Shown piece after piece: positions 1-53,547 of a stretch of 53,547 bases of DNA. The DNA lies in assembly GCA_027013575.1 (NCBI GenBank), contig JALWGN010000016.1:1-53547 (forward strand). The letters run 5' to 3'. Position numbers and translations under genes: made by a program. The stretch comes from Desulfurobacteriaceae bacterium. GTDB taxonomy: Bacteria > Aquificota > Aquificia > Desulfurobacteriales > Desulfurobacteriaceae. The notes under the pieces were generated by a model that did not search any database, was not told the origin of the DNA, and was given only the letters and a program-made list of their open reading frames with translations. Position 1 is the first letter of the stretch. Each line of letters opens with the position of its first letter.

Positions 1-452
1 GGCTCGCCTTTACCCGTTTCCGCTTCCTCTTCGGAAACCTGAAGGAAGAGGTTGAGGAGGCTGTAAGGGAGTTCCTCTTTGGCACCCCTTTAGACTCAGA
101 AACCCTTCAGGGAATACTCTCAATGAGAGAGAGGCTGGAGAGGGAGCTGGGCAGGAAGGAGCCTTTAAAGTACGGAGCCGGTGGAGTTGTTGACCTTGAG
201 TTTGTCTCCTACACTTACCAGCTCTACTCACAGAGGTGGCTGGGGAATACCCTTGAGTCGCTGAAAGCACTGGCAGAGGAGGAGAAACGGTTTGAGAGGG
301 GAATAGCCCTCTACAGGGAGCTCCGAAAAGTTGAAACTGAGGTAAGGCTTTTCGGCTCTCCTATAACCTCTGCTGATAGAATAGAGGAGCTAAAACGGGA
401 AGTCCGCTCCTTCTACACGGAGTTCGTACAATGGATGAAATCAAGAGTTTAG
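1..452 (+). CDS. glnE: Glutamine synthetase adenylyltransferase/deadenylase, C-terminal part
   Basis: The frame is open from the window edge, so this is the 3' end of a longer gene. The last ~150 residues contain a GAGGVVDLEF segment typical of the second nucleotidyltransferase repeat of GlnE, followed by the helical C-terminal domain. GlnE adenylylates and deadenylylates glutamine synthetase in response to the nitrogen signal carried by PII; that role comes from the family. The Met codon at 123 is internal, because family-like sequence (TRFRFLFG) lies upstream of it. The stop overlaps the start of the next gene by 22 nt, so the two are probably cotranscribed. Confidence 0.8.
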   Translation, partial: LAFTRFRFLFGNLKEEVEEAVREFLFGTPLDSETLQGILSMRERLERELGRKEPLKYGAGGVVDLEFVSYTYQLYSQRWLGNTLESLKALAEEEKRFERGIALYRELRKVETEVRLFGSPITSADRIEELKREVRSFYTEFVQWMKSRV

Positions 453-1051
453 AAGAGTACGCTCAGGAAGTTGTTGACTGTATAAGGGACAGGTACGAAC
501 ACTTCACCTACAGAGGACAGGACGACATACCTGTCATAAGGGAGTGGTACAACCTCGGAATAGAGCCCCACTACGTTCTCATGGCCATATCTGAGGAGAG
601 GGTTCCCGAGCGGTTTACCTTCAGGGACATAAGGGAGATAGTTAAACGCTGGTTCTTCAGGGAGTGCAGAAAGGAAGCGGATGAGGCCAGAAGGAGCTTT
701 TCAAAGGAGACCCTCCCCTACAACCGCCTTGAGAAGCTCTACAAAATCGTTAAGTCTGTCCTTTTAGAGCTCCAGGTGAAAGACCTCTCTGTTGCCGAGA
801 AGATACTCTCCCTCAGGAACTACCCCAACCTCCTTGAGATAGAGAGGGCTCTTAAAGAGATAGAGGACGAGTTCTACGCCGTTGTTGAGAGGAGCTCCCC
901 CAGGGTAAAAGAGTGTAAGGAGAGAGCCAGAAAGAAGATTGAACCCTACTCTGTTTACTGGAGCAGTAAAATCTGCAGGCTGACGGAGAGAGCTCTCTTG
1001 AGGGAGTGTCTGAAGAGGGAGTATGGAATCCCCGAGTTCTCAGCTGTTTAA
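431..1051 (+). CDS. Hypothetical protein, 206 aa, helical and charged
   Basis: I do not recognise this protein. It is soluble, with no signal peptide or membrane segment, very rich in Glu, Arg and Lys, and predicted mostly helical. Five cysteines are scattered and do not form a recognisable metal-binding motif. It overlaps the end of glnE by 22 nt and the start of the COG2112 kinase by 29 nt, so all three probably form one transcript. The ATG at 431 lies inside the preceding reading frame behind a weak GGAG. The tight overlaps and host-like codon usage argue that it is real. No function is proposed. Confidence 0.7.
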   Translation: MDEIKSLEEYAQEVVDCIRDRYEHFTYRGQDDIPVIREWYNLGIEPHYVLMAISEERVPERFTFRDIREIVKRWFFRECRKEADEARRSFSKETLPYNRLEKLYKIVKSVLLELQVKDLSVAEKILSLRNYPNLLEIERALKEIEDEFYAVVERSSPRVKECKERARKKIEPYSVYWSSKICRLTERALLRECLKREYGIPEFSAV

Positions 1052-1700
1052 ACTCCTTGACTACCCCCGCGGAGACCTTAAAGAGGGAGAGAGGAGGTTT
1101 AAACTCCTCTCCTCTTACGGCGTTAAAAACCTCTCTTTCGTTTCAAAAGGCTACAGGGGAGTTGTTTTCAGGGGGGAGCTCTCTGGAAAGAGCGTTGCGG
1201 TAAAACTTCCCAGGTCTGACGCAGGTAAGGAGGGGATAGCAGAGAAGGAGTGTTCCGTTCTTAAGTACCTTGAGGAGTGTCTGGGGGAGAGGAACCCCGC
1301 TCCCAGAGTTTACCTCTGCACCCCCGAGTTTCTCGTTATGGAGTGGATAGAGGGGTTACCTTTTGCCGAGGCACTTCAGGTTTACGGAAAGAGAGCTCTC
1401 GTCTCTGCCCTTGAGAGCTGCTACCTCCTTGACGCATGCGGCGTTGAACACTCAGAGATTAAGGGAGAGAAGCACCTCATCTACGACGGAGAGAGAACCA
1501 GAGTTATAGACTTTGAGAGCGCCAGGTTTAAAGAGAACCCGAGGAATCTGCTCCAGTTTGCAGGCTACCACCTGCTGAGGAGGAGGGAGCTCCTTAAAAG
1601 ACTTCAGGTTGACGAAGGGGTTCTCCGTTCACTTCTCACCCTTTACAAGGAGAATAGAGAGGAAGCCTTTCCTAAAATCCTTTCACTCTTTGACAAATAG
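1023..1700 (+). CDS. Predicted serine/threonine protein kinase, COG2112-like
   Basis: This 225 aa protein has a minimal kinase fold. A glycine-rich turn (GYRGVVF) leads to a VAVKLPR strand carrying the likely ATP-binding lysine. A hinge-like FLVMEWIEG follows. Near residue 140 an HSEIKGEKH segment takes the place of the catalytic loop, and VIDFESAR takes the place of the DFG metal-binding motif. This is the pattern of the atypical RIO/Bud32-like kinases of COG2112, best known in archaea. The substrate is unknown. The gene overlaps its upstream neighbour by 29 nt. Its last codons contain the -35 box of the rpmH promoter. The family call is by motif only. Confidence 0.7.
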   Translation: MESPSSQLFKLLDYPRGDLKEGERRFKLLSSYGVKNLSFVSKGYRGVVFRGELSGKSVAVKLPRSDAGKEGIAEKECSVLKYLEECLGERNPAPRVYLCTPEFLVMEWIEGLPFAEALQVYGKRALVSALESCYLLDACGVEHSEIKGEKHLIYDGERTRVIDFESARFKENPRNLLQFAGYHLLRRRELLKRLQVDEGVLRSLLTLYKENREEAFPKILSLFDK

Positions 1701-1717
1701 CCACCTTTGCCTATAAT
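1690..1717 (+). promoter_or_regulatory. Sigma-70 promoter for rpmH-rnpA-yidD-yidC
   Basis: A perfect TTGACA (1690-1695) and a perfect TATAAT (1712-1717) are separated by 16 bp. They lie 37 bp before the rpmH start and overlap the kinase stop codon. This is the closest match to consensus I see in the window and suits the high expression expected of a ribosomal protein gene. Confidence 0.85.
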
Positions 1718-1753
1718 TCCCCTATCAAATTCTCCCCTCTCTGGAGGTGAAAG

Positions 1754-1915
1754 TTGTCAACGAAGAGAACCTACCAGCCAAGCAGGCTTCACGGTAAAAG
1801 AGTTCACGGCTTTAGAGCTCGTATGAAGAGCAAGAGCGGTAGAGAGATACTCAGGAGGCGCAGGAAGAAGGGGCGCTGGAAGCTTACGGTAAGTGACGAG
1901 TGGAAGAGAAGGTAA
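1754..1915 (+). CDS. rpmH: 50S ribosomal protein L34
   Basis: A 53 aa, extremely basic protein beginning S-T-K-R-T-Y-Q-P-S and ending in Arg-rich sequence; this is the canonical L34 signature. L34 is a late-assembling 23S rRNA-binding protein of the large subunit. The start is TTG at 1754, preceded by a strong GGAGGTG, and the residues that follow match the family N-terminus exactly. The last 16 nt overlap rnpA. It heads the conserved rpmH-rnpA-yidD-yidC cluster. Confidence 0.95.
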
Positions 1916-2265
1916 AGTTCACCTTCAGACCTCACGAGAGGTTAAAGAAGCAGCGTGAGTTTGAGAGAGTTTTCGCCCACGGGAAGAGCCTCGGCGGTTC
2001 TACCGTGGCTTTTTATTTTTTCCCCAACGACCTTGGCTACCCCAGAGCCGGTTTTATAGCTTCAAAGAAGGTCTCAAAGCGGGCTGTTGACAGAAACAGA
2101 GCCAAGAGGCTTATGAGGGAAGTTTTCAGGTTGAATAAACATAGACTTAAGCCTGTTGATATAGTTTTTATCGCCAGAAAGGGGATACTCGGAAAGAAGT
2201 ATCAGGACGTAGAGAAAGATTTTTTAAAGCTGGCCAAAAAGGCCGGCATACTGAAGGAGGGGTAG
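1900..2265 (+). CDS. rnpA: Ribonuclease P protein component
   Basis: A 121 aa basic protein with the RnpA hallmark: a [20 protein letters not shown] stretch (the RNR motif) that binds P RNA, after an N-terminal [12 protein letters not shown] segment. It assists the catalytic RNA in maturing tRNA 5' ends. The GTG start at 1900 lies 16 nt inside rpmH, an arrangement reminiscent of the rpmH/rnpA overlap known in Thermus, though far shorter. Its stop abuts the TTG start of yidD with no gap. Confidence 0.95.
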
Positions 2266-2475
2266 TTGCTAAAAGAGTCTGTTATTCTCTGCGTCAGGTT
2301 CTACCAGAAGTTTATCTCCCCTCTTACGCCGGGTAGTTGCAGGTACTACCCTACCTGTTCAAACTACACGATTATGGCTGTTGAGAAATACGGCGTCTGG
2401 AAGGGACTTTTAAAGTCTTTCTGGAGAATTTTAAGGTGTAACCCCTTCTCAAGGGGTGGAGTAGACTACCCGTAA
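2266..2475 (+). CDS. yidD: Membrane protein insertion efficiency factor YidD
   Basis: A 69 aa protein with the YidD core: YQKFISPLTPGSCRYYPTCS, then a KG...RILRCNPFS..G.D pattern with three conserved cysteines. YidD is a small membrane-associated protein thought to help YidC-dependent insertion. The TTG start at 2266 directly follows the rnpA stop. The position between rnpA and yidC is the standard one in bacteria. Confidence 0.95.
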   Translation: MLKESVILCVRFYQKFISPLTPGSCRYYPTCSNYTIMAVEKYGVWKGLLKSFWRILRCNPFSRGGVDYP

Positions 2476-2485
2476 GGAGAGAGAT

Positions 2486-3964
2486 ATGGCAGACAAACAA
2501 AATGCAAAAGGTTCAATAATACAGGCGGTCATTCTGGCTGCTCTGGTCTTCTTTGGATTTCAGCTCTTTTTCGGCCACCACCAGGAGAAAGCTCAGGAGA
2601 GGGAAGCTGCAAAAACGGTTGCCGTAAGGGAAGACGTCCCCCCTTCTAAGGAGATAGGGGAGGTTGTAAAGGTTGATACTCCCCTCTACACCGCTGAGAT
2701 ATCAACGGTTAACGGTAAACTGGTAAAGCTGTTTGTTAAGAAGTACAAGGCTCAGCTCGTCTCTCCCGTTTCAAAGTCCATCGGCATCTATCCCCTTATG
2801 ACGGTTTCCGACAGTAAGCCCCTCTCTTCCCAGCTTGTAAACCTGAAGCTTACGCCTTCTGCAACCTCCCTGGAGGTTAAGGATAAACCGGAAAAGCTCA
2901 TTATGAAGGGGGAGCTCCCCGACGGAAGGGAGTTTGTAAAGACCTTTACCTTCTTCCCCGACTCCTACAGGATAGAGGTTAAAACCTCACTGAAAGGTGC
3001 AAACCTCCAGACGATTGTAGGGCCCGACATCAAGATAAACGAGGCACACACCTCCAGAATGGGACACATAGGTCCCGTCCTTGAGACGGAGGATAAGGTT
3101 GTAAGGCTTGAACCGAAGGACATTCCCGGCTACCTCTCCTTCAACCGCGTCCTCTGGGCTGGAGAGGAGGACAAGTACTTCCTTATGGCGGTTAAGCGTA
3201 AGGAGTTCTCGTCTGTTGTGGAGCTCCTCCCCGGTAACCACACGGTTGTAAGGAACCTTGTTGATACCTTTACCTTTTACGGCGGACCCAAGGAGCTCAA
3301 CAGACTTGAGAAGCTGGGAATGGACGCCGCCATAGACTTCGGTATCTTCGGGTTTGCCGCAAAGCCTGTTCTGAAGCTCTTCCTCTTCCTCCACAGGTTT
3401 ATCCCCGACTGGGGACTTCTGATCATCGTCTTCACTATTCTGGTGAGAATTCTCCTTCACCCCCTCGCACACAAGAGCTACGTCTCTATGAAGAAGATGC
3501 AGGAGCTTGCTCCAAAGCTTGAGGAGATTAAGAAAAAGTACGGAAACGACCCTCAGAAACTTCAGGAAGAGACCATGAAGCTCTACAAGGAGGTGGGAAT
3601 AAACCCTGCCTCAGGCTGTCTTCCCATGCTCCTCCAGATTCCCATCTTCTTCGTCCTCTACGAGATATTCCTCAACGCGGTTGAGCTGAAAGGTGCCTCT
3701 TTCCTCTGGGTACCAGACCTCTCTCAGCCCGACCCCACTTACCTTCTTCCCATCTTGATGGGACTCTCCATGATAGCTCTTCAGTTCCTCACTCCTACTT
3801 CAAACCCACAGCAGCGCTACATATTCATTGCAGTTTCTGTTCTCTTTACGTTTATGTTTGCCAACTTCCCGGCAGGTCTTGTTCTCTACTGGCTTACAAA
3901 CAACGTTATTACGGCTATTCAGAACTTCCTTATAGCAAGGCTTTTAGAGAGAAAGAAAGGGTAG
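2486..3964 (+). CDS. yidC: Membrane protein insertase YidC (Oxa1 family)
   Basis: A 492 aa protein of Gram-negative type. There is one N-terminal membrane anchor (about residues 10-26), a large periplasmic domain to about residue 285, and a C-terminal bundle of membrane helices. The conserved GCLPMLLQIPIFFVLY segment lies in the bundle. YidC inserts proteins into the inner membrane alone or with SecYEG. The ATG at 2486 has an AAGGAGAG site. The large P1 domain supports an outer-membrane-bearing host. Confidence 0.95.
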   Translation: MADKQNAKGSIIQAVILAALVFFGFQLFFGHHQEKAQEREAAKTVAVREDVPPSKEIGEVVKVDTPLYTAEISTVNGKLVKLFVKKYKAQLVSPVSKSIGIYPLMTVSDSKPLSSQLVNLKLTPSATSLEVKDKPEKLIMKGELPDGREFVKTFTFFPDSYRIEVKTSLKGANLQTIVGPDIKINEAHTSRMGHIGPVLETEDKVVRLEPKDIPGYLSFNRVLWAGEEDKYFLMAVKRKEFSSVVELLPGNHTVVRNLVDTFTFYGGPKELNRLEKLGMDAAIDFGIFGFAAKPVLKLFLFLHRFIPDWGLLIIVFTILVRILLHPLAHKSYVSMKKMQELAPKLEEIKKKYGNDPQKLQEETMKLYKEVGINPASGCLPMLLQIPIFFVLYEIFLNAVELKGASFLWVPDLSQPDPTYLLPILMGLSMIALQFLTPTSNPQQRYIFIAVSVLFTFMFANFPAGLVLYWLTNNVITAIQNFLIARLLERKKG

Positions 3965-3965
3965 G

Positions 3966-5237
3966 ATGGAACAGGAGAGTTTAACCTTTTACTACGTCCT
4001 TCTTCCCTTCCTTATTCTCCTTTCCGGTCTCTTTTCCGCCTCCGAGACCGCCTTTTTCTCCCTAAACGTTTTAAGGTTGGAGAGGCTGGCAAAGGAGGGA
4101 AATAAAAGGGCTGCAGAGATTCTGGAGTTCCTCCAGAGGCCGGCGGAGCTCATAGCCACAATTCTGATAGGCAACGAGATGGTTAACGTTGCAATAGCCT
4201 CCGTTTCGGCGGTTCTCTTCGTAAAGCTTTTGGGGAAGGATACGGGAGCTGCGCTTTCGGTTCCTGTAACCGTTATTACCCTTCTTATCTTCGGAGAGGT
4301 TACACCTAAAACACTTGCCATTAAGTACAACGAGCGTTACGCCTTCTTTATCTTTCCATTTCTAAAGTTTGTAAGCAGGCTGATTGCTCCTTTGAGGGCT
4401 CTCCTTGTCGGTTTTGCCTCTCTACTTCTGAAGCCTTTCGGTATAGAGCTCTTCAGCAAACCGAAGGTTATGACGGACGAGGAGTTTATGCTCCTTGTTT
4501 CCGAAGGTGCTAAAGAGGGAACTATAGAGAAGGAAGAGGCAGAGCTGATAGACAGAACCCTTGACCTTGGAGAGATGGACGTAAGGGAGGTTATGGTTCC
4601 GAAACACAGGGTTTTCGCTCTCCCTGAGGAGATGAAGGTGAAGGAAGCCCTTGAAGTTCTGAAGGGAGTTAAGTTCTCAAGGATTCCCATCTACAGAGGT
4701 TCTCTTGACAACGTAACGGGGATTCTCTACACCCGTAAGATCCTTCCCCTTCTCCTCAAGCCTGAAGACTTTGACAGACCGCTGAAAGAGTTTGCAGACA
4801 AGCCCTTTTTCGTTACGGAGTTTCTGACCCTTGACGAACTCTTAGACCAGATGCAGAAGACCCGCCGGCACATGGCCATAGTCGTTGACGAGTACGGAAA
4901 CACTGCAGGTATCGTTACACTTGACGACATTCTCAGGGAGATAGTAGGGGAGCTCCCCGACGAGAAGAACAGCCTCCAGTGTGAAGAGGTGGAGAAGATA
5001 TCAGAGAAGGTTTACAGGTTTTCAGGTGAAACTCCCGTTGAGGAGCTGAAGGAGCTCCTCTCGCTGCCGGACGACGAGATACTCAACGAGGTTGATACCG
5101 TTTCAGGTCTGATAATGGCCCTTCTTAAGAGGATTCCTGAGGAAGGGGAAAGCGTGGAGTACAGAGGTTACAGGTTTACCGTTGAGAAAAAGAGCGGAAA
5201 CAGGATAGAGTCTGTTGTTGTTGAGAGGGTAGAGTGA
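3966..5237 (+). CDS. CNNM/CorC (HlyC) family protein with DUF21, CBS pair and CorC domains
   Basis: A 423 aa protein. Residues 1-180 form a DUF21/CNNM transmembrane domain whose first helix ends LLSGLFSASETAFFSLN. Residues ~200-320 form two CBS repeats (VMVPKHRVFALP... and the VVDEYGNTAGIVTLDDIL signature). Residues ~340-420 form a CorC_HlyC domain. Related proteins export Mg2+ (CorC/MpfA) under nucleotide control; older names call them hemolysins. The start follows the yidC stop by one base. A paralogue follows, overlapping by one base. The exact ion is not readable from sequence. Confidence 0.85.
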   Translation: MEQESLTFYYVLLPFLILLSGLFSASETAFFSLNVLRLERLAKEGNKRAAEILEFLQRPAELIATILIGNEMVNVAIASVSAVLFVKLLGKDTGAALSVPVTVITLLIFGEVTPKTLAIKYNERYAFFIFPFLKFVSRLIAPLRALLVGFASLLLKPFGIELFSKPKVMTDEEFMLLVSEGAKEGTIEKEEAELIDRTLDLGEMDVREVMVPKHRVFALPEEMKVKEALEVLKGVKFSRIPIYRGSLDNVTGILYTRKILPLLLKPEDFDRPLKEFADKPFFVTEFLTLDELLDQMQKTRRHMAIVVDEYGNTAGIVTLDDILREIVGELPDEKNSLQCEEVEKISEKVYRFSGETPVEELKELLSLPDDEILNEVDTVSGLIMALLKRIPEEGESVEYRGYRFTVEKKSGNRIESVVVERVE

Positions 5238-6484
5238 TGGAGCTCTGGCCGATTCTCGTTATCTTCCTCTGCATCCTCTCTGAGGCCTTCTTCTCGGGGA
5301 GTGAGATTGCGATAGTTTCCCTTCCTAAGCTGGAGCTCCAGAAGAGGCTGAAAGAGGGAGACAGGAGGGCGAAGCTCCTTTCAGAGCTCCTTAAAGAGCC
5401 TGAAAAACTCCTTACGACAACCCTTATAGGAACAAACCTGTCTACTGTAACAGGTTCAACGGTCTTTACAACCTACATTATGGATAACATAGTTCACGCC
5501 TTCCCCTTTATGGCTGAGTACCCGGAGCTCGTTACCGTTCTCTGCTTCACCCCACTTACGCTGACCTTTGGAGAGTTAATACCAAAGAGCCTGTTCCAGA
5601 AGTACTCCCACGTTGTAGCCTTCAGAATCGTTTACCCCATATACTTTTTCTACCTCCTCTTTAAGCCTGTTTCAGTTTTTGTTATGGGGCTTTCCAGGCT
5701 AATAGCTCACCTTCTAAAGGCGGAAGGTGGTGGGAGTCCCTTCGTTACAAAGGAGGAGCTTAAGCTCTTAGTGGAGAGCTCCTCAAGGTTCAGCGTTGAG
5801 AAGACGGAGAGGAACATACTCAGGAACGTTCTCCAGCTGAAAGAGAAGCTCGTAGGCGACATATACACCCCCCTTTCAAAGGTTATAGCCGTAAGTGAGA
5901 ACGCCTCTGTCCTTGAGGCTCTTGAGCTTATGGAAAGAAGTGGTTTCTCAAAACTCCCCGTCTATGAAGGCCGTATAGACAACATAGTGGGCTACGTTCT
6001 CGTTTCAGACCTTATCTCTGTAAATAACCCCCAGATGAAAGTAAGGGAGGTTATGAGGCCGGTTCTGGTTCTTCCCGAGTACATGAACATCTTTAACGCT
6101 CTTAAGGAGTTTAAGAAGAGCAGAGAGCAGATGGGAATAGTCGTTGACGAGTTCGGCTCTACCCTTGGGATAGTTACCATTGAGGACATCCTTGAGGAGA
6201 TAGTCGGCAGGATAGAGGACGAGTTTGACAGGGATACGCTGAAGGTCGTTAAGAAGGGAAACCGTATAGTTGCAGACGCCTCTACGGAGATTGACGAGAT
6301 TAACAGACTTCTAAAGAGACCCCTTCCGAAGAGTTCCGACTACGTAAGCATTGCAGGGCTCATACTCTCAAGCCTTGGGAGGTTTCCGGAGGCGGGGGAG
6401 AAGGTGGAACTCCCCCACCACACCCTTACAGTTGAAGAGGTTGACAGAAAGAGGATAAAGCGGGTTAGGGTAGAGGAGAAGTAG
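5237..6484 (+). CDS. CNNM/CorC (HlyC) family protein, second tandem copy
   Basis: A 415 aa paralogue of the preceding gene with the same architecture: DUF21 membrane domain (FFSGSEIAIVSLPKLE), a CBS pair (VVDEFGSTLGIVTIEDIL) and a C-terminal CorC domain. The two differ clearly in sequence, so this is an old duplication. I chose the ATG at 5237, which overlaps the upstream TGA as TGATG, over the GTG one codon earlier. Probable role: divalent cation export or sensing, perhaps as a heteromer with its neighbour (inference). Confidence 0.85.
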   Translation: MELWPILVIFLCILSEAFFSGSEIAIVSLPKLELQKRLKEGDRRAKLLSELLKEPEKLLTTTLIGTNLSTVTGSTVFTTYIMDNIVHAFPFMAEYPELVTVLCFTPLTLTFGELIPKSLFQKYSHVVAFRIVYPIYFFYLLFKPVSVFVMGLSRLIAHLLKAEGGGSPFVTKEELKLLVESSSRFSVEKTERNILRNVLQLKEKLVGDIYTPLSKVIAVSENASVLEALELMERSGFSKLPVYEGRIDNIVGYVLVSDLISVNNPQMKVREVMRPVLVLPEYMNIFNALKEFKKSREQMGIVVDEFGSTLGIVTIEDILEEIVGRIEDEFDRDTLKVVKKGNRIVADASTEIDEINRLLKRPLPKSSDYVSIAGLILSSLGRFPEAGEKVELPHHTLTVEEVDRKRIKRVRVEEK

Positions 6485-6486
6485 GT

Positions 6487-6741
6487 TCAGAGGATTCTAT
6501 TGAGGAACTCCTCAACCTCGGAGAGTGAGAAAACCCTGCTCCAGCGCCTCACTTCACTGTTTCCCTCTTTCAGTATCAGGGTAGGTGCAGAAAAGACCAT
6601 TGCCTGAGCAGCCTCTGCAGGGTTTTCCTCAATGTTAACCTCTCTCAGCTCAACTCCGTACTTTGCTGCAACCTCCTCAAGCTTCGGCTTTATAGCTGCA
6701 CAGACGCTACACCTCTTTGAGCTGTAGAGAACCAGCTCCAT
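6487..6741 (-). CDS. Small thioredoxin/glutaredoxin-fold protein
   Basis: An 84 aa protein with a CSVC active-site motif at residues 9-12 after a beta strand, and the cis-proline loop SAPTLIL near residue 52. This is the minimal thioredoxin fold found in thermophile glutaredoxin-like proteins. It probably acts as a cytoplasmic thiol-disulfide reductant. Its start overlaps the end of the upstream permease gene by 35 nt, so the two are cotranscribed. It converges on the second CNNM gene with a 2 bp gap. Confidence 0.8.
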   Translation of the reverse strand: MELVLYSSKRCSVCAAIKPKLEEVAAKYGVELREVNIEENPAEAAQAMVFSAPTLILKEGNSEVRRWSRVFSLSEVEEFLNRIL

Positions 6742-8281
6742 CTTTCCTCTCCACGGTTATCTCTACAGGGTGGTGTTCCTCAATTCTTGCCTCTTTTAGA
6801 ATCCTCCTGACGAGCTTTTCAACCTTTTCGGGGTTTTCCGTTTCAATCCTTATCCTGAGCGTTCCTCCCTTCTCTTCGTCTGGAACGGATACGACCTTCA
6901 CTTTAGCGTCCTTGAACCTGCTCTCAACTTCCTTTTTCAGCAGGGCTAAGAACATGGGGTGTTTTTTAAAGAACTCCTCTCTCTCCTTTATCCTCCAGTC
7001 AATGTACTCTTTCAGCCTTACGGAGGTAAAACTCCTGTAAACGGCCTCAAAGAGAAAGGTTCCCAGCAGAACAACTGTTACAGACTTTAAGGCGTTCGGG
7101 TTTGTCTTCAGGTTGTAGCCTAGCAGGACGATTCCGGAGACGATGCAGAGGAGGAAGGCTAAAAACGATATCCACCTGTTTGAGTTTGTATACCTGTAGA
7201 GTTTAAAGTTTGCAAAGTTTACTGCTGCAAATATTGAGAGGAAGCCGAAACTCCCCGCAACGGAGATGTTCTCAAGGTTGAAGAGAGTGGCAAAGAGAAT
7301 GGTTAGAACTGCAAGTATTAGAAGACCTTCCGTTCCTTCCCTCCACACCTTCTTACTCAGGCTTTTGGGGAGAGCTCCTAACTTCGCCACAAGGTAGCTG
7401 ACCCTTGCGCTTCCGTAGAGGGTTGCGTTTATTGCAGATGCCGTAGAGAGAAGGGCTGCTATGCCGATTAAGACAAATCCGAACTTCCCTAAGAAAGGCT
7501 CTGCTGCAACGGCCAGTGCGTAGTCTTTGTACTTTACAACCTGCTGGTATGTGAGGTTTGCCACCGCAACTGCCGACACTAAAACGTAAACTGTTATAAC
7601 CGTTAAGACGCTTGCGTAGTACGCCTTAGGCAGCGTCCTTTCCGGGTCTTTAACGTCTTTTGCCGTGTTTGCTATCAGCTCAAAACCCTCGTACGCTAAG
7701 AAGATTATCAGTCCTCCTACCATTATCTTTAAGAAGCTCTCCCAGTGTTCCGGAGAGAGCCTTGAGAAGTCTCCCGTTAGAAAGCCTAAAGCTGAGAAGA
7801 AGAGGAGGATTCCCAGCTTTGCAAAAACCATAATGTCTTCTGTCTTTCCGCTTACGTAGGCACCTAAGAAGTTGATGAAGGCGAGGAAGGAGACGATTCC
7901 CACTATGAGGAGTTTTTTGAAAAGCGGAACTTCGTGGCCGAATAGGAGGGCTGAGCCGTAGCTCCCGAAGGCGTAGGAGTAGAGTGAGAGCATTATCACG
8001 TAGCTGGCAAGTAGGAGGGTGTTCATGTAAGAGGTGAAGAAGTTGTTCCCAAAACCCTGAACTAAGAACTCAACGGTTCCCCCCTCGCTCGGGTACCTTA
8101 CAGAGAGTTTTGCGTAGGAGTAGGCCGTTAAAAGGGCTATCGTTCCTGCGAAGAGGAAGGCCACGGGGGCGGCACCTTTTGAGAGGAGGATTGTCAGTCC
8201 TAAGACGGCAAAGATCCCTCCCCCTATCATTCCTCCAACGCCTATTGAGTAGGCCTCCCAGAAGTCTATTTTCTTTCCCAT
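6707..8281 (-). CDS. APC-family amino acid permease
   Basis: The N-terminal GVGGMIGGGIFAVLG is the APC-superfamily glycine-rich helix 1 motif. About twelve hydrophobic segments follow to residue ~420, then a cytoplasmic tail of ~100 residues that is charged and looks like a small alpha/beta domain. The substrate cannot be read. I chose ATG at 8281 (MGKKIDFW, preceded by GGAGAG) rather than the in-frame GTG at 8332, because the extra residues are polar and uncharacteristic. With this start the gene overlaps the 3' end of panE by 16 nt. Confidence 0.8.
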   Translation of the reverse strand: MGKKIDFWEAYSIGVGGMIGGGIFAVLGLTILLSKGAAPVAFLFAGTIALLTAYSYAKLSVRYPSEGGTVEFLVQGFGNNFFTSYMNTLLLASYVIMLSLYSYAFGSYGSALLFGHEVPLFKKLLIVGIVSFLAFINFLGAYVSGKTEDIMVFAKLGILLFFSALGFLTGDFSRLSPEHWESFLKIMVGGLIIFLAYEGFELIANTAKDVKDPERTLPKAYYASVLTVITVYVLVSAVAVANLTYQQVVKYKDYALAVAAEPFLGKFGFVLIGIAALLSTASAINATLYGSARVSYLVAKLGALPKSLSKKVWREGTEGLLILAVLTILFATLFNLENISVAGSFGFLSIFAAVNFANFKLYRYTNSNRWISFLAFLLCIVSGIVLLGYNLKTNPNALKSVTVVLLGTFLFEAVYRSFTSVRLKEYIDWRIKEREEFFKKHPMFLALLKKEVESRFKDAKVKVVSVPDEEKGGTLRIRIETENPEKVEKLVRRILKEARIEEHHPVEITVERKDGAGSLQLKEV

Positions 8282-9213
8282 CTCTCCATGTCCCGTTTTT
8301 TGACTAAGAGTTTGACAGTTCCGTAAACGCACCTGTTGTAGGGAACCTCTACTCCCTTCTCCTCTGCCTTCCTTATGAGAGCTCCCGTTATCCCTTCAAT
8401 CTCTATTGGTTTTCCCCTCTCAAAGTCTAAGAGCATACTGGTTTTGTAGTTCATTAGGTCTGGGGAGGACTTTAAGTAGTTCTCCATGATTTTGGGCTTT
8501 AGCTTTACCCCGTGGGCTTCTGCAACGGCGTAGCACTCCTCCATCAGCTTCTTTAAAATCTGGTAGGTTTCGGGGAGCTCCAACATTTCCCCAACGGTTG
8601 CCTTCGTTACCACCGAGTAGGGGTTAAACGCAACGTTCCAGACCAGCTTCTTCCAGAGGGTGTACCTGATGTCCTTAGAGGCTCTCGCCTCAATTCCGCA
8701 CCTTTTCATCTCCTCAACTAACTTCTCAACCCTTTCAGAGGGTTTTCCGGAGAGCTCCCCTATCTCTAAAAGTCCTGCAGCCTCGTGGACAACGGTTCCA
8801 GGCTCTGAAACGTAGGTTCCTATAAAGGCGGTTGCTCCTAAAACGTGTTCTTCCCCTAAGTACTCTGCTAGAATCTCCTCGTTCTCAATGCCGTTCTGAA
8901 CGGAAACAACAACTGTATCCTCTTTCAGCATCAGTTTTATTAAGGGGGCAACTTTCTCCGTATCGTAAGACTTCACGCAGACCAAAACAGCGTCTGCCTT
9001 TCCGGCCTCTTCGGGTCTGTCTGTAAACTTAACCTTTTCTCCCTCTTTAACTTTAAACTTTCCGTGTTTAAAGCTTTTAACAGTTAACCCTTTCTCTTTC
9101 ATTGCCTTAAGGTGTTCACCCCTTGCTATAAAGACAACCTCGTGGCCACACCTTGCCAGCATACCGCCGTAGAAACTTCCTACTCCTCCGGCTCCAAAGA
9201 CTACGAACTTCAA
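8266..9213 (-). CDS. panE: 2-dehydropantoate 2-reductase
   Basis: A 315 aa protein with an N-terminal Rossmann motif (GAGGVGSFYGG, residues 8-18), the central KSYDTE loop and WKKLVWNVAFNP, which carries the conserved catalytic-region lysine. It reduces ketopantoate to pantoate with NADPH in pantothenate/CoA synthesis. The start is TTG at 9213 behind GGGAG. It lies downstream of ilvD across a hairpin; IlvD supplies 2-ketoisovalerate, the precursor of ketopantoate, so the pairing is sensible. The family also contains non-pantoate ketoacid reductases. Confidence 0.85.
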   Translation of the reverse strand: MKFVVFGAGGVGSFYGGMLARCGHEVVFIARGEHLKAMKEKGLTVKSFKHGKFKVKEGEKVKFTDRPEEAGKADAVLVCVKSYDTEKVAPLIKLMLKEDTVVVSVQNGIENEEILAEYLGEEHVLGATAFIGTYVSEPGTVVHEAAGLLEIGELSGKPSERVEKLVEEMKRCGIEARASKDIRYTLWKKLVWNVAFNPYSVVTKATVGEMLELPETYQILKKLMEECYAVAEAHGVKLKPKIMENYLKSSPDLMNYKTSMLLDFERGKPIEIEGITGALIRKAEEKGVEVPYNRCVYGTVKLLVKKRDMERWERK

Positions 9214-9241
9214 GTTCTTCTCCCTCTTTTAAAGTTGTGGA

Positions 9242-9262
9242 AAGGGGGAGGAGCTCCCCCTT
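9242..9262 (-). terminator. Hairpin at the ilvD stop codon
   Basis: A perfect 9-bp stem (AAGGGGGAG / CTCCCCCTT) with a 3-base loop overlaps the ilvD TAA. On the transcribed strand it is followed by only three Ts and then CC, so termination would be partial or Rho-assisted. It contains one copy of the GGAGCTCC octamer that is frequent in this genome, so the palindrome may have arisen for another reason. Confidence 0.4.
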
Positions 9263-10913
9263 AAACGTCCTGGATAGCGCCTTTTGCTGCAGAGGTTACG
9301 AGCTTTGCGTACTTCCTGAGGAGTTTTGACTTAATCTCCTTCTGCTTCGGCTTAAACTCAGAGAGTCTCTTCTTGAGTTCCTCTTCGCTTATGAGGAGCT
9401 CTAACTTCCTCTCCGGAACGTTTATGTGGATCTTATCCCCGTCTCTAACAACCCCTATGGGGCCTCCCTCTGCCGCTTCGGGGGAGATGTGGCCTATACA
9501 GGGGCCGTGAGTTCCACCTGAGAACCTACCGTCTGTTATGAGGGCAACAGACTCTCCCAGTCCCATTCCCATAACGGCTGCTGTAACTGCAAGCATCTCC
9601 CTCATTCCGGGGCCGCCTTTGGGTCCCTCGTACCTTATCACTATTACGTCTCCCGCCTTTATCTGGCCTTCCATAACGGCCTTCATCGCGTCTTCCTCAC
9701 AGTCAAAGACCCTGGCCGTTCCTGTAAAGACCTTCATCTTGTCTGAAACGGCTCCCTGCTTGATTACAGCTCCGTCTGGCGCCAGGTTGCCGTAGAGGAT
9801 TGCAATTCCTCCCTCGGGGCTGTAGGGGTTGTCCGTCGGCCTGATTACGTCTTCGTCCCATATCCTTGCAGCCGCTGCAATCTCCTTTATGTCTGTTCCC
9901 AAAACAGTCGGGTTGCTCTCCAGCTTGTCAAAGAGCCTCTTCATTACTCCGGGAATTCCGCCGGCGTAGTGGAGGTCTTCCATCAGGTACTTCCCGCCGG
10001 GTCTCATTGAGCAGATTTTGGGGGTCTCCCTGCTGAGCTCGTCAAAGAGCTTTATCTCAAAGGGAACTCCCGCCTCGTGGGCAATTGCCGGCAGGTGGAG
10101 GACTGTGTTTGTTGAGCCTCCTAAGGCCAGGTCAACCCTTATGGCGTTCCTGAAGGCTGCAGGGGTGAGGATGTCCCTTGCCTTTACACCCTTCTTAACC
10201 AGCTCAACTATCTTCTCTCCAGAGGCTTCGGCGATTCTCTTCTTCTCTGCCAGCGGTGCAGGTGAAGTTCCGCAGTAGGGTAGAGACATTCCCAGTGCTT
10301 CTGTTAGGCAGGCCATCGTGTTTGCCGTAAACATTCCCTGGCAGGCTCCAGAAGAGGGGCAGGCTGCTCCCTCAAGCTCAAGGAGCTCCTCTAAAGTTAT
10401 CTCCCCTGCCTTGTACCTTCCTATCGCTTCAAAGGTATGAGTAACGAGGTCTAACCTCTCCTTTCCTCTCCTTCCTGCAAGCATGGGGCCGGCGGTTACA
10501 ACTATTGCCGGGATGTTTACCCTTGCCGCCCCCATCAGCATTCCGGGGGTTATCTTGTCACAGGCAGTTAGGAGAACTATTCCGTCTAACTGGTGGGCTG
10601 TAACAACGTCTTCAACGGCGTCTGCTATCAGCTCCCTTAAGGGGAGAGAGAACCTCATCCCCTCGTGTCCCATCGCTATACCGTCGCAGATGGCGGGAAC
10701 GCGAACGATGAAGGGAGTTCCACCTGCCGCTGCAACTCCCCTCTCTATGAACCTCTCAAGTGAGAACATGTCGGCGTGGCCGGGAACCAGGTCTGTCCAG
10801 CTTGAGATGATTCCAATCAGTGGTTTCTCAATGTCTTTCCTCTGGAGGCCCGTTGCCATCATGAGGGCTCTTGCCGGAAGCTTTTCAAACTCCCTGAGAA
10901 CATCACTTCTCAT
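9261..10913 (-). CDS. ilvD: Dihydroxy-acid dehydratase
   Basis: A 550 aa IlvD of standard length. The Fe-S and Mg2+ site motifs [10 protein letters not shown] and [17 protein letters not shown] are present, as is the C-terminal [19 protein letters not shown] substrate-binding signature. It catalyses the penultimate step of valine/isoleucine synthesis and provides 2-ketoisovalerate for pantothenate. ATG at 10913 overlaps the end of the rimI gene by 11 nt. Confidence 0.95.
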
Positions 10914-11586
10914 TCTCGGCTTCCTCCTTTGCCTTCTTCATAAGGAGCATCATCTCGTCTCTCAGGCGGAGGCGTTCTTTCTTCATTCTCTCAAGTTCCT
11001 GCTCCTCTTTTGGCGTTAATACCGCCTTCTTCTCCATTTTGTCTATTATGTCGTCAAGCTCCTGGTGTTTCTTCTCAAGTGTCTTGAAGTGGTGGAACTT
11101 TTCCCTTGCAAGGGCTTTGAGGTTTTCGTCCCTCAGCATTTTCTCCTCCTGAAGATTGAGTTTCATTATTAGAGCGCCATCGTTTCCGTAGTAGTTCTTC
11201 CTCTCTGAAACTTTTAAGAAGCCAAGGGCTCTGTAGAGTGAAATCGCTTTTCTGTTTTTCTCGTTCACTTCAAGGACTACCTCTCTTGCTCCCTTTCCGG
11301 CAGCTTCTTTAAGGAGGGTTTTAAGCAGAGCTCTTCCTATACCCCTTCCCTGGAGCTCCCCCCTAACCCCTATCCTGTGGAGCTCACAGGTTTCACCTAT
11401 CAGCCAGGCAAGGCAGTAGCCGGCGGTTTCTCCGTTGAGTTTTGCGACGAGGCCGAGTGAAAAGGGAAGTTCCAACTCTCTCCTCAGCGTTTCCTCTGAG
11501 TAGGGTTCTTCAAAAAGTTCCCTCTCTAACTTAAGTATATCCGATAGGTGTTCCTCTTTAAAGGTTTCTACACTGAGGTTTTGCAT
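10903..11586 (-). CDS. rimI: RimI-type N-acetyltransferase fused to a DUF465/YdcH-like coiled coil
   Basis: Residues 1-146 form a GNAT domain with the acetyl-CoA loop [10 protein letters not shown] and the RimI-like [22 protein letters not shown] segment. Residues ~152-227 form a charged helical hairpin ([19 protein letters not shown]... [12 protein letters not shown]-like) resembling the free-standing DUF465/YdcH family. RimI acetylates the N-terminus of ribosomal protein S18 and often sits beside tsaB, as here (29 nt overlap). The fusion is unusual. The frame is continuous through the junction, so it is not an annotation artefact. Confidence 0.8.
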
Positions 11587-12166
11587 CGTGATCTCTTACG
11601 TAGTGGAAGGTGAGGGGTGAGAGTTCCTCCCGGGGGATCAGGAGGAGCTTTGTTGAGAGGGGAGCTCTCTCTTCAACGTTCGGGAACTCTTTAAGCTGTG
11701 GTGGGAGCTCCCCCTTCCAGACTATAAGGGGGTTTTTCAGCAGGGAGAGCTCTTTCAGAATCTCCTCCGCCGTCAGGTCGGCCTCTCTCCCCTTTAACTC
11801 AGCGTAGTACTTTCCCCTTCTTGCTGGAATGATCGGAACGGGGGTCAGGTCGAGGGAGCCGTAGCCGTGTTTCAGGGCTTTCAGGGTTGTTGAGGAGAGG
11901 ACTTTTACTCCGCACTCCTTGAAGGCTTTTCCTGTAGAGACAGAAAGCCTAACGCCTGTAAAAGACCCGGGGCCTGAGGAGACAACAACCTCCTCAATCT
12001 CCTCCCTCTTCACCCCTGCCAGTTTCAGGGCGTTTTCTATCTGGCTGAAGACAACCTCTGCGTGTAGTTTCGGTCTCCTCCAGACGACAGAGGAGACTAC
12101 CTCTCCGTCAACTTCAACAGAAACGCTCCCTTCAGGGAGGGACAGGTCAACTCCCAGCCTCTTCAT
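11558..12166 (-). CDS. tsaB: tRNA threonylcarbamoyladenosine biosynthesis protein TsaB
   Basis: A 202 aa ASKHA-fold protein. The N-terminal GVDLSLPEGSVSV strand and the SSGPGSFTGVRLSVSTGKAF signature identify TsaB, the non-catalytic partner of TsaD and TsaE in t6A37 synthesis. It is slightly shorter than the E. coli protein, as is common in thermophiles. It overlaps rimI by 29 nt, the usual tsaB-rimI pairing. The window also holds mtaB, which methylthiolates t6A37, the product of this pathway. Confidence 0.9.
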   Translation of the reverse strand: MKRLGVDLSLPEGSVSVEVDGEVVSSVVWRRPKLHAEVVFSQIENALKLAGVKREEIEEVVVSSGPGSFTGVRLSVSTGKAFKECGVKVLSSTTLKALKHGYGSLDLTPVPIIPARRGKYYAELKGREADLTAEEILKELSLLKNPLIVWKGELPPQLKEFPNVEERAPLSTKLLLIPREELSPLTFHYVRDHDAKPQCRNL

Positions 12167-12816
12167 GCGGTCTTTATTACCCTTACCAGTATTGGTTTTC
12201 CTCTCTCATCAACGTCAAGTATTTCAATTTTAACGTTTGCTACGTCTATGGTTTTCCGCTTTTTAAGAACTATTCCCCTCTCTTTGGCAACCCTCTCTAT
12301 CAGGTCTATCAGGTACTTGTCCTCCTCAAACGGGATGTGGACGTCTAACATCTCGTTTAGCGACTCTATCGTTATGTACGGGTCAATAATTACTGCCGTT
12401 CCGGGAGGTATGCTCTTAAGGGTGAGGAATTTCCTAATGAAGAAGAGGATAAGGAGGGAGAGAGCTCCCAGTAAAACGTTCTTGAAGTTGTGGCCTGAAA
12501 TTATTATTTCCCTTGCTATTGCAATAAGTAAAACGTCAAATACGATTCTCGGCTGGTGTTTTATAAGCATTATGACGAGTTCAACAACGATAACGAACAT
12601 CAGTAACGGGGAGATGAGCTCTTTCAGGCTCTCCGTTGCGTCTTTTATGTGCCCCGAGAGGACTATCTCCTCAATGTGGATCATTTTAGGTGAGAGGAGG
12701 AGGAACTCAACGAAGAGGATTATTGAGATAACAAGTAGGGTAAAGGTTATTGCGAGGAGAAAAAGGTCTGAAACCTTCATAAGGAAGTGTTCAGCTCTCT
12801 TTATAAATGTTGTCAT
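12163..12816 (-). CDS. PsiE-family inner-membrane protein
   Basis: A 217 aa protein with four hydrophobic helices between residues ~18 and ~130 (one ends in LLLSPKMIHIEEIV), matching the phosphate-starvation-inducible PsiE family. A soluble C-terminal ~75 residues follow (IPPGTAVIIDPYIT onward), which the E. coli protein lacks. The biochemical function of PsiE is unknown. It overlaps tsaB and pilD by 4 nt on each side, so it belongs to a tightly coupled transcript. Confidence 0.65.
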   Translation of the reverse strand: MTTFIKRAEHFLMKVSDLFLLAITFTLLVISIILFVEFLLLSPKMIHIEEIVLSGHIKDATESLKELISPLLMFVIVVELVIMLIKHQPRIVFDVLLIAIAREIIISGHNFKNVLLGALSLLILFFIRKFLTLKSIPPGTAVIIDPYITIESLNEMLDVHIPFEEDKYLIDLIERVAKERGIVLKKRKTIDVANVKIEILDVDERGKPILVRVIKTA

Positions 12817-13583
12817 AACCCCAACCCTCCGAGGTACCAGTTTATCAGCCTGTCTCCGAAGTAGAGTGAGAGGAGAGCTCCTGCCGCAATGAAGGGGCCG
12901 AACGGAATGGGCTTTTCCCTTTCACCTCTCCTTAAAAGTATAAGGGTTATTCCTACGGCAGCGCCAACCAGAGAGGCGAGGAAGAGGGTTAGGAGGACTT
13001 TCTTCCACCCTAAAAAGGCTCCAACAACTGCCATTATGTTGGCGTCTCCGTATCCCATCCCCTCTTTTCCCGTAAAAACGTAGTAGGTCTCAATGATGAA
13101 GAGGATAACTCCCGCTCCAAAGGAGGCACCGAACACTGCCTCTTTGAAGGAGTGTTGGGGAACGAAGAAGGAGAGTAGCAGTCCTGAAAGGAGAGCTCCG
13201 TAACTGAGCCTTACGGGAACCTCCATGGTTTTCAGGTCTATAAACGAAACGACTATCAGGTAGTAGACCAGTAAAAGGTAGTAGAGGCTTGAGAATGAGA
13301 CTCCAAACTTACAGACCGTTGCTGCAGTTAGTACTCCGGTTAAGAGCTCTACTGCCGGGTACTGCCAGCTTATCCTCTCTCCACAGTTCCTGCACCTGCC
13401 TTTCAGGAGGAAGTAGCTGATTACGGGGATGTTGTCGTACGGCTTTATCCTCTCTCCACACGTAGGGCAGTGGGAGGGAGGCCAGACAACAGACTCCCCC
13501 TTTGGAATCCTGTAGATGCAGACGTTTAGAAAACTCCCTATGAAGAGTCCCAGTAAAAAGGAGATGAGGCAGGGGAGTATCAA
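12813..13583 (-). CDS. pilD: Prepilin peptidase / leader-sequence methyltransferase
   Basis: A 256 aa polytopic protein. The N-terminal cytoplasmic loop has paired CPTC and CRNC zinc motifs after GSFLNVCIYRIPKGES. The two aspartyl-protease acids lie in SFIDLKTMEVP and GMGYGDANIM (GxGD). It cleaves and methylates type IV prepilins or type II pseudopilins. No pilin gene is in the window. TTG at 13583 follows GGAGGA and overlaps the upstream stop by 2 nt. Confidence 0.93.
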   Translation of the reverse strand: MILPCLISFLLGLFIGSFLNVCIYRIPKGESVVWPPSHCPTCGERIKPYDNIPVISYFLLKGRCRNCGERISWQYPAVELLTGVLTAATVCKFGVSFSSLYYLLLVYYLIVVSFIDLKTMEVPVRLSYGALLSGLLLSFFVPQHSFKEAVFGASFGAGVILFIIETYYVFTGKEGMGYGDANIMAVVGAFLGWKKVLLTLFLASLVGAAVGITLILLRRGEREKPIPFGPFIAAGALLSLYFGDRLINWYLGGLGL

Positions 13584-14206
13584 TGGGTCTCCTCCGGCGC
13601 AGACTTAACGAACTGAACCAGGTTCCTCAGGAAAGAGATCCACTTTTCAACTGCAGATTTAACTTCCGTTTGAAGGACTTTCAGTGCTTCCTCTTCTCTC
13701 TCCTCGTACATAAGGTCGTCTAACTTAAAGACGGCGTCTTCCAGCTTTGCTATCTCCTCGTCTATCCCCTCGTAAAGGGGAAGGATCCGTGAGCCGGTGT
13801 CAACCAGTTTCACAGTCCAGTCAAGGGAGTCAAGAAGGTTATGGAGCATGAGCTTTGCAAGTTCCGGCTTTGTGTGCCAGTCTGAAACTATCTGGTCTAT
13901 GGCGTTCTTCATCCCTTCAAGGGCAACAAGAGCAAGCTCTATCTGCTTTCTTACCATGTTCTGGGCAGGCTCCGTTACTATGTTGAGCTCTTCAAGGTTC
14001 TTTATCTCGTCAACCTTTGAGGGGTGGAGTTTTTCTCCTTTCCTCTCAATGTACTTTATTGACCTTTCAGGGAAGAGGTACCGGTACTCTATAATCCTTA
14101 GGAGGCCGGTTGTTGAAGTTCCTTCAGCCTGATTTCCCACTTCAAACTCAACCGGCTTTCCGTCTATTCTCACTTTAAGCTTCCTCTTTCCCCGTGACGT
14201 TCTCAA
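13580..14206 (-). CDS. Hypothetical protein, 208 aa
   Basis: I do not recognise the family. The N-terminal ~60 residues look like a small beta-rich module (LKVRIDGKPVEFEVG). The rest is helical and acidic, with a possible coiled coil from residue ~150. No signal peptide or membrane segment. A TTG start at 14206 behind a strong GGAGGTG overlaps the helicase gene by 32 nt. The fixed coupling to a Ski2-like helicase on one side and pilD on the other is the only clue to its role. Confidence 0.75.
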   Translation of the reverse strand: MRTSRGKRKLKVRIDGKPVEFEVGNQAEGTSTTGLLRIIEYRYLFPERSIKYIERKGEKLHPSKVDEIKNLEELNIVTEPAQNMVRKQIELALVALEGMKNAIDQIVSDWHTKPELAKLMLHNLLDSLDWTVKLVDTGSRILPLYEGIDEEIAKLEDAVFKLDDLMYEEREEEALKVLQTEVKSAVEKWISFLRNLVQFVKSAPEETH

Positions 14207-16445
14207 AGAGCACCTCCAGAGCTCTCTCTTTTGTAAGTTTTAAAGCTTCCCTCCTTCCTACAAAGAGAGAGGCCAGGAACTTAAGGAGCCTCTCGTCCCC
14301 CAGGGGAAATTTAATCCCCTGAACGGCGTTAACAATCAGCTTAACCTCCCTCTCTACCTGCTGAACCGTTTCGTACCTGAAAGAGAGAGCTTCTCTGAGG
14401 GCTTCAACAACCTCTTCCTGGAGCTCCCTAATTCCGTTTATCAGCGGTATTTCTGAGTGGTACTTCAGGAGCCTTCCGGCTTCGGCAAGGGCGTTTCCCC
14501 TCATGTAGCCGAGTCCCTTAACGCTTCCAAGGAGGGAGAACTGAAAGGGGATTCCGCTCCTTACCATCATTACTGCTCTGTGTACCGTTTCAAAGTCAAA
14601 CAGGTTGAGCCTGCACAGGAGCTGACCTAACAGGGAGCTCTCCGGGGGAAGGGTGGAGAGCTCCCCCGGCGGCCTTGCAACGTTCTTGAAGGGGAAGAAC
14701 CCCCCTGAGGCGTAGAACGCGAGAACCTCCCAGTTGTCCTCTGCCATTACTCCTGTTCTCTCCTCAACCAGCCTTAAGAGTTTTTCCGACTCCCTTAAGA
14801 AACCCTCTCCTGTGAATATCTCAACGCTTTTTGGGTTGAACTCCTTCCTTATAAACGGCCGAAGCACGAAACTGTAGCCGACTGTCGGGTTCTCACAGAT
14901 GAGCTCCCCGGAGGCTGTTAACCTCTCTTTAAACTGGGCGTAGCAGTAAGGGGAGACGAAGGAAGAGACCAGAAGTTTCGTAATCTCTGCAGGTTCCGTT
15001 CCCGAGAGAAACCCCATTTCGTTTAGCTCTTCCAGTATCTCCTCAACCTCTTTAAGGAGCAGGGGGTTTCTTTTCAGGCTGAACATTTTGCTCAGTGCAC
15101 TTTTCCACCCGCTGCCGTACCTTACAAGGGGTCCCAGGAGCATCAGGCTCAGCGTTGACTTCCTCCTGTTCTGGCAGGCTTTTCCTTCCCTTTCAACACC
15201 CGAAGAGAGGGCGGTTGAGAAAGGCATTTCAAGTTCCTCTTTCAGTGCCTCTTCCAGAGCACTCTCTCTGGCTCCGGTTACCACTACGTACGAGTAACCC
15301 TTTTCCGAAAGTCCAAACCTGCCGGCTCTCCCCTCCATCTGGAGAATCGTTAAAGGATCCGGAAAGAACCTGTACCTGAGGGTGAGCCTGTCAAAACTTC
15401 CCCTTACGAAAATTACAACGTTGTCTGCCGGCAGGTTGACTCCGTAGGCGAGGGTCTGTGTTGCGTAGAGCTTTCCAAGCTCTCCCTCTTTAAACTCCTT
15501 CTCTATTACCTCTCTCTCTTCCTGTGGAACGTCTGCGTTGTGAAATGCGACGGGGTCTTTCTCTCTATCTTCAGGAATGAAAGGCAGCGTTTCGTTAACT
15601 ACCTTTTTGCCGTAAACTGCGTTTTCAACCTGTAGAGCCTGCCACCCTAAGTCTTTTCTGGGAACAAAAACGAGGGTTTTTCCTTTCAGCTTCAGCTCTT
15701 CAACCGTTGCAACTACTTTTTCTTCCGGCGTTCCCTTCGGGAGTTTAACTCTGCTTAAAAACTTCCTTAGGTTTAAAACCCTTCTCTCTAGAGGAACCGG
15801 CCTCCACTCAGATTCTAAGAGGAGCTCCGCCTCTATCCACCCTGCCAGCTCGGGAGCTCCCGGAATCGTGGCGGATAGGGCAAGGAGAGGGATTCCCTCC
15901 TCCAGTGCGTAGCTCACTATCTCCTCTATAGCCGCTCCCCTTGAGGGCTCCCTGATTATGTGGATCTCGTCTATGACGAGAGCTCCCGCCTCCTCAAACC
16001 ACCTTGCTCTGTTCCTTGCAGCAGAGAGAAGGCTCTCGTACGTGCAGACAACTGCCGGCTGGGTAATTTCGGAGAGCTCCTCTATCAGGTCTCCCGTTCT
16101 CACTCCTACCTGTTTAAAGAAATCCTTAAACTCCCTGAACTTCTCCCAGATGAGGGAGCGGGTTGGGGCTGTATAGACGAACTTTCCTCCTCTGTTTCTC
16201 AGGTAAAAGAGTAATGAAATCAGCGTTTTACCGGAACTCGTTGGAGACGACACAAGGGCGTTACCCTCACTGTAGTAGCGGTAGAAAGCGGTCTGAAGCG
16301 GGTTGAGGAGTTTAAAGGAAAAGGGAAGGTTCTCCTTTTTAACCTCTACAAGCTCTATCTCTTTTACTTCGCCGTTTTCGGCTACAACTGCCTTTCCAGA
16401 CTCACCGTTGAATTGAGACGATTCTAAAACTTTAATGGTTTTCAT
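14175..16445 (-). CDS. Ski2-like DEAD/DEAH-box superfamily 2 helicase
   Basis: A 756 aa SF2 helicase. Motif I PTSSGKT is at residues 68-74, Ia YTAPTRSL at ~91, motif II DEIH at 159-162, motif III LSAT at ~193, and motif VI QMEGRAGRFG at ~370. A long C-terminal region resembles the winged-helix/ratchet part of Hel308/Ski2 enzymes. The DEIH box and GRAGR motif favour this group over RecQ or RNA DEAD-box proteins. Possible roles are restart of stalled forks or RNA processing; which one is not decidable here. It reads divergently from the zinc-ribbon gene at 16508. Confidence 0.8.
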   Translation of the reverse strand: MKTIKVLESSQFNGESGKAVVAENGEVKEIELVEVKKENLPFSFKLLNPLQTAFYRYYSEGNALVSSPTSSGKTLISLLFYLRNRGGKFVYTAPTRSLIWEKFREFKDFFKQVGVRTGDLIEELSEITQPAVVCTYESLLSAARNRARWFEEAGALVIDEIHIIREPSRGAAIEEIVSYALEEGIPLLALSATIPGAPELAGWIEAELLLESEWRPVPLERRVLNLRKFLSRVKLPKGTPEEKVVATVEELKLKGKTLVFVPRKDLGWQALQVENAVYGKKVVNETLPFIPEDREKDPVAFHNADVPQEEREVIEKEFKEGELGKLYATQTLAYGVNLPADNVVIFVRGSFDRLTLRYRFFPDPLTILQMEGRAGRFGLSEKGYSYVVVTGARESALEEALKEELEMPFSTALSSGVEREGKACQNRRKSTLSLMLLGPLVRYGSGWKSALSKMFSLKRNPLLLKEVEEILEELNEMGFLSGTEPAEITKLLVSSFVSPYCYAQFKERLTASGELICENPTVGYSFVLRPFIRKEFNPKSVEIFTGEGFLRESEKLLRLVEERTGVMAEDNWEVLAFYASGGFFPFKNVARPPGELSTLPPESSLLGQLLCRLNLFDFETVHRAVMMVRSGIPFQFSLLGSVKGLGYMRGNALAEAGRLLKYHSEIPLINGIRELQEEVVEALREALSFRYETVQQVEREVKLIVNAVQGIKFPLGDERLLKFLASLFVGRREALKLTKERALEVLFENVTGKEEA

Positions 16446-16507
16446 TTTACCTTCTTCTCCCTAAATTATGGGTATCAACTTTATCAACTTTCAGTAACGG
16501 AGGTGGC

Positions 16508-16663
16508 ATGCAAATTTATGTGTTTGAGTGTAACAAGTGCGGTGCGGAGTTTGAGGAGGCCATCTACTCTCCGCTTCAGCTTATGGAGATTAAGTGTCCC
16601 TACTGCGGCTCAGAAGACGTTGAAGTAATTGACATCGCCAACTTCTGTTCACCTTTTGGCTGA
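16508..16663 (+). CDS. Small zinc-ribbon protein, FmdB-like
   Basis: A 51 aa protein with two CxxC knuckles (CNKC at 8-11, CPYC at 30-33) spaced as in the FmdB/regulatory zinc-ribbon family, plus one further cysteine near the C-terminus. ATG at 16508 is preceded by GGAGGTG. Proteins of this type are usually annotated as putative regulators; the real role is unknown. The 62 bp divergent gap to the helicase contains two tandem ATCAACTTT units (about 16475-16492) of unknown meaning. Confidence 0.75.
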   Translation: MQIYVFECNKCGAEFEEAIYSPLQLMEIKCPYCGSEDVEVIDIANFCSPFG

Positions 16664-16728
16664 GGTTAAACTAAAGGGGCGGTCTGCCCCTTCTGGTATC
16701 TTATAGAAAACGGAATACGGAGTGGAAG

Positions 16729-16899
16729 TTGATACTCAAAATACTGATTCTTCTTATTGTGGTCGGAGTCATATTCGGCTGGGATAAGATACTCAACCTC
16801 TTCAAGGCCTTCTTTCAGGCAAAGAAAGAGTTTGAGAGAGGCCTGAAAGAGGAAGAAGAAGAGAGGGAGAAAAAGCCCGACATAAAAGTCGTGAAGTAG
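16729..16899 (+). CDS. tatA: TatA/TatE-like twin-arginine translocase subunit
   Basis: A 56 aa ORF starting at TTG 16729 behind GGAG. A short hydrophobic helix of ~16 residues runs into an FG hinge (residues 16-17). An amphipathic helix with the A-K-K-E-F-x-x-G pattern and a poly-Glu charged tail follow. This order is the TatA/HCF106 signature. TatA oligomers form the conduit for folded proteins crossing the inner membrane. No tatC is in the window. A frame-wide alternative start further upstream cannot be excluded. It is short, so the call rests on pattern. Confidence 0.6.
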   Translation: MILKILILLIVVGVIFGWDKILNLFKAFFQAKKEFERGLKEEEEEREKKPDIKVVK

Positions 16900-16962
16900 T
16901 TTTTCCCCTCTCCTCCTCTTTGATAAGATTCCCCTTATACTTGCAGGAGGAGGAGCAGGGAG

Positions 16963-18255
16963 ATGAGAAAACTTCTGACTCTCCTTTCACTGTCCCTTCT
17001 TATTTTCTCACCGGAAACCAAAGCCGGAAACGTTGATACCTTTGGGATAGGTGCAAAGGCTACATCTCTAGGAGGTGCCTTCTCCGCTTATGCCGACGAT
17101 CCTTTTGCCGTTTACTACAACCCTGCAGGTTTAACTCAGATAGATACTCCAACGCTTTCAGTTGGTTCAGAAGTTCTGAACCCTCATCTTAAAATCCACA
17201 ACTACAGGGCTGTTGACGGAGACGGTAACAGAGTGGAACCTTATGGAGCTTCTTTTACCGATACTTCAGACAACTTGATCGCTCCTCACTTTGGCTTTGC
17301 CACTCCCCTCTGGGAGAACCTCTACTTCGGTATAGCGGCCTACGTACCTTACGGTCTTCACATTAAGTGGAGCGACGATCCTTCTAAGAACCCTGCCGTT
17401 TACAACGGTTTTGAGTCTTACTACGTAAGGGGAGTTGTAACTCCTACCCTCGCTGTAAAACTTACAGACAGGTTCTCTGCCGGTTTTGGTATCTCTTTCG
17501 GCCGTTCCGACGCAGGCACCCAGCGGAGGATTTACGCTCCTTCAATTCCTACCCTTAACGGAAGGGTTATAGAGGGTAACCTGCACGACGACTTTAACGT
17601 CTCTTTTAACGTAGGTTTCCTCTACAGAATTTACGACAACCTCTCTGTAGGGGTAACCTACCGTTCCAGAACCAAGACAGACTTTAAAGGAACTGTAGAG
17701 GTAAAGGGCATTGATAAGGTAGGGGCTTCAACGAGTATAGACCATCCCGACCAGTTGCAGCTGGGTTTAAAGTATCAACCCAATAAAAGACTTACGCTGA
17801 CAGCTGATGTTGTGTGGACTAACTGGAGCATAATAAACGGATATACAGTTAAGTTTGACAGACCTCTTCTTGGCAAAACTGAGGAGTACTTTCCAAGAGA
17901 CTGGAAGGATACGAGACAGCTCAGACTCGGTATAGAGTATAAGTGGAGTGATTTCCTTACCCTGAGGGGTGGTTACTTCTACGACCCGTCTCCCATTCCA
18001 GACCACACCTTTGACATGCTCTGGCCTGACGCAGACAAGAAGACCTACTCCGTCGGTGCGGGTCTTCACTTTGGAAGGTTAACCGTTGATACCGTCGTTC
18101 AGTACGTTGTTGCCGAGTACAAGAGGGAGATAGGGGGAGAGAGCGTTAATCTTAACGACAGTTACCCGGGAGTTACTGGTAATCCGGGAAGGGTTGAGAC
18201 CTCTGCCGACGGCCATCTGTGGGGTTACGGCATTACCGTTAGTTACAGGTTTTAA
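16963..18255 (+). CDS. fadL: Outer-membrane hydrophobic-compound transporter, FadL/OmpP1/TodX family
   Basis: A 430 aa beta-barrel protein. It has a signal peptide (residues 1 to ~21). The mature N-terminus is the FadL hatch sequence GAKATSLGGAFSAYADD followed by the NPAG motif. The barrel strands end in an aromatic C-terminal YRF for BAM recognition. FadL proteins pass long-chain fatty acids or aromatic compounds laterally across the outer membrane. Strong AGGAGG repeats precede ATG 16963. The next gene, 12 nt downstream, encodes a lipase-like lipoprotein, suggesting lipid uptake. Confidence 0.9.
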   Translation: MRKLLTLLSLSLLIFSPETKAGNVDTFGIGAKATSLGGAFSAYADDPFAVYYNPAGLTQIDTPTLSVGSEVLNPHLKIHNYRAVDGDGNRVEPYGASFTDTSDNLIAPHFGFATPLWENLYFGIAAYVPYGLHIKWSDDPSKNPAVYNGFESYYVRGVVTPTLAVKLTDRFSAGFGISFGRSDAGTQRRIYAPSIPTLNGRVIEGNLHDDFNVSFNVGFLYRIYDNLSVGVTYRSRTKTDFKGTVEVKGIDKVGASTSIDHPDQLQLGLKYQPNKRLTLTADVVWTNWSIINGYTVKFDRPLLGKTEEYFPRDWKDTRQLRLGIEYKWSDFLTLRGGYFYDPSPIPDHTFDMLWPDADKKTYSVGAGLHFGRLTVDTVVQYVVAEYKREIGGESVNLNDSYPGVTGNPGRVETSADGHLWGYGITVSYRF

Positions 18256-18267
18256 CGGAGGGGTATA

Positions 18268-20265
18268 ATGAAGAGGTACCTGTTAGCAGGAATTGGCCTC
18301 CTTTTAACGGTTTACTCCTGTGGAGGCAGTCTTCAAAGTGGCAGTGACGTTCCTGCTCAGATCAGCTACAACGAGGTAGATAGGAGTTACCTGGTGTTTG
18401 ATCCGTTTTCTACAGAGGCTGACCAGCCGTTGGGGATACCTTTCCCTAACGACCTCTTCTGGGCTTCAGGAACGAAAGGGGACTCTTACGTTTACATTGA
18501 TACCTCTTCTGTTTCGGATCCGGCAGAGAAGCTTCTCTTTGAGGCTATAAATAAACTTCAGATTAAAGGTTTAAGTCCAAACACTCCAATTTTCATTCCC
18601 CTCTCTTCAGATAAGCCTTTGGAGATGAACTCTTTGAGCGGTAAATTTCTTCTTGTTGATTTGACGGCTTTGGAGGAGCTCTATCCACTTTTTGTTTTTG
18701 GGAACCTATCGGAAGATGAGAAGGAGGAACTGTTTTCAACTCTTCTTCAGAGCTCCAGGCTCTACCCGTCTCAGGACGGAAGGTTTTTAAAGTTTTACCC
18801 GGTTAAGCCTCTTGAGGCCGGTCACAGGTACCTGATTGTTCTCCTTAACGGAATAAAGGATGTTGACGGGAAGGAGCTCCTCCCCGCCCAGATCTACAAC
18901 GAGGTTGAGGGGGATACTCCCCTTAACGACGCCAGACTTGAGGCTCTGAGGGAGAGTTACAGGGAGCTCTACCAGAGCGTTTTCCCTGCACTTTCTCAGC
19001 TCTTAGGGGTTGAGTTAAACAGGGATACCGTTCTTGAGGCCTTTACCTTTACAACAGCAGATAAAACCCTCTCCCTGAAAGACCTCTCCTCTGTAGAGAA
19101 AGTTGCTGAAGGGGAGGAGAGCTCCCTTGAGATAACAGGTCTTCCCTACTCTCAGATAGATTCAGACTACAGAACATTTGACCCTCAGGATATTACCGTT
19201 TCTCCACTCTACGGTGTTCTTAAGTTCATTACCTCACAGCCTCAGCTTGTGGATACGTTAAGGTCTCAGAGGCTCTTTCCGGCGTTTGACATCAGGAAAC
19301 TTAATGAGTTCTTTGCCCTCTTAAAAGCCGGGCAACCTTTTGACATCAACGACTTCGTTAAGTTCATCCCCGTTTATATAGGAAACGGAGGAAACTACAG
19401 CGGAACTGTCTACATCTTCCAGCACGGGCTGGGAAGCGACAGAACCCGTGCAGAAAACCTTACAGGAGATATCACCTACCCAGTTGTTGCTATAGACCTG
19501 CCGTACCACGGAGACTACACAAAACTGACGGAAAACAGCGACTTTGAGTGTGGAGAGGGTAAGTGCTACCTTACGGCAAACGTTGGAGCAGACAGGATAA
19601 ACATCTACCAGTCGGTCTTTAACCTGAGGCTTCTGGAGCTCCTTCTGAGGAGCGGCGTCTACGACATTAACGGAGACGGAACCGGAGATACGGTTCAGAC
19701 CGTTGACTTTGTTGGCGTCTCTATGGGAGCTATAACTGGCTCAATCTACGCTCGCTTTGGAACCCCAGATAAAGTTGTTTTAAACGTTGGAGGAGGGAAC
19801 TACGTTTCCATTATTGATGCTGCAAAAAACGAGCTGATAGAGGGACTTCTGGCCTCTACAGGGGTTAAGAAGAACACGAACGGTTACGCCGTTCTTCTGG
19901 GTATCTTTCAGACCGTTCTTGACCCGGCCGACCCGGTTTACATTGGAACGGAGGATAAGGACAAGACCCTCATTCAGAGTGCCTGCTGCGATACCGTCGT
20001 TCCTTACGTTTCAAATCTTGCTCTTTCAGAGAGGGTTGGTTACAGCTCTTTCGTAAGGCTCTCAACAGATTCAGACTTTGAGAACCCGCCTGCTACACCC
20101 GGCTGGTACCTGTTTGGAGATGAGAACCACTGGGTTCACCACAGCTTCCTGATACACACAAACCTTGAAAGCTACCCGGAGGTTCAACCCCACACAACAG
20201 AAGAGTACCTGGTTGAGGCGGAAAAAGCCGCAAGGAAACAGATTGAGGAGTTCTTCTCTCAGTAG
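18268..20265 (+). CDS. Lipoprotein lipase / lysophospholipase, VolA-like
   Basis: A 665 aa protein with a lipoprotein signal (lipid-modified Cys18 in VYSC). The long N-terminal domain resembles the bacterial virulence-factor lipase N-terminal family. The C-terminal alpha/beta hydrolase carries HGLGSDR near residue 386 (oxyanion-loop region), GVSMG at 483-487 with nucleophile Ser485, and a late His in NHWVHH. This matches VolA, the Vibrio surface lysophospholipase A whose gene neighbours fadL; the same pairing occurs here (12 nt gap). I infer release of fatty acids outside the cell and uptake through FadL. Its stop overlaps the converging ABC gene by 7 nt. Confidence 0.75.
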   Translation: MKRYLLAGIGLLLTVYSCGGSLQSGSDVPAQISYNEVDRSYLVFDPFSTEADQPLGIPFPNDLFWASGTKGDSYVYIDTSSVSDPAEKLLFEAINKLQIKGLSPNTPIFIPLSSDKPLEMNSLSGKFLLVDLTALEELYPLFVFGNLSEDEKEELFSTLLQSSRLYPSQDGRFLKFYPVKPLEAGHRYLIVLLNGIKDVDGKELLPAQIYNEVEGDTPLNDARLEALRESYRELYQSVFPALSQLLGVELNRDTVLEAFTFTTADKTLSLKDLSSVEKVAEGEESSLEITGLPYSQIDSDYRTFDPQDITVSPLYGVLKFITSQPQLVDTLRSQRLFPAFDIRKLNEFFALLKAGQPFDINDFVKFIPVYIGNGGNYSGTVYIFQHGLGSDRTRAENLTGDITYPVVAIDLPYHGDYTKLTENSDFECGEGKCYLTANVGADRINIYQSVFNLRLLELLLRSGVYDINGDGTGDTVQTVDFVGVSMGAITGSIYARFGTPDKVVLNVGGGNYVSIIDAAKNELIEGLLASTGVKKNTNGYAVLLGIFQTVLDPADPVYIGTEDKDKTLIQSACCDTVVPYVSNLALSERVGYSSFVRLSTDSDFENPPATPGWYLFGDENHWVHHSFLIHTNLESYPEVQPHTTEEYLVEAEKAARKQIEEFFSQ

Positions 20266-21206
20266 TTGGGGAAGAAACACCTTACTCTTCTTCCCTCAAC
20301 CTCTAAGGTTGGGGGAACTTCTCTTCTGCAGATCTCTTCTGCTTTTTTACACCTGGGGTGGAACGGACATCCCGGGGGTCTTTCCTGGGGCTCCGGAACG
20401 TTCCCGGGAATTGCAGGAAGCCTTCTCTTTGGCCTTCCCGTAAGTTTTGGAGAGGAGGCTATGAGCCCTTCCGTGTAGGGGTGAAGGGGGCTTTTAAGTA
20501 TCTCCTCCTTCTTTCCCTCTTCCACCGTGTAGCCGGAGTACATTACAAAAACCTTCTGGGCAAACTCCTCAACCACCCCCATGTCGTGGGTTATCAGGAG
20601 AACTCCCATTCTATTTTTCTGTGAGAGCTCCGTAAGGAGCTCCAGTATCCTCTTCTGAACGGTTACGTCTAAGGCGGTTGTCGGCTCGTCTGCTATCAGG
20701 TATCCCGGGTTGCAGGCAAGGGCCATAGCTATTGCAACCCTCTGTTTTAAACCGCCTGAAAGGTGGTGTGGGTACGCGTTAATCCTCTTTTCCGGTTCCG
20801 GTATCTGTGCCAGTTTAAAAAGCTCAACAACTCTCTCTTTCAGCTCTTTCTCTGTTCCCCTGAAACCGTGGAAGATTAGAGCTTCCTCAACCTGTTCTCC
20901 AACGGTCATAAGGGGGTTTAGCGAAGAAGAGGGATCCTGAAAGACCATTGCCACCTTTTCCCAGCGGAACCTTCGGAGCTCCTCTCCCTTTAGCTTTAAA
21001 ACCTCTTTTCCGTCAACGGTTATCTCTCCGCTTACTTTCAGGCTCTCGGGCAGGAGTTTCAGAACAGACAGGGCTGTAAGGGACTTCCCGCTTCCGCTCT
21101 CTCCTACAACGGCAACTCTTTCGCCTCTGTTGCAGTGAACTTCTCCGCTTACTACAAGCTCTACCGTTCCCTTTGAAATGTTGAGGTTTTTTACTTTTAA
21201 AGACAT
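20259..21206 (-). CDS. Peptide/nickel-type ABC transporter ATP-binding protein, OppD/DppD family
   Basis: A 315 aa ATPase. Walker A GESGSGKS is near residue 37, signature LSGGLKQRVAIA near 148, and Walker B YLIADEPTTALD near 168. The C-terminal oligopeptide-transporter region has three cysteines (CPFHPRC...C). It energises uptake of peptides or nickel. No permease, binding protein or second ATPase lies nearby, so it is an orphan; the rest may be elsewhere. Its ATG lies 10 nt inside the upstream 572 aa gene. Confidence 0.85.
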   Translation of the reverse strand: MSLKVKNLNISKGTVELVVSGEVHCNRGERVAVVGESGSGKSLTALSVLKLLPESLKVSGEITVDGKEVLKLKGEELRRFRWEKVAMVFQDPSSSLNPLMTVGEQVEEALIFHGFRGTEKELKERVVELFKLAQIPEPEKRINAYPHHLSGGLKQRVAIAMALACNPGYLIADEPTTALDVTVQKRILELLTELSQKNRMGVLLITHDMGVVEEFAQKVFVMYSGYTVEEGKKEEILKSPLHPYTEGLIASSPKLTGRPKRRLPAIPGNVPEPQERPPGCPFHPRCKKAEEICRREVPPTLEVEGRRVRCFFPNY

Positions 21207-22915
21207 TTCACCTCAACCCAGTAGGAGTTCTCGCTGAAGATGTCGGGTTCAAAGAAGAGCTCCCGACAGCTGACCCTCTTTCCCTGTCTCTCCTTTGCTG
21301 CCACGTAGTGGGAGACGACTTTGGGGAGCTCCCCTAAGAAATTTCCGCTCTCGGTCTGAAGGACGTAAGTAACGGGAGACTTTGGGTTTAGAGGTTCAGC
21401 CTTAATGAAGAACTTCTCCTCTCCCCTTATTACCCTTTCCCAGTTCGGTCTGTAGATCCTCTTCGTCTTAACCGGCGTGTAGTAGGTGTTCAGTGATGCA
21501 AGGAGGTGGTGGGGGTTCTCGTAACCTCCCATCTCCAGCAGGAACCGGGATAGGTCTGGCGGAACGGTTTCTACCGTGAGGAGCGCTGCAACGAGGGGCC
21601 AGAGCTCCCTCTCTTCAATAACCCCTTTTATCTCCTCTCTCTTTGCTCTCAGTATGTTGGGGTTCCCCTTCCACAGGGTAAGGAGTTTGCTCTTCAGGAG
21701 TTCAAAGTTCTCGGTTGTAAAGCTGAACTCTTCAAGGAGTTTAATCAGCTCTTTAATTTCACTCTTAAACCTCTTCCTGTAGAGGAGCCTCGTCATCAGC
21801 CACCGTTTGTTGACCTTTTTAAGGAGCTCCTCCCCCATCTCTCTGTCCATGAACCAGCTCAGGTAAACGCTTCCCCTACCTAGCTCTCTGTCGTAAACCC
21901 TGTCAACGAACGGCGTTATTATCTTCTCTCCGAATATGTCTTTCGTAAGCTCCCTGAAAGATTCCCTTATAACTGAGATTACCTTCTCAACGGCTCTGTC
22001 AACGCTCTTATACCTGACTATAAACTCCACTCTGATGTCTGCTCCGTTGAGCTCCTCTGTAACCCTTGGAACAATAACAACTCCTTCTTTCTCAACCACT
22101 TCAAGGTTTGAGTAGGCAAGGTGGGTGGGGAAGTGGAACTCAAGTCCCTGGGCGATGTACTCAAGAACGGAAGTTACGGCAGAAGAGAGGGTTCTGTCTT
22201 TAATCTGAAAGAGCTTTTCTACCTTTATCTTCTCCCTCTTCTCCTCTCTCTTCTCAGGCTCCGGCTCCGTCAGCTTTCCCTTCTCAAACCTCTCCCAGAT
22301 AGAGAGGTCTACATCGGAGTCAACCAGTTTTAGCTCTACTACCTCTTCCTCTTTCAGGTATCTTCTTGCAGAGTCCCTTATCCTCTTCGCTCTTAAAAAG
22401 TTCTTTGCCTCCCTTCTGGCAAGGTTCCACAGATCTTCCGTTACGTGAATTACCTCACCTTCAACAGGCCAGAAGTAGTTCTTCCTAACCTCTCTGACGA
22501 ACTGGTAGGAGAAGAGCCTCTCAACAGGAGCTTTAAGGAGCTGGAAGTCCACGTTTGAAATCTCTTTCCCCGATAGAACTAGAAGGGAGGGGGAGTTGGG
22601 GAACTTCTCCCTGAGAATCTTTACCTTTTCCCCTATGTACCGTTCAGATACCCCTTCAAAGGGAACTACCGAGAAGAGGAGCAGTACTGTGGAGCTCTCT
22701 TTTAGGAAATCCTCCCCCTTTATGGGAACGGAGAGCCAGTCTGAAAGGAGCATTGCAAAGGGGAGAGCTCCCGGATCTCCCGGGTAGATGGCGGAGAGCT
22801 CCACCTGAAGTTTCTTCAGCCTCTCTGCAAAAAAGAGGAGAGCGTCTGTAACCACTTCCTGGCTTACCCTGTCAGACTGAAAAATAAGTGAGGTCTTTAC
22901 TTTACTCAGCTGCAT
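21197..22915 (-). CDS. Hypothetical 572 aa protein with possible HIRAN-like C-terminus
   Basis: I do not recognise this protein as a whole. It is soluble. Residues ~1-150 form an alternating alpha/beta region, ~205-235 a Glu/Lys-rich linker, and the middle is helical. The last ~75 residues (FFIKAEPLNPKSPVTYV, then GNFLGELPKVVSHYVA) have the spacing of a HIRAN domain, a nucleic-acid-binding module; that is a weak match. The gene overlaps argD by 14 nt and the ABC ATPase by 10 nt, so it is cotranscribed with both. No function is proposed. Confidence 0.65.
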   Translation of the reverse strand: MQLSKVKTSLIFQSDRVSQEVVTDALLFFAERLKKLQVELSAIYPGDPGALPFAMLLSDWLSVPIKGEDFLKESSTVLLLFSVVPFEGVSERYIGEKVKILREKFPNSPSLLVLSGKEISNVDFQLLKAPVERLFSYQFVREVRKNYFWPVEGEVIHVTEDLWNLARREAKNFLRAKRIRDSARRYLKEEEVVELKLVDSDVDLSIWERFEKGKLTEPEPEKREEKREKIKVEKLFQIKDRTLSSAVTSVLEYIAQGLEFHFPTHLAYSNLEVVEKEGVVIVPRVTEELNGADIRVEFIVRYKSVDRAVEKVISVIRESFRELTKDIFGEKIITPFVDRVYDRELGRGSVYLSWFMDREMGEELLKKVNKRWLMTRLLYRKRFKSEIKELIKLLEEFSFTTENFELLKSKLLTLWKGNPNILRAKREEIKGVIEERELWPLVAALLTVETVPPDLSRFLLEMGGYENPHHLLASLNTYYTPVKTKRIYRPNWERVIRGEEKFFIKAEPLNPKSPVTYVLQTESGNFLGELPKVVSHYVAAKERQGKRVSCRELFFEPDIFSENSYWVEVKCL

Positions 22916-24095
22916 ACTCTCTCAAAACCTCTTTAAGGATTTCAACTCCGTAATCTATCTCCTCCTTCTCTATCGTAAGAGGAGGAAGAAAACGGAGAAC
23001 TTTTCCTGCCGTGCAGTTAATAATAAGTCCCTTATCAAGGGCTGAGGCAACTATGTCGCTACAGGGGGTTTTACAGACTATTCCTAACATCATTCCTAAG
23101 CCTCTTACCCCTTCAAGTAACTGGGGAAACTGAGAGACCAGCTCCTCAAGTCTGTTTTTCAGGTAGTTCCCCTTCTCTTTTACCCTGTCAAGGAATCCGG
23201 GTTCTGTCATTATCTTCATAACCTCAACGCCGGCCCTTGTTGAGAGGAAGTTCCCTCCAAAGGTTGAGGCGTGAAGGCCGGGTTTTAAGACCTCTGCCGC
23301 CTCTCCTTTTGCAACAATCGCTCCAATGGGAACGCCGTTCCCGAGGGCTTTGGCAAGTGTCATAACGTCTGGCTCAACGCCGTAGTGTTGGTAGGCAAAG
23401 AGCTCTCCCGTTCTTCCTATTCCTGTCTGAACCTCGTCAAATATTAAAACTGCGTCAAACTCGTCGGCTATCCGGCGGAGCTCCTCTAAAAACTCCTTGC
23501 TGGCCGGAACGACTCCCCCCTCTCCCTGAACCGGCTCAACGATTATTCCTGCCGTTCTTTCAGAGACAACCTCTTTTACTGAATCTATGTTGTTAAACTC
23601 TGCAAACTTAACTCCTGGAATCATGGGGCCAAATCCTTCACTGTACTTGCCCTGGCCGGTTACTGTAACTGCTGCCATCGTCCTTCCGTGGAAAGACTGT
23701 TTAAAGGCAACTATCTCGTACTTTTCGGGGCTCTTCTCAGTTCCGTACCTCCTTGCCAGTTTGAGAGCTCCCTCGTTTGCCTCGGCTCCCGAGTTGCAGA
23801 AGAAGGCCTTCTCTCCAAATGAGTTTCTGCATATCAGCTCTGCAAGTTCAGCCTGGGGCTCTATGTGGAAAAGGTTAGAGGTGTGAATGAGTGTTTTCGC
23901 CTGCTGACAGATGGCCTCAGAAACCCTTGGGTGGCAGTGGCCTAAGTTGCATACGGCAATTCCCGCCAGCATGTCTAAGTACTTTTTACCCTGACTGTCG
24001 TAGAGCCAGCACCCTTCTCCCTTAACGAAGGAGACCGGATACCTGTTGTAGGTTTTCATAACGTACTGTTCTGTTTTCCTGAAGGTCTCTTGCAT
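22902..24095 (-). CDS. argD: Acetylornithine aminotransferase
   Basis: A 397 aa class III PLP aminotransferase. The N-terminal YLDMLAGIAVCNLGHCHP segment, FCNSGAEANE, the FDEVQTGIGRTG stretch and TLAKALGNGVPIGA with the PLP lysine are all in order. It converts N-acetylglutamate semialdehyde to acetylornithine in arginine synthesis and may also serve the lysine pathway. The start is ATG 24095 behind a perfect AGGAGGT; an in-frame extension to 24170 lacks family similarity. Confidence 0.9.
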   Translation of the reverse strand: MQETFRKTEQYVMKTYNRYPVSFVKGEGCWLYDSQGKKYLDMLAGIAVCNLGHCHPRVSEAICQQAKTLIHTSNLFHIEPQAELAELICRNSFGEKAFFCNSGAEANEGALKLARRYGTEKSPEKYEIVAFKQSFHGRTMAAVTVTGQGKYSEGFGPMIPGVKFAEFNNIDSVKEVVSERTAGIIVEPVQGEGGVVPASKEFLEELRRIADEFDAVLIFDEVQTGIGRTGELFAYQHYGVEPDVMTLAKALGNGVPIGAIVAKGEAAEVLKPGLHASTFGGNFLSTRAGVEVMKIMTEPGFLDRVKEKGNYLKNRLEELVSQFPQLLEGVRGLGMMLGIVCKTPCSDIVASALDKGLIINCTAGKVLRFLPPLTIEKEEIDYGVEILKEVLREYAAE

Positions 24096-24133
24096 TTTTA
24101 CCTCCTGCTGGTTTGTAGGGTGGAGTATAAACC

Positions 24134-24161
24134 TTGAGATTGAGGATGTTCTAGCTATAAT
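24134..24161 (+). promoter_or_regulatory. Sigma-70 promoter for the Wzz-like gene
   Basis: TTGAGA (24134-24139) and a perfect TATAAT (24156-24161) are separated by 16 bp, ending 28 bp before the preferred TTG start at 24190. It lies in the divergent gap between argD and the Wzz-like gene. Confidence 0.7.
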
Positions 24162-24189
24162 TTGGCTCAAACTGTTGGAGGTTATAAGC

Positions 24190-25059
24190 TTGAAGGATTC
24201 TTTACAGAGAAGGGACTTCTACGAAGATGAGATAGACCTGTACGAGCTGTTCATGGTTCTTAAGAAAAGAAAACTCTACTTTCTGGTTTTTACTCTTACT
24301 TTTCTGATTGGAGGCGTTCTTTACTGTGTCTTCTCTCCAGATATTTACAGAAGTTCTGCTCTTGTTGCTCTTCCCTCTGTTGAACTTCATGGGGGAGAAA
24401 GTAAAGAGATAGTAGATTTCTCTACAACTAAATCCATAGTTGATCTCGTAAACGGAATGTTGGAAAAGGGAGAATACGTTAAGCTCTCTGAAGAGCTGGA
24501 ATTGCCCGTAGAGACTGTTAGGTCTTTAAACTCTATAGAGGTAACTTCAGCTCAGCGTAGAGGGGGGAAGAGAGTTTTTGTCATGAAGATAGATGGAAGA
24601 GATAAAGCGGTTCTTCCTGATATTCTTAACTCTTTAATAGGTTACCTTAACACTAACCCTTTTATTAGCAGACAGATTGAGGGACAGAGAAGGATTCTTA
24701 AACTTCAGCTTAAGGAACTTTCAAGGGAGCTCCCAGAACTGGAGAAGGAAGCTTCCCTTATTAAAGGAAGGATTTTAAGTTCCCAGGTTAAGGTTGTAGG
24801 TTTTGATCCAACTTCTATTGATAAAAACATTATTGAACTAAGAGAAAAGAAGCTTAACCTTGAGTATACGCTGTCAGCGGGAATCCATGGCTACGAGGTT
24901 ATCTATTCTGCTGTAACCGGTAGACCGGTTAAACCAAACAGGACACTTGTTCTGGCAGTGTCCCTTATAACTGGTATTTTTACTGGTATTTTCGCCGCTT
25001 TCTTTGCTGAATGGCTTGAGAACGCCAGGAGGAGGTTCAGCGGAGCTCAACAACAGTAA
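24190..25059 (+). CDS. Wzz/chain-length-determinant-like membrane protein
   Basis: A 289 aa protein with two membrane helices, one near residue 35 (LYFLVFTLTFLIGGVLY) and one near the C-terminus (VLAVSLITGIFTGIFAAFF), flanking an extracytoplasmic coiled-coil domain. This is the topology of polysaccharide co-polymerases of the Wzz family, which set O-antigen or exopolysaccharide length. I chose TTG 24190, eight bases after GGAGG; a TTG at 24175 is possible. It is monocistronic and overlaps mutS2 tail-to-tail by 23 nt. No glycosyltransferase genes are adjacent, so the polymer is unknown. Confidence 0.75.
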   Translation: MKDSLQRRDFYEDEIDLYELFMVLKKRKLYFLVFTLTFLIGGVLYCVFSPDIYRSSALVALPSVELHGGESKEIVDFSTTKSIVDLVNGMLEKGEYVKLSEELELPVETVRSLNSIEVTSAQRRGGKRVFVMKIDGRDKAVLPDILNSLIGYLNTNPFISRQIEGQRRILKLQLKELSRELPELEKEASLIKGRILSSQVKVVGFDPTSIDKNIIELREKKLNLEYTLSAGIHGYEVIYSAVTGRPVKPNRTLVLAVSLITGIFTGIFAAFFAEWLENARRRFSGAQQQ

Positions 25060-27304
25060 CGCCGTCTCCTCCCTCTTCCGGCTTCCCCGAACGGAAAGAC
25101 TTTACGTACGGAGACTCTCTCAGGTATTCCCTTATGAGCCTCTTTAGAATTCCCTCTCCGTAGCCGTGGACGATTTTTACCTCCTTAACTCCAACTAAGT
25201 TTGCCTCGTCAAGGAACTTCTCAACAGCCCTTAAGGCCTCCTCTCCCCTCATCCCGAGGACTTTTAGAACAGGAAAGAAACTTGCAGGCCTTTTAACGTT
25301 AACGCTTACAGTTTCTTCTTTTTTAGGAGCTTCTTCTACAACCTCTAACTGTGAGAGTTTTACGTCCACCTTTAGAGCTCCTACCTGAACCTTTGCCGTT
25401 TTCCTCTCCCTGTTTATCTCAACAACGGTTCCCTTCCTTCCGCTCTTTAGTAGCTTTACCGTATCTCCTACCTTTGGTTCCCTTTTCGGCTTTATCTCCT
25501 CCTCTAACTTTGCCCTGTTTCTAACGCTTACAACAACCTTTTTAACCTTCTGCCTTGCCCTCTCGGCCTCTTTCTCCTTTAGAGCCTCTTCGGTCTTCTT
25601 CTCAAGCTCCTCTATGTAAGACTTGAGCTTCTCTGAGAACTCCTCCCTTAGCTTGCGCTCTTTCTCGTGGAGCTCCCTCTCCTTCTCCTCTAATCTCTTT
25701 TTCAGCTCCTCTACCCTTTTCCTCTCACTCTCAAGCCGTTTGTACTCCTTCTCAAGGGCTTCTAATATGTCTTCTGCCAGCTTGTCTTCAGCCTTCATAA
25801 GGCTCTTAGCGGTCTCTATAACTTCCTTCGGAACGCCGAACCTCTCTGCAATTACAAGGGCGTAGCTCCTTCCAACTATCCCGTAGGCAAGCCTGTAGAG
25901 GGGTTTCAGAGTTTTCTCGTCAAAGAGAACAGATGCAACCTCGTAGTACTCGTCTTTGTAGGCAAAGAGCTTTACAGGTGTAAAGTGGGTTGTTGTTACA
26001 ACCTTTGCTCCTTTCTCTTTAAGGTATTTAAGTATTGCAACTGCCAGCGTTGAACCCTCTACCGGATCCGTTCCCGCTCCAAGCTCGTCTAAGAGGACTA
26101 AAGAGTCTGAGTCTGCCTCCCTCAGTATCCCTGCAATGTTCTTTATGTGGCCGCTAAAAGTTGAGAGGGACTGCTCAATGCTCTGTTCGTCTCCTATGTC
26201 TGCAAACCACTTCTTAAAGAGCCTGAGGGAGCTCCCCTCCTCTGCCGGAACGAGGAAACCTGTTTGAGCCATAAGGGTTAAGATTCCAGCAGTTTTAAGG
26301 GTTACAGTTTTTCCTCCCGTGTTGGGTCCCGTTATAACGAGCCCCCTCTCAAGCCTTATGTCAACGGGAACTGTCTCTTTGCCGGAGAGAACCAAAAGAG
26401 GGTGCCTTGCCCCTTTAAGGTTTAATCTGCTACCGATTTCAGGGAGTGTCCCTTTCAGCTTTAAGCTCATGTAAGAAACGGCGTAGCGCCTGTCTACCTC
26501 AACTAGCGTTTTAAAGCTCTCCTCTATCTCCTCTCTGAATTCAGAGGCCAGCTTTGAGAGCTCCCTCAGTATCCTCCTTACCTCATCCTTCTCTTTAGAG
26601 CGGAGCTCCCGCAATCTGTTGTTCTCTTCAACAACCGACAGTGGTTCAACGTAGAGGGTCTGGCCTGAGGAAGACCTGTCGTGAACTATTCCCTTAAACC
26701 TCTTAAGGAACTGAGGCTTTGCCAGTATTACGTACCTGCCGTCCCTCTCTGTAACTATCCTGTCTGGGCACAGGTCTTCGTTCCTGTTGACGATGGAGTT
26801 TAACTTCTCCTTTATCCTCTCTGAAACCTGCTTTAGAGAACGCCTTATAGACCTCAGCTGAGGGGAGGCTGAGTCTAAAATCTCTCCCGTCTCGTCAACC
26901 GACTGGTTGAGTTTTGAGCGGAGCTCCCCAACCTCCTTTAACCTCTCTCCAAAGAACCTTATCCTCTCAAACCTCTCGTCAAGTTCAGAGAAGAACCGCT
27001 TTAAAACGGCAGACTGGTTTAAAACCTTTAAGAGGGAAAGGAGTTCTTCAGGGCTTAAAACTGTTCCCTCAACCCTTAGCTTTTCTAAAACGGCAGAGAT
27101 GTCAGGAAACGTCTCTAACGGAAGGTTTCTCTCTGATAGGAGTTTTACGAACGTGTCTGTGAGGGAGAGCTCCCTCTCAACCTCTTCTCTCTTCGTCTTT
27201 GGGCGAAGTAGAAGAACAGACTCCTTTCCCGGTTCGCTCTTTGCAAGGCGGGAGGTTTCAGAGAGGAGTTTAAAGAATTCAAGGGTTTTAAGTGTCTTCT
27301 CCAT
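25037..27304 (-). CDS. mutS2: Endonuclease MutS2 with C-terminal Smr domain
   Basis: A protein of ~755 aa. The MutS core and lever region are followed by Walker A GPNTGGKTVTLKT, the ABC-type segment DEQSIEQSLSTFSGH and Walker B LVLLDELGAGTDP. A long Glu/Lys coiled coil follows (about residues 515-610), then a C-terminal Smr nuclease domain with MRGEEA and HGYGEG motifs. MutS2 limits homologous recombination and, in other bacteria, splits collided ribosomes. It is not the mismatch-repair MutS. The start is uncertain: ATG 27304 is closest to the family N-terminus, but the nearest GGAG lies ~14 bases upstream. Confidence 0.9.
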   Translation of the reverse strand: MEKTLKTLEFFKLLSETSRLAKSEPGKESVLLLRPKTKREEVERELSLTDTFVKLLSERNLPLETFPDISAVLEKLRVEGTVLSPEELLSLLKVLNQSAVLKRFFSELDERFERIRFFGERLKEVGELRSKLNQSVDETGEILDSASPQLRSIRRSLKQVSERIKEKLNSIVNRNEDLCPDRIVTERDGRYVILAKPQFLKRFKGIVHDRSSSGQTLYVEPLSVVEENNRLRELRSKEKDEVRRILRELSKLASEFREEIEESFKTLVEVDRRYAVSYMSLKLKGTLPEIGSRLNLKGARHPLLVLSGKETVPVDIRLERGLVITGPNTGGKTVTLKTAGILTLMAQTGFLVPAEEGSSLRLFKKWFADIGDEQSIEQSLSTFSGHIKNIAGILREADSDSLVLLDELGAGTDPVEGSTLAVAILKYLKEKGAKVVTTTHFTPVKLFAYKDEYYEVASVLFDEKTLKPLYRLAYGIVGRSYALVIAERFGVPKEVIETAKSLMKAEDKLAEDILEALEKEYKRLESERKRVEELKKRLEEKERELHEKERKLREEFSEKLKSYIEELEKKTEEALKEKEAERARQKVKKVVVSVRNRAKLEEEIKPKREPKVGDTVKLLKSGRKGTVVEINRERKTAKVQVGALKVDVKLSQLEVVEEAPKKEETVSVNVKRPASFFPVLKVLGMRGEEALRAVEKFLDEANLVGVKEVKIVHGYGEGILKRLIREYLRESPYVKSFRSGKPEEGGDGVTVVELR

Positions 27305-27391
27305 CAGAAGGTGCCCCGCTCCTTTGAACGTAATATGAAGACCCCCCTCCAATTACCCAAAGAAGCGAGGCACCAACTTCTAACGATTAAC

Positions 27392-27418
27392 ATTATACCA
27401 GATTCCTTATGTAAGCAA
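27392..27418 (-). promoter_or_regulatory. Possible promoter for mutS2
   Basis: On the minus strand a TATAAT (27392-27397) lies 15 bp after TTGCTT (27413-27418), inside the gap and 3' end of yqeY. The spacing is shorter than ideal. Confidence 0.4.
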
Positions 27419-27850
27419 CTCCTTAACGATTCTGTTGACAACCGAGCCGTCTGCCCTTCCCTTAACTTTGGGCATAACGGCCTTCATAACTTTTCCCATG
27501 TCTTTAACAGAGGAGGCTCCAACTTCCTCAATGGTCTGTTTAACTACCTCTCTAATCTCCTCTTCGCTCATCTGCTTAGGGAGGTAAGACTCAACAACGG
27601 CAAGCTCGGCCTTCTCCTTCTCTACTAAGTCCTGCCTGCCGCCCTTTTCGTACATCTCAATAGACTCTTTTCTCTGCTTTGCGTACTTCATGAGGAGCTG
27701 GATAATCTCCTCGTCTGTCAGCTCTCCCCTCTTCTCAATCTCGGCGTTCTTTATGAGGGAGTTGATCATTCTAATCGTTGAGAGTTTTACCTTATCCTTG
27801 GCCTTCATGGCCTCTTTCATGTCGGCCTTCAGGCGCTCCTTTAAGCTCAT
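27407..27850 (-). CDS. yqeY: GatB/YqeY-domain protein
   Basis: A 147 aa helical protein with the YqeY signature: an N-terminal MSLKERLKADMKEAMKAKD helix, then ELTDEEIIQLLMKYAKQRKES and a C-terminal DMGKVMKAVMPKVKGRADG stretch. It resembles the tRNA-interacting tail of GatB; the cellular role is unproven. It lies 13 nt downstream of rpsU, the widely conserved rpsU-yqeY pair. Confidence 0.9.
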   Translation of the reverse strand: MSLKERLKADMKEAMKAKDKVKLSTIRMINSLIKNAEIEKRGELTDEEIIQLLMKYAKQRKESIEMYEKGGRQDLVEKEKAELAVVESYLPKQMSEEEIREVVKQTIEEVGASSVKDMGKVMKAVMPKVKGRADGSVVNRIVKELLT

Positions 27851-27863
27851 CGTTTCTCCTCAA

Positions 27864-28091
27864 TTACTTTTTCTTCTTCTTACCCTTTGGTGGAAGAAGA
27901 CCGCGCTTTTTGAGGGCTTTAATCAGCCTCTTCCTTGCAGCCATTGCCTTTCTTTTCCTCTTCTCAGAGGGTTTCTCGTAGTACTCTCTCCTCTTGATCT
28001 CTGTAAGGATTCCTTCCTTTTCGCAGAGCTTCTTGAACCTTTTCAGTGCCTTCTCAAAAGGTTCTCCGTCTCTAACGTAAACTGTTGCCAT
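27864..28091 (-). CDS. rpsU: 30S ribosomal protein S21
   Basis: A 75 aa basic protein starting [20 protein letters not shown] and ending in a Lys-rich tail, a clear S21. S21 binds the small-subunit platform near the anti-Shine-Dalgarno. The ATG at 28091 behind AAGGAGG is the true start; an in-frame extension to 28130 would remove the canonical N-terminus and overlap the promoter. Confidence 0.95.
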
Positions 28092-28129
28092 AAAGCATCG
28101 CCTCCTTTTCAGGGTTTTTCGCAGAGGCA

Positions 28130-28158
28130 ATTATATGATTGTTGCCTTCCTTTGTCCA
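28130..28158 (-). promoter_or_regulatory. Sigma-70 promoter for rpsU-yqeY
   Basis: On the minus strand TGGACA (28153-28158) and a perfect TATAAT (28130-28135) are separated by exactly 17 bp, 38 bp before the rpsU ATG. Confidence 0.8.
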
Positions 28159-28173
28159 CAGATATTTAAAACA

Positions 28174-28383
28174 TCAGGCGTGAGAAAACAGGAATTTTCC
28201 GACTATCGGGAGCTCCACATCCTTTCTCTTACTCCAGTCAAAAATCTCAAGGCCTACTATCTCATCGTTTTCATCGTAGTCAACGATAATTCCCTCATCT
28301 TCTAAATGTTCACTCTCAACCGGTTTCCTGTTGCTCAGTTCAATGACGAGAATGTCAACGTCCGGACTATACTTTATTCGCAC
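28174..28383 (-). CDS. DUF2283 family protein, putative antitoxin
   Basis: A 69 aa protein with the DUF2283 pattern: a YSPDVDILVIELSN strand pair, EGIIVDYDENDEIVGLEIFD and a short tail. Members commonly sit next to a DUF4258 protein, as here, and the pair is regarded as a candidate toxin-antitoxin module. GTG at 28383, eight bases after AAGGAGG, overlaps the end of the DUF4258 gene by 10 nt. The antitoxin role is inference from pairing. Confidence 0.8.
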   Translation of the reverse strand: MRIKYSPDVDILVIELSNRKPVESEHLEDEGIIVDYDENDEIVGLEIFDWSKRKDVELPIVGKFLFSHA

Positions 28384-28643
28384 AGTCCTTTCCTCCTTAA
28401 ATTCCTATCAAACATCAGGGTTATGACTTTTAATTTATCCCTTTCCACTTCCACTACTATACGTAAACACCTTCCGGCAATTTTCTTAATGCGCCACTCT
28501 CTGTTGGGATGTTTAGGGTCTGACAGGGTGAAATCGGGAAAGAGTATGGCCGACTTTACTAACTCTTCTGTTAGAGGCACTGGAGATTCGGACTTTCTCC
28601 TGTGAAACCTGTCCCAGAAGTGTTCTGTGTAGATAATCTCCAA
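28374..28643 (-). CDS. DUF4258 family protein, putative toxin
   Basis: An 89 aa basic protein. It has an N-terminal TEHFWDRFHRRK helix, a LVKSAILFPDFTL segment and a C-terminal LKVITLMFDR strand, matching DUF4258, which is distantly RelE/BrnT-like. TTG at 28643 has GGAG six bases upstream. It precedes DUF2283 with a 10 nt overlap, so the two are translated together. Toxicity is inferred only from the known association. Confidence 0.75.
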   Translation of the reverse strand: MEIIYTEHFWDRFHRRKSESPVPLTEELVKSAILFPDFTLSDPKHPNREWRIKKIAGRCLRIVVEVERDKLKVITLMFDRNLRRKGLCE

Positions 28644-28679
28644 AACTTACTCCGTTGAGGATTAAGGGGAGGGAGCTCC

Positions 28680-29681
28680 CTACTCCCCCTCTCTAAGCCA
28701 CTTTGCCGCGTCTAAGGCGTGGTAGGTGAGGATCAGGTCTGCTCCTGCCCTTTTCATAGCAGTTAACGTTTCAAGGACGATTTTCCTCTCGTCTATCCAG
28801 CCCTTTATTGCAGCGGCTTTAACCATTGAGTACTCGCCGCTTACGTTGTAGGCTGCCGTTGGGTACTTGAAAGTCTCTTTAACCGCCCTTATCACGTCCA
28901 TGTAGGCAAGTGCCGGCTTAACCATTACGATGTCTGCTCCCTCCTGAATGTCTAAGGCCACTTCCCTTAGAGCTTCGTTGAAGTTTGCAGGATCCATCTG
29001 GTAGGTTCTCCTGTCTCCGAAGGAGGGAGCGGACTCTGCGGCGTCTCTGAAAGGCCCGTAGTAGGCCGAGGCGTACTTTGCTGCGTAAGACATTATCGGA
29101 ATGTCTGTAAACCCTGCAGCGTCAAGCCCTTCCCTTATCGCCTTTATCATTCCGTCCATCATTCCAGAGGGAGCTACCATGTCGGCACCGGCAGAGGCGT
29201 GGGAGACGACCTGTTTTTTAAGGAGCTCCAGTGTCCTGTCGTTGTCAACGTCGCAAACTTCCCCTGAACAGGCCAGATACCCGCAGTGGCCGTGGGAGGT
29301 GTACTCACAGAAGCAGACGTCTGTAATTACGTAGAGCTCCGGGAGTTCTCTTTTAAGTTTCCTGATTGCTCTCTGGATTATTCCGTTTTCTGAGTAGGAG
29401 TCTGAGCCAAGCTCGTCTTTGTGTTCAGGAATTCCAAAGAGGATTACTGCAGGTATTCCAAGGCTTAGAACCTTCTCTCCTATCTCAGGGAGCCTGTCTA
29501 CCGAATACCTGAACTGCCCCGGCATTGAGGGGATTTCCTCTTTAACGTTCTCTCCCTCCACAACGAAGATAGGGTATATAAAGTCGTTGGGAGTCAGAAC
29601 AGTTTCCCTTACCATTCTCCTTATGTTCTCATTCTTCCTGAGCCTTCTCAGTCGGAGCTCCGGGAACCTTCCTGTCAGCAT
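28680..29681 (-). CDS. hemB: Delta-aminolevulinic acid dehydratase (porphobilinogen synthase)
   Basis: A 333 aa enzyme of normal length. The Zn-ligand cysteines lie in [14 protein letters not shown], so it is the zinc-dependent class. Schiff-base lysines lie in SYAAKYAS and [10 protein letters not shown]. It condenses two 5-aminolevulinate molecules to porphobilinogen for haem and cobamide synthesis. ATG 29681 follows AAAGGAGGAG; an in-frame extension upstream is not family-like. Confidence 0.95.
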
Positions 29682-29711
29682 CGCCTCCTCCTTTTCTTTG
29701 GTCGGTTTCCA

Positions 29712-29717
29712 ATTATA
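29712..29717 (-). promoter_or_regulatory. Possible hemB -10 element
   Basis: A perfect TATAAT on the minus strand, 31 bp before the hemB ATG. The region 16-17 bp upstream (CTTCTG/GCTTCT) is a poor -35 match, so this is tentative. Confidence 0.4.
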
Positions 29718-29805
29718 GCGTTTTCGCAAAAAGCAGAAGCGTTTTTTCTAACCCTTTAGTTGAGGGATTTATAGCTTTTTCAGTTAACCGTTTTCCGGGG
29801 GAGCT

Positions 29806-30534
29806 GTGATCTACAGTTTAAAGGGTAATGGGCGGGAGATTTTCCTTTTAGAGACTGAACCTTTAGGAGCTCTCTCTGTAGCCGAGAGCGGAGCAGTTGA
29901 CAGCTATCAGGAGATGTCTGTTTTGGGAAGTTCCGTTAATGTAGGGATAGGAAAAAGTGCCGTTTTTCCTGAGAGTCAGAGGAACTACGCAACCATTCTA
30001 ACAGTTGCAAGAGCTTTGGGGTTTGTTTTGGCGGGAGCTCCCCTTGAGGCGGCAGTTGCTCTCTCTGAGATGGGAGCTGCTGCCGTTAGGCTTGGGGTTT
30101 TTGCCGTCTCTGAGCTCCTCTCCCCTGAGAGAGCCCTCAACCTCTCTTTAGAGGGGGCTAAGGCCTTTGAATACGAGGGAGTTTTAAGGGAAGAGTTTGA
30201 GAGTATTCTTAAAAGGAGTGAGCCGAACTTGAGGGAGCTCCTTGGAACCGGTTACTACACCAGGGTTGTAGGAGACAGCCATGGAGAGGTTATCCCTGAA
30301 GAGATTTCTGCCGGTGAGCCCGTTTTTGTCGTTCGGGAGGAGAACCCCAGCCACCGGCTTGCCGTTAAACTCCTCTACAGAGACGGCAGGAAGATGGGAT
30401 ACTTAAGGAGGGGGATTGCCGACCTTGTTGCTCCGCTGATGGACGGAGGAGTATTCCTGAAAGGGGAAGTTGTTCAGGTTTTAGCGGAGAATCCCGCCAA
30501 CAGGAGAATTTACGTAAGGGTGGTGGAGGTTTAG
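29806..30534 (+). CDS. HIRAN-domain protein
   Basis: A 242 aa protein. The C-terminal ~80 residues are a clear HIRAN domain: an EPVFVVREENPSHRLAVKL strand pair, then GRKMGYLRRGIADLVAPLMDGG. HIRAN binds DNA ends or 3'-OH single strands in HLTF/Rad5 helicases and also occurs alone in bacteria. The N-terminal ~155 residues are helical, Ala/Glu/Leu-rich and unrecognised. GTG 29806 follows GGGGGAG. It is a single-gene unit divergent from hemB. The exact role is unknown; a DNA-repair link is inference. Confidence 0.7.
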   Translation: MIYSLKGNGREIFLLETEPLGALSVAESGAVDSYQEMSVLGSSVNVGIGKSAVFPESQRNYATILTVARALGFVLAGAPLEAAVALSEMGAAAVRLGVFAVSELLSPERALNLSLEGAKAFEYEGVLREEFESILKRSEPNLRELLGTGYYTRVVGDSHGEVIPEEISAGEPVFVVREENPSHRLAVKLLYRDGRKMGYLRRGIADLVAPLMDGGVFLKGEVVQVLAENPANRRIYVRVVEV

Positions 30535-30881
30535 CTCCACCACTCCTCCTCTCTTGCCTCTATAACCGTTTCTGTTATCAGGAGAATTACCGAGAAGACG
30601 TTTGCAACTAAAGCTCCCCAGGCAAGTGCTTCAACGAGGGAGCTCCTTGACCCCATCTCATAGAAGATGAGAGCCGGTATCAGGTGGAGGTCTGCTGCAA
30701 GGCTGGTTGCAAGGAGCTCTGCACTCAGCGTTTTCTTGCTTCCGATCTTTAAAAGGGTTGCAATCAGGTTAAAAGTAACCGAGGCTATCAGCTCGTAAGG
30801 GTCTCCGTCAACGACAAACCCCACAGTTGTTGTTAGAGACATCATTATGAAAAACGCCGTTCCAACTTTTCCCCAGTCCAT
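30531..30881 (-). CDS. Small integral membrane protein of unknown function
   Basis: A 116 aa protein with three or four hydrophobic helices (e.g. VGTAFFIMMSLTTTVGFVV and ANVFSVILLITETVI) and a short acidic C-terminus. I do not recognise it securely. The ATG at 30881 lies two bases after the stop of the K+ channel gene, so it is almost certainly cotranscribed with and perhaps functionally tied to the channel. Its stop overlaps the HIRAN gene tail-to-tail by 4 nt. Confidence 0.7.
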   Translation of the reverse strand: MDWGKVGTAFFIMMSLTTTVGFVVDGDPYELIASVTFNLIATLLKIGSKKTLSAELLATSLAADLHLIPALIFYEMGSRSSLVEALAWGALVANVFSVILLITETVIEAREEEWWS

Positions 30882-30883
30882 AC

Positions 30884-32026
30884 CTAACCTCCCAGCCTCT
30901 CTTTCAGTTTCCTTTTAAGCATTGCACTTCTTGAGGTAATCTTACCTTTAAAGAGGACTTTAACTGCCTCTTTCAGCCTTTCCTTTGGAGCAACAACCAC
31001 CAAAACGTCTAAAGGCTCAATAACTGTGTCCCCTCCCGGCGTGAAAATAACCCTTCCGTCAGACTTCTTTACGGCTATTACCGTAATTCCAAACCGTCTT
31101 CTAAGGTCTAACTCTTTGAGGGTTTTGTTTACAACCGGGGAGTCTGGCTGAACTACAAACTCCTCTATGTCAATAAAGGTGTGCTCTCCAAACAGAATCT
31201 CCTCTAAGAGGGAGCGCTCTCCAAAAATCGGAGGTTTCCTTGCAAGTATCGCCACCCTCTTTGAGATTATAGAGGGAATTGTCTCAACGTAGTCTGCTCC
31301 GACGAGCTTTAGTTTCTCTTTAAACTCCGGGTTTTTTACAAGGCCGATTATGAAAAACGGGTAGATGTTGTTTTTTGATACGACGTTTTTAACCGTTAGC
31401 GTTATTGCAAGGTTTTTGTAGTCGTCTTTTGTGGCAACGATTGCTCCAACAGCAGACTCAATGTTTGCAAGGATTAAGGTGTTTTCGTCTGCCGGGTTAA
31501 GGTTTAAGTAAAACCTTACTTCGTGCTCCTTTGCAAACTCTTCAAGCTCAGGGTCTTCAGAGATAACGACAACGGGAATTCTGTAGTAGTGGAGCTCCCT
31601 TATCAGCTCAACAACGTAGTCGTTGAATCCGAAGATTAAGTAGTGGCCTTTAAGTGCAGAGATGTCGTTTACCATCTTCCTGAACCTCAGAATTGATTTC
31701 AGCTCCCCGCTTGTTACAAGGTTTATGAGAACGGCCAGTGAGTAGCCCATAACGGCTCCAACCCCAACAGTCATAACAAAGAGGTTGAAGATACGGTCTT
31801 TAGCCGTCATGTTCCACATTTCGCCGTAGCCTATCGTTGTAACTGTAAGGATTGTCATGTAAAAGGCTTTCAGGAGGTTTACCTTTGAGACGACCATGTA
31901 ACCGATGGTTGAAACCATTATGGCTACAAGGCCGACGATGAGGGGAGCCCTGAACTTCATTAAAATCTCTAAAACCCTGTCCTGACTGAACTTCTTAGGA
32001 ATCTGTTTTTCTAACTGTTTCTTCAC
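30884..32026 (-). CDS. Two-TM potassium channel with RCK/TrkA regulatory domain
   Basis: A 380 aa protein. Two membrane helices flank the pore loop with the K+ filter TTIGYGE (around residue 66). A TrkA-N/RCK Rossmann domain follows (LIFGFNDYVVELIREL), then a TrkA-C domain (DSPVVNKTLKELDLRRRFGITVIAV). This is the MthK-like architecture, gated by Ca2+ or nucleotides bound to the RCK ring. GTG at 32026 has GGGTAGGGAG upstream. The small membrane gene downstream may be an accessory. Confidence 0.9.
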   Translation of the reverse strand: MKKQLEKQIPKKFSQDRVLEILMKFRAPLIVGLVAIMVSTIGYMVVSKVNLLKAFYMTILTVTTIGYGEMWNMTAKDRIFNLFVMTVGVGAVMGYSLAVLINLVTSGELKSILRFRKMVNDISALKGHYLIFGFNDYVVELIRELHYYRIPVVVISEDPELEEFAKEHEVRFYLNLNPADENTLILANIESAVGAIVATKDDYKNLAITLTVKNVVSKNNIYPFFIIGLVKNPEFKEKLKLVGADYVETIPSIISKRVAILARKPPIFGERSLLEEILFGEHTFIDIEEFVVQPDSPVVNKTLKELDLRRRFGITVIAVKKSDGRVIFTPGGDTVIEPLDVLVVVAPKERLKEAVKVLFKGKITSRSAMLKRKLKERLGG

Positions 32027-32029
32027 TCC

Positions 32030-33139
32030 CTACCCCAGAAATCTCCTGAGTCTCTCAAGTCCCTCCTCTATGTTTGAGAGCTCCGTGCAGAAAGAGAACC
32101 TGACAAACTTTTCAGTTCCATTGTATCCGAAATCCTTCCCCGGTGTTATTGCAACTTTTGCCTTTTCTAAAACCTCAAAGGCGAAGCTGTAGCTGTCGTC
32201 TGTGAACCGTGAAGCGTCTGCGTAGATGTAGAATGCTCCCTGCGGCTCTGCCGGTATCTTAAAGCCTATCTCCTTTAAGCCTTTCAGTAGAACGTCTCTT
32301 CTCTTTCTGAAAATCTCAACGTTGCTGCGGAGCTCCTCTAAAACCTCCTGGTCAAAACACCTAATAGCTGCAATCTGGGAAACCGTTGGCGGAGAGATTA
32401 CGATATTCTGAAGGATTGCCGTAAGGTCTGAAACCAATTCCTCCGGAACCACGAGCCAGCCCAGTCTCCAGCCTGTCATCAAGAAAAATTTTGAGAAGCC
32501 GTTTACAACGGCAGCGTTCCCCGTTACCTCCAAAACAGAGGGAGCTTTCCCCGAGTAGGTAAGGCCGTGGTAGATCTCGTCTGAAACTAAGAATGCTTTC
32601 TCTGAAAGAGCTCTCAGTTCCTCTTTTGTGTAAACCGTTCCCGTTGGGTTTGACGGGGAGTTTACGATTAAAACGGGAGTTTCTACCTTTTGTGGCTTAA
32701 CTTTGAACTCGTTTTCAGGGTAAACGTTAACCGCTCTCCCCTTTAAGCTAAGGAACTTTATCATGTTCTTGTAGCAGGGGTATCCCGGGTCTGTGTATGA
32801 GATCTCCCCGAGGGTTTCTCCGATAACCTTTAAGAGGGCTAAAAGGCCGGGGGAGCTCCCCGGGGTAACGATTACCTGTTCAGGCTTAGCCTTAACTCGG
32901 TATTCCCTCTCGTAGTATTCGGCTATAGCCTCCCTCAGAGGGAGAATTCCCACGCTCTCTGTGTATCTCAGCTCGCAGGTCTCTATCGCCTTCTTTGCTT
33001 CTTCTTTAACTTTTCGGGGAACCGGTAGGTCAGGTTCCCCTATTTCAAAGTGGATAACCTTTTCTCCGCTCCTCTCAATCTCCTTTGCTCTCTCAAGAAC
33101 CTTCATAACGTAGAAAGGCTCAACCAACAACCTCTCCAT
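32030..33139 (-). CDS. Class I/II PLP-dependent aminotransferase
   Basis: A 369 aa fold-type I aminotransferase with HFEIGEPDLPVP at the N-terminus, the VNSPSNPTGTVY substrate loop, LVSDEIYHGLTYSG and SKFFLMTGWRLGW with the PLP lysine. It is close to aspartate/aromatic or LL-diaminopimelate-type enzymes; the substrate cannot be assigned. ATG 33139 overlaps mtaB by 20 nt and the stop is 3 nt before the channel gene. Confidence 0.85.
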   Translation of the reverse strand: MERLLVEPFYVMKVLERAKEIERSGEKVIHFEIGEPDLPVPRKVKEEAKKAIETCELRYTESVGILPLREAIAEYYEREYRVKAKPEQVIVTPGSSPGLLALLKVIGETLGEISYTDPGYPCYKNMIKFLSLKGRAVNVYPENEFKVKPQKVETPVLIVNSPSNPTGTVYTKEELRALSEKAFLVSDEIYHGLTYSGKAPSVLEVTGNAAVVNGFSKFFLMTGWRLGWLVVPEELVSDLTAILQNIVISPPTVSQIAAIRCFDQEVLEELRSNVEIFRKRRDVLLKGLKEIGFKIPAEPQGAFYIYADASRFTDDSYSFAFEVLEKAKVAITPGKDFGYNGTEKFVRFSFCTELSNIEEGLERLRRFLG

Positions 33140-34424
33140 AGTTCTCCTCTCTCTTTTCTCCTACCTCTTTCAGGCGGAACTTAACGACCTCTCCCGGGGG
33201 GAGCTCCCTGTTTAAAATAACGTTTATGTAGTTTCCCGTTAGTGCAACGCTTCTACCATCTGAGAGCTGAGAGAGAACTAGCCCCTCAAGCTCTTTTCCT
33301 AAGAACTGTCTTCTGAAAGAGATACTCTTTTCCTTCCCTATCTCCCTTAAAATTTCAGCCCTCTCTTTCTTAACAGCAGGGGGAACCGAATCTTTCAGCT
33401 TTGCAGCGGCAGTTCCCTCACGCCTTGAGTAAGGGAAAACGTGAAGGTAGCCAAAGGGTAAATCCTCAATCAGCCCCTTTGTCTCCTCAAACTCTTCCTC
33501 CGTCTCTCCGGGAAAGCCCACCATAACGTCTGTTCCTATGCAGCTCTCAGGCCTTCTCTCTAAGATCTTCTCAACAACCCTTCTGTAGTCTTCCGGGGTG
33601 TACCTCCTTCTCATCCTCTCAAGAACGGTTCTGCTTCCGCTCTGGAGCGGTATGTGAAAGTGTGGAGCCACCTTTTCAGAAGAGGTAATTACCTCTATCA
33701 GCTCATCTGTAAACTCTAAGGGCTCAACAGAGCTGAGTCTCAACCTGTAAAGCCCGGGAATTTCAACTAACTTTCCTACGAGCTTTGCAAGGTTCCAGCC
33801 CTTTTTCAGGTCTACCCCGTAGGCTCCAAGGTGGGTTCCGGTTAGAACTATCTCCCTGTATCCGGTTTCAACAAGTTCTTTAGCCTGGTTCAGAACCTCC
33901 TCAGGCTCCATACTTACCATTGCTCCCCTTGCCTTCGGGATTATGCAGTAGGAGCAGAAGAGCTGGCATCCCTGCTGAACCTTTAAGAAAGCCCTGGTTT
34001 TACCCTCAAACTGCCTAAGGGTTAACGGGTAGAACTGCTTATCCTTCCAGACCCCTTTAACGTAAACCCGGGGGAGCTCCCCCCTCATTCTCTTCTCAAC
34101 AAGCTCAACGATTCTGAACTTCTCAGCGTTTCCCGTTATAAAGTCTGCTTCCTTAACCTTTTCAACCTCTTCCGGGTAAACCTCAGAGTAGCACCCCGTT
34201 GCAACTACAAGGGCTTCAGGGTTTCTCTGCTTTGCCTTTCTCAGAGCCTTTCTGCTCTTTGCGTCTGCCGTATGTGTAACGGTGCAGGTATTGACAACGT
34301 AAATGTCTGCCACCTCCTCAAACGGAACAACCTCGTAGCCGGCCTTCTTAAACTGCTCCTCCATGTAGGCCGTTTCGTGAATGTTCATTTTGCAACCAAG
34401 CGTATAGAAAGCCACTCTTTTCAA
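33120..34424 (-). CDS. mtaB: tRNA t6A37 methylthiotransferase MtaB
   Basis: A 434 aa radical-SAM methylthiotransferase. The UPF0004 domain has the first cluster cysteines (LGCKMN, NTCTVT and GCYSEV). The radical-SAM motif CQLFCSYC follows, then a C-terminal TRAM domain. The TLGCKMN start and KARGAMVS segment fit MtaB rather than MiaB or RimO. It adds the methylthio group to t6A37, the product of the TsaB pathway also encoded here. TTG 34424 follows GGAG. Confidence 0.9.
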   Translation of the reverse strand: MKRVAFYTLGCKMNIHETAYMEEQFKKAGYEVVPFEEVADIYVVNTCTVTHTADAKSRKALRKAKQRNPEALVVATGCYSEVYPEEVEKVKEADFITGNAEKFRIVELVEKRMRGELPRVYVKGVWKDKQFYPLTLRQFEGKTRAFLKVQQGCQLFCSYCIIPKARGAMVSMEPEEVLNQAKELVETGYREIVLTGTHLGAYGVDLKKGWNLAKLVGKLVEIPGLYRLRLSSVEPLEFTDELIEVITSSEKVAPHFHIPLQSGSRTVLERMRRRYTPEDYRRVVEKILERRPESCIGTDVMVGFPGETEEEFEETKGLIEDLPFGYLHVFPYSRREGTAAAKLKDSVPPAVKKERAEILREIGKEKSISFRRQFLGKELEGLVLSQLSDGRSVALTGNYINVILNRELPPGEVVKFRLKEVGEKREENYGEVVG

Positions 34425-34475
34425 ACCAACTCCTTATTGAAAACGGTTCTCGTTTAATATAGGCTGGAATGGGAG

Positions 34476-34826
34476 TTATAGGCTGTTGATTAGTTGCTCT
34501 ATCTTCTCTTTCAGTGCCGGAATTTCCAACTTTATTACGTTCCACAGGATAATGTAGTCAATATTACCGTAGTCATGAATTATTACGTCTCTCAGGCCGG
34601 CCATCTCTTTCCAGGGAATTTCTGAGTGGTTTTCTCTAAATTCTTTTGGAATTCTTTTTGCTGCTTCTCCAATTATTTCAAGTGTTCTTTCTATAGCTTT
34701 TCTTAAATCTTCATCACTATTCAGTTTTTCAAGCGATAGTTGAGGAAGTTTTTCAATTATGTAATTACACTCCCGGTATATATCGTTAAAAGCTGAGCGT
34801 ATTTTCTGAATGTCTCTATCTTTCAA
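34476..34826 (-). CDS. hepT: HepT-like ribonuclease toxin (DUF86/HEPN)
   Basis: A 116 aa all-helical protein. The HEPN/DUF86 active-site pattern Rx4-6HxY is present as RDVIIHDY near residue 79. Members are toxins (RNase, or substrate of AMPylation) paired with MntA-type nucleotidyltransferases, and such a gene overlaps upstream by 4 nt. The start is TTG 34826. The block 34.48-35.13 kb looks somewhat AT-richer than its neighbours, consistent with a mobile module. Confidence 0.85.
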   Translation of the reverse strand: MKDRDIQKIRSAFNDIYRECNYIIEKLPQLSLEKLNSDEDLRKAIERTLEIIGEAAKRIPKEFRENHSEIPWKEMAGLRDVIIHDYGNIDYIILWNVIKLEIPALKEKIEQLINSL

Positions 34827-35128
34827 AATACTTTAACCTCTTTGATGTTTTTCCTGACTTCATCTTTCAGGCTGTTTTTTGTTCTAATATCAACCTTTCT
34901 TCCTAAGAGTTCTTCAAGGAAAAGTTTTACTCTTATAAGGGTAAAAAGGGTGAAAGGTTTTTCGTATTCTGGTTCTATAAGAACGTCAACGTCGCTTTTG
35001 TTGTTAAAATTTCCATCAGCAAAGGAGCCGAAGATACTTAAGGAAAGAACCCCCATACTTTTCAGTCTCTTTTCGTTTTCTCTGATAATTTTTACCACTT
35101 CTTCAAGAGATTGAACACCTGTAGCCAT
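34823..35128 (-). CDS. mntA: MntA-type nucleotidyltransferase antitoxin
   Basis: A 101 aa minimal nucleotidyltransferase with the pol-beta motif SIFGSFADG...NNKSDVDVLIE, which carries the GSF and metal-binding DxD. In studied systems MntA neutralises HepT by AMPylating a tyrosine near the HEPN motif; the Y of RDVIIHDY in the neighbour is available for that. ATG 35128 has GAGGAG. Order antitoxin then toxin is usual. Confidence 0.85.
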   Translation of the reverse strand: MATGVQSLEEVVKIIRENEKRLKSMGVLSLSIFGSFADGNFNNKSDVDVLIEPEYEKPFTLFTLIRVKLFLEELLGRKVDIRTKNSLKDEVRKNIKEVKVF

Positions 35129-35141
35129 CTTAATCTCCTCA

Positions 35142-36020
35142 TTAGAGGTCTTCTTTTAAATGTTTTACTATTCCCTTCAGTTTTTCAACTCCCCGGGGTT
35201 CCTCTTTCAGTGGTGGGATGAAGATTTTTTGGATTTGAGGGAACTCTTTTTCTATCAACTCTTTCTCGTCTTCCGTTGAGACTCTGTTTCCGACTATCAG
35301 CTTAACCTCTATACCGGCGGCGGAGAGCTCTTTTACTGTCCGCTTCCCTATCTCTAAGGGAAGGGTTTGGGGGTTGACAACTATCCCTATAAGGGTTTCA
35401 GGAGAGAGCAGGAGACTGCGGAGCTCCCTGACCTCTTTTAACCTCCTTTCAAGGATTCTTAAAACCGGGTCTTTCTCTACCTTCTCCCCTACCATCTTCT
35501 GGTATTTCAGAGCCTCTCTCCTTAGAGCTATGAGCCTCTTAAACCACTCCTCTGTCAGCTCGGGGGAGGTGAGCATTCTCACTGTGTAGCCAGATGGCGC
35601 CGTGTCAAAGATTACCCTCTCAAACTTCCTCTCTGAAACGGCTACTCTGTAGATAACGTCTGCCGTTGCAAGCTCTAAAGCCCCGGGTGAGTAGTAGGCA
35701 AGCTCTATCTGCTTCTCTATCTCTCCGATTACAACCGGTGAGAGAAGTTCCCTGGCTTCCCTCTTAACCCGGTTCAGGTACCTTTTAGCCTCTTTTTCAG
35801 GGTCTATCTCAACTGCAAAGAGGTCTTTCGTAATCTCTTTTGGCTTTTTTCCGATCTCTGTGTCAAACGTCAGAGAGAGTGAGTGAGCAGGGTCTAAAGA
35901 GACGACCAGCGTTTTAAACCCCGTCTCTGCAAAATAGAGACCTAAGGCCGAGGAGACTGTGCTCTTTCCGACTCCCCCCTTCCCGGAAAGGAAAACGGTT
36001 TTAAACTCTGTTAGCTTCAA
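35142..36020 (-). CDS. ArsA/Get3-family ATPase
   Basis: A 292 aa P-loop ATPase with the deviant Walker A SGKGGVGKST, the switch I region SLDPAHSLSLTFD and the switch II-like FDTAPSGYTVRML. It is single-domain like Get3, and has no visible CxxC or arsenite cysteines. The bacterial role is unclear; metal efflux or tail-anchored-protein handling are family possibilities. TTG 36020 follows TAGGAGAG and overlaps the 89 aa gene by 4 nt. No ars genes lie nearby, which argues against arsenic resistance. Confidence 0.85.
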   Translation of the reverse strand: MKLTEFKTVFLSGKGGVGKSTVSSALGLYFAETGFKTLVVSLDPAHSLSLTFDTEIGKKPKEITKDLFAVEIDPEKEAKRYLNRVKREARELLSPVVIGEIEKQIELAYYSPGALELATADVIYRVAVSERKFERVIFDTAPSGYTVRMLTSPELTEEWFKRLIALRREALKYQKMVGEKVEKDPVLRILERRLKEVRELRSLLLSPETLIGIVVNPQTLPLEIGKRTVKELSAAGIEVKLIVGNRVSTEDEKELIEKEFPQIQKIFIPPLKEEPRGVEKLKGIVKHLKEDL

Positions 36021-36286
36021 GGCTCTCCTACCTCTCCCATGACCCGTGAGATTACGCTCTCTCTGTCTGCCATTCTCCTCTCCCAGCCGGGAATCTCGTT
36101 CCCGATGTAGGGGAGGAGCTCCACCGTGTAGTAGGCCATAGGGTTTGGAATTCCGAGCCTTTCGCTGAGAACAACAGTTAAAAGGGTATCGTCTAAAACG
36201 GCAGCCTTGTACTCTAATTTGTCTGTTGCGGAGTCTGAAACGGCTCCCTTGAAAAAGAGCTTAACTACTTTGAGCCACTCTTTCAC
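36017..36286 (-). CDS. Hypothetical protein, 89 aa
   Basis: I do not recognise this short protein. It has an N-terminal amphipathic helix (KEWLKVVKLFFKG), a middle DDTLLTVVLSERLGIPNPMAYY segment and a polar end; no signal or membrane span. GTG 36286 behind AGGAG overlaps the LpxL-like gene by 26 nt, and the stop overlaps the ArsA-like ATPase by 4 nt. Tight coupling suggests it works with that ATPase. Confidence 0.7.
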   Translation of the reverse strand: MKEWLKVVKLFFKGAVSDSATDKLEYKAAVLDDTLLTVVLSERLGIPNPMAYYTVELLPYIGNEIPGWERRMADRESVISRVMGEVGEP

Positions 36287-37133
36287 CTTTCCACTCCTTA
36301 AACTCAGGGGAGTTCTTCCACCTTCTGTGGAACCAGAACCACTGCTCCGGGTGTTCCCTTACAGCCCTTTCAATTGCAGAGGTGTATTCTTGAGTCAGCT
36401 CCTCAACGCTTTTCCCTTGTGGGTAAATCGGCTCGTAAACGGCTATTCTGTACTTTTCTCCCTCTAAGAAGCAGAAGGCCGGAATTACAGGTTTTCCTGT
36501 CTTTAGAGAGAGGAGTGCCATTCCTTTGTTTGTGTATGTCTTCCTTCCCAGGAACGTTGTGAGAACTCCCTCCTTAACCTTTGGCCTCTGGTCTAAGAGG
36601 ATTCCAACGTAGTTTCCCCTCTTTAATTCCCTGAGAACTGCCGTTCCCTTACCTGTTGGAATAACCCTTACTCCCCAGTGTTCCCTTATGCTGTTTATGA
36701 GCCTGTCTACCCGTTTGTTCTTCATCGGCTTTGCAACAACGGCGAGCTTACCGCCGCTCAGAAGGGAAAAGAGAGCTCCCATCGCCTCCCAGTTGCCAAT
36801 GTGTGCCGTTAAGAGGAACCCTCCTCCTTCGGGAACGACGGAGGGGTCAACCGGTAAGAAGAGCTCCTTTAAACCCTCTGGCGTGTAGCTTGGGAGCCTG
36901 AAAAAGTCTGCAGAGCACTTGAGGAAGTTCTTAAAGCTCTCTTTTCCGATCTCCTTTGGAAATCCCGTAAACTCTAAGTTCTCCTCAGTTACCCTCTTTA
37001 TCCGGGGGTAGTTGTAGGCAAAATTTGCGAGTTTTTCTGCAAGGGAAAATGCCTTCTCCCTTGAGAGTTTCTGGGTTCCCTTAATGAGTAGCTTTAAAAG
37101 TAGATACTCCAGAAGGTGAGAGCTCTCCTTCAA
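36261..37133 (-). CDS. Lipid A biosynthesis acyltransferase, LpxL/HtrB family
   Basis: A 290 aa acyltransferase of the LpxL/LpxM family with the HX4E catalytic motif HIGNWE near residue 110, AVVAKPMKNKRVDRLI and ILLDQRP segments. It transfers secondary acyl chains onto Kdo-lipid A precursor at the inner membrane. TTG 37133 behind GAGGAGG overlaps lpxK by 53 nt, an unusually long overlap but well supported. It directly follows lpxK and waaA, completing a Kdo-lipid A block. Confidence 0.85.
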   Translation of the reverse strand: MKESSHLLEYLLLKLLIKGTQKLSREKAFSLAEKLANFAYNYPRIKRVTEENLEFTGFPKEIGKESFKNFLKCSADFFRLPSYTPEGLKELFLPVDPSVVPEGGGFLLTAHIGNWEAMGALFSLLSGGKLAVVAKPMKNKRVDRLINSIREHWGVRVIPTGKGTAVLRELKRGNYVGILLDQRPKVKEGVLTTFLGRKTYTNKGMALLSLKTGKPVIPAFCFLEGEKYRIAVYEPIYPQGKSVEELTQEYTSAIERAVREHPEQWFWFHRRWKNSPEFKEWKGERVAQSS

Positions 37134-38169
37134 CTGCCTCCTCTTCTGCCTTTTCGGTGTTTTTTATGTTTGCAAGGATAAACTCCTTCAGCCCGTAAGC
37201 CTCAACCCTGAGAACGGGAGCTTTTGCGTGGGGAATCTTCCCTCTTAGTTTAATCAGGTCTTTCTCCGTTGTAACAGGGTTTTTTAAATCCTTTAGCTTA
37301 ACAAGATCTTCCACTGTGTACTTGTGGTGGTCGTTAAAAACAATCAGGTTCCTGATTTTATAGCCCATCTTTATCAGCATCTCTACAAACTGCCCCGGGT
37401 TGCCGATTCCGCAGAAGAGGTCAATCTCTTTCTCTTTCGGCGGCTCCGTCCTGTTGAACTCTCCGTCAACCCAGTGGCTGAAGGTCTGCTCTGCCCTGAA
37501 TATCGGCTTTTTAAAGGTTTTTAGATAGAGCTCTAAGGATTCCAGCCTCTCCTCTGAAACTAGGTTGCTCCGGGAGATAACAAAGGCATCTGCCCTCTCA
37601 AGGCCTGAGACGGGTTCCCTTAAAAGCCCTAAGGGTAAACAGTGGCCGTCTCCGAACGGGTTAAACGGGTCAATTACAACTAAGGAGAGTGTTGGAACGA
37701 CCTTCCTGTGCTGGAAACCGTCGTCTAAAACTACGGCGGTAGCTCCGTTCTTAAAGGCAAACTCAACCCCTTCCGCCTTTACCTTTGAGACGACAGTTCT
37801 GTACTTTTTTAGTGAGTAAACGGCACACTCGTCGCCAAACCTTTCAGGGTCAGGCTCGGCAAATGCAGGTCCTTTCTCCTTTCCCCTGTATCCCCTGCAG
37901 ACGATTGCGGGGGAGAACCCTGCGTCTTCAAGAATCTGGTAAACCGTTTCCGTTAAAGGCGTCTTCCCGCTTCCTCCTGCCGTTATGTTTCCCACGGAGA
38001 TTGCCGGGAATCCAAACTCTTTGGCAGTGAAGAAGCCAGAATCGTAGAGGTAATTCCTGATAGAAGCCCCGAGGCAGTAAAGTTTAGAGAGGATGTAGAA
38101 AGGCGGGTAGAGGAGCGTATAAAGTCCCTCTCTCCTTAAAACCTTCTTCCTGAGCTCGTCATAGTTCAA
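37081..38169 (-). CDS. lpxK: Tetraacyldisaccharide 4'-kinase
   Basis: A 362 aa kinase with the LpxK P-loop SVGNITAGGSGKTPLTE and the downstream LDDGFQHRKV signature. It phosphorylates the 4' position of the lipid A disaccharide on the inner membrane. I chose TTG 38169, which begins NYDELRKK, just after GGGGAAACAG; an open extension to 38253 lies entirely inside waaA and is not family-like. The C-terminal tail is somewhat longer than usual. Confidence 0.9.
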   Translation of the reverse strand: MNYDELRKKVLRREGLYTLLYPPFYILSKLYCLGASIRNYLYDSGFFTAKEFGFPAISVGNITAGGSGKTPLTETVYQILEDAGFSPAIVCRGYRGKEKGPAFAEPDPERFGDECAVYSLKKYRTVVSKVKAEGVEFAFKNGATAVVLDDGFQHRKVVPTLSLVVIDPFNPFGDGHCLPLGLLREPVSGLERADAFVISRSNLVSEERLESLELYLKTFKKPIFRAEQTFSHWVDGEFNRTEPPKEKEIDLFCGIGNPGQFVEMLIKMGYKIRNLIVFNDHHKYTVEDLVKLKDLKNPVTTEKDLIKLRGKIPHAKAPVLRVEAYGLKEFILANIKNTEKAEEEAVEGELSPSGVSTFKATH

Positions 38170-39340
38170 CTGTTTCCCCGACCTTTTTGAGAATTCTCTC
38201 AGATACTCCTCTCTCCATCTTCCAGTTAAGGTAGCTCCTCTCTCCTTTCTCACGCCTTAATTTAGGGTTTTTCAGGAGATTTCGTAAAGTTTCTTCCAGT
38301 TTTTCCGGCGGAACAACCTCTATTCCGAGCCTTTCTGCAACGTCTGAGAACTCCGTTCCGTAAATACCCATTACAGTTGGAACGCCTGCTGCAACCGGCT
38401 CAACCGGGTTGTGGCCTCCTATTCCGGGAACGAAGCTCCCTCCCACAACGGCGAGGCTTGAGTAGGAGTAGAGGGAGGGGAGCTCCCCCACAGTATCAAC
38501 AACGTAGAACTCTGTATCTGCCGTAACCGTCTGAGACTCACTTCTGAAAACCGTTTTACCAGGAAGTTTTAAGTTTTTTGCCCTGTTAACGTGCCTTGGA
38601 GCAATGACAGTTAAAAGACCCGGAAACTCCTCCTTAAGCTTCTGGTGAACTTCTGCTGCCAGTTTCTCCTCTCCGGCGTGTGTGCTTCCCCACGTTATTA
38701 CAAACCGCCTTCCCTCTATTTTCAGGGGAGCTCTCTCTACTGGCGGCTCGTAGTCAAGTTTTAAGTCTCCTACAACTTCAACTTTTTTAAATCCTACCTC
38801 TAAAGCCCTCTCTGCGTCCCTTTCGCTCTTTGCAAGGAAGGTTTTCTCCTCAATCAGCGGCTTTAAGAACCTCTTAAACTTTAAAAGCCTCCTGTATGCT
38901 CTCTCTCCTATCTTCCCGCTTACGAAAAAGAGGGGTATGGAGAGCTCCCCCGTTGCCCTCAAAAGAGACGGCCAGATTTCAGACTCGTAGATGAGAAATG
39001 CTTTCGGCCTGTTTCTTTTCAGGAACTTCTTTACGAGAGGGTAGAAATCTAACGGAACGACCCTTGACGGGATTTCCGGGTAGAGTTTCTTTGCCCTCTC
39101 AAGGCCGTAGTCTGTAAAGGTTGTTAGAGCAACCCTTCCTTTTAACCTTTTAATCAGCGGTTTAACCGTGTTTACCTCTCCTATACTTGCCGCGTGGAGA
39201 AAGAGTTTGTTCTCAGCACCTGAAAAGTCAGTTGAAAGCCTTGGCCTCAGGTGAACTTCTCCCCTCTCCTTTGTTTTCAACTTTACCAGCGGAAAGAGGG
39301 GAACAGACAGAGCCACGAGGAGGTTGTACATCCAGAACAC
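38159..39340 (-). CDS. waaA: 3-deoxy-D-manno-octulosonic acid (Kdo) transferase
   Basis: A 393 aa GT30 enzyme. It has an N-terminal membrane anchor, the HAASIGEVNTVKPLI motif with the catalytic-base glutamate, TFTDYGLERAKKLYP, and GGSFVPGIGGHNPVEP for CMP-Kdo binding. It adds Kdo to lipid IVA before acylation by LpxL. GTG 39340 shares a base with the queE stop; ATG 39331 is an alternative. It overlaps lpxK by 11 nt. Confidence 0.93.
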   Translation of the reverse strand: MFWMYNLLVALSVPLFPLVKLKTKERGEVHLRPRLSTDFSGAENKLFLHAASIGEVNTVKPLIKRLKGRVALTTFTDYGLERAKKLYPEIPSRVVPLDFYPLVKKFLKRNRPKAFLIYESEIWPSLLRATGELSIPLFFVSGKIGERAYRRLLKFKRFLKPLIEEKTFLAKSERDAERALEVGFKKVEVVGDLKLDYEPPVERAPLKIEGRRFVITWGSTHAGEEKLAAEVHQKLKEEFPGLLTVIAPRHVNRAKNLKLPGKTVFRSESQTVTADTEFYVVDTVGELPSLYSYSSLAVVGGSFVPGIGGHNPVEPVAAGVPTVMGIYGTEFSDVAERLGIEVVPPEKLEETLRNLLKNPKLRREKGERSYLNWKMERGVSERILKKVGETVEL

Positions 39341-40002
39341 TACTTTACCCCGATAAGTTTGTGAACCTGAGGGATTACCCTTATCTCAAACTGAGAAAGG
39401 AGCTCCCTCTCCTTTAGAACCATTTTAACCACCTTTCGGCAGGTTTCCCTGTACTCTTCCTGCGGGTGGTGGAGCGGCTGGAGAACAACCGGAAAGTTTA
39501 CGAGTTCTCTGTAGGTTTTCAGGAACTCTTTAATCCTGTTTAAGTCTTCTTCTGAAAATAGGGTGAACTTCAGCTCAACGTCTCTGTAGTTTTCAAGGAA
39601 CTTTGAAACCTCTGTAAACGGGAACTCCACTTCCATCGTTAACGGTTTGGGAGAGACTACAAGGTGGAGCTTTTCGGCGGGGAGCTCCCTGTAAAAGTGG
39701 CCGCAGGTTTCAAGAGTAATTCTTCTAACTGTTTTAACTTCAGAAATTTCAGAGAGAACCCTGTCAATCTCCGGCTCCTCTAAAGGCTCTCCTCCCGTAA
39801 TTATCACGTCTGGAAGAGCCGACTCCTCAACGATTTTCCTTAACTCCTCAGCCGTGTAGTCTCTCCCTGAGTTCCAGGAGTACTTTGTGTCGCAGAACTT
39901 GCATCCAACGGAACAGCGACCTGTCCTTATAAAGAGAGAGGGAACTCCAACTGTAAGCCCCTCTCCCTGAACAGACTCAAATATCTCACAGACTCTAATC
40001 AT
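39340..40002 (-). CDS. queE: 7-carboxy-7-deazaguanine synthase
   Basis: A 220 aa radical-SAM enzyme with the QueE cluster motif CSVGCKFC and SLFIRTGRC before it, then ITGGEPL. It makes CDG from carboxytetrahydropterin in queuosine synthesis. I chose ATG 40002; it overlaps the stop of the small lipoprotein gene by 8 nt, and the TTG at 40014 lacks a properly spaced ribosome site. No other que genes are in the window. Confidence 0.92.
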   Translation of the reverse strand: MIRVCEIFESVQGEGLTVGVPSLFIRTGRCSVGCKFCDTKYSWNSGRDYTAEELRKIVEESALPDVIITGGEPLEEPEIDRVLSEISEVKTVRRITLETCGHFYRELPAEKLHLVVSPKPLTMEVEFPFTEVSKFLENYRDVELKFTLFSEEDLNRIKEFLKTYRELVNFPVVLQPLHHPQEEYRETCRKVVKMVLKERELLSQFEIRVIPQVHKLIGVK

Positions 40003-40165
40003 TTTTCTTCTCAACCTCTACAGGTGGCTGAACCTTTACGTCGTAGTGCTTTCCAACGTAGTATCCTCCGGCGGCGCCGGCTCCTGCAGCAACGATTAGA
40101 GGAAAACAGCTCTGTAGCGTCAGAGATAGAGCAATCAGGAGGGTAAAGGGGAGCAGGTATCTCAT
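39995..40165 (-). CDS. Small lipoprotein, 56 aa
   Basis: A short ORF beginning at ATG 40165 behind GGAGGAAGAG. It encodes a lipoprotein signal ending in the lipobox LQSC (Cys20), then an Ala/Gly-rich stretch (AAGAGAAGGYYVG) and a charged tail with a Pro pair. The Gly-rich segment resembles glycine-zipper lipoproteins. It overlaps queE by 8 nt and follows cobO by 11 nt, within one transcript. Mature protein is only 37 residues. Function unknown. Confidence 0.7.
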   Translation of the reverse strand: MRYLLPFTLLIALSLTLQSCFPLIVAAGAGAAGGYYVGKHYDVKVQPPVEVEKKND

Positions 40166-40176
40166 CTCTTCCTCCG

Positions 40177-40689
40177 TCAGTAGTCTATTCCCTTCCTTGC
40201 CCCCTCTCCCCTGTAAAAGGGGTGTTTTACAAGCTGGAAGTAGGTTACGTAGTCGGCAACTTCAACGAGGCTGCTTGTTGCGTGTCTTCCAGTTAAAACG
40301 AGCTCAACGCTTTTGGGTTTTCCCTCTATTAGAGAGAGGAGCCTCCTCTCGTCTAAAAGTTTCAGGTGAACGGCAACGATTACCTCGTCTAAGACTAAAA
40401 CGTCAGTTTCTTTTATCTTCTCCTCTGCTAACCTCAGCCCCTTGTTAACCCTTCTCCTGTCTTCCTCTGTGGGTTTAAAGTCGTAGTCTGGCCTTCCCGT
40501 CTGGATAAACTCAAAATTTGGCAGGTATTTTGCGGCAAGGAGCTCCCCCGTCTCCCACCCCTTTAAAAACTGGATAAAGGTGCACCTTAGACCTCTTCCA
40601 ACAGCCCTTAGGCAAAGCCCTAAGGCGGCAGAGGTTTTACCTTTACCGTTTCCCGTATAAACGTGAACGAAGCCCTTCTTCAGTGCCAA
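40177..40689 (-). CDS. cobO: Cob(I)alamin adenosyltransferase, CobO/BtuR family
   Basis: A 170 aa P-loop protein with the family Walker A GNGKGKTSAALG, the QFLKGWETGE segment, VLVLDEV and the C-terminal LTGRHA and HPFYRGEGARKGIDY signature. It adenosylates corrinoids to make the adenosylcobalamin form. TTG 40689 lies 9 bases after GGAGGT and overlaps dxr by 10 nt. A possible -10-free, operon-internal position means it is transcribed from upstream. Confidence 0.92.
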   Translation of the reverse strand: MALKKGFVHVYTGNGKGKTSAALGLCLRAVGRGLRCTFIQFLKGWETGELLAAKYLPNFEFIQTGRPDYDFKPTEEDRRRVNKGLRLAEEKIKETDVLVLDEVIVAVHLKLLDERRLLSLIEGKPKSVELVLTGRHATSSLVEVADYVTYFQLVKHPFYRGEGARKGIDY

Positions 40690-41777
40690 CTTCTGAAAAC
40701 CTCCAGGGAGAGCTCCCTTGCCCTCCTGTCTGTCTCGGCAACCTCGTATATGTCCTTCGGCGGCTTAAAGTTCGCCCTGTTCAGCGTCTCCTCTATCAGC
40801 TGTGGAATCTCTGTAAACTTAATCTTCCCTTTAAGGAAGAGCTCAACTGCAACCTCGTCTGCTGCGTTTAGAACTATCGGGTAGGGGTATCCCATCTTTA
40901 AGCTCTCGTAGGCAAGCCTTAAGCAGGGGAACCTTTCAGTGTCCGGCTCTAAAAAGGTAAGTTTCATCCCGAAGAGGTTGAGGCGGAGCTCCTCTCCCTT
41001 CAGTGGAAGCCTTTCAGGGTAGGAGAGAGCGTAGGCTATGGGAATTCTCATGTCGGGAACCCCTAGTTGCGCCTTTACGGAGTTGTCCCTGAACCTGACC
41101 AGTGAGTGAACTATGCTCTGGGGGTGGATAACCACCTTAATCCTCTCTACCGGGAAACCAAAGAGCCAGTAAGCCTCTATAACCTCAAGCCCTTTGTTCA
41201 TAAGGGTTGAGGAGTCAACTGTAACCTTCTTTCCCATCTCCCAGTTTGGGTGTTTGAGAGCCTCTTCAGGTTTAACCTCCTCAAGGTTTTCCCTGTTTAA
41301 GAAGGCTCCCCCCGAGGCTGTAAGGATAATCTCCTCAACCTCCTCCTTCTTCTCTCCCACAAGGCACTGGAAGATTGCAGAGTGTTCGCTGTCAACGGGG
41401 ATAATCTCTTTAGCAACCTCTGTTATAAACTCTCCAGCGCAGACCAAAGACTCCTTGTTTGCAAGGGCTAACCTCTTTCCCTTTTCGGCAGCCCAGTAGG
41501 TCGGGAGAATCCCCGCAGATCCGGAAATTGCACAGACGGCAACGTCAAACTCCGTCTCCTCTATGAGCCTCTTTATCCCCTCAAGGCCAACCTCAGAGAA
41601 GAGAGCTGTTCTCTCAACGCCAAACCTCTCTTTCTGCTCCTGCAGTTTCTCCCTGTTTGAACCTGCAACAAGGCCGGTAACTTTAAACCGCTCTGGGAAC
41701 TGCTCAACAACCTTCAGGGTGTTTTCCCCTATTGAACCTGTTGAGCCTAAAATCAGAACTCTTTTAGAGCCTTCCAA
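40680..41777 (-). CDS. dxr: 1-deoxy-D-xylulose 5-phosphate reductoisomerase
   Basis: A 365 aa enzyme with the NADPH motif LGSTGSIGENTL, ALANKESLVCAG, metal-site VDSEHSAIFQCL and the TASGGAFLN loop. It catalyses the first committed step of the MEP isoprenoid pathway. TTG 41777 is six bases after GGAGG; the open extension to 41822 lies in hisS and lacks similarity. It overlaps hisS by 14 nt. Confidence 0.95.
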   Translation of the reverse strand: MEGSKRVLILGSTGSIGENTLKVVEQFPERFKVTGLVAGSNREKLQEQKERFGVERTALFSEVGLEGIKRLIEETEFDVAVCAISGSAGILPTYWAAEKGKRLALANKESLVCAGEFITEVAKEIIPVDSEHSAIFQCLVGEKKEEVEEIILTASGGAFLNRENLEEVKPEEALKHPNWEMGKKVTVDSSTLMNKGLEVIEAYWLFGFPVERIKVVIHPQSIVHSLVRFRDNSVKAQLGVPDMRIPIAYALSYPERLPLKGEELRLNLFGMKLTFLEPDTERFPCLRLAYESLKMGYPYPIVLNAADEVAVELFLKGKIKFTEIPQLIEETLNRANFKPPKDIYEVAETDRRARELSLEVFRSWH

Positions 41778-42996
41778 GGAGTTCCTCCAGGCTCTCAACC
41801 CTCTCCTGTTTTCCGGTCTCAAGCTCTTTCAGGGAGAAGAATCCTTCCTGAACCTCCTCCTCACCGATTATCACAGCAAAGGCTGCCCTCTCCCTGTCTG
41901 CAGCCTTCATCTGAGCCTTAAAGCTGCCCTGTCTGTGGTCTATCTGAGCCTTTACTCCCTTACTCCTTAAAAACTCTGCAACCTCTAAGCCTCTCCTGTA
42001 GGCCTCTTCCCCCCTTGTAATCACAAAAACACCTTCTCTCTTCTCTTCCTCCTCCGGCAGCAGCAGTAAAACCCTGTCTATTCCCATTGCAAACCCCAAT
42101 GCGGGAGTGTCCGGCCCTCCAAGCTCTTTAACGAGGTCGTCGTAGCGTCCTCCTGCTAAAACTGTGCTCTGAGCCCCAAGCTGAGAGCTCTTAAACTCAA
42201 AGACGGTTTTTGTGTAGTAGTCAAGCCCTCTAACAAGGAGAGGGTTTTCCTTAAACTCAACTCCCAAAAGGTTTAAGTATTCCTTAACCCTATCGTAGTG
42301 TTCCCTGCACTCGTCGCACAGGTAGTCTGTGATTTTGGGAGCTCCCTCAACAACCGCCCGGCACCCTTCCTCCTTACAGTCAAGTACTCTCAGCGGGTTC
42401 CTCTCAAGCCTCTCCTTACAGGTTGGGCACAAGGTTTCTGTTCTCTCCTTCAGGAATTCAACGAGAGCTCTCCTGTATTCAGGCCTGCACTTTTTACACC
42501 CTATTGAGTTTATCTCAAGCTCTGCCTTAACCTTCAGCCTCTTTAGAACCTCAGAGGCCATCTTTATCAGCTCTGCGTCTGCCCCGGGGTTTTTAAGGCC
42601 GAAAACCTCACAGCCGGCCTGGAAGAACTGCCTCTTCCTTCCGGCCTGAGGCCTCTCAAACCGGAACATCGGGCCAACGTAGAACCACTTTGTAAAGGGC
42701 TCCTTTGCGAAAACTCCGTGCTCAACGTACGCCCTTACGGCAGATGCCGTTCCTTCCGGCCTTAAGGCAATTACCCTGCCTCCCTTATCCTCAAATACGT
42801 ACATCTCTTTCTGAACGATGTCTGTTGCCTCTCCAACGCTCCTTGAGAAGAGCTTTGCCTCCTCAAAGATGGGTAGGATTACCTCTTTAAACCCGTAGAG
42901 CTCTACAGTTTTATTAAATGTGTCAACAACCTTCTCAAACCTTAAACTCTCTGGCGGCAGTATGTCCTCAACGCCTCTTATTGCCTTAAACTCCAT
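41764..42996 (-). CDS. hisS: Histidyl-tRNA synthetase
   Basis: A 410 aa class II synthetase. The N-terminal AIRGVEDILPPES, motif 2 FRFERPQAGRKRQFFQ and the histidine-specific GLDYYTKTVFE and AGGRYDDL segments are present, as is the C-terminal anticodon-binding domain. Between motif 2 and the HisA motif it has several CxxC pairs (CKKC, CPTC, CDEC), a possible zinc ribbon found in some HisRS. ATG 42996 overlaps upp by 11 nt. Confidence 0.95.
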   Translation of the reverse strand: MEFKAIRGVEDILPPESLRFEKVVDTFNKTVELYGFKEVILPIFEEAKLFSRSVGEATDIVQKEMYVFEDKGGRVIALRPEGTASAVRAYVEHGVFAKEPFTKWFYVGPMFRFERPQAGRKRQFFQAGCEVFGLKNPGADAELIKMASEVLKRLKVKAELEINSIGCKKCRPEYRRALVEFLKERTETLCPTCKERLERNPLRVLDCKEEGCRAVVEGAPKITDYLCDECREHYDRVKEYLNLLGVEFKENPLLVRGLDYYTKTVFEFKSSQLGAQSTVLAGGRYDDLVKELGGPDTPALGFAMGIDRVLLLLPEEEEKREGVFVITRGEEAYRRGLEVAEFLRSKGVKAQIDHRQGSFKAQMKAADRERAAFAVIIGEEEVQEGFFSLKELETGKQERVESLEELLGRL

Positions 42997-43639
42997 AGCT
43001 CTCTACCACCTCCACCTCTTCTGTTCCGCAGAAACGGTCTCCTGCATCTCCAAGGCCGGGGACGATGTATCCTGAGTCGTTGAGCCTCTTATCAACAGAG
43101 GCGGTAATTAATTTAGCCTTGGGGAACTTTTTGAGCCTCTCTATCCCTTCAGGAGCCGAAACGACGGAGACAAATGTTATCTCGCTCTCCGGAATTCCGC
43201 TTTCCTTCAGTATCTCAACGGCCTGCTCTGCCGTTCCTCCCGTTGCAAGCATCGGGTCAAGGAGTATGTAGCGGGCTTTTGGAACTTTCGGGAACTTAAC
43301 GTAGTAGTTGACAGGCTTTAGGGTCTCCTCGTTCCTGTAGGTTCCTATAAAACCTATCCTTCCCTTCGGGAAGATAGAGATAGCCGGCGGGATGAGTGAG
43401 AGCCCCGCCCTTAAAATGGCTATGAAGACAACCTCCTGAGAGATCCTCTCTGCAAATCCCTTTGCTACCGGAGTTTCAACCTCTGTTTTTTCCGTCTTTA
43501 ACTCCTTCAGAGCCTCTGAAATCAAAAGAGCTCCAATTCTTTCAAGTGATTCCCTGAACTCCTCGGGAGGCGTCTCCCTGTTTCTCAACCTGTAGAGGAG
43601 CTCCTCCTTTAAGGCTCCGTCTAGAACCCTTAGCTTCAC
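42986..43639 (-). CDS. upp: Uracil phosphoribosyltransferase
   Basis: A 217 aa type I phosphoribosyltransferase with the PRPP loop ILLDPMLATGGTA and the uracil-binding YIVPGLGDAGDRFCGT near the C-terminus. It salvages uracil to UMP. GTG 43639 overlaps the preceding TPR gene by 4 nt. Confidence 0.95.
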   Translation of the reverse strand: MKLRVLDGALKEELLYRLRNRETPPEEFRESLERIGALLISEALKELKTEKTEVETPVAKGFAERISQEVVFIAILRAGLSLIPPAISIFPKGRIGFIGTYRNEETLKPVNYYVKFPKVPKARYILLDPMLATGGTAEQAVEILKESGIPESEITFVSVVSAPEGIERLKKFPKAKLITASVDKRLNDSGYIVPGLGDAGDRFCGTEEVEVVESYGV

Positions 43640-44307
43640 CTCATCAACCTCTCTGCAAGCTGTGTTATAGGCAGGTCGCCGTAGTCCCCTTTTAGGGTGT
43701 CAAGGATGTTCTTTGCGTCGTTCATTCTCTTCTCTTTGAGAGCGATAAGGAGCCTGTCGTAGAGAGCTTCAGGGTGAGTCCACTCTTCTCTCTTAACCTT
43801 CTCTAGAATCCCTTCCGCCTCTTTCAGCTTCTCCCTGTCTATGTAGAGAGCTCCCAGGGAAGTCTTAGACGGCGGAGAGAAGAGAAAACTCTTCCCTTCA
43901 GAGAGTTCAACAAGGTACTTCTCCTTCCCGTCAAGTTTTCCCAGCAGAAACTCTGCTAATTTTGAGGAGGGAGCTCCCCTGTACTCCTTAACAGCCTTCT
44001 CAAACAGAGAAAAGGCCTTCTTCTTCTCTCCCTTATCCAGGTAGTAGAGCCCCTCGTCAACTATCCTTGCAGCTTTTGACTCAACAGATGAGAGGTACCA
44101 GGTGTACCCACCGTAGCTCCCACCGACAACGAGGAGTGTTAAAATAAATAAAAGAATCTTTTTCCTGTGTCTCTCAAGGAAGTGGAGGAGTGAGTAGAGG
44201 TCGGAAACCAGCTGTTCTGCCTGGGGTGTGTCAATCTTTTCAGGTATCGGAACTTTCGGCTCTTCCTTCTCCTTTTTCCTGTAGGCTCTGTAGGGCGGTT
44301 TCTTCAC
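43636..44307 (-). CDS. Inner-membrane protein with extracytoplasmic TPR-like domain (YfgM-like)
   Basis: A 223 aa protein: a Pro/Lys-rich cytoplasmic N-terminus of ~50 residues, one membrane helix (LLFILTLLVVGGSYGGYTW), then helical repeats (e.g. EGLYYLDKGEKKKAFSLFEKA) like TPRs. This topology matches YfgM-type ancillary proteins that contact SecYEG and periplasmic chaperones, and yfgM is typically near hisS, as here. GTG 44307 has GGAGGA upstream. It leads the operon running to 34.4 kb or beyond. Confidence 0.7.
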   Translation of the reverse strand: MKKPPYRAYRKKEKEEPKVPIPEKIDTPQAEQLVSDLYSLLHFLERHRKKILLFILTLLVVGGSYGGYTWYLSSVESKAARIVDEGLYYLDKGEKKKAFSLFEKAVKEYRGAPSSKLAEFLLGKLDGKEKYLVELSEGKSFLFSPPSKTSLGALYIDREKLKEAEGILEKVKREEWTHPEALYDRLLIALKEKRMNDAKNILDTLKGDYGDLPITQLAERLMR

Positions 44308-44358
44308 CTCTTAGTCCTCCGGTTGGTTTGCACCAATTTTACCAGCTGAGGTTTCTCT

Positions 44359-46659
44359 ATGCTGAGTAGTACCAGGTTCTATACGGCAGTTCTTATCTTC
44401 TTCATAGCGTGCGTTCTGGCCTTCACCGGTTTTAACTACTACTTCTTTGAAAGAGAGATAGAGAACGCAATCTACAGAACAACCGTTTCTGAGTCCCAGA
44501 AGAAGCTAAGCTCAACTGTTGACTCAGCTGTAGGTCTTGCCAAGGTAGAGGAGGAGTTAGCCCTCTTCCACGCAAAGAAACGGATTAAGGAGGAGGTTGA
44601 GAACGCCTGGGAGGTTGCAAATGCAATTTACCTCTTCTGTAAGAGTAAAGGCTGCAGCAGGAGAGAGACTGAGAAGCTGATAAGGAGAGCTCTTTCCGGA
44701 ATCCGCTTTGAGGGAGGAGGTTACATCTTTATTGATTCCGTGAAGGGCAGAGTTGTTCTCAACCCTCTTTTCCCCCAGATAGAAGGCAGGAATATGTGGA
44801 ACTGGAAGGATTTAAAGGGAAATTACGTTCACAGAAAGTTTGAAGAAATTGCTCTCTACTCTCCCTCGGGAGGAGGTTACGTAACCTACTACTGGTACCT
44901 TCCGGACTCTCGCCAGCCAGACGAAAAGATAGCCTACGTTAAGTACTTTAAGCCTTTTAACTGGATAATCGGTGCAGGAGTTTACTACTCCTACATAAGA
45001 AAGGAGGTTAAAGAGCACGTTTACAGAATACTTTCACCTTTTAACGTGTTTATTTTTGATCTAACGAAAGAGAACCTCTCTGACCTTCCGTTTTCGGGGG
45101 CTCTCAAGGGACTATCGCTGGAAGACCTTGAAAGAGGTCTTCTTATTGATTACCAGAATAAGATTTACTACCTGAAGTACTTCAGGGACTGGAACTGGAT
45201 AGTTGGAGCTTACGTAACGGGGAACAGCCTTCTTCAGACCGTCTATTACCTTAAAAAACAGTTTCTCTCAAAGGTGAACGTCGCTTTAGGGGTCAGTTCT
45301 CTGCTGGTGGCTTTTATAGTGATAGCTGCCAGTACTGCCCTTTACAAGTCCAATAAAGACCTTGTAAACACAGTTCGCTCTCTGAAGAAGAGGGAGAGGG
45401 AGCTCCGCCACCTGAGTAGAAGGCTCAGGTTGACGGCTTACAAGGATGACGTAACCGGTTTACCAAACAGAAAGAAGTTCCTGGAGGATACCAGTGTTTT
45501 AAGTTCCAGCAGGAACCTTCACTTCGCACTTGTGAATATTAGGAACTTTAAAGACGTTAATGAGCTCTTTGGGTATGATGAGGGGAATAAGATACTCAAG
45601 AACTTTGGAAGGGCTTTAAGAAGGGAAGTTAAGAAGAGGAGCAGAAACTGTTCTGTTTACAGGATAAGAGGGGATAAGTTTGGAGTTCTGGGCTGCGATT
45701 TTAACGATGCAGGTTTTCAGGATCTCATTAAGCGTACAATAAGGAGCCTTGAGGCGCGGGACTTTGTTGTTGAGGATATCAGTTTCCGTTTGGATGTTGT
45801 TGCAGGTATATCAAAGAACCCTGAAAACTTCCTTATTGAGTCTGAGATGGCTGAGGAGGAGGCAAAGAAAAGGGGAGTTGACTTCTACGTTTTTGATGAA
45901 AAGCTGAAAGAGAAGTTTGAAAGTCTTGAGAAGAACGTTAGAGTCGCTACAGAGATAAAGAGAGCTCTGGAAGAGGACAGGGTCATTCCCTACTTTCAGC
46001 CTATAGTGGAGCTCTCCTCCCTCCAGCCGGTGAAGTATGAATCATTGATTAGGATAGTGAAGAGAGACGGGGGGCTCCTCAGCCCCGGAGAGTTCCTTCC
46101 CGTTGCCAAGAAGATATCAATATACCGTAAACTCTCAAAAGCCGTTCTTGAGAAGTCGTTTAAACTGGCGGCCGAAAAAGGGGTAGACATATCTGTAAAC
46201 CTGTCTGCCGAGGACATCTCAGATACCAAAATGGTAGACTGGATAGTGGCTGCCATTAAACACTACGACATACAAGAGAGAGTATGCTTTGAAGTTGTAG
46301 AGACAGAAGCATTTAGCGATATAAGGAACCTTGAAGGGTTCTACTTCAGGATAAAAGAGCTGGGGAGCTCCCTCGCCATAGACGACTTTGGAAGCGGATA
46401 CTCAAACTACGAATACCTTGCCACGGTAAAACCTGACTTTATCAAAATAGACGGAAGCCTCATAACGAAAGTCGTAACCTCAAAAGAGATTGAAAAACTC
46501 GTAGCCCACATAGTACAGTTCGCCAAAGAGCTTAAAATTAGAACGGTCGCCGAATTTGTCAGTAACGAAGAGATACTCAATAAAGTTAAATCCCTCGGCA
46601 TAGACTATGGTCAGGGATTCTACTTAGGAAGACCCTCTCCCGAAATCCCTGAGGGTTAA
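44359..46659 (+). CDS. Cache-sensor c-di-GMP phosphodiesterase with degenerate GGDEF and EAL domains
   Basis: A 766 aa protein. One helix (residues ~8-30) and a second (~305-327) enclose an extracytoplasmic Cache region with the single-Cache-2 pattern (GYIFIDSVKGRVVLNP, NMWNWKDLKG, FNWIIGAGVYY). A GGDEF domain (~360-515) has RGDKF at 437-441 in place of GGDEF, so cyclase activity is probably lost. The EAL domain (~540-760) keeps ESLIR, the metal-binding DDFGSGYSN and the QGFYLG end, so hydrolysis is plausible. It is monocistronic. Its last ~100 codons lean to different synonymous codons, but the frame is intact. Confidence 0.85.
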   Translation: MLSSTRFYTAVLIFFIACVLAFTGFNYYFFEREIENAIYRTTVSESQKKLSSTVDSAVGLAKVEEELALFHAKKRIKEEVENAWEVANAIYLFCKSKGCSRRETEKLIRRALSGIRFEGGGYIFIDSVKGRVVLNPLFPQIEGRNMWNWKDLKGNYVHRKFEEIALYSPSGGGYVTYYWYLPDSRQPDEKIAYVKYFKPFNWIIGAGVYYSYIRKEVKEHVYRILSPFNVFIFDLTKENLSDLPFSGALKGLSLEDLERGLLIDYQNKIYYLKYFRDWNWIVGAYVTGNSLLQTVYYLKKQFLSKVNVALGVSSLLVAFIVIAASTALYKSNKDLVNTVRSLKKRERELRHLSRRLRLTAYKDDVTGLPNRKKFLEDTSVLSSSRNLHFALVNIRNFKDVNELFGYDEGNKILKNFGRALRREVKKRSRNCSVYRIRGDKFGVLGCDFNDAGFQDLIKRTIRSLEARDFVVEDISFRLDVVAGISKNPENFLIESEMAEEEAKKRGVDFYVFDEKLKEKFESLEKNVRVATEIKRALEEDRVIPYFQPIVELSSLQPVKYESLIRIVKRDGGLLSPGEFLPVAKKISIYRKLSKAVLEKSFKLAAEKGVDISVNLSAEDISDTKMVDWIVAAIKHYDIQERVCFEVVETEAFSDIRNLEGFYFRIKELGSSLAIDDFGSGYSNYEYLATVKPDFIKIDGSLITKVVTSKEIEKLVAHIVQFAKELKIRTVAEFVSNEEILNKVKSLGIDYGQGFYLGRPSPEIPEG

Positions 46660-46964
46660 CTTTTGTCGTTAGACTTGTCTGTTAAATAATTGAGATACAA
46701 GCGCATATTTCTGCTTATATATCTGTTAGCTGTAATTTGAACAGTTATTACTCTTACAGATAAGACAATAGTAAGTACGATTACTGTTAGAAGATTGATG
46801 AAAAATTCGGTTTCTTGAAGAAAAAAATGAGATAAAACTGTTATAACTATTCCTGTGAAGATTAAATTGATTAGAGTTTTCTCTACTAAGTATTTCTTTT
46901 GGAAAAACCTATTTGTAATTTTACCTAAAACTAAGGATAAGGGGTATAGTAGAGATATTAACAA
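46656..46964 (-). CDS. RADAR-linked membrane protein, 3' fragment
   Basis: A 102 aa hydrophobic fragment with two or three membrane helices and a charged C-terminus (TANRYISRNMRLYLNYL). The TTG at 46964 has no convincing ribosome site and falls within a membrane helix. The same frame is open upstream to 47162 with no ATG, GTG or TTG, and encodes a plausible hydrophilic turn (RNQEADEISF) plus another helix. I therefore read this as the 3' half of the gene at 47060-47629, cut by a frameshift near the T5 run at 47108-47112 (A5 in the message). Confidence 0.6.
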   Translation of the reverse strand: MLISLLYPLSLVLGKITNRFFQKKYLVEKTLINLIFTGIVITVLSHFFLQETEFFINLLTVIVLTIVLSVRVITVQITANRYISRNMRLYLNYLTDKSNDKS

Positions 46965-47059
46965 AATAGCTATTATAATATCATAGTTGGTTGATGATTT
47001 TAGTATTTGGGAATAGAGCAGAATAATAAAATAAAAAAAGGAGGTTAAGAATGTTAGGA

Positions 47060-47629
47060 CTATGACGCTGCTTCCGAGGAAAGATATCTCGTCAGCTTCC
47101 TGGTTCCTTTTTGCATGTCTGAAGAGTAGTAGTCTTTCCCAAGTAGAAGGTATAGAAAGTAATCATTATTTTTTATGTATTCTTCACTAATTCTCCATAT
47201 AACATTAGAGAATTTTTTATCGGCTTTGAACTGTTTAATAACAGATTCCTTCAATTTTTCAAATAGTTCAGCTTCATGTTTGTCTCTAATAAAGAGAGTA
47301 TAGTCGCCTTTTATTTTGTCAAGAATTAAGGGTTGCCTGAGTATGTATATTACTTTTCTTAAAGCGTATAGAAAGAGAGATAGTATTAAGAATGTAAGGT
47401 AAATATTTGTATTATGATAAATCCATTTTATCACTTCATAAGATTTCCATAATAGAAAGAAAGGCAAGATGTTAGATTCTATCTTTAAGATAGATGAAAG
47501 ATATTTAAATATTAAACCTAAAGCTCCGTCAATAGGTACAAATATAATAACTCCTACAAACATTTTTAGTGCTAAATCTTTAATTTCATCAAAAATAGCC
47601 GTTAAAGCTTTAGTACCATCTATTGGCAT
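47060..47629 (-). CDS. RADAR-linked membrane protein, 5' part
   Basis: A 189 aa protein with about three membrane helices in its first 95 residues and a charged, helical cytoplasmic loop after that. It begins ATG 47629, 12 nt downstream of rdrB with a GAGGAG site, so it is the third gene of the operon. Read on through a -1 shift at the A5 tract it would become a ~335 aa polytopic protein. RADAR loci sometimes carry small membrane accessories (SLATT or Csx27-like); I cannot match this one to either, so its family is open. Confidence 0.65.
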   Translation of the reverse strand: MPIDGTKALTAIFDEIKDLALKMFVGVIIFVPIDGALGLIFKYLSSILKIESNILPFFLLWKSYEVIKWIYHNTNIYLTFLILSLFLYALRKVIYILRQPLILDKIKGDYTLFIRDKHEAELFEKLKESVIKQFKADKKFSNVIWRISEEYIKNNDYFLYLLLGKDYYSSDMQKGTRKLTRYLSSEAAS

Positions 47630-47641
47630 CTCTTTACTCCT

Positions 47642-50191
47642 CTAAGGTTTGAAAGCAAAATTGTGGGAGTTCTCTATTAAAGCTCTTACTACCGATTCTT
47701 TATACTCCGTAGGTAAAGCTTCGTGGATTAGTAGATATTCTTCAGTAAGAGTGTTGTTAAATACAAGTGGGTCATCTGAATTTATAGTGACTCTGAGTCC
47801 TGATTTGATAATTTTGTCTTTCAGTTGATAAACCAGGTGGTCTTTATAGTCTATCAACCCTCTTATAATCATATTTGAGGTTGGACAAGCTTCTATAACA
47901 ATTCCCTTTTTAATTACTAAATTTAGGATTATATCCTTTATTCTTTCTAAAAACTCTATCTGCTCTTCAAAGTCAAGGTCGGCGTTTTCGTCAAGTAGAG
48001 GATCTAAAACAATGAACTCAATTCCAGTCCTTTTTTCCTTAACAAATTCTGAAAATAGTTTCGGGATTATATTTATAACCTTACACGGGAAAGCATTGTA
48101 CTTTTCTTCGCAGTGTTTTTTCATTTCACTGTTCCACAATCTTGAGAATAGAGAATCTTCTCCGAAGTTAACAAAGTCAAGCTTCAAGCTGTCGTATAAG
48201 TTGACTAAAAGTACCTGCATATCATCAACAATTCTAATATTAACTTCTCTGTTCTCTTCTCTCTCTTCTATTTCTGTAAGTGAATGGAAGAATTTTCTTA
48301 CAAACCTATATTTACTCTCAAGTCTGCTAATTTCTCTCAGTACTTTCTTTCTATAACCTACCAGTTCTTCATGTTTATACGTCATATAGTTCAGCCAGAG
48401 TAGATGGAAGAAATAGTAGAGAGGAGACATTCTTGTTTTTCTGTGTTTCAAACTGTAGTTCCTTACATCTATTCCTAAAGCTAATGCATGGCCTATTCTG
48501 TCTCCACTATTAAGGTTTAGAAACTTTATCGCCTCATAAATATTCTTTAAGCCTGTTCCTAAGTCAACAAAATCTTCCCCGGCGTGATAGGTAAACTTTA
48601 TTGGGTTTCTTTTCTCCGAAAGACCGTGAATGTAGTAGATAGCAGAGTTTCTCCAGAAAGAGTAAAGTGGAGCAAATACCCAGGGGGGCGTCCAGTATTC
48701 CATAGAGGCTGCGTCAATTCCTGAAAAGAAAAATGTGTACTCTTTATTATCACGCAGGAAATTTGCAAATTGCTTGGCAGATTTATAAATGTTCTTATAC
48801 GCTCTTTTAATCCGTTCAAAGTCGGAAGGTTGTCTTAGCTTTGCGAAGTGAAAAATGATAGAAAACTCTTTGTTGATTCCAGCGCCAATTTCTTTATTTC
48901 CTTCTTTTAGATTTAGCACTTTGTTGAGAACTTCCGCTATTAATCTATAATCTCCTCTATCTAAAGCCTCTTTTATTGTATCTGAGTTGATTTTTATCTC
49001 CTTTTCAGCTGTTACCTTTGGGTTATTATCTATTCTACCTTTAAAAATTTTCAATTCTTTTATTTGATCTTCAGAGGAGAGCTCTTTTAAAAAGTTGTGC
49101 CAGAACTGAAGGGAATTTTTAGAGGGAAACATTCTAATTTCAAAGCCTTTAACCGTTTCTTCCCTGTTAAAGAATTTCCTATACACTTCAGCAAATTCTT
49201 TTTTCTTTACAAGGTTTGAAATTGCAGATTTAATGGGATTTCCTTTTATAAACTCACTGGAGAAGTATTCCAAACCCAGGTAAAGGCTTTTGTCTGTATT
49301 GAGTTTCAGGATTTCGTTAAGGTTTACTATAAAAAGAACGGAGGCAAAGTACTTATAGATTTCATCTTCAGGGGGTAAAGAACTCAGATTTAATTCGTAT
49401 AAGTTTGATATAGCTATTTTAAGGAGTTCTTCAAGAGAAAACTTTTTTAGATATTCTCTACGCTGTCTGATTGGCAAACCTTTTTCTAATTTAATAACAT
49501 AGGAAATAAGAGTGTTAAATTCTTTGTGGGGATCGGTTTCGGATTCCCTTTCAAAGCATTCTGGTGCAAGTATGCTATACAAGTTTATAATTAGTTTGAA
49601 TCTCTGGAGAACTTCTTTTAGTTTTTCTTTGTCCTTTATTTTGAGGTTTTTTATCTCTTTCTTGAACTGATTAAAGTTTCTAACTGCTATTTCAATTACA
49701 TCGTAAATGTCAAGAGCAAGGCCGGCATGGAGATGGGTTTCTCTGAGATTGTCAATGTAGTAAGGAGTTTTAATGAAAAATTTCCTGCGAATCCTTTTCA
49801 TTGGTAGGTTATTTTTCTTCATGTACGACAGAAACAGTACCTCTTTTAGAACATATAGAGTAGCCTGTTTATACAACTGGAAGTTTTTTATCTTTCCACT
49901 GGTATCAAATATGAAGTCTGTAATCCGTTCAAGGGATTCCCTGAAACAGAAGATATACTCCCATAGTAGATGATGTTTTGGTTTGTGTTTCTTAAGTTTG
50001 GATGGTGTAGTGAAAGAATCTTGAATGGTGGAATTGAAATAGTAGGAGAGCTCTCCTTGATAGAGTTCTTCCAGTTCTGTCTTGATAATGTTTAAGAAAG
50101 TGGAAGTTCCTGACTGTATAGACCTACTTAGGACTTTCCAACTATGGATGACACTTAAATAAGGTTCAAGTAGTATCTGTTTGGTTTTCAT
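47642..50191 (-). CDS. rdrB: RADAR divergent adenosine deaminase RdrB
   Basis: An 849 aa protein of the adenosine deaminase superfamily, far longer than ordinary ADA (~350 aa). The metal and catalytic motifs are all present in order: HLH at 153-155, HAGED at 536-540, GHA at 567-569, CPTSN at 769-773 and NSDDP at 804-808, with large insertions between them. This length and motif spacing fit RdrB, which in described RADAR systems assembles into large shells and deaminates adenosine/ATP or RNA adenosines on phage infection. ATG 50191 overlaps rdrA by 26 nt. The reading frame is intact. Confidence 0.88.
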   Translation of the reverse strand: MKTKQILLEPYLSVIHSWKVLSRSIQSGTSTFLNIIKTELEELYQGELSYYFNSTIQDSFTTPSKLKKHKPKHHLLWEYIFCFRESLERITDFIFDTSGKIKNFQLYKQATLYVLKEVLFLSYMKKNNLPMKRIRRKFFIKTPYYIDNLRETHLHAGLALDIYDVIEIAVRNFNQFKKEIKNLKIKDKEKLKEVLQRFKLIINLYSILAPECFERESETDPHKEFNTLISYVIKLEKGLPIRQRREYLKKFSLEELLKIAISNLYELNLSSLPPEDEIYKYFASVLFIVNLNEILKLNTDKSLYLGLEYFSSEFIKGNPIKSAISNLVKKKEFAEVYRKFFNREETVKGFEIRMFPSKNSLQFWHNFLKELSSEDQIKELKIFKGRIDNNPKVTAEKEIKINSDTIKEALDRGDYRLIAEVLNKVLNLKEGNKEIGAGINKEFSIIFHFAKLRQPSDFERIKRAYKNIYKSAKQFANFLRDNKEYTFFFSGIDAASMEYWTPPWVFAPLYSFWRNSAIYYIHGLSEKRNPIKFTYHAGEDFVDLGTGLKNIYEAIKFLNLNSGDRIGHALALGIDVRNYSLKHRKTRMSPLYYFFHLLWLNYMTYKHEELVGYRKKVLREISRLESKYRFVRKFFHSLTEIEEREENREVNIRIVDDMQVLLVNLYDSLKLDFVNFGEDSLFSRLWNSEMKKHCEEKYNAFPCKVINIIPKLFSEFVKEKRTGIEFIVLDPLLDENADLDFEEQIEFLERIKDIILNLVIKKGIVIEACPTSNMIIRGLIDYKDHLVYQLKDKIIKSGLRVTINSDDPLVFNNTLTEEYLLIHEALPTEYKESVVRALIENSHNFAFKP

Positions 50192-52199
50192 CTTTCCAGT
50201 TTAGAAATTCTCGTTCTTGTTTGAGAATTTTTCTGTCTATATTTAGGTATGAAATTATGTATTCTTGTAGATCTTTTGGCATTTCCATTAAAAGCATGCT
50301 TCGTATAAAAGGTAAATTAAATAATTCTTTTATAGCTTGGGGAAGCGTGTCACTAAATTTTGATTGTTGGACTGTTTCTATTATTTTTTCCTTCCATAAT
50401 CTAAGTTCACTTTGCCCAGACAGGGATTTCTTAAGGCTTTCAAGAAGAATTTGAGTTATTGTTTTGTAAGTGGGAGTTTCTTGGTCAGAGTCTCCGAATA
50501 GTTTTTTGTGGAGTTCACGAATGTCTTTGTATATATCAAGATTCGGGATTTGAATTTCTCCTTGTAGTGCTTGAGCTTTTAATTTCTTGGGAGTTAGATC
50601 TTTTAGTTTTTTCAAGATTTCCCTTATTAATTCTTTTATGGATTCTTCTGGTAAGGCTTTTTCTAATTCTTCTAATTGTTTGTTTAGCTCTATTTTATGG
50701 TCATAAACCCTTTCTGGTTTAGAAGTCTTTGTCTTAAGCCACCATTCAAGCTCTTTCCTTAGTTTTGTGGAGGCAAATAGCTTTTCTAATCCGTCAAGAG
50801 CTTTCTGTAGATAGATGTTTTTACTAAAGGTAAAGCTTTTTATAAGAGAAAATGTTTTGAGACATAGATTGATATAAATCGCTAGGAACAAAGCATATTT
50901 AAGTTTATTCTCCTTGTAGATACTTTTTTCTAGTCTACTAATAAGCTTTTCCCTAAAATTTCCTAATAATTTTTCTATATTAAGATAGTTTAAGGAACTA
51001 TTTTCTATATTTTCATCTAATAGGTTGTATATATCGATATCCAACTTTGAGAAATAATTGAATAAGTGTTCATAACTAAGTTGGAGAGTTGCTTTCCTTA
51101 TAATAAAGTTCTTAAATATATTAAGAATTGCTTCAACTTCCTTCTTCTTTTCCTGTGTAAAACTGACTCTTAAGATGTTTTCTTGTCCTATATTGGATTC
51201 ATAAATTGAAAAATATTCAGCTAGTTCCTCCAAGTCATAGTTTAGATTCTTCCAAAATGTGATGAAAGTCTTAAGTGATTTTGCTAAGTCTTTCTGAATA
51301 GAGGATCTAACTACTTCTAAGAACAGAAGTCTTGGGAAGTTACGTATAAATCCGTTCATAAAAATTATATTTTCATTAAACCAAATCCAGAATAGTGCTA
51401 ATGTTTGTGATTTCCCATCTATTGTTAGTATTAATGATAAAAGTGATTGTTTCTTGGGATCTAGAAAAAGACTGTCTTTCACTTTATCTTCAATATCATT
51501 TTGATCAAGAGATTCTTTTATTCTATATATGATATCTTCAAATTCTGTTGATTTTTGCTTTTGATTTAGTAAGGTGTTTTTTCTAGCATCATTTTGCAAT
51601 CTTAGTTTAAGCTTTTTTATTTTTGAAAAGATATCACTGAAGCAGAGTTCGCTAACTGGAATCTTTGAGAGTTTATCAAAATCTAGCTCCAATTCAATTG
51701 AGTTTTCTTTGATTTTTATTTTATTGTATTTTTGTGCACGTGAAAGAATTTCACGGAATATAAGTATAATTTCCCTTACTGACAAGTCATTAAATAATAT
51801 TTTTACTGGGATAGACTGAGCTGAGAGAAGCTTTATTATTAAAATTTGTTCAACAAATTCTTTGAAGTTCAACGTTACAGTTTTGCCTTCTTTATCATTG
51901 AATTTCACTTTTAAACTGTGGATATATTCATAACTGAGAGATGGTACATGCACGGAGTGCTTAGCAAATGTTTTCTCAAGAAAAGATTTAGCTATATCTT
52001 TGTAAGAAGTTTCTAAATTAAGACAATTCTCCTGATCTTTATTGATTTTGTTGCGTACATAGCATGTTAGTATATCAACTAGGTTTTTGTAATTCCCCGC
52101 ACTTATTATTATTAATTTTGGATGGCTGAGGAACATGAATACTTCTGTAAGGATTTTTTGTATTCTTTCAGGAGGAAAGCTTATGTCCAGGTCGTCCAT
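50166..52199 (-). CDS. rdrA: RADAR ATPase RdrA, C-terminal fragment (frameshifted)
   Basis: A 677 aa frame opening at an ATG within the Walker B motif (MDDLD), then a sensor-1 strand PKLIIISAGN and a long helical C-terminus. A protein cannot naturally begin at Walker B, and the same frame upstream encodes the missing hydrophobic strand SFIVLF. So this is the larger part of a ~900 aa RdrA whose N-terminus lies at 52168-52848 in another frame. It converges with rdrB by 26 nt overlap. RdrA hexamers or heptamers feed RdrB in known systems. Confidence 0.8.
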   Translation of the reverse strand: MDDLDISFPPERIQKILTEVFMFLSHPKLIIISAGNYKNLVDILTCYVRNKINKDQENCLNLETSYKDIAKSFLEKTFAKHSVHVPSLSYEYIHSLKVKFNDKEGKTVTLNFKEFVEQILIIKLLSAQSIPVKILFNDLSVREIILIFREILSRAQKYNKIKIKENSIELELDFDKLSKIPVSELCFSDIFSKIKKLKLRLQNDARKNTLLNQKQKSTEFEDIIYRIKESLDQNDIEDKVKDSLFLDPKKQSLLSLILTIDGKSQTLALFWIWFNENIIFMNGFIRNFPRLLFLEVVRSSIQKDLAKSLKTFITFWKNLNYDLEELAEYFSIYESNIGQENILRVSFTQEKKKEVEAILNIFKNFIIRKATLQLSYEHLFNYFSKLDIDIYNLLDENIENSSLNYLNIEKLLGNFREKLISRLEKSIYKENKLKYALFLAIYINLCLKTFSLIKSFTFSKNIYLQKALDGLEKLFASTKLRKELEWWLKTKTSKPERVYDHKIELNKQLEELEKALPEESIKELIREILKKLKDLTPKKLKAQALQGEIQIPNLDIYKDIRELHKKLFGDSDQETPTYKTITQILLESLKKSLSGQSELRLWKEKIIETVQQSKFSDTLPQAIKELFNLPFIRSMLLMEMPKDLQEYIISYLNIDRKILKQEREFLNWKDENQTDTT

Positions 52200-52848
52200 A
52201 AATAAAACAATAAAAGAATTTCCTCCACAAGATTTTTTTCTCTAAAAACATGTCTATAAGTTTAAATAACTCTTTTCGGAAGTTTAGGTCGCTTTGGTCA
52301 AGTTTTTCTTCTATGTCTCCGTCGGGACTCATGTCAAGGCATGTCTTGTCGCAGCTTTTCAAGTAATCAGGGAAAATTTTTATTGTCCTGTGAAGTTGTT
52401 CGTTAAGTTCCAGGTCTGATTCGTATTCTTTTTCTATCTGCTTTTTAAGCCAGCTGAGAAAGTAAAATGTAATGCTTGCGGTATTTACTGATGTATCAAT
52501 GATACTGTCTACAACCCGGAAAGAGTAATTTTTTAACTTTGTTATTAAGTCTCTTAGTTCTTTTTCGGTTCCAGATTCAAGTCCTTCTGGAATATCTACT
52601 TTAAAATCGTTTTCAAGCAGCTCTTTTATGGTTAATAAAATGGTTGTTTTTCCGCTTCCTCTTCTGCCGTCAATAAAGAGGTTGTTGGCTGTGTAACCGT
52701 CACTATCTTCTACACTTTTACCCTGATTAACAGCATCTAAGAGCTTTTCTAAGGCTTCCTTTATCTCGTCTCCTAATACGAAACTTGCAAAGTTCTTTCC
52801 TAAGCTGTGAGCACCGTCCAGTTTTGTTAAATCTATTACTTTTCCCAC
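52168..52848 (-). CDS. rdrA: RADAR ATPase RdrA, N-terminal fragment (frameshifted)
   Basis: A 226 aa frame with Walker A GRRGSGKTT at 61-69 preceded by the NLFIDG strand, and an acidic helical region before the P-loop. Its last ~25 residues (from ILWRKFFY) are out-of-frame sequence. Removing one A from the A7 tract (T7 on the plus strand, 52233-52239) joins it to the downstream frame, yielding a full P-loop ATPase of RdrA size. GTG 52848 follows GAGGAG. It is the first gene of the operon. Confidence 0.8.
   Translation of the reverse strand: MGKVIDLTKLDGAHSLGKNFASFVLGDEIKEALEKLLDAVNQGKSVEDSDGYTANNLFIDGRRGSGKTTILLTIKELLENDFKVDIPEGLESGTEKELRDLITKLKNYSFRVVDSIIDTSVNTASITFYFLSWLKKQIEKEYESDLELNEQLHRTIKIFPDYLKSCDKTCLDMSPDGDIEEKLDQSDLNFRKELFKLIDMFLEKKILWRKFFYCFIYGRPGHKLSS
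52233..52239 (-). other. rdrA: Homopolymer A7 frameshift site in rdrA
   Basis: A run of seven A in the coding strand (GAG A7 TC). The upstream frame reads Glu-Lys-Lys-Ile; dropping one A reads Glu-Lys-Lys-Ser-Cys and continues straight into the Walker B strand. Such tracts are prone to polymerase slippage, both in sequencing and in vivo. Confidence 0.7.
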
Positions 52849-52860
52849 AATCTCCTCAGT

Positions 52861-52879
52861 TTTTGCATATATTTTGCAT
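52861..52879 (-). repeat. Two 8-bp direct repeats upstream of rdrA
   Basis: TTTTGCAT occurs at 52861-52868 and 52872-52879 with a 3-bp spacer, an 11-bp period that puts both on the same face of the helix. They lie 12-31 bp before the rdrA GTG. A possible operator or promoter-overlapping site; a CATAAT lies just upstream on the minus strand. Confidence 0.45.
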
Positions 52880-52942
52880 GAAATTCTAAATTATGAAATC
52901 TGGGTAATTATTAATTAATTTTAAACTTATTGGAGTTGGGTT

Positions 52943-53547
52943 TCAAGGTACTCTGAAAGTCCTCTCAGAGCAGCGTTTGAGGGCGTTGAGGTTGTAGCCT
53001 CCTTCTAAAGTGAAGAGGAGAGGAACGGAGAGCTCCCTTCCTGCGTCAACAATTTCTCTGACTATGAACTCTACGCCGTCGTCTGTAACCTCTAAACCGG
53101 TTAGCGGGTCGTCTCTGTGGAGGTCGTATCCAGCCGAAACGAGGATTATCTGAGGTTTAAATTCCCTTACGGCCTCCCTGAAGATGCCGGAGTAAACCGA
53201 CTTAAACTCGGCGTCTCCGCTTCCTTCCCTCATCGGAACGTTTAAGATGTGGTCGTTGTTCTCCTTCTCGCTTCCCGTTCCCGGGTAGAAGGGATACTGG
53301 TGGGTTGAGAAGTAAAAGACCCTCGGTTCGTTGTAGAAGATGTGTTCGGTTCCGTTTCCGTGGTGGGCATCAAAGTCAACTATGAAGACCCTTTCCACTC
53401 CCGTTGAAAGAGCTTTAACTGCTGCAACGGCAACGTTGTTGAATATGCAGAACCCCATGGCTCTGTCTCTCTCTGCGTGGTGGCCGGGAGGCCGAACGGC
53501 GCAGAAAACGGCTTCATATTCCCCGGAGAGGAGGAGCTCCACCCCCA
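52943..53547 (-). CDS. Histone deacetylase/AcuC-family protein, partial, with probable 3' frameshift
   Basis: The frame runs off the right edge, so the N-terminus is missing. Present are the family motifs RPPGHHAERD with the catalytic His pair, VDFDAHHGNG and SAGYDLHRDDPL with zinc ligands, and EGGYN. Members deacetylate acetyl-lysine, polyamines or acetoin-related substrates. The frame ends NALKRCSERTFRVP, atypical for the family. Dropping one A at 52976-52978 instead gives NALNAALRGLSEYLETQLQ and a stop at 52927-52929, a normal amphipathic C-terminal helix. So a one-base indel is likely. Confidence 0.85.
   Translation of the reverse strand, partial: GVELLLSGEYEAVFCAVRPPGHHAERDRAMGFCIFNNVAVAAVKALSTGVERVFIVDFDAHHGNGTEHIFYNEPRVFYFSTHQYPFYPGTGSEKENNDHILNVPMREGSGDAEFKSVYSGIFREAVREFKPQIILVSAGYDLHRDDPLTGLEVTDDGVEFIVREIVDAGRELSVPLLFTLEGGYNLNALKRCSERTFRVP

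Follow-up and report, generated by a model that had tools for sequence, protein, structure and literature searches.

The window, the 53,547-nucleotide stretch of contig JALWGN010000016.1 analysed here, very probably carries a RADAR-family anti-phage operon of a deep Aquificota lineage that has been inserted into a Desulfurobacteriaceae chromosome; the assembly of the complex, its substrate, and its part in defence we infer. Based on the ORF list and on comparison with related loci, the operon occupies 46656-52848 on the minus strand and encodes an AAA+ ATPase split into two ORFs, a protein of the deaminase family, and a membrane protein that is split as well (Table 1). A first-pass annotation had already described a single minus-strand operon and an ATPase whose Walker A and B motifs lie in two fragments, and both points hold: all five ORFs lie on the minus strand, and the two ATPase fragments, of 226 aa and 677 aa, are in different frames. 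The membrane protein that it listed is present, but its division into ORFs of 189 and 102 aa had gone unseen. The rdrA-like and rdrB-like ORFs stand in tandem with an overlap of 26 bp, and the membrane gene starts 13 bp past the end of rdrB. In the C-terminal part of the membrane protein, the open frame runs further upstream than the 102-aa ORF, and this part contains further predicted transmembrane (TM) segments and an NRYISRN-RLYLNYL tail.

Table 1. Features of the putative RADAR operon and its insertion, in window coordinates
Feature	Position	Strand	Remarks
rdrA-like ATPase, N-terminal part	52168..52848	-	226 aa with Walker A (GRRGSGKTT); unbroken homologues at L011 and L013
A7 run, likely 1-nt frameshift site in ATPase gene	52233..52239	-	relatives read through in one frame
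rdrA-like ATPase, C-terminal part	50166..52199	-	677 aa, begins at Walker B MDDLD; helical C-terminal lobe
rdrB-like deaminase	47642..50191	-	849 aa, intact, all catalytic motifs
Membrane protein, N-terminal part	47060..47629	-	189 aa, two predicted TM segments
A5 run beside 1-nt frameshift in membrane gene	47108..47112	-	from DNA alignment with G117 contig C10
Membrane protein, C-terminal part	46656..46964	-	102-aa ORF counted from first start codon
Insertion with whole operon	46660..52940	.	~6.28 kb, 32% GC; edges accurate to a few bases

The deaminase belongs to the RdrB family

The 849-aa protein matched the NCBIfam RdrB model NF041744 with 114.3 bits (E 6e-33), compared to 48 bits for an ordinary deaminase. 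The PADLOC RdrB model matched at E 1e-22, with CARF-ADA and plain ADA lower, and the best sequence match in the PDB was RdrB of E. coli (8fnv, E 1.2e-16). When the four Aquificota RdrBs were aligned to 37 others by hhalign, the match reached 100% (E 1.7e-58) over 634 columns. Judged by sequence comparison, the RdrB match of this protein is far beyond chance. Its 114.3 bits miss the NCBIfam equivalog cut-off of 800 bits, as do the scores of 10 other RADAR-type RdrBs, each of which has a large gene directly upstream; because these 10 proteins score only 139-195 bits, the cut-off describes a narrow subgroup and not the family.

Every motif that had been ascribed to the protein (HLH, HAGED, GHA, CPTSN, and NSDDP) was found, and the catalytic residues of the ADA superfamily (HxH, HxGE, H, and D) are all kept. 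Across 38 RdrBs, including that of the window, H153, H155, H536, E539, H568, and D806 are invariant. The HxH motif lies at residue 153 (median of the others, 168) and is followed after 383 aa by HAGED (337 in the others), with 238 aa from the catalytic His to DD (213 in the others). The three RdrB-type insertions that bring the ADA core to ~800 aa are present, as judged by length and fold only, in the 849 aa of the window protein. In a Foldseek search with the predicted structure (mean pLDDT 66.6), the top 8 PDB matches were all RdrB (E 2.3e-16), aligned over the whole RdrB chain, and ordinary ADA came next at 1.5e-4; the alignments behind this model and that of the ATPase hold RdrB and RdrA homologues, and fold matches are accordingly not independent of homology. 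Profile and structure comparison, proposed as a check with the original annotation, both favor RdrB over an ordinary ADA or AMP deaminase.

The C-terminal motif region of the protein also matched Pfam A_deaminase with 43.5 bits, which would be consistent with an ordinary adenosine or AMP deaminase standing beside an unrelated AAA+ or STAND ATPase rather than with RADAR. We consider this extremely improbable, given that RdrB was on top in all searches and outscored ADA and Cad1 everywhere, that all three insertions are present by length, that the best match of the neighboring ATPase is RdrA, and that the rdrA-rdrB pair is kept across several Aquificota genera. Cad1, a member of the same deaminase superfamily for which ATP-to-ITP chemistry has been published (PMC11645235), was rejected as well, as it scored below RdrB in both PADLOC and Foldseek. 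Unlike the window deaminase, Cad1 has a CARF domain, and its association is with type III CRISPR, not with RdrA; a Pfam search found no CARF domain in the 849-aa protein, and the PADLOC CARF-ADA match covers the deaminase part only.

The split ATPase matches RdrA

The RdrAs of this Aquificota lineage are too divergent for the model libraries, which barely detect them or miss even intact relatives. NCBIfam RdrA matched the N-terminal ATPase piece with 20.6 bits (equivalog cut-off 600) and the C-terminal piece not at all, and none of the PADLOC RdrA models reached E 0.01 against the intact relatives at loci L011 and L013 (genomes G131 and G132). A profile of the frame-joined ATPase was judged by profile-profile alignment and fold, and by both measures RdrA was the best match, as had been predicted. 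With hhalign, this profile matched 29 RdrAs at 99.4% (E 1.5e-21) over 368 columns covering the whole AAA+ domain; an NtrC AAA+ control, whose profile consisted of two sequences, gave 4% over 24 columns. Walker A (G61-T68) and the Walker B residues D218, D219, and D221 are invariant.

The first 13 PDB matches of the ATPase model in Foldseek were all RdrA, beginning at E 1.4e-8. The mean pLDDT of the model is 56.6, good in the AAA+ part and poor in the C-terminal lobe, which is predicted at low confidence to be helical and lies outside the hhalign match. The predicted structure has a four-helix insertion (residues 126-204), placed after the second AAA+ strand and ahead of Walker B, that would fit the crown insertion described for RdrA (PMC9994260). 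A sequence search of the PDB with a three-member RdrA profile found no RdrA; with a deeper alignment RdrA was found, but owing to the known-type RdrAs that this alignment includes. The RADAR identity originally proposed for the operon is supported for RdrB by profile, PDB sequence, fold, and tree, for RdrA by hhalign and fold, and for the pair by gene order. That order and the protein sizes match RADAR as claimed, the order being common to dozens of loci.

The window RdrB groups with three other Aquificota loci

An alignment-based scan of genome contigs yielded 87 relatives, 80 of which were kept, and a scan with the single protein yielded none; no relatives were found in the viral contigs scanned. 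A tree built from 82 RdrBs placed the window protein in one clade with those of G131 (L011), G132 (L013), and G093 (L012), with an SH-aLRT support of 100 and a stem of 1.64; the window protein is 32-46% identical to them. These four loci form a separate, long-branched RdrB clade. When the tree was rooted on E. coli ADA, the clade lay inside RdrB, where its neighbor was a Bacillota group (92/97). A plasmid-borne RdrB with a RADAR annotation branched earlier; the exact position of the clade is unsure, with deep-node support moderate and long branches flagged.

Pieces of RADAR were detected in 10 of the 136 genomes of the phylum Aquificota, seven by RdrB and three more (G070, G092, and G121) by parts of RdrA where a contig stops. 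Nearly all loci with both genes inside the retrieved stretch have the order rdrA-rdrB, and intact rdrA-rdrB copies in related genomes, for which the earlier annotation had suggested a profile search, exist in G131 and G132. The genome of the window (1.60 Mb in 122 contigs, 94% complete) belongs to the same family as G132, the Desulfurobacteriaceae of the phylum Aquificota according to NCBI, a group of heat-loving vent bacteria. We are confident that G132 is Thermovibrio ammonificans HB-1, an organism in culture with optimal growth at 75 °C (PMC3570795). This kinship agrees with the placement of the host as an Aquificota-like thermophile that had been read from the sequence.

The operon was inserted between two chromosomal genes

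The inserted segment of ~6.28 kb lies between an EAL/GGDEF gene, which ends at 46659, and an HDAC-family gene, which ends at 52943. In G116, a genome of the same genus (L024), these two genes abut end to end, and in the window the HDAC protein is altered in nothing but its last residues. The GC content is 32% in the insert versus 48% in the preceding flank. A tRNA search of the window gave no hits, and no integrase ORF was seen in the insert. Another member of the genus, G117, shows the same junction as the window at L128 (G117:C10:4247-4993), with a homologous membrane gene in which the contig breaks off; neither RdrA nor RdrB was found elsewhere in the G117 assembly. We also observed that the HDAC-family gene of G118 is split into two overlapping ORFs (L023:1962-2869), whereas G116 and G115 each encode it as one ORF.

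Two apparent frameshifts interrupt the window copy

While rdrB is uninterrupted in the assembly of the window, rdrA is not. The frames of Walker A and Walker B are one base apart around the A7 run, and the two ATPase ORFs correspond to one gene, with one-frame homologues in G131 (894 aa, L011) and G132 (863 aa, L013). Likewise, the 189-aa and 102-aa ORFs correspond to one membrane gene, as both align to a single 280-aa gene after rdrB in G096, and the equivalent gene at the same chromosomal site in G117 is in one frame. Because of these two frameshifts, the activity of the window copy is doubtful and it may be non-functional. The break in rdrA bears on the function of this copy and not on its membership in the RADAR family.

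One reading of the breaks is that the window holds a dead remnant of RADAR, gained by insertion and decaying through frameshifts, to which we give slightly less than an even chance. Two independent frameshifts occur inside 6.3 kb of an AT-rich insert that is absent from G116, and the frameshifts lean toward being real because no comparable uncompensated indel occurs in the neighboring DNA: 12.9 kb syntenic with G116, aligned by blastn, show only small, mutually compensating indels, with core genes at full length. Against decay, rdrB is fully open over 849 codons with every motif kept, and both frameshifts are single-base changes by A-runs, the usual spot for sequencing or assembly errors, in an assembly of 122 contigs. 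Because both breaks sit at A-runs, they also lean toward sequencing or assembly artefacts in an operon that is in fact intact, and the open frames outside the breaks are long and conserved throughout; this explanation, against which the 12.9 kb of clean neighboring DNA also counts, in our estimate comes close to an even bet without quite reaching it. Programmed or slippage frameshifting in rdrA, yielding both a truncated and a full-length ATPase, is improbable. The A7 run at the junction and the overlap of the two ATPase ORFs would suit such a mechanism, but the intact relatives encode the ATPase without a change of frame and have no comparable A7 at this place, and the break in the membrane gene would require a separate explanation.

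The membrane protein comes from a family that also occurs outside RADAR

Neither the window pieces nor the membrane protein of L014 (the G096 locus) matched any PADLOC model, including those of SLATT and Csx27, the known accessory membrane proteins of RADAR, and against Pfam the membrane proteins gave weak, chance-level hits at most. Members of the family also occur in apparently non-defence settings. In G117 and in the window's own genome, a member has a radical-SAM gene on one side and a hemE-like gene on the other, in the latter genome at 39869-40675 of G000:C19 (L126:7870-8676), with further members in L125, L127, and L129. The member in T. ammonificans follows the same radical-SAM gene, while that of G082 lies among hydrogenase-type genes; none of the non-RADAR members tested matched a Pfam or PADLOC family. 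Because the family also occurs outside RADAR, the membrane gene of the operon is probably recruited or a passenger and not specific to RADAR. Any role that it may have in the system is putative.

Directly after rdrB, the RADAR loci L069, L080, and L039 also encode short proteins for which four TM segments are predicted, two of them with a weak match to the RT-associated SLATT model.

Relation to known systems

The window resembles the RADAR systems of E. coli, Citrobacter rodentium, and Streptococcus suis in gene order, protein sizes, the active-site residues of the deaminase, and an AAA+ domain with an extended region between Walker A and Walker B, and its best matches are the solved RdrA and RdrB. 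Accepted RADAR systems are 22-28% identical to each other (PMC9994260), and the divergence of the window is similar. It differs from known RADAR in its separate, long-branched clade, in an RdrA mostly missed by library models, in its thermophilic hosts, in a membrane partner from a family also found outside defence loci, and in its two frameshifts. The window copy represents a deep-branching, thermophilic new member of a known system. Within its own clade, G131 and G132 differ from the window in having no membrane gene adjoining rdrB, and G093 in having homologues of SspD/F/G downstream and an rdrA cut by the contig end. G096, in contrast, shares with the window an rdrA-rdrB pair followed by a homologous membrane gene, but both of its core proteins fall on a different, more typical branch, and its RdrA scores 96 bits against the RdrA model.

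By homology with known RADAR, an AAA+ ring of RdrA with a helical crown would dock on a deaminase shell of RdrB, phage would be sensed, probably via the C-terminal lobe of RdrA, and RdrB would poison the nucleotide pool by turning (d)ATP into (d)ITP. The same chemistry is likely for the Aquificota lineage because the catalytic and Walker residues are conserved. The first-pass annotation had taken RADAR to be an adenosine deaminase acting on RNA; the published work favors ATP-to-ITP conversion over RNA editing, which it did not confirm (PMC9994260). A more speculative scenario, which we regard as possible but rather unlikely, is that a thermophilic Aquificota lineage of RADAR separated early, with an RdrA too divergent for annotation, and that some of its members recruited a multi-pass membrane protein of non-defence origin, perhaps tying the complex or its sensing to the membrane.

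RADAR has been reported in <1% of genomes, from 75 genera and 7 phyla (PMC9994260). Counts that depend on library models are probably low because these models miss several Aquificota RdrAs, and in this phylum pieces turned up in 10 genomes out of 136. We found no report of RADAR in Aquificota or Desulfurobacteriaceae in the open-licence literature; earlier detection in Aquificota, for instance among the 270 systems of Table S1 in PMC9994260, is possible. In line with the suggestion that a vent-type thermophile carries the system and could supply thermostable complexes, the intact copy of T. ammonificans (75 °C) is a possible source of heat-stable RdrA-RdrB complexes; the window copy is frameshifted and maybe non-functional. 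Such complexes would aid in determining what the C-terminal lobe of RdrA responds to and which of the two, ATP or RNA, RADAR truly targets.

Other RADAR loci in Aquificota

L014 (G096:C30) contains a second RADAR from another branch in the same class, with an RdrA of 1050 aa, an RdrB of 924 aa, and the membrane gene. Aquificota thus have at least two lineages of RADAR. On the 7302-bp contig C4 of G093 (L012), homologues of SspD, SspF, and SspG directly follow an RdrB of the window's clade, with contig ends cutting the locus on both sides; RADAR and Ssp may form a joint defence cluster here. Finally, L131 (G121 contig C142) holds a close relative of RdrA, of which ~77 N-terminal residues are present before the contig edge, adjoining two large genes that on inspection resemble a restriction-modification or BREX-type methylase system.
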